Source of the DNA: Brevibacillus sp.
GTDB taxonomy: Bacteria; Bacillota; Bacilli; Brevibacillales; Brevibacillaceae
Direction of reading: 5' to 3'
Assembly (NCBI GenBank): GCA_029240815.1
Contig: JARDZO010000138.1
Coordinates: 1-38,576 of the forward strand
DNA length: 38,576 nt
This document shows positions 1-38,576 of this stretch, one piece after another; the first letter of the stretch is position 1, and each line of letters opens with the position of its first letter. The notes beneath the pieces are model-generated. The model was given only the letters and a program-made list of their open reading frames with translations, searched no databases and had not been told where the DNA came from. A program made the position numbers and the translations under genes.

Positions 1-30
1 CAGTTCGTCCCAGATTACCCGATCAAACAT
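1..30 (-). CDS. purF: Amidophosphoribosyltransferase N-terminus (partial)
   Basis: On the minus strand an ATG at 28-30 opens a frame reading [10 protein letters not shown] up to the window edge. It overlaps the end of purL by 16 bases. A purine-rich GGAAGG lies about 10 bases upstream, inside purL. purF follows purL in Bacillales pur operons and its product makes phosphoribosylamine from PRPP and glutamine. Only ten codons are visible, so the call rests on position, overlap and ribosome site. The catalytic cysteine lies beyond the window. Confidence 0.6.
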
Positions 31-2258
31 GGAATCGCATCCTTCCAGGCTGCTTTCACCTCTTGAATCGAAGCGTTGACCGCTTCTGTACCGTTCACGC
101 TGATTACCAGTTTTTCTCCGCCAGTTGTTCCGATTTGCCCAGCTGGCACACCGTGTTCAGCCGCCAGTGCAAGCAGTGCTTCCACTTGATCATTGGACGC
201 GCTGAGCAAAATACGAGATTGCGACTCGCTGAACAAGAGAACGTCTGGACGCAATGCCGATTTCAGTGTCACTTGCGCACCGAAATTTTCTCCAAAGCAG
301 GATTCCGCCAGTGCTACACCCAGACCGCCTTCGGACAAGTCATGAGCGGACTTAACGAGTCCTTTGCGGATCGCAGCCAACGTCAGCTTTTGTACAGCTG
401 CTTCTTTGGCCAGATCGATTTGTGGAGGACGACCGGAGATAGAGCCTGTCGCCATTTTTTGATATTCAGAGCCACCGAGTTCTGCGAAGGTTTCACCCAG
501 CAGGATGATCGCGTCGCCTTCGTGCTTGAAGTTTTGGGTTGTAATATGGTCCACATCAGTGATCAAGCCTACCATTCCGACGGTTGGTGTCGGATAGATC
601 GGATCACCGCTGCGTTCGTTGTAGAAAGATACGTTACCGCCGATAACTGGCGAATCCAGCGCTACGCAGGCTTCGCTCATGCCTTCGCACGCTTTTTCAA
701 ACTGCCAGAACACCTCAGGCTTTTCCGGGCTGCCGAAGTTGAGGCAGTCGGTGATAGCCAGCGGCTCTGCACCGGAGCAAACAACGTTGCGTGCAGATTC
801 TGCTACTGCAATCGCTCCGCCCACTTTTGGATCGAGGTACACATAACGGCCGTTGCAGTCTGTGCTCATCGCCAGTGCCTTGCGTGTGCCGCGAACCATG
901 ACAACAGCTGCGTCAGAACCAGGTTTGACCGCTGTGTTTGCACGTACGATGTGATCGTATTGCTCATATACCCATGATTTGTTCGCTACAGTCGGTTGTG
1001 CTAGCAAACTTTTCAACGTTTCATTCAGATCCAGAGGCTGGTTGATCGCAGCTACTGCATCCACGTTGGCATTTGCCTCATAGTAAGCAGGAACTGCCGA
1101 TGGACGATGGTACACAGGAGCATCGTCAGCCAGGCTGTTTACTGGTACCTCAGCAACCACTTCACCGTTGTGCAGCAGACGCAGCAAGCTATCTTCTGTT
1201 ACTTTACCCACAACTGCGGATGCCAAGCCCCATTTGTCAAAGATCGCGATTGCTTCTGCTTCCTTGCCCTTTTCTACGACAACGAGCATGCGCTCTTGCG
1301 ATTCGGAGAGCATCATTTCATAAGCAGACATGCCTGCTTCGCGTTGCGGAACCAGATCGAGATTCATTTCAATCCCGTTACCCGCTTTGGAAGCCATCTC
1401 GGAGCTGGAGCTGGTGAGTCCTGCTGCCCCCATGTCCTGAATCCCTACGACGATACCGGTGTCGATGAGTTCCAGACATGCTTCCAGAAGCAGTTTTTCC
1501 ATGAACGGATCCCCGACTTGTACCGCTGGACGCTTTTTCTCAGATTCTTCGGTGAGCTCTTCGGATGCGAAGGTAGCACCGTGAATCCCGTCGCGGCCTG
1601 TGCTTGCGCCTACATAGATGACTGGGTTGCCAATACCCGAAGCGACACCCTTTTGAATCTTCTCGTGGTCGATGAGACCGACGCACATAGCGTTTACCAA
1701 CGGGTTGCCTTCGTAGGTCGGGTCGAAGTTCACTTCGCCGCCTACAGTTGGAATCCCGATGCAGTTGCCGTAGCCAGCAATCCCTGCGACCACATGTTCA
1801 AACAAATATTTGACACGAGGAGTCTTCAGCTCCCCGAAACGAAGCGAGTTGAGTACAGCAATCGGACGCGCGCCCATAGAGAATACGTCACGGATAATGC
1901 CGCCTACCCCTGTCGCCGCACCTTGGTACGGTTCGATCGCGGATGGGTGGTTGTGACTCTCGATTTTGAAAACAACGGCTTGGTTGTCGCCAATATCCAC
2001 GATACCCGCGCCTTCCCCTGGACCTTGCAAAACGCGAGGACCTTTGGTCGGGAAGCGACGCAGCACAGGCTTGGAGTTTTTGTACGAGCAGTGCTCCGAC
2101 CACATGACGCTGTAAAGACCAGTCTCTGTCCAGTTCGGTTTGCGGCCGATGATGTCTACGACGCGTTGGTATTCTTCATCCGTCAAACCAATCTCGCGGT
2201 AGATTTTCTGATCGGCAATTTGTTCGGCTGTCGGTTCTTTATGCGTGAGTTGTGACAC
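15..2258 (-). CDS. purL: Phosphoribosylformylglycinamidine synthase subunit II
   Basis: This is the 747-residue small-type PurL, close to the roughly 740 residues usual in Bacillales. It is the ATP-dependent synthetase subunit that turns FGAR into FGAM using ammonia from PurQ, with PurS as third subunit. Visible family signatures include the N-terminal [13 protein letters not shown] block (about residues 52-64), the [21 protein letters not shown] segment that binds nucleotide and metal, and a second half with GSDAAVV and [10 protein letters not shown], reflecting the two tandem PurM-like folds. No frame break was seen. The ATG at 2256-2258 lies inside the 3' end of purQ (20-base overlap), implying translational coupling. 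purF starts inside its own 3' end. Cytoplasmic, de novo purine synthesis. Confidence 0.97.
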
Positions 2259-2936
2259 TGCTTTTTTCCCTCCACGTCTTCAGGATCGAGGTAAACATGC
2301 GGCGACCATCATCGGAAGTCATCCAAGTATGGACAGCACGCTCCGGGTGAGGCATCATGCCCAGCACGTTGCCACGTTCGTTGCAAATGCCCGCAATGTC
2401 TTCAAGAGAGCCATTCGGATTTTCACCATGATAGCGGAAGACGATCTGGTTGCCCGCTTTGAGCTGTGCCAATGTCTCTTCATCACAGTAGTAGTTTCCT
2501 TCGCCATGAGCGATCGGAATCTGAATTTCTTCCCCAACCGCATAGTCGCGGGTAAACGGGGTATCGTTATTTTCCACGCGAAGTCCTGCCAGCGTACAGC
2601 GGAACTTGAGCGAACGGTTGCGCAAGAGAGCACCTGGCAACAGTCCGACTTCGGTCAGGATCTGGAATCCGTTGCAAATCCCCATCACCAGCTTGCCTTC
2701 CTCTGCTGCTTTCACCACTTGCTCCATGACCGGTGAAAAACGAGCGACAGCGCCGCAGCGCAGGTAATCACCGTAGGAGAAGCCACCTGGCAACAGAATG
2801 GCGTCATATTGAGAAAGATCTGTATCGGAATGCCATACGTAATCTACCGGCACTCCCATGACGTCTTCAACCGCGTTGTACAAATCGATGTCGGCATTGG
2901 AGCCGGGAAAGACGATAACCGCTACTCGCCTCGCAT
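2239..2936 (-). pseudogene. purQ: FGAM synthase glutaminase subunit PurQ, start region broken by a 5-bp duplication
   Basis: PurQ is the class I glutamine amidotransferase that feeds ammonia to PurL. The body is intact: VIVFPGSN, the [16 protein letters not shown] segment, the nucleophile in MGICNGFQ, and the C-terminal MPHPER histidine-glutamate motif. The start is not. A good site (GGAGGG in the end of purS) stands 9 bases before ATG 2934-2936, but that ATG reads MRGE and stops. The PurQ frame runs through the conserved N-terminus with no ATG, GTG or TTG before a TTG at 2881-2883, past the essential VIVFPGSN strand. The cause is a tandem CTCGC-CTCGC at 2925-2934 (plus strand); removing one copy gives ATG-CGA-GTA-GCG ([12 protein letters not shown]), exactly what the family predicts. 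PurQ is now in frame with purS, separated by the purS TAA. Either purQ is non-functional or the duplication is an assembly error. Confidence 0.85.
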
Positions 2937-2940
2937 GACG

Positions 2941-3189
2941 TTAGCCCTCCACGATCTCAAAGCGATAGTCTTCAACCACCGTATTGGCCAGAAGCTTTTC
3001 AGACATTTCACGCACGCGCTCTTCTGCTTGGGCGCGATCGTTCGTACCCAGCTCGAGCTCCATGTATTTACCGATGCGCACGTTGTTCACTTCATCAAAT
3101 CCGAGGGAATGCAGGGCACCTTTCACAGCATGACCTTGCGGGTCCAAAACGCTCTCGCGCAATGTTACGTAAACGACTGCTTTAAACAT
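2941..3189 (-). CDS. purS: Phosphoribosylformylglycinamidine synthase subunit PurS
   Basis: An 82-residue PurS, the small bridging subunit that holds PurQ and PurL together in the Gram-positive FGAM synthase. The signature [19 protein letters not shown] and the C-terminal [16 protein letters not shown] strongly resemble Bacillus PurS. Two in-frame ATGs are possible. The second (3187-3189, [10 protein letters not shown]) is chosen because GGGAGG lies about 8 bases before it, whereas it nearly abuts the first at 3195. The start overlaps the purC stop by 8 bases, so the two are coupled. Its stop is immediately followed by the damaged purQ start. Confidence 0.95.
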
Positions 3190-3913
3190 GTACATCTCCT
3201 CCCAATCTTTTCAGCATTTCTTGATACGCTTCTTCTACGTTGCCCAAATCACGGCGGAAGCGGTCTTTATCCAGCTTTTCGTTTGTTTCGGAGTCCCAGA
3301 ACCGGCACGTGTCCGGCGATATTTCATCGGCGAGGAGAATTTCTCCGTCCGCAGTTTTGCCAAATTCCAATTTAAAATCGACTAATGTGATGTTGCGCTC
3401 CCGCAAGTATGGACGCAGTACTTCATTGACTGCCAAGCCCATGCGCTCAAGGGTCGCCTGATCACTTTCGCTCGCGATCCCCAACACTTTGATGTGGGAG
3501 GCATTTACCAGCGGATCTCCCAAAGCATCGTCTTTGTAGTAGAACTCGACGACAGGCTGTGGAAGTACTGTTCCTTCCTCCATACCTAGCCGTTTTGCCA
3601 GTGAACCTGCTGCGATATTGCGGACGACTACTTCCAGCGGGATAATTTCCACTTTGCGAACGACCTGCTCAGTGGCTGACAACAGGCGAATGAAATGGTT
3701 GTCAATCCCACGCTCTTTTAGCATGGTGAAAAAGATAGCCGTAATCCGGTTGTTCAATTCACCTTTGCCCGTGATCTGCGCTCTTTTTTCTCCGTTAAAT
3801 GCTGTTGCGTCGTCTTTATACTCCACCCAGTACTGATCAGGCGTCGATGTCCGATAAATACGTTTCGCCTTGCCTTCGTAGAGTTGTTCCTGTTTTTCCA
3901 CTGTAGGAGCCAC
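3182..3913 (-). CDS. purC: Phosphoribosylaminoimidazole-succinocarboxamide (SAICAR) synthase
   Basis: Full-length PurC (about 240 residues), which joins CAIR and aspartate with ATP to make SAICAR. Recognisable blocks are [12 protein letters not shown] (ATP-binding strand near the N-terminus), [11 protein letters not shown], the [10 protein letters not shown] segment and [10 protein letters not shown]. It is the first gene of the transcript here; purE, purK and purB, which often precede it, are absent. The start is uncertain: GTG 3911-3913 has a GGGAAGG directly against it, while GTG at codon 5 ([12 protein letters not shown]) has a better-spaced GGTGG. Expression is probably governed by the PurBox promoter upstream. 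Confidence 0.96.
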
Positions 3914-3965
3914 CTTCCCAGCTAAAAAGGTTGAGTTTCTATTAATTCACGAACGATTCAACTAC

Positions 3966-3994
3966 ATTAAAACACAATCATACGCATTTATCAA
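3966..3994 (-). promoter_or_regulatory. Sigma-A promoter of the purC operon
   Basis: On the minus strand TTGATA (3989-3994) and TTTAAT (3966-3971) are separated by exactly 17 bases, a good vegetative promoter. It lies about 50 bases before the purC start, so the leader is short and leaves no room for the guanine riboswitch found before the B. subtilis pur operon. Confidence 0.7.
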
Positions 3995-4000
3995 CGAAAA

Positions 4001-4035
4001 ATGAGCGAATGACGTTCGACAATTGTTCGGAAATT
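4001..4035 (-). promoter_or_regulatory. PurR operator (pair of PurBoxes)
   Basis: The minus strand carries ATTTCCGAACAAT (4022-4034), a perfect match to the known PurBox consensus AWWWCCGAACWWT. A degenerate inverted partner (ATGAGCGAATGAC, 4001-4013) gives CGAA-N16-TTCG, the spacing described for B. subtilis PurR. The pair sits just upstream of the purC -35 box. This predicts PRPP-responsive repression by PurR. Confidence 0.75.
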
Positions 4036-4059
4036 ACTAGCAATCCAAGTTTGCACCTT

Positions 4060-4245
4060 ATGTTAATATTCGTTTTACAAACGTTCCACACCAACTTTAT
4101 ATATGCTCTTTATAATAGAACGAATGTCCAGCTATCCATCCAAAATTACGGCGCTATCCATCTCATTGATAACGTAACCAGTGGGACGATCGATATTCCT
4201 ACGGGGTTGCCCGTCCAATGGAACTGGAACGCTTTGTCGCCATGA
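4060..4245 (+). CDS. Possible small unknown protein, divergent from purC
   Basis: A 61-codon plus-strand frame with ATG at 4060 ends TGA at 4243-4245, two bases before a strong terminator stem. Its last 40 residues (NVQLSIQNYG through WNWNALSP) look protein-like. There is no ribosome site before the ATG, and the first part overlaps possible promoter elements (TTTACA 4074-4079, TATATA 4098-4103, TATAAT 4111-4116). The stretch could equally be a small RNA or an attenuator leader for the downstream dehydrogenase. I do not recognise the sequence. Confidence 0.3.
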   Translation: MLIFVLQTFHTNFIYALYNRTNVQLSIQNYGAIHLIDNVTSGTIDIPTGLPVQWNWNALSP

Positions 4246-4247
4246 TG

Positions 4248-4274
4248 GGAGCCCCTAAAAATGGGCTCCTTTTT
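4248..4274 (+). terminator. Rho-independent terminator
   Basis: GGAGCCC (4248-4254) pairs with GGGCTCC (4263-4269) and is followed by a run of T. It serves plus-strand transcription only, ending a short transcript that begins divergently from purC, 58 bases before the dehydrogenase start. Confidence 0.85.
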
Positions 4275-4332
4275 CATTCATGTGATAAACTGATTTTGGT
4301 GCAACCTATACGGAAAGAAGGAAGGTATTCAG

Positions 4333-5532
4333 ATGTTTCCCTTTGAGGTATCTTTTCCTACCCACATATACTTTGGCATTGGTGAACTGAAGCGTTTAGG
4401 CCATGCTGCTAAGACATTGGGAAAAAAGGCGTTGCTCGTCACGGGAGGCAATGCTGCAAAGCGTACAGGATTACTAGACCGGGTGCAGGAGCTCTTGCAG
4501 GAAGCGGATGTAGATAGCATTCTTTTTGACAAAATTGAACCCAATCCACGTACGGCTACCGTCGACGCGGGAGCCGCTCTCGCTCGTCAACATGCGTGCG
4601 ACTTCGTGCTGGCGGTTGGTGGCGGGTCAGTGATGGACGCTTCCAAGGCGATTGCGGCTGCTGCCCAGTCAGGCCGTCCGATCTATGATTATATGCGCGG
4701 CAATCCAAGCGGTACGGGAAAAGTGCTTGTCCCTGTACAGGAGGCTTTGCCGTTAATGACCGTCCCGACAGTTGCTGCAACTGGTTCTGAAGCCAATAAC
4801 ATCAGTGTACTGACCCATTGGGACACTCACGAAAAGTCATCCATCAACGGACCAGCTCTCTACCCCAAGATTGCGATACTCGATCCGTCCATCACGTATA
4901 CCGTTCCTGCTCGCGTCACAGCGGAGGCGAGTGCGGACATTTTCTCGCATTTATTTGAAAGCTATCTGATCAGTACAAGCGGTACGCATGTGCAGGATGG
5001 TGTGTCCGAGACCCTCATCCGTCTCGTCGTGGAGCACTCCCTTACAGCCATCGAACAACCCGATCACGCAGAAGCCCGCTCCACCCTGCTGTGGGTCAGC
5101 ACATTGGGTATTAGCCCATTTGCCAATGCCGGACGAGGAGCAGGAATGCCTTTGCACGGAGTAGAGCATCCTTTGAGCGGTATCTACGACATGGCGCACG
5201 GTCGCGGACTTGCGATTTTGTCTCTTCCTTATTTTAAACAGGTGATTCAAGAAGATCGCCCCGAGCGTCTGGCTCGCATGGGACGGCATTGCTTTGGGGT
5301 CACGGAAGAAGACGAATGGGCAGCGGCTGAGGCTACGATCGAAGCGGTGAAAAGCTGGTATGAACGCATGGGGATTACGGAGCGTCTCTCTGATTTTGGA
5401 GTTACGCGTGATGCACTGGCAGGCATGGCAGCAGAGGCTGTGACTATTGGCGGACGCGGTGTCGGACATTTGTCCAGCTCTCGTAAACTGAATGCGGAAG
5501 ACATCGTAAAAATCTACGAAGCCTGCTTATAA
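4333..5532 (+). CDS. Iron-containing alcohol dehydrogenase
   Basis: A 399-residue group III (iron-dependent) alcohol dehydrogenase, resembling the butanol dehydrogenase/YugJ-YugK branch; it would interconvert an alcohol and aldehyde with NAD(P)H. The N-terminal half holds the nucleotide-binding GGGSVMD (residues 96-102) and the TVPTVAATGSE block (143-153). The metal ligands fit the family: D202 and H206 in ADIFSH, H275 in GMPLHGVEHP, and H289 in MAHGRGL, the last two 14 residues apart as in FucO. GGAAGG lies before the ATG. A terminated small transcript precedes it and no partner gene overlaps it. The physiological substrate cannot be told from sequence. Confidence 0.93.
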   Translation: MFPFEVSFPTHIYFGIGELKRLGHAAKTLGKKALLVTGGNAAKRTGLLDRVQELLQEADVDSILFDKIEPNPRTATVDAGAALARQHACDFVLAVGGGSVMDASKAIAAAAQSGRPIYDYMRGNPSGTGKVLVPVQEALPLMTVPTVAATGSEANNISVLTHWDTHEKSSINGPALYPKIAILDPSITYTVPARVTAEASADIFSHLFESYLISTSGTHVQDGVSETLIRLVVEHSLTAIEQPDHAEARSTLLWVSTLGISPFANAGRGAGMPLHGVEHPLSGIYDMAHGRGLAILSLPYFKQVIQEDRPERLARMGRHCFGVTEEDEWAAAEATIEAVKSWYERMGITERLSDFGVTRDALAGMAAEAVTIGGRGVGHLSSSRKLNAEDIVKIYEACL

Positions 5533-5618
5533 GGCTTTGCATATACACTGGCAAGCTCCCTTAAAATTGTGCAATAATATATCTAATAAAAAAATTTTTA
5601 CTATGGAGGTTGCGAAAC

Positions 5619-6734
5619 ATGGCTGATCCACGGATTAATGAATTAGCAAGCCGTCTTGTCCGCTACTCGCTCAATCTGCAAAAGGGAGAAAAGGTCCTGA
5701 TCGAAAACACAGGCCTGCAACCTGAATTGGTTCGTGCACTCGTACGCGAATCCTTTGCCGTAGGCGCCCTGCCTCTCGTCACCTTGAAAGACCAAGAAGT
5801 AAACCGCGCCCTGTACCAAGGAACTAGCGAAGAGCATATGGCATTGATGGCCAAGTTCGAATACGACCGAATGAAAGACATGGATGCGTACATCGCCGTG
5901 CGTGCTTATGACAACATCAATGAATACGCTGACGTCCCAGAAGACAAAATGGGCATCTACTCTCGTGTTTTGTACCAGCCCGTACATACAAACGAGCGTG
6001 TGCCAAACAAGCGCTGGGTCGTTCTGCGCTATCCGAACAAATCGATGGCACAGCTGTCCAGTATGAGCCTAGAGGGCTTCGAGGACTTCTACTTCTCCGT
6101 CTGCAATCTGGACTATGCAAAAATGTCCAATGCAATGACGCCGCTGAAGGAACTGATGGAACGCACCGATCGTGTACGCATCGTTGGCCCGAAAACCGAC
6201 CTGCGCTTCTCCATTAAAGGAATCAACGCGATCAAATGCGATGGCAAACGCAACATTCCAGACGGCGAAGTGTACACGGCACCTGTTCGTGATTCCGTCG
6301 AAGGGACTATCTTCTACAACGCTGCGACCAACTACAACGGCATTTCCTTCACCGATGTTCAGTTCACTTTTAAAGAAGGAAAAATTGTAGAAGCCACCAG
6401 CTCCAACACCAAAGCACTGAATGACATTCTCGATACAGACGAAGGCGCTCGCTACATCGGGGAATTTGCGATCGGCTTCAACCCGCACATCCTGCATCCG
6501 ATGCTCGACATCCTGTTCGATGAAAAGATCGCTGGCAGCTTCCACTTTACGCCGGGTAATGCCTACACCGTGGCAGACAACGGCAATCGCTCTTCCGTCC
6601 ACTGGGATCTGGTGCAAATCCAGCGTCCTGAATACGGCGGCGGGGAAATCTGGTTCGACGATGTGCTGATCCGTAAAGACGGTCGTTTTGTTTTGCCAGA
6701 GCTGGAAGGATTGAATCCGGAGAATCTGGTGTAA
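5619..6734 (+). CDS. M29-family metallo-aminopeptidase (AmpS/AmpT type)
   Basis: A 371-residue aminopeptidase of the thermophilic M29 family, which removes N-terminal amino acids from peptides using two metal ions. The N-terminal region (LVRYSLNLQKGEKVLIENTG) and the C-terminal metal-binding half (GEFAIGFNPHI, SFHFTPGNAY, NRSSVHWDLV, GGGEIWFDDVLI) follow the family pattern. The start at 5619 is chosen over an in-frame TTG at 5610 because GGAGG stands 9 bases before the ATG. It is monocistronic: 86 bases after the dehydrogenase, with its own terminator. Likely cytoplasmic peptide turnover. Confidence 0.92.
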   Translation: MADPRINELASRLVRYSLNLQKGEKVLIENTGLQPELVRALVRESFAVGALPLVTLKDQEVNRALYQGTSEEHMALMAKFEYDRMKDMDAYIAVRAYDNINEYADVPEDKMGIYSRVLYQPVHTNERVPNKRWVVLRYPNKSMAQLSSMSLEGFEDFYFSVCNLDYAKMSNAMTPLKELMERTDRVRIVGPKTDLRFSIKGINAIKCDGKRNIPDGEVYTAPVRDSVEGTIFYNAATNYNGISFTDVQFTFKEGKIVEATSSNTKALNDILDTDEGARYIGEFAIGFNPHILHPMLDILFDEKIAGSFHFTPGNAYTVADNGNRSSVHWDLVQIQRPEYGGGEIWFDDVLIRKDGRFVLPELEGLNPENLV

Positions 6735-6766
6735 CGATTTCTCTCATAAAATGAATGAATAAGCAA

Positions 6767-6797
6767 AGCCCCTTGGCTAATAGCCTGGGGGCTTTTT
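6767..6797 (+). terminator. Terminator of the M29 aminopeptidase gene
   Basis: AGCCCC (6767-6772) pairs with GGGGCT (6788-6793), followed by T residues, 32 bases after the stop codon. Confidence 0.85.
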
Positions 6798-6824
6798 GTC
6801 TGTCAGAATGTTGCTATTGGGGGG

Positions 6825-6905
6825 AGAAGCCTGTTTCCATTCTACGCTCCGGGCTGCGTCCTACTGGGGGTGTTGCATGTCCGCTGCGCCTGGAAACAGT
6901 CTTCT
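6825..6905. repeat. Palindromic element C (partial relative of the repeats at 32 kb and 38 kb)
   Basis: The arms AGAAGCCTGTTTCCA (6825-6839) and TGGAAACAGTCTTCT (6891-6905) pair almost perfectly around a 51-base interior. The interior holds CCTACTGGGGGT (6860-6871) followed shortly by GTCCG, a block also present in element B at 38402-38425. No open frame or gene signal was seen in the gene-free stretch 6798-7010 apart from this element. Confidence 0.55.
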
Positions 6906-7010
6906 CTTGCGACTTTATTTTGATTATCGTGCTTATTTAAACCTATTCAGGACAGTCTCTGGTTTCTAAAAAAGGGAACCTATCAGTAATCTTTCTGTCC
7001 TGCCCACAAC

Positions 7011-7045
7011 CAAAAGAAGCCCCCAGTTACTCGCTGGAGGCTTCT
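7011..7045 (-). terminator. Terminator of the 7054-7728 gene
   Basis: On the minus strand a 12-base stem (7034-7045 with 7015-7026, one mismatch) is followed by TTTTG, directly downstream of the stop at 7054. Confidence 0.8.
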
Positions 7046-7053
7046 TCTCACTA

Positions 7054-7728
7054 TCATAAAAATATCAGCTGTACACTCTTCTCTCCGCTCGGAAAGGGGC
7101 CAGGCTTTTCACTTCCGATGATCTGAATAGAAAATCCATCTGTTTCGGGTTTGTCATGAAAGGTCATTCGATCAAGTCCGGACTCTTCTACACGATAATA
7201 GGTTTCGGGCAGTCCTATCGACGCATATTCGCCATTGCATACGATCAAATAGTACTGAAACTCTTTCCTCGCGATCACTTGATCCTTCATGCCTACGTCC
7301 AGCACACGAAAGAAATTATCCGCCTCGACAAGCCGCGGAACAGGTGTTTTGCGAACTCTCTCTCGTTTCGTCAAAACGTCCTGCTCTTTTTGCTCTTCTA
7401 CCGGACAGCTATAGCATCTCTTATACGAATAGCTATCATACTGACCGTCCACCTGGTCGATGATGCGCATGCGGATAGAAACGATGTTTTGCCTTTTGTC
7501 GTGGATGAGATGGAATTCTTCCAGCAACGCCTTTTCCGATATGCCCACCTTTTTCCGGAAATTTTGCCATTGATCATGAAGGTTCACTTGTTCCAAAGAG
7601 GCATCAGTCTAGAAAGGAACCACACGATCCCGCGACCCGTACAAGTAATCAAATCCCCCAAAAACGAGCACCACCAAACAAACCATCAGGACGATGCCCC
7701 AACCACTCTCCACAGACGAAATGCGCAC
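7054..7728 (-). pseudogene. Unknown membrane-anchored protein with an in-frame amber codon
   Basis: A frame beginning GTG at 7726-7728, with a GGGGG site 9 bases upstream and 13 bases after the DUF169 stop, encodes a short head, a hydrophobic segment (GIVLMVCLVVLVFGG) and YLYGSRDRVVPF. It then meets TAG (7609-7611). The same frame continues as TDASLEQVNLHDQWQNFRKK for 180 more codons, ending GEKSVQLIFL. The downstream part has no ribosome site before its TTG. The simplest reading is one membrane- or surface-anchored protein of 224 codons, split by a nonsense mutation 39 codons from the start. The soluble part contains a CYSC pair and resembles no family I know. The alternative is an unanchored 180-residue protein from TTG 7596. 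Confidence 0.7.
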
Positions 7729-7741
7729 AATCTATTTCCCC

Positions 7742-8539
7742 CTACGAGGACAATTCATCCTTGTCCTTCGCTTCCCCAAACATACCCGCCAGCTTTTGAT
7801 AGGTAGGAGGAAACTCTGCCTGATAGCGCAGGAAGGACGGAATCGGATAGCGTACGCCGCCTTTTTGTGTGCCGGCCAGTCCTTCTACGAGCTCTGCCGC
7901 ATCGCGGAAATGGAAGCTAAAGGCCATCTCGTGGTCTTGCGTTTGTGCGAACAGCCTGTCGCCATAACAGGGAACGATGACTTGCGGTTCACCAGTTTGC
8001 AAAGGCTTGATCGCGATGTCGGCACAGTCTGCCCGACTGGAGAAGGTGGATGGGATCGAACCGCCCCGTTTGTACAGCATTCCTGCGACCAGCCTCATGA
8101 CTTGCGCTGAATTTCCGTAAATAACGACGACATCCGGGTCTACCTCCGCTCGCTCCAAAGGAAACGACACGTAATACCCGCTCTCTTCAGCAGATAGCTT
8201 GGGAACGTCTTGCTCGCTTTTTGCCCCTGTTTCCAGTGAATCGGTGTACATGCCACAGGCAAGATTTCCTTCCGAATAAAAAGGCAGCTGCTCTTCGTAC
8301 CCAAATGCCACTTGGGCGATGGGACAGGAAAGGTCCGCACCATTCATAGCAATGCTCCAGCCGTAGCGGCGAGAAAAACCAACGGCTTGGCAAATGGTGA
8401 TTTGGTAGCCTAGATCGCGCGAAGGAAGCTTTACCTTTGCTGGCAAGTCTACCTCATCCTTCACAATTTTGACTCCAACTGGAAATGTCTCCGTTCTCAC
8501 ATAGGTTTGAATGGCTTGGTTCAATTCTTTTGCATTCAT
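7742..8539 (-). CDS. DUF169 family protein
   Basis: A 265-residue protein matching the DUF169 (COG2043) family of unknown function, found in bacteria and archaea. Visible marks are the N-terminal PVGVKIVKD, the cysteine-bearing ITICQAVGFSRRYGW and NGADLSCPIAQVAFGY segments, and CADIAIKPLQTGEPQVIVPCYGDR. The conserved cysteines suggest a metal or redox-related role, but this is inference. It has no signal peptide. GGGGGAACGGG precedes the ATG. It is the first gene of a two-gene transcript with the broken gene downstream, and is divergent from the lipoprotein gene at 8714. Confidence 0.85.
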   Translation of the reverse strand: MNAKELNQAIQTYVRTETFPVGVKIVKDEVDLPAKVKLPSRDLGYQITICQAVGFSRRYGWSIAMNGADLSCPIAQVAFGYEEQLPFYSEGNLACGMYTDSLETGAKSEQDVPKLSAEESGYYVSFPLERAEVDPDVVVIYGNSAQVMRLVAGMLYKRGGSIPSTFSSRADCADIAIKPLQTGEPQVIVPCYGDRLFAQTQDHEMAFSFHFRDAAELVEGLAGTQKGGVRYPIPSFLRYQAEFPPTYQKLAGMFGEAKDKDELSS

Positions 8540-8713
8540 GCCCGTTCCCCCTTTTGAAAATGGATGTACTCCGAATCTTTCGTCTTTTTAGCTGGGAATT
8601 CCTTTCTTTCTGGCTTACAACTTCGTAAGGTACTGGAAAGGAAAATCGATTTCGAGTTGGCGCAATCCTTGCTACTATAGAACATGACTTCAAGGAACAT
8701 ACGGAGGGTACCA

Positions 8714-9310
8714 ATGAAGAAATATGCGTGGATTCAGGGGCTCTTGCTCCTGTTTGTTGCTGTGCTCGGCGGCTGCAATCCCATTACCGCTTCTCCTGAG
8801 CAGGTACAAGGACTGACAAAAGAAGAAGCAGCTCAAATTGCTTCCGCCGCTGTGAGACAATACTATCACGTCGAAGTGAACACAACCGATCGGGTCATCA
8901 CACTGGATGATCCAGCAAAGCTCGTGGAAGCGACGACAGGAGAGCCGATTTTCAGAGGAATTCCTGTCCACGTCGTCATGAACCGTGAGCCTCAAGTGGG
9001 TGAAGTCTCTGCCTTCCACGCCATTATTGACCCGAAGTCCAGGCAAGCGCTCTCGGTGTCCATCGATATTGCCGGGCAAAATGGAGAACAGACGGCAAAA
9101 GCGTTGACAGAAGCCGATCTGGAAAAAGCCGCAGCGGAGTTTATCCGCGCCCAGAAGCTGCTCACCCCGACAACCTTTCAACTGGTCAAAGCATCCTACG
9201 CCAATCCTGATGATCTCAAACGCTATTTTTATTATACGGACGGACTCCAAGCGATCGCGATCGGAGTCGATACGCAATTGCAGCAAGTAGTGACCTTCAC
9301 TTATATCTAA
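8714..9310 (+). CDS. Secreted lipoprotein of unknown function
   Basis: A 198-residue protein with a lipoprotein signal peptide: MKKYAWIQ, a hydrophobic core, and the lipobox LGGC at about residues 17-20, so it should be tethered outside the membrane. GGAGGG precedes the ATG at 8714, making the longer frame from 8684 unlikely. The mature part is small, mixed and charged, with a DPKSRQALSVSID stretch typical of small extracytoplasmic alpha/beta domains such as PepSY-like folds; that comparison is weak. It stands alone with its own terminator. The 174 bases before it, divergent from DUF169, hold no gene. Confidence 0.75.
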   Translation: MKKYAWIQGLLLLFVAVLGGCNPITASPEQVQGLTKEEAAQIASAAVRQYYHVEVNTTDRVITLDDPAKLVEATTGEPIFRGIPVHVVMNREPQVGEVSAFHAIIDPKSRQALSVSIDIAGQNGEQTAKALTEADLEKAAAEFIRAQKLLTPTTFQLVKASYANPDDLKRYFYYTDGLQAIAIGVDTQLQQVVTFTYI

Positions 9311-9318
9311 AACAATGA

Positions 9319-9350
9319 ATACAGCGGGGCATCAATTCCCGCTGTATTTT
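9319..9350 (+). terminator. Bidirectional terminator shared with a gene remnant
   Basis: ATACAGCGGG (9319-9328) pairs perfectly with CCCGCTGTAT (9338-9347), followed by T residues. It ends the lipoprotein transcript. One arm also encodes the YSG of the remnant protein tail on the minus strand. Confidence 0.9.
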
Positions 9351-9454
9351 TGTTCGATCTCCGCTTTTATTTCCTGATAGGTTTCGTTTGGCCAGGATTT
9401 AGGCGAAGCCTTAGTATACTGGATAGGAAAATATAAATTCCTATCTGTCCCCAT
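9332..9454 (-). pseudogene. Remnant of the 3' end of a vWA lipoprotein gene
   Basis: The minus-strand frame ATG 9452-9454 to TGA 9332-9334 gives 40 codons ending ETYQEIKAEIEQKYSGN. The neighbouring vWA protein ends KTYQEMRVEIDQKYSGN, so the last 17 residues are nearly identical while the upstream part is unrelated. This is best read as a duplicated tail left by recombination between vWA gene copies. It lies directly downstream of the intact copy. Confidence 0.75.
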
Positions 9455-9465
9455 CTCGGAAAACG

Positions 9466-10776
9466 CTAATTGCCGCTATACTTCTGGTCGATCTCTACTC
9501 TCATTTCCTGGTACGTTTTGTTGGTGAGATTGACTAAATAATCCTTGAGCTCCTCCTTCGCTCGGGTCGCCAACTCTTCCCGATCTTCTCTTTTTTGCGT
9601 AAGATACGTCCGTGCTTCATTCCCGATTTTCCCTATGCTGACCAAATAATCGATAGACGCCCCGATGTTCAGACTCTCCCGCCAATTTTTCTCGTACCAG
9701 TCACGGTCGTAGGCATCGATCCACTTTCTTCTGTCGATAAGAACGGCATCCATCTCGGTCAACGCGTCTTTCTTCCACTGCTCCCACTTCTGTGCAATCT
9801 CTTTGGCCCTCTCCAGCTCCCGTTTAAATTGCTCTTGGTTGGTCACATTCGCGTATAATCCTTCCGATGCTTTCGCAATCTCCTTCAGTTGCTTTTGCCC
9901 CTCGGCATTGACGTCAAAACCAATCACATTGAGCAGCGGCATGATTTTGGACTGAGACAGCTCTTTGGCTACGGCTGCCGGATCGCCGCCGCATGTCTCG
10001 ATGCCGTCACTGACGAGATAAATCACGTTGGTGTTCTTGTCCGCTTCATAGAGGGCCAAATCACCCTGAGCGAGACGAAGCGAATGAGCAATCGAGGTCC
10101 AGCCGGTCGGTTCAAACAGATCGAGAGCGTCATCCAGCTTTTCGGCATCATACGACTGTAGTTGGTATACCAAATCACTGCTGCTGCAGGAAAGCTGCTT
10201 GTGGGCATCAGCCCCGCTTCCTTTATGACCATAGACGCGCAAAGAAACTTTTGCCTCCTCGGGAAGAGCTTCCGCAAATTCCTTGATCGCTTCCTTGGCC
10301 AGCTCCATTTTAGTTTTGTCCCCGATCTTTTCCGCCATGCTTCCGCTCGCGTCCAAGACAATTTCGACGTTAAAATTTTCCCGAAATTGAAATCTCGCGT
10401 CTCCCACATCCGGACTGCCGAAAGAAGCCATCCGCCAGCGGTCCACGACCATTTGGGGACTCAGGTAGTCTTCTGCGAACAACCCCAGCAATTCCGTCCA
10501 GTACAACTCTGACAAGGATGTGTCCATGCCATCCATTAGCGGCGGCAAGCGGTCCAATATTTTCGCAATTTCTTCGCGATGGGGATACTGCGCATGATAA
10601 AAGGCCGCACCTGATAACGGTCCGGGCTGTGCAGCGATTAATTCCTGCGCGGTTTGCGGCATGCGAGGAAGCTCTGGCGACGAGCCTGTGACCGCAGCCC
10701 CAAGCGAACAGCCGCCAAGCGACAGGGCAAGGACCATGCTGCACGCCATGCGTTTCCCTCTGTGTTTCCATGCCAT
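9466..10776 (-). CDS. vWA-domain lipoprotein of the Tad locus (copy 2)
   Basis: A 436-residue lipoprotein: ATG 10774-10776 follows GGAGGGGAGG, and the signal peptide ends in the lipobox LGGC. An N-terminal helical region leads to a von Willebrand factor A domain starting FNVEIVLDASGSM, whose DASGS is the MIDAS metal site, with the supporting threonine in GWTS and aspartate in VSDGIETCGG. Two cysteines (LSCSSS and IETCGG) may form a disulfide near the metal site. A charged, probably coiled C-terminal tail ends KYSGN. It is last of the Tad transcript. In Gram-negative Tad systems the vWA domain is part of TadG; here it is a separate lipoprotein. Likely role: metal-dependent adhesion or pilus anchoring at the cell surface. 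Confidence 0.85.
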   Translation of the reverse strand: MAWKHRGKRMACSMVLALSLGGCSLGAAVTGSSPELPRMPQTAQELIAAQPGPLSGAAFYHAQYPHREEIAKILDRLPPLMDGMDTSLSELYWTELLGLFAEDYLSPQMVVDRWRMASFGSPDVGDARFQFRENFNVEIVLDASGSMAEKIGDKTKMELAKEAIKEFAEALPEEAKVSLRVYGHKGSGADAHKQLSCSSSDLVYQLQSYDAEKLDDALDLFEPTGWTSIAHSLRLAQGDLALYEADKNTNVIYLVSDGIETCGGDPAAVAKELSQSKIMPLLNVIGFDVNAEGQKQLKEIAKASEGLYANVTNQEQFKRELERAKEIAQKWEQWKKDALTEMDAVLIDRRKWIDAYDRDWYEKNWRESLNIGASIDYLVSIGKIGNEARTYLTQKREDREELATRAKEELKDYLVNLTNKTYQEMRVEIDQKYSGN

Positions 10777-10820
10777 AGGAATCCTCCCCTCCATGATGCC
10801 GTTGTACCGGTTTTGATCTG

Positions 10821-11486
10821 TTACAGGGAAATAGAACGGTCGGGCCAACCTAAATCCGCTACAAAACCGATCCGCCTGCTCTCACCCGTCTGATACACCT
10901 GCTCCACATGCTCCGGCATGAAATCAAGGCCAAAGGTTTTGCTCTCATATCGAACCGACGTCCTCACTTCGATGCGCCGGTCACTATTGAACAGCTTCAC
11001 GTACGATCCAGCCTGCGTTGCCTGGTTCCTGTCCAGAATATCTGTGGCCACGCCCGGAATCTCATGGAAGGCTTGCTCCAAACCGAATAAGACTCGCATT
11101 TTCAGATCGGGATAGATCGGCATGGTGTAGAGCAAGACATTATCGATTGCCTGGTAACGCACTTCGCTATGGGACCAATCCGGATTCGCCGCCCGAATTG
11201 AGCTCTCCGCCGTTTCTACCAGCTCCCAGATAAATACCGGGTCCACGAGACTTTTGATAGATAGATCGTACTTATGAATCGCTTCTTCCATTTCCTTATA
11301 AATGATTTGGGTAGCCGTCAGACTGACCTGCTGCGCACTGTTCGCGGCCACCTCCTTGTCGACGAAAACCGTGGAAAAGTTAAACAGAAGCGTGAAAATG
11401 ATGAGAAGCATGAAGAAAAAAATGGTCATCACAAAGATCGTCATGTTGCCGCGCTCGTTGCGTAAGTGCCTGATAACCAGCTGCAT
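10821..11486 (-). CDS. TadE/TadG-like minor pseudopilin
   Basis: A 221-residue protein with the layout of Tad minor pilins: a short basic head ending ERGN, then a hydrophobic helix (MTIFVMTIFFFMLLIIFTLLFNF), then an extracytoplasmic domain. No vWA domain is present, so the TadG role seems divided between this and the vWA lipoproteins. Its ATG directly follows the TAG of the upstream pseudopilin, indicating coupled translation. It is probably assembled into or beneath the pilus. Confidence 0.75.
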   Translation of the reverse strand: MQLVIRHLRNERGNMTIFVMTIFFFMLLIIFTLLFNFSTVFVDKEVAANSAQQVSLTATQIIYKEMEEAIHKYDLSIKSLVDPVFIWELVETAESSIRAANPDWSHSEVRYQAIDNVLLYTMPIYPDLKMRVLFGLEQAFHEIPGVATDILDRNQATQAGSYVKLFNSDRRIEVRTSVRYESKTFGLDFMPEHVEQVYQTGESRRIGFVADLGWPDRSISL

Positions 11487-11900
11487 CTAATGGATCACCC
11501 GTCCTTGGAGCTCCCTGCTGAAAGAAATGACCCTGTCTTCCTCTTTCATGTTGTCTTTCATGAAATCAGGGAGAAAAAACAATTCCATATTCACACCGAC
11601 TTTAGCCGTAAAGTAACTGCCGTCACCGGAAATGCCGGAATTTCCGCTATGAAAGGCAATGCCTCCGCCAGCACTGCCTACGATATCCCGGGCGGCATCC
11701 ATCGCTTCGCCGGAATTTCCGGTGATGGCATACACCTTAGCTGCCTCATTGGCTGCCGCCTGGGCGATGATCACTCCATACACGCCTGTCAGGAACTGCC
11801 ACAAAATCAGCAGGATCAATAGGACGAACGGCAGGATGCCAATAAACTCCACAGTTGCGGAGCCTTTTTCATTTTTCATGAATCTGCCTGTTCTTTGCAT
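11487..11900 (-). CDS. tadE: TadE-like pseudopilin
   Basis: A 137-residue TadE family protein. The start at 11900 has GGAGGTGA 8 bases upstream; the frame is open further upstream but without support. The head MQRTGRFMKNEKGSATVEFIGIL carries the class III-like GSATVEF motif in which the glycine precedes cleavage and the glutamate is at +5, followed by a hydrophobic stretch. The glycine-rich middle (GNSGISGDG) and the short tail would be outside the membrane. It is a probable substrate of the prepilin peptidase at 21748-22215. Confidence 0.85.
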   Translation of the reverse strand: MQRTGRFMKNEKGSATVEFIGILPFVLLILLILWQFLTGVYGVIIAQAAANEAAKVYAITGNSGEAMDAARDIVGSAGGGIAFHSGNSGISGDGSYFTAKVGVNMELFFLPDFMKDNMKEEDRVISFSRELQGRVIH

Positions 11901-11931
11901 AGCTACCGTCACCTCCAAAGACGAAAAACGT

Positions 11932-12639
11932 TTATCCTTCCAGTGCCACATCCTCCGTGGTCCGTACCGTCTCTGTGCTCCATTTTTGCGCATACATGGT
12001 GAACAGGACGGCGATAAACGGGAATAGAATGACATAGAGCAACAGCTGGGTGAAAAACACGGCGCCGAAGCTTGTCGTTATAAAAGTGACGGAAAAAAGT
12101 CCGATGATACTTATGCCCCATTCAATCGCACTCGTCAAAATGATCAGCCCAAGAATCGGGACAAAATTCCTTTTTCCCATATCGAGCGCGGTGCGGATAC
12201 ATTGCCAGGGCGTATTTCTTTTCATGACGACTAGATAGGGAGTGAGGTAAAACAAGATCATCACGATCAATCCTGGCACCACAAACAGGACCATTCCCAC
12301 ACTTACCGCACACACATACACAATGCCAAAGAGAAAAACAGAGAAGCCATGCTCGGCAAAAGCGCGAAATGCCCTGCCCAATGGCCGTTCCTCTCCTTCC
12401 CCCTCACTTAAAACAAACTGGGCGAACGGAATCTGCGCAACCGTCAAAAAAAGCAGCAGCAGAAACAGATTGAAAAAACTGGATACAGCTTTCGCTCCGG
12501 TGAGTGCCGTCAAAAAATTCACGTAGTTGATCGTCATGTTGTGCACAATCATAAAGGGCAACACGATCACAGCAGACAGCAGCAGCAGCGACTCAATATG
12601 GCGTGCATAAAAATGAATACTCTCCTTGATCGGATTCAC
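11932..12639 (-). CDS. Polytopic membrane protein of the Tad locus
   Basis: A 235-residue integral membrane protein with about six hydrophobic segments, for example SLLLLSAVIVLPFMIVHNM, LFLLLLFLTVAQIPF and VGMVLFVVPGLIVMILFYLTPYLVV. The last segment, followed by an amphipathic KRNTPWQCIRTALDMGKRNF, is typical of the YciC/DUF975-like group of membrane proteins. It starts at GTG 12637-12639 after GGGGGAGGGG. A role in pilus assembly is inferred only from its place between tadE and the unknown soluble gene. Confidence 0.65.
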   Translation of the reverse strand: MNPIKESIHFYARHIESLLLLSAVIVLPFMIVHNMTINYVNFLTALTGAKAVSSFFNLFLLLLFLTVAQIPFAQFVLSEGEGEERPLGRAFRAFAEHGFSVFLFGIVYVCAVSVGMVLFVVPGLIVMILFYLTPYLVVMKRNTPWQCIRTALDMGKRNFVPILGLIILTSAIEWGISIIGLFSVTFITTSFGAVFFTQLLLYVILFPFIAVLFTMYAQKWSTETVRTTEDVALEG

Positions 12640-12669
12640 GGCTTTCCCCTCCCCCGTATTTCGCCTTCC

Positions 12670-13512
12670 TTAAGGATTTCGCAGGATGGAAATGACCAAA
12701 CGCTGAAACAATGCCTCATTCTGCTCCCGGTAGGATTCAGCTAATTGGTCTGCTGTTTGGAAGGACACGGCCGTAGTCTCAAAGCTTCGCACAGATTCAT
12801 CATTGGTCTTTCGCAACCGTTCGTCCTTGTAGTTGCGAAGCAACTCGCTCAATTTCTTTCGTGTTTTCTGCATGTCTTGATCAAGCGGAAAGTCTGTGCT
12901 AGCAAAATAAGCATCCAGCCTATCCACCGCTCCTCTGATCTCCACCTGCTTGCGCAACCGCTCATACAAAATGAAATCCGACTCATACAGCACATCGCGA
13001 AGCGCCGTTTCATCCTCAGGGATCACGTAACCGCGCGCAAGCATCTGATTGTGATGACGCATCCCTTTTTCATAGACGTCCCGCAGCCGATCACGACTCA
13101 GCACCACGTCGTTGCAAACGTCCATCACCTCGAGCGCATCCCGGCGGGTCTGCGCATCCATGCCAGCTTCACAATACGGAAGCAGGGCACGCAGACAGTC
13201 CCGCTTCTGCTCATACATCCAGACCGGCTTTTCCTTATCGCCCGCGAAGTCCTTGGTAAAATTGATGACGGCATTATTATGTGACATGAACAGACGCACG
13301 ACTGGCCGAGCTTCCTCGCGCGGTACGACAGCCCCGTCCGGTCTTACGATGAGGTATCCGACCGCTTCGTCCTTGCCCCATCGCCAGTACTGCACATTGT
13401 AGTAAAATTGATCATTCATCTGGACGGCGTGCTGGAACAATTCGGGTTTTTCCAGCAATCGCTTGTATGCTTTGATCTGTGCACGCACTTGTGCGGTCTC
13501 GGTTACCTTCAT
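12670..13512 (-). CDS. Unknown soluble protein of the Tad locus
   Basis: A 280-residue protein without signal peptide or membrane segment. An N-terminal alpha/beta portion (FYYNVQYWRWGKDEAVGYLIVRPDGAVV) is followed by a long charged, helical C-terminal half rich in Arg, Glu and Asp, with possible coiled coil (RKKLSELLRNYKDERLRK). GGGAGG stands about 10 bases before the ATG. I do not recognise the family. Same-strand packing between the secreted protein and the membrane protein suggests it acts with them, perhaps on the cytoplasmic face. Confidence 0.6.
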   Translation of the reverse strand: MKVTETAQVRAQIKAYKRLLEKPELFQHAVQMNDQFYYNVQYWRWGKDEAVGYLIVRPDGAVVPREEARPVVRLFMSHNNAVINFTKDFAGDKEKPVWMYEQKRDCLRALLPYCEAGMDAQTRRDALEVMDVCNDVVLSRDRLRDVYEKGMRHHNQMLARGYVIPEDETALRDVLYESDFILYERLRKQVEIRGAVDRLDAYFASTDFPLDQDMQKTRKKLSELLRNYKDERLRKTNDESVRSFETTAVSFQTADQLAESYREQNEALFQRLVISILRNP

Positions 13513-13528
13513 CGATCAAAAACCTCCC

Positions 13529-14595
13529 TTATGCAAAGATGGACTTCACCCATCCGACTACTTTGCTTACCCCTTCGCGAATGCCTCGACTGACGGCTCC
13601 TCCCGAAAGTTTGTCGCTCCACTTCACCAGTCGGCTCAATCCCCAAAGAACGGCACCGGAAACTACGAGAACACCGGCTACCGCCTGTCCTCCAGGTATG
13701 ACAGAGGCGATGACGCCCGCATCCATCATTGTACTGCCCAAGCTTCCTACACCATCCACAAACTTTTCATTCTGCTTATCCTCGCTCAAACTGGAATCAA
13801 ACGCCTGATCGAATTTCGTGAATGTGTCAAATGCGTCAAATGGAAGACTGATGGCGGCAATTCCTACATTCAATCCCGTGACAATTCCGGGCACCCTGAC
13901 CGCATTGGCTGCATTGGCTGCATTGGCTGCATTGGCTGCATTGGAAAACGATCGTTGGGCGTTCACGTTACCTGCCAGCGCGTTCGGATTTTGCTTTAAG
14001 ACAAACTGGTAGGCATCATAAGCCCCCTTCGCGTCCAAGCCATCCAGAGTCAAGCCGGTGAGGTTTCCCCAAGCCGTATCTTTTACTCCAATATCAATTC
14101 CTTTTACACCGAGTTGCAGCAAGAAAAGCCCATAACCCCCGGCCCCGCCGCGAAGATCGACCTCCCCCTGCTCAATCAAGCTTGCAGAGTAGCCCAGCGT
14201 TCCTCCCACCACATCCTTGAACGACAGCTTCAACACGTCGTAACCCTGCGTTTCGCCGAAAGGCACCGATGGAGGGGGCGCGAGGGGATTCGGGTCAATG
14301 TTCGGGGCACTTCCGCTTGTCGTTTGCGGACCTGGCGCAGTGCTATTTGGTGTCTGCAATTGCGGAGGTGTCCCCCCTGGGCTTTGCAGCTGAGGCACCT
14401 CGCCATTTGGCGCGTCTAAGACGGGTACCGATGCATCAGGAGCCTGCTTTCCCACTGCGGTGTCTGTATATCCGGTATCTGATAGTTAGGAGCCTGCAGC
14501 TGGGGTACCTGTATAGACGCCGCAAGCACAGCGCCGGGAAAGAGATTGATCACCAGAATGAAAAAGGCGAAGATTCCTGCGAGTAGGGATCTCAT
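13529..14595 (-). pseudogene. Proline-rich secreted protein, interrupted by a one-base frameshift
   Basis: ATG 14593-14595 (GAGGAG upstream) begins a classical signal peptide (MRSLLAGIFAFFILVINLFPGAVLAA) followed by VPQLQAPNYQIPDIQTPQ. At about 14455 the frame shifts and continues in another frame as GKQAPDASVPVLDAP and more P-Q-L-Q-rich units, so the two parts clearly belong together. Adding one base (CAG-GTG-GGA) restores one frame. The mature protein has a proline-glutamine stalk (about 80 residues), a glycine-rich hydrophobic domain, an alanine-asparagine repeat and an amphipathic tail ending KVVGWVKSIFA. I recognise no family. Between vWA genes in a Tad locus, it could be a cell-wall-spanning or adhesive part. 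As sequenced, only a 60-residue secreted peptide or an unexported body could be made. Confidence 0.75.
13902..13944. repeat. 9-bp tandem repeat inside the proline-rich secreted gene
   Basis: GCATTGGCT is repeated 4.8 times without mismatch. On the coding strand it encodes Ala-Asn-Ala units (SNAANAANAANAANAV). Because the unit is three codons, gain or loss by slippage would alter length but keep the frame. Confidence 0.95.
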
Positions 14596-14636
14596 AACTC
14601 TTCTCCTCACAAATCCTATCCTCCCTGTCCGAAAAC

Positions 14637-15918
14637 CTAATTTCCTTTCACATTCTCGCTAAACTGTTTGTTAATGGCATCGATAGCTTCCTTATAAGAA
14701 CTTCTCTCTGGAAGCGATGCTTTGCCACTTGGAACCAAACTCGCTGATCGCCACTTCCCGTGCGATCGTATCGGAAAGAGCCTCATAGGAGGTCCCTGCC
14801 TTCCACTGCTCCCACTTGCGGGCGATTTTGCTTGCCTGTTCAAACTCCTTTTGCAGTTCTTTCTGATCCTGGATCAACACGAAGCGTCCACCGGCCGCCT
14901 GTGCTACCTGCTTGAGCTGCTGTTGGCCTGCGCCATCCGTTCCGAATCCGACCACATTGACGATTGGGGTAATCTCAGAGACAGCCAGCTGTTTCGCTGT
15001 CTCGACGGGATTGCCGCCGCACGTTTCTATGCCATCGCTGACCAGATAGATGATGTTGGTGTTTTGCTCCCCTTTGAATGGTCGCAGATCTTCTTGCGCT
15101 TGTTGCAAGGCAAGGCCAATCGGAGTCCATCCAGCCGGTTTGAATTGACTCAACGAAGATTGCAATTTTCCTTTATCAAAGGCCGCAAGCGGATACATCA
15201 CTTCGCTGCTGCTGCAGGATAAAGCCTTGTCTCCTTCAGCGCCGCTGCCTTTATGTCCGTATACCCGAAGACCAACACGGGCATCTGCCGGCAGGGTCGC
15301 GGCAAATGCAGCAATCGCTTCTTTTGCAGCTTCCATCCTGGTCTTTCCTTGGGCTTTGGCTGCCATACTGCCGCTGGCGTCCAACACAATCATCACATTG
15401 TACTGTTTCTTGAACTGAAAGCGGGGATCGTCGATGTCCGGATTCCCGAACGAAGACAGTTTGATTTGATCGATAATTTCTTGCGGGTCCGGATAATCCT
15501 CGCCGAAAAGTCCCAGCAGCGCCCGATAATACAGATCGATCGTATCTGGATCAGGGTTTTCGAGATTCGGCAGCTCATGCAGCACTTTTTCGATCTCTTC
15601 ATTCTGCTCGCCATACATCATTCCGGAAAACCGGCCAGGCGGCATGGAATAAAAATCTTCGGCTGTTTCCGGCAATTTGGCAAGCGATTCAGGGATCATC
15701 GCCTGCAAGGCTTGCAGCTGTTCCTCCCGACTTTGCAGATCCGATACAGGTTCTTGCTCCTTGGTTGTCTCTCCTGACGGGACGGGCTCCGTATTTGCCG
15801 GCTGTGTGGGAGGCGCCTGGTTGACAACAGCAGGCTTGCCATCATCGGAAGAACAAGCATGCAAAGTCAGCAAACTGATCAGGAGGATGACGGATAGGAT
15901 GGGTTTGATGGATTTCAC
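14637..15918 (-). pseudogene. vWA-domain lipoprotein of the Tad locus (copy 1), frameshifted near its C-terminus
   Basis: GTG 15916-15918, 9 bases after GGAGG, begins MKSIKPILSVILLISLLTLHAC, a lipoprotein signal with lipobox TLHAC. After a Pro/Thr/Glu-rich linker comes a vWA domain (VMIVLDASGSMAAK, GWTPIG, VSDGIETCGG) closely similar to copy 2, including the RVYGHKGSGA and LSCSSS blocks. The open frame stops at 14692 as REKFL. One base further the sequence continues SYKEAIDAINKQFSENVKGN to TAG 14637-14639, matching the tail pattern K-T-Y-Q-E of copy 2. An extra T at about 14697-14702 (AAGTTCTTAT instead of AAGTCTTAT) explains this. The vWA domain is intact, so the truncated form may still be functional. 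Confidence 0.8.
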
Positions 15919-15970
15919 GACTTCATTCCTCCCCGCTTTTACGGTCAAACGAGTTATGTATGAAGGAGTG

Positions 15971-15996
15971 CTGGCAATATGATACGCGATTGCCAG
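15971..15996 (-). promoter_or_regulatory. Intercistronic hairpin after the pilin gene
   Basis: CTGGCAAT (15971-15978) pairs with ATTGCCAG (15989-15996) across a 10-base loop, 30 bases after the flp stop. It lacks a T-run, so it is more likely a processing or 3'-protection hairpin that allows far more pilin than vWA lipoprotein to be made, or a weak attenuator. Confidence 0.5.
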
Positions 15997-16025
15997 CCTC
16001 CCTGGGCAGGACAAGAAAAGGTTGA

Positions 16026-16238
16026 TTATTCTCCCGCAATGCTTTTAATGAGCTTGGACAAGGTAGAGGAAACAGCGCCACCTACTGCTTCGTCGTCTTT
16101 GAGGAATATTTGCATAGCCCCGAACAAGGCGAGAATGACCCCCGCAAGCGCAATCCACTCAATAGCCTGGGCTCCTCTCTGGTTTTGTAAGGAAACGCTC
16201 AGTTTTGCATACCATTTTTGTACAGAGTTTGTGATCAT
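16026..16238 (-). CDS. flp: Flp-type major pilin
   Basis: A 70-residue Flp/Fap prepilin. A hydrophilic leader of about 21 residues ends NQRG, then AQAIEWIALAGVILALFGAM: cleavage after Gly would leave Glu at +5 and an aromatic Trp at +6 (Tyr in the classic G/XXXXEY motif), followed by the single hydrophobic helix that forms the filament core. The short tail ends LSKLIKSIAGE. GGGGAG precedes the ATG. It stands downstream of the tadC terminator and so probably has its own promoter, fitting the high demand for pilin. Confidence 0.9.
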   Translation of the reverse strand: MITNSVQKWYAKLSVSLQNQRGAQAIEWIALAGVILALFGAMQIFLKDDEAVGGAVSSTLSKLIKSIAGE

Positions 16239-16298
16239 AATTGTTTGCTCCCCTCATGGTTTCTAATTTTTTTAACGGACCTGCCTACGTCATTACTT

Positions 16299-16334
16299 CA
16301 TTCCTTCCTGAGGGGCATCACCTCCTTTACCGGG
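16299..16334 (-). promoter_or_regulatory. Perfect Shine-Dalgarno and mini-ORF leader upstream of flp
   Basis: The flp leader contains AAAGGAGGTGAT (plus-strand complement at 16317-16328), fully complementary to the 16S rRNA tail, but no gene follows. ATG CCC CTC AGG AAG GAA TGA encodes six residues. Its TGA overlaps ATG AAG TAA, which overlaps ATG ACG TAG. It may be a translated leader or ribosome standby site controlling the pilin. Confidence 0.35.
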
Positions 16335-16352
16335 GGGATTAAACGTGGATGT

Positions 16353-16366
16353 GACCGCTTGCGGTC
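16353..16366. promoter_or_regulatory. Palindrome between tadC and flp
   Basis: GACCGC-TT-GCGGTC is a perfect dyad directly beside the tadC terminator palindrome, sharing its GACCG core. It could be an operator for the flp promoter or a second hairpin of the terminator. Confidence 0.4.
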
Positions 16367-16394
16367 AAACAAAACGGTCATGACCGTTTTGTTT
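16367..16394 (-). terminator. Terminator of the tadV-tadC transcript
   Basis: A 28-bp perfect palindrome (AAACAAAACGGTCA and its complement) begins in the tadC stop codon. Read on the minus strand it ends TTTTGTTT, a strong rho-independent terminator, also usable from the other strand. It separates the assembly machinery from the pilin and accessory genes. Confidence 0.8.
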
Positions 16395-17331
16395 ATTTGG
16401 AAAACAGACTGGAGAACATGTTCGTATTTTCCATGATATTGAGTACCATCAGTCCGCCAATCAGCATGATGGCAGTCGGAGCCACGACAAATGTGGTAAT
16501 CAGGGTCACTTTCGGCGAAGCTTTCGCCGCTTTTTCCTTGATCAGCTCTTTGCGGATCCGCCGCATGTTTTCGGATTGGATCTTGAATGTAACGGCAATG
16601 GGGACGCCGAGCCGCATCCCTTGGATCAACGCTTTGATCAGCATCTGGAACTCCGGGTTGTCATTGCGCCGAAGCAGCTGTTCATACGCCTTTTCACGGG
16701 GAACTCCCAGATCGAGCTCTTGGTTGAAGCGGGAAAACTCCTCCCGCAGCGGACCTTCAAAAAACTGGATGACTTCGCGCAGGGACTGATCAAGACTGAC
16801 CCCTGCTTGCAGGGTGACGCTCACCGTGTCGAGAAATTCCGGCAAATCGTAGCGGAGCTGGTGTTGCCTTTCCCTCGCTTTGTTCTTCAGGAGAACAATC
16901 GGCAAGAAATAACCTAGCATGGGCCAGATGATCAATCCGAAATGGGCAAAGGGAAAGCCGAGTACAAAAAAGACCGTCCCTGCTATAATCCCGACCAATG
17001 CCAGGAAAATCTTTGCCCCCTGGAAGCGTGCGACTGTCAGATCCAGCGGCCGCCCTGCCTTCAAAAGCCACTCTTCCACTTCATGAGATTCACTGAAAAA
17101 GTTGATGCGCGAACCGAGAGCGGAGTAGTCTTCGCTGTATGCAAGAATGCGCTTGGTCCATTTTTGGGATGTCGTCTCTCTCTTGCGCACATGGTATGCC
17201 TTGCTTCCGGCGACCTCATGAACATGGGCGATCAGTTTTTCCTTCTCAACGGAATACCTGTACGTTTCCTTCAGAAAAATCGCGAAGACCAGTAAAAACA
17301 GGAACAGGCAGGTAATAATCAGGGCATCCAT
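16393..17331 (-). CDS. tadC: Tad pilus inner-membrane platform protein TadC
   Basis: A 312-residue GspF-superfamily protein. The N-terminal membrane segment (LIITCLFLFLLVFAIF), a central pair (FLALVGIIAGTVFFVLGF and FGLIIWPMLGYFLPIVLL) and a final one (TFVVAPTAIMLIGGLMVL) flank the cytoplasmic T2SSF domain, recognised by FLDTVSVTLQAGVSLDQSLREV and GMRLGVPIAVTFKIQSENMRRIRKE. It pairs with TadB, four bases upstream, to form the platform turned by the TadA ATPase. Confidence 0.93.
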   Translation of the reverse strand: MDALIITCLFLFLLVFAIFLKETYRYSVEKEKLIAHVHEVAGSKAYHVRKRETTSQKWTKRILAYSEDYSALGSRINFFSESHEVEEWLLKAGRPLDLTVARFQGAKIFLALVGIIAGTVFFVLGFPFAHFGLIIWPMLGYFLPIVLLKNKARERQHQLRYDLPEFLDTVSVTLQAGVSLDQSLREVIQFFEGPLREEFSRFNQELDLGVPREKAYEQLLRRNDNPEFQMLIKALIQGMRLGVPIAVTFKIQSENMRRIRKELIKEKAAKASPKVTLITTFVVAPTAIMLIGGLMVLNIMENTNMFSSLFSK

Positions 17332-17335
17332 CTTC

Positions 17336-18262
17336 TCACACCTTTATGTTGGTCACTTTTTTGACCAGTACGTATGACAGTATCGTCCCCACGATAAACA
17401 GACCAAGCAGCACGAGTCCGAACCCGGAGAACAACGGGTCGATAAAGCCTTCGTTCATTGTGTTCATCATGAGTACCAGCGCAATGGGCATGATCGGAAC
17501 GAGAATGGAGACATAACGCTGTTCCGCCGTCATGGTCTTAATTTCCTGATTAACGATCCGGCGGTCCTCCAGTGTCTCCGCCATCTCCTGAAGCACCTCG
17601 CTCAAATTCCCGCCTGCGCGCCGCTGAGTGAACAGAGTGGCGGTAAAAATCCGGAAGTCCCTCGTGGGGATGCGCTTTTCCATGTCTGCCAACGCCCTGT
17701 CAAAGTTGACACCCAGTTGCAGCTCGCGCGCCATGCGGCTGAATTCATCGCCAGCTGGCTGGGGAATTTCTTTTGCCACCAGCTCAATCCCCTGTGTCAA
17801 AGTAAGGCCCGCCCGTAATGAATTAGCCAAGAGACGGCAAACATCGGATAGCTGGTCATTCAGCCTCTCCTGGTATTTGTTTCGTCGTACAATGAAAAGC
17901 AGGTTTTGAACGGCGTACATGCCAGCCAAGCCACCTATTAGATTGTAAGGAGCATGCAGGCCTACGACGCTGTTCAGAAAAAAGGCTGTGCCAAGCGCTC
18001 CGATCAGCATGATGCCGTAGTACTCGGATGGAGCCAGCGAAATATTGGCTCGAACCAGCTTTTGCTGTACTTCACGAGCATGCGGAGTGCGGTCAAAGCG
18101 GTCACCCCATACGATGATGAAGCTTCTCCGCTTAGACTTGATGTCGTACCATTCCTCCGCCCGCTTCTTCCACTCGTTCTTTTTCGCCCTATAACCCAAG
18201 AACTCGTACATGCCCCAAATGCCCAAAAGAACAGAGAGACTAAATAGGATGGAGATGCTCAC
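17336..18262 (-). CDS. tadB: Tad pilus inner-membrane platform protein TadB
   Basis: A 308-residue GspF-superfamily protein with an N-terminal membrane segment, a central hydrophobic region, a T2SSF domain (SDVCRLLANSLRAGLTLTQGIELVAKE and RRAGGNLSEVLQEMAETLEDR) and two C-terminal membrane segments (VSILVPIMPIALVLMMN and LLGLFIVGTILSYVLV). The GTG start overlaps tadA by 23 bases with GAGGTGAAAAGGC as ribosome site, indicating coupling. It works with TadC as the membrane platform for filament extrusion. Confidence 0.93.
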   Translation of the reverse strand: MSISILFSLSVLLGIWGMYEFLGYRAKKNEWKKRAEEWYDIKSKRRSFIIVWGDRFDRTPHAREVQQKLVRANISLAPSEYYGIMLIGALGTAFFLNSVVGLHAPYNLIGGLAGMYAVQNLLFIVRRNKYQERLNDQLSDVCRLLANSLRAGLTLTQGIELVAKEIPQPAGDEFSRMARELQLGVNFDRALADMEKRIPTRDFRIFTATLFTQRRAGGNLSEVLQEMAETLEDRRIVNQEIKTMTAEQRYVSILVPIMPIALVLMMNTMNEGFIDPLFSGFGLVLLGLFIVGTILSYVLVKKVTNIKV

Positions 18263-19619
18263 GCCTTTTCACCTCGCCTGTAGTAAACAAAGACTCGTCG
18301 ATATCAATCCCGAACATCCTCAACCGTTCTAGACATTGCGGGACAATCCCGGTCGGTGTAAAGTATCCCAGCACTTCCCCTTTTTTTCCCATGCCAATGC
18401 GCTGAAAACGGAAGATTTCATTGACTTCCACCTCTTTATTGGGCTTCGTGATCACTTCTGAAATAGAAACCATCTTGCGTGTGCCATCGGTTAGCCGCGT
18501 TACCTGTACGATAAAATCAAGCGCGCTGACGATGTACTCGCGGATGATCGCCGAGGGCAAATCCATCCCCGCCATCACGACCATCCCCTCCAGCCGGGTG
18601 AAAGCATCCTGCGGCGTATTGGCGTGAACAGTGGTGAGCGAGCCTTCGTGTCCGGTATTCATCGCTTGCAGCATGTCGAATGCCTCTGCTCCGCGGACCT
18701 CCCCGACGATGATCCGGTCCGGCCGCATCCGCAGCGAGTTTTTCACCAAATGCCGGATGGTGATTTCTCCTCTTCCCTCCATGTTCGGGGGACGTGCTTC
18801 CAGTCCGATGCAATTGGGGCGATCCAGCTTCAGCTCTGCCGAATCCTCAATGGTAATGACCCGTTCAAACGGGGGGATGGACCGGGATACGGCATTGAGC
18901 AGTGTTGTTTTTCCACTCCCTGTACCACCCGAGATCAGCACGTTCATTTTCGCTTCCACAATCGCCTGTAAAAAACGGGACATCGCACCATCGAAAGAAC
19001 CAAATTGCATCAGATCATCCATGTGATACGGCTCTTTGCGAAATTTCCGAATGGAGACCAATGTACCGTTCAAGCTAATCGGAGGAATGACGGCATTGAC
19101 GCGGCTTCCATCCTTTAAGCGCGCATCCACCATCGGAGAGCTTTCGTCGATCCTGCGGCCGAGCGGGGCAACGATCCGGTCTACGATATGGCGCAAGTGT
19201 TCTTCGTCCCGAAACTTCAGATCCGTCAATTCCAGCCGGCCGTTTTTTTCGATGTACACTTCCTTGTGCCCGTTGATCGAAATCTCCGTGATGTCCGGGT
19301 CGCCAAGCAGCGGTTCTAATGGACCCAAGCCAACCGACTCGTTGATGAGCCTGGTCAGGAGCAGTTCCTTTTCGTTTCGTGGGATGACGACCTTTTCTTC
19401 CGACATGTACTGGGAGACCATACGCTCGATGGCGATCCTCATCTCCCCTTGAGCCAGACTGGTCAAACGCTCCAAATTCGTCTCGCGCAACAGTCTTGAT
19501 TTATAATGATCGGCCAATTCGTCGATGTACGGATTGTGATAGGCAGGAGCCGCCGCAACCGGGCGAGGGGCATCTTCCTGATGTACTGTTTTTTCGTCCT
19601 TGCGCCGGAATAACGCCAT
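18240..19619 (-). CDS. tadA: Tad pilus assembly ATPase TadA/CpaF
   Basis: A 459-residue secretion ATPase of the CpaF/TadA branch. After a variable N-terminus (about 100 residues) and the helical [19 protein letters not shown] block, the core holds Walker [18 protein letters not shown], the Asp box ITIEDSAEL, Walker B with [34 protein letters not shown], and the His box, all in order. It drives pilin extraction and filament growth from the cytoplasm; in Tad systems the same enzyme can also retract. GGAGGGG precedes the ATG. It lies 12 bases after the TadZ gene. Confidence 0.96.
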
Positions 19620-19631
19620 GTATTTCCCCTC

Positions 19632-20792
19632 CTATGACAGCTTGGCAAGCACCCATTTTCGAATTTCTTTCGCAACAGGAGTCAGCTTCTTTTCATTGGC
19701 TTCACGCTGCAGCGGGAGACCTTGGTTAACAGCCGCTTGGACTCCGCGATGATCACGGCTGATTTGTGCGGCGATAGGGTTTTGGATCAGTCCCTTCAAA
19801 TCGGAAACGGTCAACTCGTTATCCCTTCCGACCTGGTTGACCACAACCTCCAGACGTCCCTCTGTATCGATGCGCAGCCGTCTGAACAGCTCCTCTACCA
19901 GTCGGTAGTTCTGCACAGAAGGTGTATCTGGATTCATTACATAGTAAATGAAGTCCGACTCTTCCAAGGCCGTGTAGGTAAGCTCATTCATGTGTGTTGG
20001 CAGATCGATAACCACGAAGTCGTAGCTGCGTCGGCTGGATCGGATCAGTCTGGACACGAACTCTTCCGACATGTTTTCTGCCGTTTCGGCATCGCGCGGG
20101 CTTGTGAGCACTTCCAGCTTGGAGTGCGTTTCGCGCTGGGACACATTGCGGATATGGTTTTCGTTCATCTCGTTCATGACCGGTACCAGGTCAGCCAAGG
20201 TGCGGCTTGTGTCCAATGAGAAAAAGGTTTCCACTCCACCGTACTGCAGATTCAAATCGATGAGCAGCACACGTGCTGTGGATTCGAGCTTGAGTGCCTG
20301 GGCAAACCCTGTGGCCAGCTGTGTACGTCCGCTGCCCCCTTTTCCACTGTAAAAGGAGTAAACTTTTCCGCGACCGCGAACAAAAGCCTTTCCTTGAGCA
20401 GCGGTTCCCTTCTTTCGTTGCTGAAGCTGTGAAAGCTCTGCAATTTTGTCCAATCGATCGGTGAGCAAAGCCAGCTCGTCGGGCATCAGGATGAATTCAA
20501 TCGCGCCTGCACGGATAATGTCCCTGAGCAGGTTGAAATCTTGTTTTTCGGTCAGAAAAATGACGATTCCCTCGGGCAGTTCTCCCTGTATGTACTGCAC
20601 CAGCTCCACTCCCGAACCGTCTTCAGGCTTGACGATCAAGACGACATCAGGAGCGATCCGGTCGATTTCTTTCTTTACTTCGCGTGATGTAGTGAACTGT
20701 ACGTGTCCATGATGGTGGGCAAGGGCCTCTTGCAGCAGGCTCCTGACCGAGTCGTAATCGGCGACGACGAGGATTTTCATTTCGGTATTCAT
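19632..20792 (-). CDS. tadZ: Tad localisation ATPase TadZ/CpaE
   Basis: A 386-residue protein with a receiver-like N-terminal domain (MKILVVADYDSVRSLL to about residue 120, without a clear phospho-acceptor set) and a ParA/MinD-like ATPase domain with deviant Walker A GKGGSGRTQLATGF, RVLLIDLNLQYGG, and VVIDLPTHMNELT. TadZ/CpaE places the pilus machinery, usually at a cell pole, and recruits TadA. It fits between cpaB and tadA with short gaps (9 and 12 bases). Confidence 0.93.
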   Translation of the reverse strand: MNTEMKILVVADYDSVRSLLQEALAHHHGHVQFTTSREVKKEIDRIAPDVVLIVKPEDGSGVELVQYIQGELPEGIVIFLTEKQDFNLLRDIIRAGAIEFILMPDELALLTDRLDKIAELSQLQQRKKGTAAQGKAFVRGRGKVYSFYSGKGGSGRTQLATGFAQALKLESTARVLLIDLNLQYGGVETFFSLDTSRTLADLVPVMNEMNENHIRNVSQRETHSKLEVLTSPRDAETAENMSEEFVSRLIRSSRRSYDFVVIDLPTHMNELTYTALEESDFIYYVMNPDTPSVQNYRLVEELFRRLRIDTEGRLEVVVNQVGRDNELTVSDLKGLIQNPIAAQISRDHRGVQAAVNQGLPLQREANEKKLTPVAKEIRKWVLAKLS

Positions 20793-20801
20793 GGTTTTGG
20801 T

Positions 20802-21578
20802 TTACCCTCCGGTTTTGATGGCTGGTGTTGGTTGTGCAGCAGCTGGCTTCGGTAGCGTCCCTTTTCCTGCCGCTGGAGGTGGGGCTGGCGGATTCGTCGG
20901 TTTTGGTGCCTGTGTGGCAGGTGCTTGCGGCTTCTGCTCCTTAAACGGCTCGGGTATGCCTAGCTCTCCTTTACCCACATTGGCCTTTAGAATCCTCATT
21001 ACTTGAGCGTAGTGCTGCTGATGAATAAAGGCAGGCACTTGTTCAAACGGCATTTCGAGTGCGACGCCCTTGAATTGGTCTTCCGTCTTGGCGACCATGG
21101 CGACGGGGACATCCTTCATGAAGACCTCCGTGGCCGGCTTCCCATTTACCTCATGGGAAACGATGACATCCACGCGATCGAGTGCCTCTACCTGCTGATC
21201 GAAGACGATATTGCCCGATGCATAAACAGTAACGAGTCGATTGTTCTGGTCTCTTACAGTCGCTGCAGGCTTGATGATGTTTTTTGTGATGATATCTCCC
21301 TTCGACAGAGGAACGACGGTTACCTGATTTTTCAGCGCCAGCATATCGGTTATGTACGAATCATCTGCATACTTTTTGGGGATTTGTTTTGTTTTAATCT
21401 GGTCCGGCTGAATCATGGATCGGGATGCAATATCCGTATTGGCTACATAGATTTCCACCATTTCCCCTAATTGTGCATTCAGGTCCTTGACTTTTTTCAT
21501 AAACAAAAAGCCGGCAGCCGCCGCCAGTAATAAGGACAGCGCCAGAAAGATAATGGCTCTTCTTTTCGATTCCAACAT
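20802..21578 (-). CDS. cpaB: Tad pilus protein CpaB/RcpC with SAF domain
   Basis: A 258-residue protein with an N-terminal membrane anchor (AIIFLALSLLLAAAAGFLFM), an SAF domain (VEIYVANTDIASRSMIQPDQIKTKQIPKKY through VPLSKGDIITKNI), a second domain, and a tail of about 50 residues dominated by Pro, Ala, Gln and Lys. In Gram-negatives CpaB works beside the outer-membrane secretin; no secretin is encoded here, and the proline-rich tail would suit a cell-wall interaction. GGAGAGGG precedes the ATG. It is the first gene after a 169-base gap downstream of tadV. Confidence 0.88.
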   Translation of the reverse strand: MLESKRRAIIFLALSLLLAAAAGFLFMKKVKDLNAQLGEMVEIYVANTDIASRSMIQPDQIKTKQIPKKYADDSYITDMLALKNQVTVVPLSKGDIITKNIIKPAATVRDQNNRLVTVYASGNIVFDQQVEALDRVDVIVSHEVNGKPATEVFMKDVPVAMVAKTEDQFKGVALEMPFEQVPAFIHQQHYAQVMRILKANVGKGELGIPEPFKEQKPQAPATQAPKPTNPPAPPPAAGKGTLPKPAAAQPTPAIKTGG

Positions 21579-21747
21579 TCGATGATTCCCTCTCCTTGTC
21601 AGTGTCTGTTTCGTCTCGATCGGAAATAGCAGGAGTCAACTCCTAGAAAGTTTACATGAGCGAGAATAGGAAAATTTGTCGAAAAATGTCGTTAAATACG
21701 ATGGATTCCCAAAATAAGTAAATGTACCCACCTGATTTATAGGTCTT
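21579..21747. other. Gap between tadV and cpaB
   Basis: A 169-base non-coding spacer, AT-richer than the flanks. It probably carries the promoter for the cpaB-tadC transcript, but no convincing -35/-10 pair was identified. AGGAGTTGACTCCT (21632-21645 on the complement) is a short dyad of unknown meaning. Confidence 0.4.
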
Positions 21748-22215
21748 CTATCCGTGTGAAGACGAAACGAAGAAGACGATCAGCAACAATAGACTGGTTC
21801 CCCCTGCAATGAACGGGGCCAAAGGAATCTCTCGTCCGACATTCTTTTTACCTGTGAGTTTTGACGCAATCCACATGGGAAGAACAATGACACCTGCAAT
21901 CAGGTAAGTAAGTCCTAGAACAAGCAGTCCTGCTTGCCAACCTACTGCGGCTCCAACCAACGTGAACAGCTTGATATCTCCTCCGCCCAGCTGACCGTTG
22001 CTGATCATAGCCATCAAAAGCGAGCTACCCCCTAGCACGACTGCGCCCAGAGCAAATATAGTCCATTTTTCCGGGTGAACAAACGCATGCAAAACGAGAA
22101 AATAGGCGATTCCCGGCAGGGTAAGCCAGTCATAGATGAGGCGGCTGCGCAGATCGGTATACACGGCGATTACCATCACGAGAAGTATAGGAATGATCAC
22201 AAATGCAGATAGCAA
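21748..22215 (-). CDS. tadV: A24-family prepilin peptidase TadV/CpaA
   Basis: A short prepilin peptidase (155 residues) that cleaves Flp and TadE-like prepilins. The two catalytic aspartates sit in YTDLRSRLIYDW and GGGDIKL, each followed by hydrophobic segments (about five in all). The start is TTG 22213-22215, 7 bases after GGAGGAGG. A longer frame from ATG 22294-22296 adds 27 hydrophilic residues but has no ribosome site. It is the promoter-proximal gene of the Tad cluster. Confidence 0.9.
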   Translation of the reverse strand: MLSAFVIIPILLVMVIAVYTDLRSRLIYDWLTLPGIAYFLVLHAFVHPEKWTIFALGAVVLGGSSLLMAMISNGQLGGGDIKLFTLVGAAVGWQAGLLVLGLTYLIAGVIVLPMWIASKLTGKKNVGREIPLAPFIAGGTSLLLLIVFFVSSSHG

Positions 22216-22485
22216 CGAATGTCCTCCTCCCTTCTTTTGAAGAGCGGTATTACCATCACAGACGATAATTTTGGAAAAATTGTTGCGAGTTTCCATAAAT
22301 ATTTAGGTAATTTCCAAAGAAAAAATCCTCCATCGATCCCTTTTCTTCATATGTACAGAGGACGTTCCTCCTTTTTTTGATTTTTCACACAAAAATGAGT
22401 CTAAAGTTGATTCTGTTTATTACTAAGTTCTGTGTAAATTACCCCCAAATGTGAGAAAATAACAAATAGGGAACGGGGTGAGATA
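22216..22485. other. Divergent intergenic region tadV / CDGSH gene
   Basis: This 270-base AT-rich stretch carries no convincing gene. It should contain the divergent promoters of tadV (minus) and the CDGSH gene (plus). GAGGACGTTCCTCC followed by a T-run near 22358-22380 makes a weak hairpin. Confidence 0.4.
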
Positions 22486-22677
22486 ATGTCGGATATCAAG
22501 GTTTTGGATAATGGTCCCTTGCTGGTAACGGGAGAGTTCACCGTATTGGATGGTGAAGGAAATCCCATGGAAACAAAAGCGCAGGTCCATCTCTGTAGAT
22601 GCGGTTTGTCCTCGAACAAACCGTATTGTAACGGGGCTCATAAGGGGCAGTTTGAAAGTGTCGTGAGAGCGAAGTAG
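22486..22677 (+). CDS. CDGSH-type iron-sulfur protein
   Basis: A 63-residue protein with the CDGSH (mitoNEET-like) motif in the form CRCGLSSNKPYCNGAH: three cysteines and one histidine that hold a 2Fe-2S cluster. It lacks a membrane segment. It has a GGGGTGA site and its own terminator, so it is monocistronic. Function in bacteria is largely unknown; redox or cluster transfer is inferred from the family. Confidence 0.92.
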   Translation: MSDIKVLDNGPLLVTGEFTVLDGEGNPMETKAQVHLCRCGLSSNKPYCNGAHKGQFESVVRAK

Positions 22678-22690
22678 TGTTCGATTCGTA

Positions 22691-22719
22691 AGCCCTCTGT
22701 CTCAACGGAGGGCTTTTTT
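22691..22719 (+). terminator. Terminator of the CDGSH gene
   Basis: AGCCCTC (22691-22697) pairs with GAGGGCT (22708-22714) followed by TTTTT. Confidence 0.9.
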
Positions 22720-22768
22720 CTATCATAATGAGGTCCATTTATCTTGCTTTTATCGGGGGTGGCAGCAC

Positions 22769-22948
22769 ATGCGAGAACATTTGGAACTATCCGAGCTAAA
22801 ATCAGAAATCGCTAAACAACTAATGAGCCTGTTGTTTGTAAAAATGACTAACTGCGGTGTATGTGACGCGACTTTCGGGAAAACACAAGAACAGTTCACC
22901 TTTTTATTGGAGGAATGGTTGATATGTTGCCAATCATTAGTATTTTAA
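22769..22948 (+). CDS. Small protein resembling a thioredoxin N-terminus (possible fragment)
   Basis: Fifty-nine codons beginning MREHLELSELKSEI, preceded by GGGGGTGG. The segment FVKMTNCGVCDAT looks like the first strand and CxxC active site of a thioredoxin-fold protein, but the rest of the fold (about 50 more residues) is absent. The frame ends in a shifted-looking tail (LICCQSLVF). It may be a truncated thioredoxin gene. Its end overlaps the next small gene. Confidence 0.5.
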   Translation: MREHLELSELKSEIAKQLMSLLFVKMTNCGVCDATFGKTQEQFTFLLEEWLICCQSLVF

Positions 22949-23142
22949 TGTGCATCTGGCTGTATAGAGAAGCTAAAGTTCGTAGCGAGAATTCGCTCTT
23001 ATGGGCCCTTCTTGGTCTCTTCTTTTCTTTCTTAGCAATTGGCATCTTCCACCTCAAACATGGGCAACGCATTCAAGGAATCGTCGCATTGATTTTTGGA
23101 ATATTCGTCTACGGGCTCTCTTTGCAAAAGTACTTTGTCTAA
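22924..23142 (+). CDS. Small two-helix membrane protein
   Basis: A 72-residue protein with two or three hydrophobic segments (MLPIISILMCIWLY, LLWALLGLFFSFLAIGIF, GIVALIFGIFVYGLSL). The ATG at 22924 lies 10 bases after GGAGG; an alternative ATG at 22915 is too near it. Both the site and the start lie inside the preceding small frame, suggesting coupling. Unknown function. Confidence 0.6.
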   Translation: MLPIISILMCIWLYREAKVRSENSLLWALLGLFFSFLAIGIFHLKHGQRIQGIVALIFGIFVYGLSLQKYFV

Positions 23143-23161
23143 ACGGCAACGTAGTCCTATA

Positions 23162-23196
23162 CAAAAAAACCGTACGGGAGTCTTGCCCATACGGTT
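23162..23196 (-). terminator. Terminator of the gamma-glutamyltransferase operon
   Basis: AACCGTACGGG (23168-23178) pairs with CCCATACGGTT (23186-23196). Read on the minus strand it is followed by a run of T. It also lies 20 bases after the small membrane gene on the plus strand. Confidence 0.85.
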
Positions 23197-23215
23197 CTTC
23201 GTTATGCCTCTGTTC

Positions 23216-24684
23216 TTACCACGCCGCTATGCAGCTGTCAGTACGCATGTCGGTACCGCCGCTCAGCACGCCGTTTTCATCGCGCCAGATGATCTGACCG
23301 CGGCCAAAGTAGTTGCCCAGCTGCGCCCACTTGATCTGGTGGCCTTTACGCTCCAGAGCCATCGCCAAATGCTCGGGGAAATGTCGCTCCAGCTCAACGA
23401 CCTTGCCTTCCGTCCACTGCCAACGTGGGGCATCCAGAGAAGCTTGTGGATTGAGGTGGAAGTCGATGGTGTTCATGACGACCTGTACGTGTCCTTGCGG
23501 TTGCATGAAACCACCCATGACGCCAAACGGCCCTACTGCTTTGCCGTCTTTGGTCAGGAAGCCTGGGATAATCGTGTGGAACGTTCTTTTTCCTGGCTCC
23601 AGACGGTTGTCGTGAGCTGGGTCCAGCGAGAAGTTGTGTCCGCGGTTTTGCATGGAAATGCCTGTACCCGGAACGACTACGCCCGAGCCAAAGCCCATGT
23701 AATTGCTCTGAATGAACGATACCATGTTGCCTTCACCGTCAGCTGTTGCCAAATACACAGTACCACTGGAACGTGGATTTCCTGGCTCTGGAGTCAGCGC
23801 ATCGTCTCCGATCAGCGCACGACGAGTGTTCGCGTATTCATCTGCGAGCAATTCTTCCGCTGTCACGCTCATCTTGTCGGACTCGGTGATGTATTTCAAA
23901 CCGTCCGTGAATGCCAGCTTCATCGCTTCAATCTGTTTATGGTAGGTTTCTGTCGTATCTTTGGCATCGAAGTCAAAGCCTTTGAGGATATTCAGTGCCA
24001 TCAGAGCGATCATACCTTGCCCGTTCGGTGGAATCTCCCACACGTCATAACCACGATAGTTTACACTCAGCGGTTTGACCCACTCTGGTTCAAATGCAGC
24101 TAGATCTTCCTTGGTCAAAAAGCCGCCGCACTCGCGGGAGAACGCATCGATCTTCTCCGCCAGCTCTCCACGGTAGAAGCTCTCTCCGTTGGTCTCTGCG
24201 ATTTGACGCAGGGTAGCTGCATGGCCTGGAGATTTCCAGATGTCACCGGCTTGCGGTACTTTTCCACCTGGAATGAACGTTTCAAACCAATGCGCAAATT
24301 CTGGTCCGGTGCACAGTTTGGAGAACTTCTTGTAGGCCGCATTCCAGTAATGCGCGAGCGTAGGGGAAAGCGGATAGCCGTTTTCCGCATAGTATCGATG
24401 GAAATGCTTTGTGGAGCTGGTCCGCTCGAATTCAAGCCATACAGCTCATCTTTCACCCATACCAATGCGAACGCGTCACCGCCGATGCCGTTGGACGTCG
24501 GTTCTACGACGGTCAGGCAGGCTGCCGTTGCAATAGCAGCGTCGATGGCGTTTCCGCCTTTTTTCAAGATATCCAAGCCTGCTTGCGCCGCCAACGGCTG
24601 TGAAGTTGCTACCATCCCGTTCCTCGCAAAGGTGGTCACGCGCCGAGATGCATACGGGTATTCCATTGCGTCAAAATGTGCCAT
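23216..24684 (-). pseudogene. Gamma-glutamyltransferase-like gene with internal deletion
   Basis: ATG 24682-24684 (AAGGAGG upstream) starts a gamma-glutamyltransferase of the YwrD-like branch: NGMVATSQPLAAQAGLDILKKGGNAIDAAIATAACLTVVEPTSNGIGGDAF is family-typical. After SISID the frame turns to unrelated residues and stops at 24115. From about 24391 another frame gives YYAENGYPLSPTLAHYWNAAYKKF and continues correctly to the end at 23216, including SSGTVYLATADGEGNM with the expected processing threonine. The family block with VTVPGA that should lie between is missing, so about 45-50 codons were lost with a shift of frame. No active enzyme is expected. Its place in an importer operon suggests use of glutathione or gamma-glutamyl peptides. 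Confidence 0.85.
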
Positions 24685-24713
24685 GCTTATTGCCTCCTTG
24701 TGAACAGTAGATA

Positions 24714-25244
24714 CTAGCCAATGAAGATAAACCCGTACACCATGGCCCCCACGATGACGAAGGCAGGATGTACCTTCCAAGTTTCCAGGAGCAGGTAGGA
24801 AGCAACAGACAGAATGATGGTCTGCATCCATCCGATTCCTTCTACAGCTCCCATGATGAATTGGTATGTCATGGTTCCCAAGAGTACAGTGACAATTGGA
24901 CGAACCGATTGGGTCATGGCTTTCACTTGTGGTGCACTGCGGAAAAGATTAATGAATTGAAGCAAAAGAATCATAGCGATTGCAGTAGGAGCTACTGTTG
25001 CAAACAGCGCCACTGTCGCTCCGGGTACACCTGCTACCTGATAGCCGACATAGCCAGCTAGCTTTGTCGCAATCGGGCTGGGCAGAGCATTCCCAACTGC
25101 CAGCATTTCCCCGAATTCTTTTACCGACATCCATTTGTAATGATCTACGACTTCATTCTGAATTAGTGGAATGCTTGGCGGACCGCCGCCGTATCCCAAG
25201 ATGTTGGAGATAAAAAACGCCCAGAATAACTGAAGATAAATCAT
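24714..25244 (-). CDS. Chromate transporter half (ChrA family), second unit
   Basis: A 176-residue single-domain member of the CHR family. Its motif ILGYGGGPPSIPLIQNEVVDHYKWM and the AVGNALPSPIATKLAGYVGYQ block match the short ChrA proteins that occur as adjacent pairs, together forming a chromate/proton antiporter. There are about five or six hydrophobic segments. The start overlaps the partner's end by four bases (ATGA). Confidence 0.9.
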   Translation of the reverse strand: MIYLQLFWAFFISNILGYGGGPPSIPLIQNEVVDHYKWMSVKEFGEMLAVGNALPSPIATKLAGYVGYQVAGVPGATVALFATVAPTAIAMILLLQFINLFRSAPQVKAMTQSVRPIVTVLLGTMTYQFIMGAVEGIGWMQTIILSVASYLLLETWKVHPAFVIVGAMVYGFIFIG

Positions 25245-25822
25245 GCTGCGCCCTCCTTGCCGTCCTTTTTCTTGCGCTTGCGGACAGACCAGGTGGAGTA
25301 AGCAAAGGAAATAACCAAGGCTATACCCACGACAATACCTGGATGCCAGTCAAGAAAAAGTAATGCTACCAGGGAAAGGGCGAGAGAAATGCTGACGCCA
25401 GTTTTGTTGGACGCGCCCTGCCACGCCTTCTGCAGAAACTCCCACGTGAGCACGCCCGTCATGACCGCGATCACAGGCCCGATCGCCTGAATCATGCCAT
25501 ACACTCCCGGCGCATCCTTCCACTTGTAGATAACCTCCAGCAGAGCAATCATCAGGATCACGACAGGCAGCACGACACCGATGTTCGCTACCAGTGCGCC
25601 CTTCCATCCTCTTACCCGGTATCCGATAAAAGCGGCCAGCTTGGTGCCAATCGGTCCCGGAAGCGCGTTACCCAGTGCCAGATTATCTGCAAAGTCTTCA
25701 TCAGTTACCCATTTATACTTTTTCACGCACTCGGTGTGAAACAGGGGAACCATGGTAGGACCTCCCCCGAAACCAAAAATACCGATGCGGAAAAACGCGA
25801 TAAACAGTTGCCAGTAAATCAT
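25241..25822 (-). CDS. Chromate transporter half (ChrA family), first unit
   Basis: A 193-residue CHR-family protein with IFGFGGGPTMVPLFHTECVKKYKWV and NLALGNALPGPIGTKLAAFIGYR, paralogous to the following gene and ending in a basic tail (VRKRKKKDGK). Paired short CHR proteins in Bacilli act together, probably in opposite membrane orientation. It follows the ABC importer's second ATPase by 20 bases, so is likely in the same transcript. The true ion may not be chromate. Confidence 0.9.
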   Translation of the reverse strand: MIYWQLFIAFFRIGIFGFGGGPTMVPLFHTECVKKYKWVTDEDFADNLALGNALPGPIGTKLAAFIGYRVRGWKGALVANIGVVLPVVILMIALLEVIYKWKDAPGVYGMIQAIGPVIAVMTGVLTWEFLQKAWQGASNKTGVSISLALSLVALLFLDWHPGIVVGIALVISFAYSTWSVRKRKKKDGKEGAA

Positions 25823-25842
25823 GTTGTTCCTCCGTCCTGCCT

Positions 25843-26829
25843 CTAACGGCTGAGTTCACCCGATTGCACCAGATGGCAGGATACCAGTTGTCCGGCTCCG
25901 ATATCGGCCAGACTCGGTACTGTCGTTTTACATACATCCGTAGCGTAAGGACAACGCGGATGGAAGGTGCAACCGCTTGGCGGGTTTGCCGGACTCGGCA
26001 GATCCCCTGTAAGCAAAATACGTTCCCGTTTTTGGCGGGGTTTTGCCACCGGAACGGCGGACAGCAAGGCCCGTGTATACGGATGGCTCGGATTTTCAAA
26101 TAAGGTGCGCTTGTCGGCAATCTCTACCACACGGCCTAGATACATAACAGCGATCCGGTCGCACAAATGCTTGACTACAGACAAGTCATGGGAGATGAAC
26201 ATCAAAGTCAGGTTGAATTCCTTTTTCAAGTCCTTCAACAGATTGAGTACCTGCGACTGGATCGATACGTCCAGAGCCGATACTGGCTCATCGGCGATGA
26301 TCAGCTTAGGTTTTACGACTAGTGCACGAGCGATCCCGATCCGTTGACGTTGTCCACCAGAGAAATCATGTGGATGACGGTTCAAATGCTCTTTGCGAAG
26401 TCCCACAATCTCGATGATCTCTTCGATGGTTTTCTCACGCTCGGCTATGGTACCAATATTGTGCACCATGAGCGATTCCATCAAAATTTGCTTGATCGTC
26501 ATGCGCGGGTTGAGAGAAGCATACGGATCCTGGAAAATCATTTGCAGATCTTTACGCATTTTACGCATTTCTTCCTTGGGGAGCTTTGCCAGATCCTTGC
26601 CGTCGAACCAAACTTCGCCCGAACTTGGTTCCAACAGTCGCAAAATGCTTCTGCCTGTCGTTGACTTTCCACAGCCAGACTCTCCTACGATTCCAAGCGT
26701 TTCACCCGGAAACACCTGCAAGTCGATACCGTCAACGGCTTTTACGTACCCCGTCGTCTTCTTCAAAAAACCGCCTTTGATGGGAAAATGCTGTTTTAAC
26801 CCTTTGACTTCCAACAGAGGTGTCGTCAT
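25843..26829 (-). CDS. Peptide/glutathione-type ABC importer ATPase (OppF/DppF family)
   Basis: A 328-residue ATPase with Walker [11 protein letters not shown]-loop MIFQDPYASLNP, signature FSGGQRQRIGIARAL, Walker B LIIADEPVSALD and the C-terminal oligopeptide-transporter extension with CTFHPRCPYATDVC, whose cysteines are thought to bind an iron-sulfur cluster in this family. ATG 26827-26829 overlaps the previous gene's stop (ATGA) and has GGGGGAAC upstream. It works as a heterodimer with the OppD-type subunit. Confidence 0.94.
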   Translation of the reverse strand: MTTPLLEVKGLKQHFPIKGGFLKKTTGYVKAVDGIDLQVFPGETLGIVGESGCGKSTTGRSILRLLEPSSGEVWFDGKDLAKLPKEEMRKMRKDLQMIFQDPYASLNPRMTIKQILMESLMVHNIGTIAEREKTIEEIIEIVGLRKEHLNRHPHDFSGGQRQRIGIARALVVKPKLIIADEPVSALDVSIQSQVLNLLKDLKKEFNLTLMFISHDLSVVKHLCDRIAVMYLGRVVEIADKRTLFENPSHPYTRALLSAVPVAKPRQKRERILLTGDLPSPANPPSGCTFHPRCPYATDVCKTTVPSLADIGAGQLVSCHLVQSGELSR

Positions 26830-27800
26830 TCTTGTTCCCCCCCATCCGCATACAACCAGCAGCGGCATTTTTGACCGTCCAGCTGCAACAGCTCAGGCGG
26901 CTGTTCATTACAGATCGCCATTGCTTTGGAACAACGTGGGGCAAACCGGCAACCTTTTGGCATTTGCTGCGGCAATGGAACGGCTCCCGGGATCGTCTCC
27001 AAATACTCACGCTCATCGTCGAGCTCCGGAATCGAATTCATCAGGCCAATGGTGTATGGATGTTTTGGACTTTCAAACAAAGTGTCTACATCAGTTTCTT
27101 CTACGACCTGACCGGCGTACATAACGATGACGCGGTCGCACATCTCGGCAACAACACCCAAATCGTGCGTAATCAGCATGATCGATGTCCCTGTCTTTTC
27201 CTTGAGATCACGCATCAGATCGAGGATCTGTGCTTGGATCGTCACGTCGAGAGCCGTTGTTGGCTCGTCCGCGATAATCAGCTTGGGATCACAGGACATC
27301 GCCATCGCGATCATGACCCGCTGGCGCATACCACCGGAGAGCTGGTGCGGGAATTCGCCGTAGATTTCTTCGGCACGCGGCATCCCTACCGCTTTGAGCA
27401 TGGCAATCGCCCGTTCTTTTGCTTGTGCCTTGCTCACTTTCATATGGAGCATGACTGCTTCTTCAATCTGTCTTCCTACCGTATGGAGAGGATTGAGAGA
27501 AGTCATTGGCTCCTGGAAAATCATTGCAATTTCGTTACCACGTACTCGCTGCATGTCTTTTTCCGAAAGGCCCAGAACGTCTTTTCCGTTAAAACGGATC
27601 GATCCTTCCGTACTTCCGTTTTGCGGCAGCAACCGCATAATCGACAGGCTGGTTACGCTTTTGCCACAGCCTGATTCACCTACGACGCCGAGTGTTTCGC
27701 CGGCACGGATGGAGAAGTCGACGCCGTCAACGACACTGACGACACCGCTGTCTGTGCGAAACCGGGTTCTCAGTTGTTCCACTTCCAAGATGGTCGTCAT
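26826..27800 (-). CDS. Peptide/glutathione-type ABC importer ATPase (OppD/DppD family)
   Basis: A 324-residue ATPase: Walker [14 protein letters not shown], signature [14 protein letters not shown], Walker [13 protein letters not shown], and the C-terminal [12 protein letters not shown] cysteine cluster typical of the OppD/DppD group. ATG 27798-27800 is preferred to an in-frame GTG nine bases earlier, which GAGGGA abuts too closely. It is translationally coupled to the following ATPase gene. Confidence 0.94.
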
Positions 27801-27819
27801 CTGCTCCACTCCCTCTGTT

Positions 27820-28650
27820 TTATTTGCGTGACCGCGGATCTAGAACCTGTTGCAATCCATCACCCAACAAGTTGAATCCTAGCACGACCAAGAAGATGGC
27901 AATACCGGGATAGAAAGTAGCATAAGGAGCTACCGACATTAACGTTTGAGCCTGATTCAACATGCTACCCCACGATGGTGTAGGAGGTTGGACACCCAGT
28001 CCCAAATAGGAGAGTGATGCCTCTGCGATGATACCAGATGCCATCGCCAGTGTTGCTTGAATCATGATAGGATTGAGTGCATTCGGCAAGATGTGACGGA
28101 AAATGATGCGTACGTCTTTTACACCAACCGAGCGTGCTGCATGAATGTACTCCATATTGCGAAGACTCAGTACTTGACCACGTGTAATGCGGACAAAAGC
28201 GGGAGCAAACCCGATACCGATCGCTAGCATGGCGTTGCCGAATCCCGATCCGAGTACAGCGGAAATCGCCAGAGCCAAGATCAAGAATGGAAATGCCTGC
28301 ATCGCATCAACGGTTCGCATGACAACCCACTCGTCCCAAAAGCCGCGGTAGTATCCGGACAAGAGTCCGATCGGTACACCAATCAGCATCGCGATCCCGA
28401 CAGAAATCAAAGCGGCTTCCATGGAAATTCGCGCCCCGTAAACGACACGGGAGAAAATATCTCGACCGAGGTCATCTGTTCCAAACAGGTGATCGCCACC
28501 AGGAGCAAGCAGGATTTTGTTGTAATCTTGCGCATTTGGGTCGTACGGAGCAATCTGGGGAGCAAAGATTGCCACCACAATCAGTCCGAGGATAATCACC
28601 GCTCCGATGACGCCCAAACCGTTCCGGAGAAATTTGCCTAGAGTTTTCAT
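27820..28650 (-). CDS. ABC importer permease (OppC/DppC family)
   Basis: A 276-residue permease with an N-terminal membrane segment ([25 protein letters not shown]), the [20 protein letters not shown] segment shared by DppC proteins, and the EAA-like loop [27 protein letters not shown] that contacts the ATPases. The ATG at 28648-28650 overlaps the DppB-type stop by one base (TGATG). An in-frame GTG precedes it directly. Confidence 0.94.
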
Positions 28651-29606
28651 CACTCACCCGCTCCTTTCCCGCTCTTGATGCGTGGGTCAATTACGGCGTA
28701 CAAAATATCTACAGCTAAGTTTACGATAACAACCAGTACAGCGGAGACGAGAATCGCACCTTGTACCGTTACATAATCCCGTTTGAATACTGATTCAACA
28801 ATCAGACGACCAAAACCAGGGATAGAAAAGATCGATTCTGTAATGACGAGACCACCCAAGAGACCTGCGATCATCAGACCGGATGTCGTTACGACTGGCA
28901 CCATCGCGTTGCGCAAGGCATGGCCCAGAATCGTACGTGCTTCGTTCAAGCCTTTTGCTTTCGCAGTGCGGATAAAGTCCATGTTGACCACATCCAGCAA
29001 CGAGGAGCGCAGCATGCGCATGAGGACGGCCGATTCCCGAAGGCCAGTGGCCACACAGGGCAGAATCATTGCCATTAGGTTTTGCGTAGGGTTTTCAAAA
29101 AAGGAGACGTAACCCGATGAAGGCAGCCATTGGTTCTCAACGGCAAAGTAGATGATCATCATCATAGCCAGCCAAAAACTCGGGATACTCATACCTCCCA
29201 GTGCAGTAAAGGTACTCGTGTAATCAATCCAGGTCCCGCGCCGTGTTGCCGCCAGGATCCCCGCAGGAAATGCGATGAGGATCGCTACGAGAAAAGTCCC
29301 GATTGTCAGCTCCACAGTTGCGGGTAGCCTTTGCTTAATCAATTCGGAGACCGGAATCCGGTCCGTAATGGACATTCCCAAATCACCCGTTACCACTTTT
29401 CCCAACCAGGAAAAATATTGCACCACGATCGGCTTGTCTAATCCCAGCTCCGTTCGCAGTGCCTGATAGGCTTCCGGTGTCGCTTCTTGTCCTAAAATGA
29501 CCCGGGCAGGATCGCCCGGGATCATATGGATCAAAGAGAAAGTTAGAATCGACACCAGCAGGAGAATCGGGATTGTCAGCAGTAGGCGTCTGACCACAAA
29601 CATCAT
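28650..29606 (-). CDS. ABC importer permease (OppB/DppB family)
   Basis: A 318-residue permease: N-terminal LLLTIPILLLVSILTFSLIHMIPGDPA, SWLGKVVTGDLGMSI, and the coupling-loop signature RTAKAKGLNEARTILGHALRNAMVPVV, ending IDPRIKSGKG. About six membrane segments. GAGGAGG precedes two adjacent ATGs. It lies 55 bases after the binding-protein gene, in the usual order A-B-C-D-F. Confidence 0.94.
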   Translation of the reverse strand: MMFVVRRLLLTIPILLLVSILTFSLIHMIPGDPARVILGQEATPEAYQALRTELGLDKPIVVQYFSWLGKVVTGDLGMSITDRIPVSELIKQRLPATVELTIGTFLVAILIAFPAGILAATRRGTWIDYTSTFTALGGMSIPSFWLAMMMIIYFAVENQWLPSSGYVSFFENPTQNLMAMILPCVATGLRESAVLMRMLRSSLLDVVNMDFIRTAKAKGLNEARTILGHALRNAMVPVVTTSGLMIAGLLGGLVITESIFSIPGFGRLIVESVFKRDYVTVQGAILVSAVLVVIVNLAVDILYAVIDPRIKSGKGAGE

Positions 29607-29661
29607 GACAATTCCTCCTCGCTCTAGCTGTTATAGTGTATATATTCTTGAAGGATGGAGC

Positions 29662-31230
29662 TTATTGCTTGTCCAGAGTTGCCGTACGGATCAGACCGTC
29701 TGGAACATACGTGAATCCAGTTACTTTCTTGTTCATCCCGATCAATACATATTGATGGTACATGTAAGAATAGCCTGCTTCCTCTTGCAGCAATTTGGTT
29801 GCTTCTTCATACATCGCTTTACGTTTGGCTTCATCTATTTCGCTGCGTGCTTTCAGAACCAGCTCATCCAATTTCGGCAGAGCGATACGACCATCGTTGT
29901 TTGAAGTACCAGTTACTACGAAGTCATGGAAGTTTTGGTCTGGGTCTTGACGTCCGGACCAGCCCAGCTGCAATGCATCAAATTCGCCCTTCTCGCCTGT
30001 CTCCAGCAATTGGCCGTACTCCAGTTTTTCCAGAGTGGCATTGATACCGTGTTGTTTCCACATGTTTTGCAGAACGGCACCCAGCTGCTCGTTTTCAGGG
30101 GAAGACGTGATGTACAGTTTGAAGCTAAATCCGTTTGGTTGTCCACCTTTTGCGAGCAGATCTTTGATTTTAGCTGCATCTGGAGCAATTGGTTTGTTCA
30201 ACTCTTCATTATAAGCCAGGCTTCCTTTTGCAAAGGCAGTGCGAGCAGGTGCTGCATAACCGTTAAACAGTACTTTCACTAATGCTTCACGGTCAATAGC
30301 TGCATCTACAGCTTGACGCAAGAATTTGTTGTCAAATGGCGCGCGGGAGTTGTTCATGTAAAGACCTTGGTACCCCCAGCCAGATTCTGCAGTCAGTTGC
30401 AGGTTGGAATCGCCTTTTACTGCTGGAATTTCTTTTACTGGTGTATCGTCGATGATATCCAGCATACCGGAACGCAGGTTTTGTACTTTCGCAGTACCGT
30501 TGGTGAATACTTTGTAGGTTACTTCATCTACTTTCGGTGCTCCGTTCCAGTAGCTTTCATTCTTTTTCAGGGTTACGTGGTCGCCTTTTACTTGCTCAAC
30601 AAAGACGAAAGGCCCGGTTCCCACTGGGTGGTTCAGATATTGATCACCGTACTGTTTCACCGCTGCAGGGGATACCATCGTACCGCCACGGTCAGCCAGG
30701 ATAGACAGGAATGGTGCGAATGGTTCTTTCATTTGAACCTTCACCGTGTTTTTGTCGACTACTGCAACGGAGTCCACGAATTTCATGTCGCCTTTGCGTT
30801 TCGATTTCGCATCCGTCATGTTACGTTCAAAATTGAACTTCACAGCCTCAGCGTCAAACTCAGTGCCATCGTGGAATTTTACGCCTTGCTTCAATTTGAA
30901 TGTATATGTTTTACCATCTGGTGTTACCTCGTAGGATTCAGCCAGCATTGGCACGACTTTTCCTGTTGGATCGATCTCAAATAGCTTGTCATAAAGGCTA
31001 GCGTAAACTTGGCGATCATACAGTGAAGTCGAAATGTTCGGGTCCATGGATGGGGGATCTGCTTTCAGACCGATGTTGATTACTTTTTTACCTGTGGACG
31101 GTGCAGGAGCTGCTGTTTTTCCACCGTCTGCGCTAGGAGCAGCATTGCCTCCTCCTCCACAACCTGTTACCAAAAGCATGGTTCCCAGTACAGCACTCAT
31201 CAATGTTTTGCTGGCTTTTTTAGAAAACAT
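29662..31230 (-). CDS. Family-5 solute-binding lipoprotein (peptide/glutathione type)
   Basis: A 522-residue lipoprotein with signal peptide ending LLVTGCGGGG. The SBP family 5 fold is shown by INIGLKADPPSMDPNISTSLYDRQVYASLYDKL, the YEVTPDGKTYTFKLKQGVKFHDGT motif, YLNHPVGTGPFVF and AVDAAIDREALVKVLFNGYAAPA. It is similar to the GsiB/DppA group; with a downstream gamma-glutamyltransferase the ligand could be glutathione or a gamma-glutamyl peptide, but the family also binds di- and oligopeptides and nickel. Captures ligand outside the membrane for the B/C permease. Confidence 0.93.
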   Translation of the reverse strand: MFSKKASKTLMSAVLGTMLLVTGCGGGGNAAPSADGGKTAAPAPSTGKKVINIGLKADPPSMDPNISTSLYDRQVYASLYDKLFEIDPTGKVVPMLAESYEVTPDGKTYTFKLKQGVKFHDGTEFDAEAVKFNFERNMTDAKSKRKGDMKFVDSVAVVDKNTVKVQMKEPFAPFLSILADRGGTMVSPAAVKQYGDQYLNHPVGTGPFVFVEQVKGDHVTLKKNESYWNGAPKVDEVTYKVFTNGTAKVQNLRSGMLDIIDDTPVKEIPAVKGDSNLQLTAESGWGYQGLYMNNSRAPFDNKFLRQAVDAAIDREALVKVLFNGYAAPARTAFAKGSLAYNEELNKPIAPDAAKIKDLLAKGGQPNGFSFKLYITSSPENEQLGAVLQNMWKQHGINATLEKLEYGQLLETGEKGEFDALQLGWSGRQDPDQNFHDFVVTGTSNNDGRIALPKLDELVLKARSEIDEAKRKAMYEEATKLLQEEAGYSYMYHQYVLIGMNKKVTGFTYVPDGLIRTATLDKQ

Positions 31231-31248
31231 AGGATGACCCCTTTTCTC

Positions 31249-31292
31249 TTTTTTGTCTTAACTAGCTGACAGATTGAATTTTCTGTCTTAAC
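31249..31292. promoter_or_regulatory. Paired direct repeat upstream of the binding-protein gene
   Basis: TTTTTTGTCTTAAC (31249-31262) and TTTTCTGTCTTAAC (31279-31292) are near-identical and exactly 30 bases apart, about three helical turns. They lie between the Lrp-type gene and the importer and could be binding sites for that regulator. GACAGA/TCTGTC also forms a dyad here. Confidence 0.45.
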
Positions 31293-31364
31293 ACTTCCAC
31301 GGAATGATGTTCTCCCAACGGCACTTACTCCGATGGCATTCCCCCTTCCAGTGTCGCGATGTGT

Positions 31365-31841
31365 CTATCGAACGAATTTGTACTTGGATTTTAAAATCTT
31401 TAATTCATTAATCACATTCACTCTGGTGACACCTGGAATTTTGTTCAAGGTTTTCATTAAAAATTGCGATAATTCTTCATAGTTGCGAACCAGGACTTGT
31501 GTGATCAATTGGTAATCCCCAGAAGTCAGGACAACCAGGCGTACTTCCACAATTCCGTTCAACACCGCGACTACATCGTCCAGCTTGTCCGCTTCTACAG
31601 CGATTTGAACAAAAGACTGTACGTTAAGCCCCGCTTTGACTGGATTAACAATGCCTACCAGACTCAAGACTCCTTCATCCTGCATTTGCTGAACACGCAT
31701 CCGGATTGTTTTTTCCGTGACGCCAAGCTCTTTTGCAATTTGGGTAAAAGGTAGACGTGCATTCTCTTGTAGGGCACGGACAATACCGTAATCGATGTCA
31801 TCTAATTCTGGATAAAGAGATCGTCGGAATTTCTCTTCCAT
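31365..31841 (-). CDS. Lrp/AsnC family transcription regulator
   Basis: A 158-residue regulator: a winged-helix head (DDIDYGIVRALQENARLPFTQIAKELGVTEKTIRMRVQQMQDEGVL) and a RAM/AsnC ligand-binding tail (AGLNVQSFVQIAVEADKLDDVVAVL, TSGDYQLITQVLVRNYEELSQFL). Such proteins assemble as octamers and respond to amino acids. It is immediately upstream of the importer operon on the same strand and probably controls it and itself. It has its own sigma-A promoter. Confidence 0.93.
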   Translation of the reverse strand: MEEKFRRSLYPELDDIDYGIVRALQENARLPFTQIAKELGVTEKTIRMRVQQMQDEGVLSLVGIVNPVKAGLNVQSFVQIAVEADKLDDVVAVLNGIVEVRLVVLTSGDYQLITQVLVRNYEELSQFLMKTLNKIPGVTRVNVINELKILKSKYKFVR

Positions 31842-31937
31842 ATCATCCCTACCTTATTCGTCTTTTTCCCTAATAAACGGTCCTCTAAACAGTCAAATCA
31901 TTTTTAATAAAGGACGAATTCCGTTATTAATGTTGTT

Positions 31938-31966
31938 ACTATAATACGAATTTCGACAATATGCAA
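31938..31966 (-). promoter_or_regulatory. Sigma-A promoter of the Lrp/AsnC gene
   Basis: On the minus strand TTGCAT (31961-31966) and TATAGT (31938-31943) are separated by 17 bases. The leader to the ATG is about 90 bases and contains two ATTCGT-like repeats that may be autoregulatory. Confidence 0.65.
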
Positions 31967-32061
31967 CAGTTTATCTGAAAATTTGATTTTGAAGGCATTT
32001 TCAATTTTTTATCTTTGTTTATCATATTGTTAAGTGATATAAAGAAAACGTGTCCCTTTAC

Positions 32062-32250
32062 TTGGTGGTCGATCAGACTGTGGTGGAGAAGAGGAAAAAG
32101 GGGAAAACACTATAGCGATAGGGACACTGCTTGGATGATTGACTGTCCAGCTCCATTCCAAAAGTGGAACGGCGTCCAAAGTAACTGGCTCGCGGGAGCC
32201 TCTCAGAGGTGGACGCTCAAGCGTGTTCCCCTTTTTCCTCGGCCAGCCTT
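32062..32250. repeat. Structured repeat element A
   Basis: Long outer arms (GAGGAAAAAGGGGAAAACAC at 32091-32110; GTGTTCCCCTTTTTCCTC at 32223-32240) enclose a core with nested stems: GGAAC/GTTCC (32166-32170, 32225-32229), GCGTCCA/TGGACGC (32172-32178, 32210-32216) and GGCTC/GAGCC. The conserved core words GCGTCCAAAGTA and CAGAGGTGGACGC recur in element B at the window end. The element fills much of the gene-free region 31967-32400 and could be a structured RNA or a mobile palindromic repeat. Confidence 0.7.
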
Positions 32251-32404
32251 GACTATCCAGCCTTTCCTTTTCTTAGGGACTTTCTAGGGAGTTTCTTTGA
32301 AAAAACGTTAATTGGGGCAATGCCCACGACGAACGAAAGCTTGCTTCTCCTCACCTCCGCAATGTTGATAAGCTCATCTTTTTTTCAATAATTTCCGATT
32401 ATAA

Positions 32405-32440
32405 AAAACAAAAAACAGCCACGCCCATCGGGGTGACTGT
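32405..32440 (-). terminator. Terminator of guaD
   Basis: On the minus strand ACAGTCACCCC pairs with GGGCGTGGCTGT (two mismatches or wobble pairs), followed by TTTTTTG, just downstream of the guaD stop. Confidence 0.85.
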
Positions 32441-32451
32441 CTTGCGCAGGT

Positions 32452-32922
32452 TCAATACTCGACCTTGCTCTGCGACTCCGCCCACGCTTCAAACGGAGAC
32501 TGATAGTTTTCTGGATGAATTTGCATAAAAGGAATCGACCTCTCCGGGTACGGAATCCCGATTTGCTCGTAGATAAACTGGTCATCAAATCCGATTTTCG
32601 CCGCATCCTGCTTCGTGCAGGCAAAGTAAACGATTTTCGGTCGTGCCCAGTAGATCGCTCCCAGACACATCGGGCAAGGTTCACAGCTCGTATACAGCTC
32701 ACAGTCCGTCAATTGGAAGGTGTTCAGGTTGCGACATGCCTCGCGAATCGCTTGGACCTCCGCATGTGCGGTAGGATCATTCGTCGCCGTTACTTCGTTG
32801 CAGCCTGTCCCTACGATCTGCCCATCCTTAACGACGATTGCCCCAAAAGGTCCGCCGTGACTTTGCAGTACGTTCTCCAGGGCAATCTTTACTGCCTTCT
32901 CCATCCAAGACTGGTTCTCCAT
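32452..32922 (-). CDS. guaD: Guanine deaminase
   Basis: At 156 residues it has the same length as Bacillus GuaD and the same signatures: GGPFGAIVVKDG, the zinc and proton-shuttle motif PTAHAEV, CEPCPMCLGAIYWAR holding the two zinc cysteines, GFDDQFIYEQI, and the C-terminal EY. It deaminates guanine to xanthine in purine salvage or nitrogen supply. GAGGAGG precedes the ATG. It stands alone between a structured repeat and the Bce module. Confidence 0.93.
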   Translation of the reverse strand: MENQSWMEKAVKIALENVLQSHGGPFGAIVVKDGQIVGTGCNEVTATNDPTAHAEVQAIREACRNLNTFQLTDCELYTSCEPCPMCLGAIYWARPKIVYFACTKQDAAKIGFDDQFIYEQIGIPYPERSIPFMQIHPENYQSPFEAWAESQSKVEY

Positions 32923-32983
32923 CTCTTATCGTCCTCCTCACACTTTCCTGCTTCCTATTTTATGTAAGTTCGCTCTCGGACAT

Positions 32984-33027
32984 GAAAAGACCTCGTGATC
33001 CAGGCTAGTCGGCCTTCCACGAGGTCT
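32984..33027 (-). terminator. Terminator of the Bce-type ABC operon
   Basis: AGACCTCGTG (32988-32997) pairs with CACGAGGTCT (33018-33027). On the minus strand TTTT follows the stem. It lies 8 bases after the permease stop. Confidence 0.9.
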
Positions 33028-33035
33028 GATTGCAT

Positions 33036-34922
33036 TTATCGGGACATGGATCGCTTCAGATGAAACAAGTAGCGATTGCGGATAATCCAAAAGTAGATCG
33101 CTTGGACGACTACAAAGCTGAGCAGTACAATCGCAGTCGGCTTGACGACGGACGCTATGAGCATGATCTTTAACAAGCTTTGCAAAGAGACGAACGCGAC
33201 CATGCTGTGAATGATCGCCACGACGATCGGTACAAAGAACAAGAGGGCAATCTGGATGGTCACAATGCGGGACAATTCCTGATCAGAAAGTCCGATTTTC
33301 GATATCGCACCGTATTGCCGCTTGTCGTTCTCCAGATCTGTGTACAGACGGAAGTAAAGAAAGCTGGCCGCTGCGACAAAGAACAGCACCCCTACAAACA
33401 GTCCAATAAAAAGAGCCGTATTCGCCATCTGCTTCATCGAGTGATAGACCGGGGCACGGGCAGAAAAGTAGTAGTGATCCCCGTAGTGCTCGATTTGCTC
33501 TTGCAGCTTCAGGCTGATCTCCTGCGTATCTTTCCATTTCGGCACGACGTATCCGTAGCGCATCTCCTCATCCAAGCCGGTTAGACCGTCGTAGACAGCA
33601 TCCGGTATGACGGCCAGCCGTTCGAAATCAAGCCCGCTCAGCAGCGGATTCATTTTCGTGTCCGTTTTGACGATCAGTTGGCGCTGACCGACATCCAGTA
33701 CCTTGCTTTCCACTGCATCGCCAAACCATCGAACCACCAGGAACGCCTCATTGTCATTTAGCTTCAGTTCCCTCGTATTCGCAGCGATTGCGAATTGATT
33801 GTAGTCCGTCAGCTTGACCACACCAACCTTTTCCTCATTCACCTTTTGGGGCAAAATCCGCATCATCACCTGGTGCTTTTCAAAAGAAAATCCAGCTTGC
33901 TGCAGTCCGTTTTCAATCAAAGAAAGATGCTTTTGTTCCTCCAGATTGCCCTTTTTCGTTTGATATTCAAAAGCAAACGGATTGGTCTTGACCACTGTTT
34001 CCTGGATGGACCCGGCCAAAGCTGCCAACGTCCCGATGGCACAAAAGGCGATCGTCGAAACGATGCAGACGAGAAAAAACATCCGTGCATTGTCTTTCAT
34101 CCGGTAGTCCAGATCTGACAGCGTAATCAGGTTGGTCCGTTTCCAATAAAAGGAGCGGTTCCTCTTTAGAAAGCCGATGAGAAATACGCTCATCTGTGTG
34201 AAGAGCAAGTACGTCCCGGCGATCGTCAAGACTGTAACGGGCAGAAGCAGGACCACCACAGAGATTCCGTCTGCCGTGAGCGCGAGCGTATACGCGATGA
34301 TTAACAGCCCGGCTGCCAGCAGCGAGAGAAACACGGAAGCCTTTGGTTCTCTCTTGGGTCTTTGACTCCCCTGGAGCAGATCCAGCAAGCTGCGGCTACG
34401 CAATAACAAGACGGTAAAAAAGGAAATCGCTACGAACAGAATCAGAAACGCGACGAAAGTCAAGCTGATCGCCTGCCAGGGAAAGTAAAACGCCAATGCC
34501 TGTACGTCCAGCAAAAACCCTGCAAATTGAAAGAACAGCTTGCCTAGCACAAGCCCCAGCCCAATTCCAAAAATAATGGAGACGATACCGATGAGCATAT
34601 TTTCCATAAAGATCAGCAGGTTGCGTTGCTTCGCCGTCATCCCGTGCATGAACAGAATGCCGAACTCTTTCTCCCTCTTTTTCAAAAAGGCACCTACACA
34701 GTAAAAGAGAAAGAAAAACGCGAACAGAAAGATGATGTATTCCGCCACCATCATCCCGGTCGCGACAGACCCATGAATCTCTTCATCGGCAATCCCCGGA
34801 TGAAAAATGAACATCGCATAGACAAAAAAGATCATGACGGAAATGACGCTGCTCAAGAAGAAGGCAGCATACGTACGCTTGTTGCGCAAAACGTTGTTAC
34901 ACGCGAATTGTCGAAAGGTCAT
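33036..34922 (-). CDS. Bce-type ABC transporter permease
   Basis: A 628-residue permease of the BceB/PsdB/YxdM family, which confers resistance to bacitracin-like or lantibiotic peptides and passes the signal to its kinase. ATG 34920-34922 follows GGGAGGGAAC and begins MTFRQFACNNVLRNKRTYAAFF, a family hallmark. There are about ten membrane segments: four pairs arranged as FtsX-like units, with a large extracellular domain of about 200 residues (roughly 320-520) in the second half. It overlaps the ATPase gene by 26 bases. Which antibiotic it handles cannot be read from sequence. Confidence 0.93.
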   Translation of the reverse strand: MTFRQFACNNVLRNKRTYAAFFLSSVISVMIFFVYAMFIFHPGIADEEIHGSVATGMMVAEYIIFLFAFFFLFYCVGAFLKKREKEFGILFMHGMTAKQRNLLIFMENMLIGIVSIIFGIGLGLVLGKLFFQFAGFLLDVQALAFYFPWQAISLTFVAFLILFVAISFFTVLLLRSRSLLDLLQGSQRPKREPKASVFLSLLAAGLLIIAYTLALTADGISVVVLLLPVTVLTIAGTYLLFTQMSVFLIGFLKRNRSFYWKRTNLITLSDLDYRMKDNARMFFLVCIVSTIAFCAIGTLAALAGSIQETVVKTNPFAFEYQTKKGNLEEQKHLSLIENGLQQAGFSFEKHQVMMRILPQKVNEEKVGVVKLTDYNQFAIAANTRELKLNDNEAFLVVRWFGDAVESKVLDVGQRQLIVKTDTKMNPLLSGLDFERLAVIPDAVYDGLTGLDEEMRYGYVVPKWKDTQEISLKLQEQIEHYGDHYYFSARAPVYHSMKQMANTALFIGLFVGVLFFVAAASFLYFRLYTDLENDKRQYGAISKIGLSDQELSRIVTIQIALLFFVPIVVAIIHSMVAFVSLQSLLKIMLIASVVKPTAIVLLSFVVVQAIYFWIIRNRYLFHLKRSMSR

Positions 34923-35667
34923 AGTTGTTCCCTCCCAAAAACGACAGTGCGTCAATGATCTTCTGGAAGAACACCTGGCGACTCTCTCCCCGGTACATTT
35001 CGTTGTGCAACTGGCCATCCTTGATAAAAATAACGCGGTGGCAATAGCTCGCTGCCAAGGCATCATGCGTCACCATCATCATCGTCGTATTTTCCGATTT
35101 ATTGATCGCTTCCAGCGTTTCCATCACGCTTCGCGATGATTTCGAATCGAGATTGCCCGTCGGTTCATCTGCGAGCAAGAGCGACGGCGTGTGGATGATG
35201 GCGCGTGCGATCGCCGTCCGTTGTCGCTGTCCGCCAGATACTTCGAACGTGCGCTTGTCCAGGATTTCCTGGATGCCCAGCTTAGCAGCGATCGTCTGCA
35301 GCTTTTCCTCCATGACCGTTACGCTCTCACCCTCCAGCGTGAGCGGCAGTACGATATTTTCTCCGATCGTCAGCGTATCGAGCAGATTAAAGTCTTGAAA
35401 GACGAATCCCAGCTCCTTGCGCCGAAACAGCGCGAGCTTATCTTTTTTTAATAAATGAGGGTTGGTTCCATTTAAAAAAACGGCTCCTGAAGTCGGAGCG
35501 TCGATGGTGGAGATCATGTTTAACAGCGTGGTTTTCCCGCTGCCTGACGGTCCCATGATGCCCACAAACTCTCCTCTGCGAATCGTAAAATCTATATCAG
35601 TCAGCGCGCGGTAAGTAACCTTGCCTCCGTATATTTTACTCAGACTTTTCACCTGCAACATGTCCAT
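34897..35667 (-). CDS. Bce-type ABC transporter ATPase
   Basis: A 256-residue ATPase of the MacB/BceA type: [33 protein letters not shown] (Walker A), FVFQDFNLLDTLTIGENI (Q-loop), VSGGQRQRTAIARAI (signature), LLLADEPTGNLDSK (Walker B), and the H-loop in VTHDALAA. ATG 35665-35667 follows AAAGGGG. A promoter with a conserved operator lies in the 3' end of the kinase gene, so the transporter can be induced separately from its regulators. Confidence 0.95.
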   Translation of the reverse strand: MDMLQVKSLSKIYGGKVTYRALTDIDFTIRRGEFVGIMGPSGSGKTTLLNMISTIDAPTSGAVFLNGTNPHLLKKDKLALFRRKELGFVFQDFNLLDTLTIGENIVLPLTLEGESVTVMEEKLQTIAAKLGIQEILDKRTFEVSGGQRQRTAIARAIIHTPSLLLADEPTGNLDSKSSRSVMETLEAINKSENTTMMMVTHDALAASYCHRVIFIKDGQLHNEMYRGESRQVFFQKIIDALSFLGGNNYDLSTIRV

Positions 35668-35697
35668 CGGTCTTACCCCTTTCTCACCTTCATTCCC

Positions 35698-35762
35698 ACT
35701 ATACGGAAGCGCGCTTCGTACCGCCATCGAATTAACTTTCAGCTTTCTTACGATCTTGTAAG
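35698..35762 (-). promoter_or_regulatory. Inducible promoter and operator of the Bce-type ABC genes
   Basis: Read on the minus strand: CTTACAAGATCGTAAG (35747-35762), CTGAAAGTTAATTCGATGG (35724-35742), then a poor -35 (TGGCGG, 35721-35726), 17 bases, and -10 TATAGT (35698-35703). The same block with its -10 at identical spacing precedes the ECF sigma gene. A weak -35 just downstream of a dyad is typical of a promoter activated by an OmpR-family regulator, most likely the adjacent one. The 17-base spacer also holds the perfect palindrome GAAGCGCGCTTC (35706-35717). Confidence 0.75.
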
Positions 35763-36748
35763 GTTGGGAGTACCGCGGACATGATGACCCGCACCGTCGT
35801 TCCCACACCTACTTCGGATTCCAGCTCTACCCCGTGATGCAAGCGTCCACAAATTTCTTTGACTAAATACAGACCCATTCCCGTTGATTCCGGGTATTTG
35901 CGGCCATTTTCTCCTGTAAAATACGGCTGAAACACACGCCTGATGTCCTCTGGAGGAATGCCGATCCCATAATCCTGCACCTCCAGCGCGACATTCGGGC
36001 CAAGCTCATAAGCACGGATTGTCACCTTGTTACTTTTCCCTGCTGAATAGCGAACAGCATTGGTCAACAGCTGAGTTAAAACAAAGGAAAGCCACTTATC
36101 GTCCGATTCCACTCGCCACTGCTCGTCCACTTTTAGCTCGGGATATACCTGATTACGGATGAACAGACGCTTGTTTTCCGCGAGTACATTTTGTGCCAAA
36201 CTGCGCAGCGTCACCGGTTCTACGAGGAAATCCTGCTCAAATCGATCCAGCCGGGCGATATACAAAACGGTTTCCAGCCCTCGCTTGATCCGATCCACTT
36301 CTTCCCGGACACTTTCTGCCGTCGGATCATCTTCATTTTGCAGCAACAGATGAATGACCGAGATAGGGGTCTTCATCTGATGCACCCACTGCTGCATGAA
36401 CGTCGTATAGTCGCGTTGCTTGTTTTCATACGCATGCAGCTGTTCCTTGTACAGACGGTAATGCTCGAGAAAGGTCTCATCCAGTGCACGGCATAACGCT
36501 GCATTGCCGTGCGTCTGCGTCAATTCCTCCAGCGACTGCACCGAATTGCTCAAGCGCTGGTAGATCGATCGGTGGGTCAAATAACGCACTACCATAAATG
36601 CTCCCGCAAAAAAAATCGACAGGAACACGGCATAAATCATGAGCGATTCGTTCCAATAGCCATCCAGCGAAATGATGAGCAAAAGCAAAATGAGCTGAAC
36701 GAGAAAAAAGACAGCAAAGGCCCATTGATCTCGGAGAAACAGCTTCAT
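35732..36748 (-). CDS. Bce-type intramembrane-sensing histidine kinase
   Basis: A 338-residue kinase with two N-terminal membrane helices (about 11-28 and 37-55) joined by only a few residues (DGYWNES), the mark of BceS-type kinases that do not sense ligand themselves but read the transporter. The phospho-acceptor is H123 in WVHQMKTPISVI. The ATPase domain has the N box LTQLLTNAVRYS, G1 box QDYGIGIP and STGMGLYLVKEI. It overlaps the regulator gene by four bases, and its last codons contain the operator for the transporter genes. Confidence 0.94.
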   Translation of the reverse strand: MKLFLRDQWAFAVFFLVQLILLLLIISLDGYWNESLMIYAVFLSIFFAGAFMVVRYLTHRSIYQRLSNSVQSLEELTQTHGNAALCRALDETFLEHYRLYKEQLHAYENKQRDYTTFMQQWVHQMKTPISVIHLLLQNEDDPTAESVREEVDRIKRGLETVLYIARLDRFEQDFLVEPVTLRSLAQNVLAENKRLFIRNQVYPELKVDEQWRVESDDKWLSFVLTQLLTNAVRYSAGKSNKVTIRAYELGPNVALEVQDYGIGIPPEDIRRVFQPYFTGENGRKYPESTGMGLYLVKEICGRLHHGVELESEVGVGTTVRVIMSAVLPTLQDRKKAES

Positions 36749-37443
36749 TGTCCGTCCTCCCAGACCGCCTTCAAGCGATAGCCAGAGCCACGCACCGTCT
36801 CTACTGCTCCCTCCAGACCCATATCCTTCAGCTTTCCGCGAACTCGTGTAATATAGACGTTCAACGTGTTCTCATCCACAAACTGCTCATCCCAGAGCTT
36901 TTCCAAGAGTCGCTCACGGCTGACGACGCGCGGGTATTGATTCATCAGCGCTTCCAGCAGCAGCGCTTCCTTTTTGCTCAGCTCGACCTTGTTCTCGTGG
37001 ATGGATAGCTCCATTCGTTCCAGGAACAGCTTGAGACCTGCCACCTCGACAGTCCGCTCCCCTTCCTGAGGAGCGTACAAGCCGTAGGCGCGCCGAAGCT
37101 GACTGCGGATTTTTGCCATGACCACATCGTAGTCAAACGGCTTGGTAATGTAGTCATCTGCCCCGTTTTCCAGCGCCATGACCTGGTCCATTTTACTGTC
37201 CCGGGCTGAGATGAACAGGATTGGGCAGTTCGATTCCTGGCGCATTTGACGGCACCAGTAGAACCCGTCGAATTTAGGCAAGTTCACATCGAGCAGAACC
37301 AGATCCGGGTGCACCTCTGTGAACACATCCATGACCCGGTCAAAATGCTCGACATTCACTGTATGATAACCGTATTTTTCCAACTGACTCTGCAGTAATT
37401 GATTGATTTTAGGATCGTCCTCTACGATCATAATGGTCGACAT
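36745..37443 (-). CDS. OmpR-family response regulator of the Bce module
   Basis: A 232-residue regulator. The receiver domain has acidic residues E8-D9-D10, phospho-acceptor D52 in LVLLDVNLPKFDG, and the lysine in ITKPF; a winged-helix DNA-binding domain follows (VELSKKEALLLEALMNQYPRVVSRERLLEKLWDE). It is first in the regulator-kinase-ATPase-permease order of the Bce/PsdR family, and lies downstream of the ECF gene's terminator. The likely binding sites are the two conserved dyads at 35747-35762 and 38130-38145. Confidence 0.95.
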   Translation of the reverse strand: MSTIMIVEDDPKINQLLQSQLEKYGYHTVNVEHFDRVMDVFTEVHPDLVLLDVNLPKFDGFYWCRQMRQESNCPILFISARDSKMDQVMALENGADDYITKPFDYDVVMAKIRSQLRRAYGLYAPQEGERTVEVAGLKLFLERMELSIHENKVELSKKEALLLEALMNQYPRVVSRERLLEKLWDEQFVDENTLNVYITRVRGKLKDMGLEGAVETVRGSGYRLKAVWEDGQ

Positions 37444-37499
37444 CGATTGTAACTCCCCTCATTCCTAAGTCTTGCATGTAATCACCCTCTACTATACCA

Positions 37500-37528
37500 A
37501 AAAAAGGATGGACCTGTTGTCCATCCTA
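37500..37528 (-). terminator. Terminator of the ECF sigma gene
   Basis: GGATGGAC (37506-37513) pairs with GTCCATCC (37519-37526). On the minus strand it runs into TTTTTTT, and it overlaps the sigma stop codon. Confidence 0.9.
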
Positions 37529-38041
37529 AGCTTGGGCCTTCATCATCTGTTGGAGCTTTTTGATTCCGCGAAAATGCAGAATTTTAACCGATGCTTCCGT
37601 TTTTCCCAAGATCTCGGCAATTTCATTCATTCTCAGGTCAGCCAGATACCGGAGCTGAATCACGTTACGCTGATCCGCCGTCAAGGTATGTACCTTTTGC
37701 CACAACACATCCGTCGATTCTTGCGTCATGAGACATTCCTCCGGCAGATCATCCGTTGCCTTCATGGAGGAAAACGTCTCCTGATCGACCGGGCATTCCC
37801 GCTTTTTGCGCATGTGATCGATCAATGCATTATGGGCAATGCGGAAAATCCACGCTCCGAACGGATGGCGGCCATCGTATTGCTCCAGCTTGGAGTATAC
37901 CTTGATGAACACCGTCGTGGTCAGATCCTCGACATCCCAGACATTTTTGACGCGATAGCGAAAATAGCGATATATTTTGGCGGAGTATTCTTCGTAAATT
38001 TGTTGATGATTCAATTGTGGGTATAAGAGTGCGGTATTCAT
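37526..38041 (-). CDS. ECF-type RNA polymerase sigma factor
   Basis: A 171-residue sigma-70 family protein with only regions 2 and 4. Region 2 spans FRYRVKNVWDVEDLTTTVFIKVYSKL to WIFRIAHNALIDHMRKKR (-10 recognition). Region 4 spans LTADQRNVIQLRYLADLRMNEIAEILGKTEASVKILHFRGIKKLQQ (helix-turn-helix, -35 recognition). No anti-sigma gene follows: a terminator overlaps its stop codon, so it is an orphan in this window. GGGAGA precedes the ATG. Control seems to lie at its promoter, which shares the Bce operator. Confidence 0.92.
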   Translation of the reverse strand: MNTALLYPQLNHQQIYEEYSAKIYRYFRYRVKNVWDVEDLTTTVFIKVYSKLEQYDGRHPFGAWIFRIAHNALIDHMRKKRECPVDQETFSSMKATDDLPEECLMTQESTDVLWQKVHTLTADQRNVIQLRYLADLRMNEIAEILGKTEASVKILHFRGIKKLQQMMKAQA

Positions 38042-38080
38042 TATCGATCTCCCATTTCATGATCCGTATGAGTTGATTTC

Positions 38081-38145
38081 ATTGTAAAGGGGATCTGAAG
38101 TGGGAACTATCGAGTTAACTTTCAGGAACCTTACACTTTTGTAAG
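38081..38145 (-). promoter_or_regulatory. Promoter and operator of the ECF sigma gene
   Basis: On the minus strand: CTTACAAAAGTGTAAG (38130-38145), CTGAAAGTTAACTCGATAG (38107-38125), a poor -35 (TAGTTC, 38104-38109), 17 bases, and -10 TACAAT (38081-38086). All elements are offset by exactly 2383 bases from those before the Bce ABC genes, so their mutual spacing is identical. Confidence 0.75.
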
Positions 38146-38340
38146 TTTTTCATGCTGTTGTCGTAATCCATCCCCACCGCTCCCTCTTCGGACAAGTACA
38201 TGATAGCAATCCGATGTGGCAGGAACTCGTAAAGATTGTGGAAAGGTGTGGGAAAAGGAGGCAGTATCTCCCCCCTTTTGGACACGCTCTGGCCACAAAC
38301 CAAGAAAAACGCGGGAAATACACCCACTTCCTTTTTTCCG

Positions 38341-38576
38341 CTTGGTCGGACTGTAGTGGAGGAGAGGAAAAAGGGGAAAACGCTCCAGCTTTATAGGAAC
38401 ACCTACTGGGGGTCATCCCTGTCCGGCTACATGCAAAAAACGAAACCGCGTCCAAAGTAGCCGTCTCCGGGAGTTTTTCAGAGGTGGACGCTTAAAACCG
38501 TGTTTCGTTTTTTCCATTGCGCCTTGGTTGGTGTTCCTAAGATCTTCCGCTTATTTCCCCTTTTTCCTCAGCCAGC
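38341..38576. repeat. Structured repeat element B (may continue past the window)
   Basis: Outer arms GAGGAAAAAGGGGAAA (38364-38379) and TTTCCCCTTTTTCCTC (38554-38569) are perfectly complementary. Inside lie AGGAACACC/GGTGTTCCT (38395-38403, 38530-38538), CGAAAC/GTTTCG (38441-38446, 38502-38507) and GCGTCCA/TGGACGC (38448-38454, 38485-38491). The core and outer arms match element A, while the CGAAAC stem replaces A's GGAAC stem with pairing kept. CCTACTGGGGGT (38402-38413) is shared with element C. No coding frame of note is present between 38150 and the end. Confidence 0.7.

Follow-up and report, generated by a model that had tools for sequence, protein, structure and literature searches.

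In the usual description, a Bce-type module is a pump served by a sensor of its own. The BceRSAB and PsdRSAB modules of Firmicutes have a common gene set, a kinase with two hydrophobic segments, an FtsX permease with a large loop and an operator consensus ahead of the transporter. For Bce-type response regulators, this consensus is given as AnnTTACnAnnnnGTnAG (PMC10858260), and in Lactobacillus paracasei the same source names derAB, mprF, dlt and psdAB as the regulon of ApsR/PsdR. Two-component control of ECF sigma factors has been described elsewhere. According to the cited accounts, the sigE-cseA-cseB-cseC operon of Streptomyces coelicolor (ECF39) combines an anti-sigma-free ECF sigma factor with a two-component system that senses cell-wall antibiotics (PMC6767563, PMC8999054); sigE is transcribed under CseBC, and more than 90% of transcription ends right after sigE (PMC6767563). 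Control by a conserved nearby two-component system has been proposed for ECF234 of Paenibacillus polymyxa (work cited in PMC8999054), and in Porphyromonas gingivalis the two-component system PorY-PorX is described as acting through the ECF sigma factor SigP (PMC4800418).

The Brevibacillus locus analysed here shares the features listed above for BceRSAB and PsdRSAB, but the targets of its regulator appear to include an ECF sigma gene and a lipoprotein gene as well, and perhaps other envelope genes. As with Streptomyces sigE, to judge from the cited description, the ECF gene has a terminator of its own, no anti-sigma gene was seen beside it in the loci inspected and two-component control is a candidate; the likeness is one of layout. 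In contrast to the present locus, a Bce transporter is absent from the sigE system, and the lipoprotein gene here is a distant target outside the operon. The ApsR/PsdR system of L. paracasei has the same operator consensus and is likewise a case of Bce-type regulators with several envelope targets, although, unlike here, no sigma factor is among the targets named in that source. ECF234 resembles our locus in having a two-component system near the ECF gene. PorY-PorX-SigP likewise runs from a two-component system to an ECF sigma factor, but as described it serves secretion control, with no Bce transporter named. Both halves of the arrangement are of known kinds; their combination was absent from the open-access literature that we searched, in which no link from a Bce-type regulator to an ECF gene was found, although this is not proof of absence.

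A Bce/Psd-type module adjoins an ECF sigma gene

The window is the full 38,576-nt stretch of DNA that was analysed. The module genes all lie on its minus strand, in the order ECF sigma gene, response regulator, intramembrane kinase, ABC ATPase and FtsX-type permease (Table 1), so that an OmpR-type response regulator adjoins a kinase and both transporter genes. The stretch of approximately 200 residues between hydrophobic segments of the permease is predicted to be extracytoplasmic, and the operator consensus AnnTTACnAnnnnGTnAG is present ahead of the transporter. Among solved structures, the permease matched PsdB best (9ugg, 299 bits) and BceB second (7tcg, 109 bits), while the best match of the kinase was Sensor protein BceS (131 bits). 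Since the permease is nearest to PsdB and then to BceB, and the kinase is nearest to BceS, the regulator, kinase and transporter of this five-gene neighbourhood are, judged by sequence, a Bce/Psd-type module. The closer relation of the permease to PsdB than to BceB suggests lantibiotic-like lipid II binders as likelier inducers than bacitracin.

Table 1. Positions of the sites and genes discussed, numbered along the window
Feature	Position	Strand	Description
Site A, before bceAB	35698..35762	-	Palindrome 35762-35747; GAAAG 35740-35736; TCGAT 35730-35726; -10 TATAGT 35703-35698
Site B, before the ECF sigma gene	38081..38145	-	Palindrome 38145-38130; second box GAAAG 38123-38119; TCGAT 38113-38109; -10 TACAAT 38086-38081
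Site C, before the lipoprotein gene	8614..8678	+	Same promoter architecture; -10 TACTAT 8673-8678
ECF sigma factor, 171 aa	37526..38041	-	Sigma70_r2 and r4 domains
bceR/psdR-like response regulator, 232 aa	36745..37443	-	Receiver and Trans_reg_C; Asp52
bceS/psdS-like intramembrane-sensing kinase, 338 aa	35732..36748	-	Two hydrophobic segments with a 7-residue loop between them
bceA/psdA-like ABC ATPase	34897..35667	-	Domain match
bceB/psdB-like FtsX permease, 628 aa	33036..34922	-	Stretch of ~200 residues (300-503) between hydrophobic segments
Intrinsic terminator after the ECF gene	37505..37527	-	9-bp stem, 5-nt loop, T run
TGGTATAGT before bceR	37491..37499	-	Probably an extended -10, belonging to a separate promoter for bceRS, from the sequence
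Lipoprotein, 198 aa	8714..9310	+	No Pfam family; predicted fold nearest the YpeB C-terminal domain

A 65-base block occurs three times in the window

The full block reads CTTACAA-N4-GTAAG-N6-GAAAG-N5-TCGAT-N22-TAnnnT. When this 65-base pattern was searched for with up to three mismatches allowed, the window gave three matches (sites A, B and C), every one of them with no mismatch, compared to a mean of 0.00 matches in 100 dinucleotide-preserving shuffles of the window. The initial annotation had placed the block before bceA and before the ECF gene, with a -10 at equal distance and one copy in the end of the kinase gene. Both copies match this description, with TATAGT and TACAAT as -10 hexamers, and site A overlaps the last codons and the stop of bceS; the statement that the block occurs twice holds for sites A and B but not as a count, since site C had been overlooked. 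Sites A and B lie near each other and are almost the same in sequence. Site C lies approximately 27–29 kb from them and has GGAAAGG where they have TGAAAGT. The -10 hexamer is separated from the start codon by 30 bases at bceA, 39 at the ECF gene and 35 at the lipoprotein gene.

Short motifs taken from the block were not significant in the window: the palindrome alone, with two mismatches, was found 13 times (8.55 expected), and CTGAAAGTTAA alone, with one mismatch, was found twice (0.56 expected, with 12 of 100 shuffles as good). The full architecture was therefore used for the search, and the excess over chance belongs to the whole architecture, not to the short motifs. A reverse-orientation site towards a DUF169 gene was rejected because, by eye, it had neither the TCGAT box nor the -10 spacing.

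The palindrome core of the block is the Bce-type consensus, with the outer A of AnnTTACnAnnnnGTnAG present at sites A and B and absent at site C. Related Bce modules carry TGTAAG in place of TGAAAG as their second box, in the pattern TGTAAG-N5-TG(A/T)AAG-N5-TCGATRG, and half sites can therefore be seen to recur every 11 bases. Three second-box variants were found (TGAAAG, TGTAAG and TGCAAG), while CTTAC/GTAAG hardly varies across sites. Bce-type promoters are generally described as needing a second site, and we read the block as a main palindromic site followed by a weaker downstream one.

The block has the character of a promoter

Sites were collected from many genomes with a search pattern of which the -10 was no part. 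Sites lying within 110 bases of the end of a locus were left out, as were identical 100-mers. Of the 79 distinct sites that remained, 78 had TAnnnT at +43 (85%) or +44 (14%) after GTAAG, against a background of 2.2%. After thinning to less than 75% identity, the -10 was found at that distance in 54 of 55 sites. The -35 had been described as poor, and indeed 52 of these 54 sites match TTGACA at no more than three of six positions. From its sequence, then, the block is a promoter with a -10 at a near-fixed distance and no good -35. The case that it is a widespread repeat unlinked to promoters was not upheld. In 78 of the 79 sites, the -10 distances differ by no more than one base.

Over site A, L001 and L009–L011 read the kinase tail in different frames, while the DNA is nearly unchanged. 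Since the frames differ and the DNA is kept, selection here appears to act on the DNA site rather than on the protein.

A sample of the class gave a site (at most one mismatch) in 54 of 398 genomes and a single match for the control. Outside the order set described below there were 27 sites in 22 genomes; 24 of them have the -10, and two of the remaining three carry GATAAT in its place. The next gene was a bceA homologue at 16 of the 27 sites, an ECF gene at two and a weak sigma-like ORF at one, the other eight being followed by other genes or a contig end.

Site B and the ECF gene are conserved together

In the predicted ECF protein, the sigma domains PF04542, PF04545 and PF08281 all scored above cut-off. 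The BldN family (TIGR02952) was the best NCBIfam match, though its cut-off was not reached (148 versus 206 bits). Across 39 genomes of the order, an ECF orthologue 72–98% identical over nearly its full length was present in 26; in each of these, site B precedes the ECF gene and site A lies at the end of the kinase gene. An orthologous kinase (at least 68% identity) was found in 28 genomes, with the block before an ECF gene in every one of them; the ECF gene and the kinase gene share a contig in 26 of the 28 and lie on different contigs in G006 and G008. In G039, where the ECF gene is frameshifted, and in G040, where its product is 50% identical, the kinase is 68% identical and the palindrome, the TGAAA box and TACAAT all precede the ECF gene, with AACGAAATGG in the TCGAT position. 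Both sites A and B are also present in B. migulae (L019), which was left out of all genome counts. An orphan ECF gene is very probably driven by a Bce/Psd-type regulator alongside the transporter, in an arrangement conserved within Brevibacillus.

Site B could be bound and the ECF product nevertheless be a relic output, no longer an active downstream regulator. The frameshift in G039, a truncated ECF gene in G018 and the lack of a close orthologue in several Bce-bearing species would fit such a loss; we consider it unlikely given 72–98% identity over nearly the full ECF length in 26 genomes.

The hairpin that follows the ECF gene has a z of -3.19 versus shuffles. A terminator scan of the window found three terminator-like sites where 2.8 were expected, so the call rests on position and on the hairpins of relatives. 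Similar ones could be made out by eye downstream of the ECF gene in most of 14 relatives, though not in L019. The gap between the ECF gene and bceR is 82 nt in the window. By eye, TGGTATAGT also precedes bceR in six of the 14 relatives (L005, L007 and L012–L015), and most of the others have a TATAGT-like -10 without the TG. It is probable that bceRS has its own promoter, separate from the ECF transcript. When ORFs of at least 100 aa were inspected by eye, no anti-sigma gene was seen upstream of the ECF gene in L174, L001, L013 and L015, and none was seen by eye in the long ECF–bceR gaps of L004 and L007. In the absence of a neighbouring anti-sigma gene in these loci, as far as inspected, the ECF output is probably set by transcription of the gene.

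The block co-occurs with the BceS-like kinase

The order set comprises 39 genomes, in which sites were called at two mismatches or fewer and a BceS-like kinase at E 1e-25. Sites were found in 36 of these genomes (146 sites, with one match for a reversed-pattern control), and so was the kinase, the best 55 candidates having been scored in many genomes; scoring all candidates in 12 genomes gave the same counts. G016, G018 and G024 lack both, so that the site is present in 36 of 36 genomes with the kinase and in none of the other three. By a hand calculation that ignores relatedness, the chance of the same three genomes lacking both is 1 in 9139. A first, stricter TGAAA pattern had given 57 matches in 25 genomes versus five control matches, with none in G016, G021, G022 and G024. 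G021 has Bce-type permeases (BceB homologues) and its sites carry TGTAAG; G022, which is outside the order set, has no site and no BceB match.

Two genomes weaken the co-occurrence. What was counted as the kinase in G017 is a remnant of 89 residues fused to bceB, and site B nonetheless persists. At this locus (L180, contig C3), positions 3389–4894 join the front part of bceS in frame to the final part of bceB, with the catalytic region of the kinase lost; bceR, the ECF gene and site B are retained, and no bceA was found there. In G018, a MAG, a relic site B below the search threshold lies beside the truncated ECF gene, and the kinase was not found.

The regulator at site B could be another OmpR-type protein or a second Bce paralogue, leaving BceR in control of site A only. 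Cross-regulation among Bce-type regulators is known in L. paracasei, according to PMC10858260, second-box variants exist and G015 has three BceS-like matches. However, a single BceS-like match was found in 25 of the 26 genomes that carry a close orthologue of the ECF (best 55 candidates scored in many), which makes the adjacent BceR the likely activator. A regulator search at E 1e-45 or better returned the focal regulator alone, once each in nine of 11 genomes, and did not find it in G016 and G024; the other response regulators of the five genomes compared are at most 39% identical to the focal BceR. With sites A and B so alike and so close, and no sites in order-set genomes lacking the kinase, a different regulator at site B is quite improbable. 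Under autoregulation, the ECF factor would recognize the block as the promoter of its own gene, and its regulon would include bceAB and the lipoprotein gene. This reading could draw on the position of the block before the sigma gene and on GTAAG-N17-CGAT, which might be read as an ECF-type -35/-10, but it is very improbable. In other Bacilli, 16 of 27 sites with this architecture stand ahead of bceA homologues, and a site precedes bceAB or bceB in G020, G023 and G025, where the best ECF match reaches only 42–45%. The ECF relative in G016 (55%) has no site, and the 20 kb read there holds no Bce genes. In addition, a sigma-A-like -10 lies further downstream at a near-constant distance.

Co-occurrence of site and kinase, the consensus core and the block before the ECF gene in 28 of 28 genomes with the orthologous kinase support the earlier proposal of one regulator at both promoters. 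The transporter and the ECF gene both stand as its proposed targets; as a complete list the pair falls short, there being more than two. Very probably, the adjacent Bce/Psd-type response regulator uses all three sites, A, B and C, as its operator-promoters, through which it would switch on bceAB, the ECF gene and the lipoprotein gene.

We hypothesize that a peptide antibiotic is sensed by the transporter–kinase complex and that BceS then phosphorylates BceR. BceR would first occupy the palindrome CTTACAA-N4-GTAAG, then the downstream half sites spaced at 11 bp (TGAAAG, TCGATRG), and would bring RNA polymerase carrying sigma-A to a promoter where a -10 is present and a usable -35 is lacking. 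The outputs switched on would be bceAB, the ECF sigma factor as its own terminated transcript, and the lipoprotein. The result would be a two-component-to-sigma cascade with a presumed inducer and a presumed sigma regulon. If this is true, the expression of a set of envelope genes could shift together on one lantibiotic-like signal, a clear control point is gained for an ECF factor that apparently has no anti-sigma factor, and the reach of one antibiotic sensor may extend beyond the pump. The genus includes laboratory strains, in which such a cascade would be open to direct testing. The operator model (palindrome, half sites spaced at 11 bp, near-fixed -10) could also be a tool for finding Bce regulons across Bacilli.

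Further candidate targets

The lipoprotein encoded behind site C had 19 database matches, and those that name an organism all name Brevibacillus. Its predicted structure (pLDDT 84) shows a weak likeness to the YpeB C-terminal domain (E 1.6e-4, TM 0.46). In G032, the closest genome seen (ECF identity 98%), five sites pass the order-wide pattern, namely A, B, C and two more. The fourth precedes an ORF resembling the transglycosylase of L150 (PF00912) and the fifth a second BceAB-like transporter. Since a distant response regulator (28% identity, at 778–182 of L184) lies approximately 2.2 kb beyond the permease of this second transporter, it can only be guessed that the focal BceR controls it. 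In other genomes of the order, PAP2, DUF418 and MFS genes stand behind similar sites.

The second transporter of G032 (L184) consists of a bceA-like gene at 5606–4842 and a permease gene at 4829–2946, preceded by a Bce-type site; no BceS-like kinase match was found in the 8 kb read. It is possibly a resistance-only transporter controlled in trans.

In several Brevibacillus genomes, the first ORF after a Bce-type site is a conserved one of 33 codons, reading about M[RK][KR]..., ...D[TA]K..., ...E..VK[LC] (L112, L114, L116, L127, L128, L122, L155 and L156). It precedes a GyrA-like ORF (named by eye), an MFS gene or a bceAB paralogue, and may encode a small antibiotic-induced protein.

Other ECF genes behind Bce-type sites

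In G021, also a MAG, a different ECF gene lies behind a Bce-type site directly after bceB, and the focal ECF query gave no match to it at 1e-5. In G285 and G301, which are syntenic with each other here, an ECF gene 24–25% identical to the focal one follows a Bce-type site, and the 15 kb read around this ECF gene showed no Bce gene. A sigma-like ORF after a site in G188 was excluded as an ECF gene because its Sigma70_r2 match scored 19.2 bits versus a cut-off of 24. The ECF genes of G021 and of G285/G301 are possible further recruitments, two in number. We lean slightly towards the view that, in Bacilli, an ECF gene has become a second output of Bce-type modules on several occasions, which would make these modules a Gram-positive counterpart of CseBC–sigmaE that is triggered by a transporter, with three separate recruitments (the Brevibacillus ECF gene in 28 genomes, G021 and G285/G301).

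Repeats near the locus

An interspersed repeat of approximately 230 bp occupies positions 38345–38576 of the window, with a second, partial copy at about 32073–32191. Rfam had no match in the window, this repeat included. There are 20 matches in G032, 20 in G001, at least 38 in G004 and at least 30 in G007, and no match in G013 and G016; in G004 and G007, copies also lie in the ECF–bceR gap. In B. panacihumi W25 (L011:7481), an extra near-copy of site B lies 2.4 kb upstream of the true one and diverges where the -10 is expected; it is probably a partial duplication.
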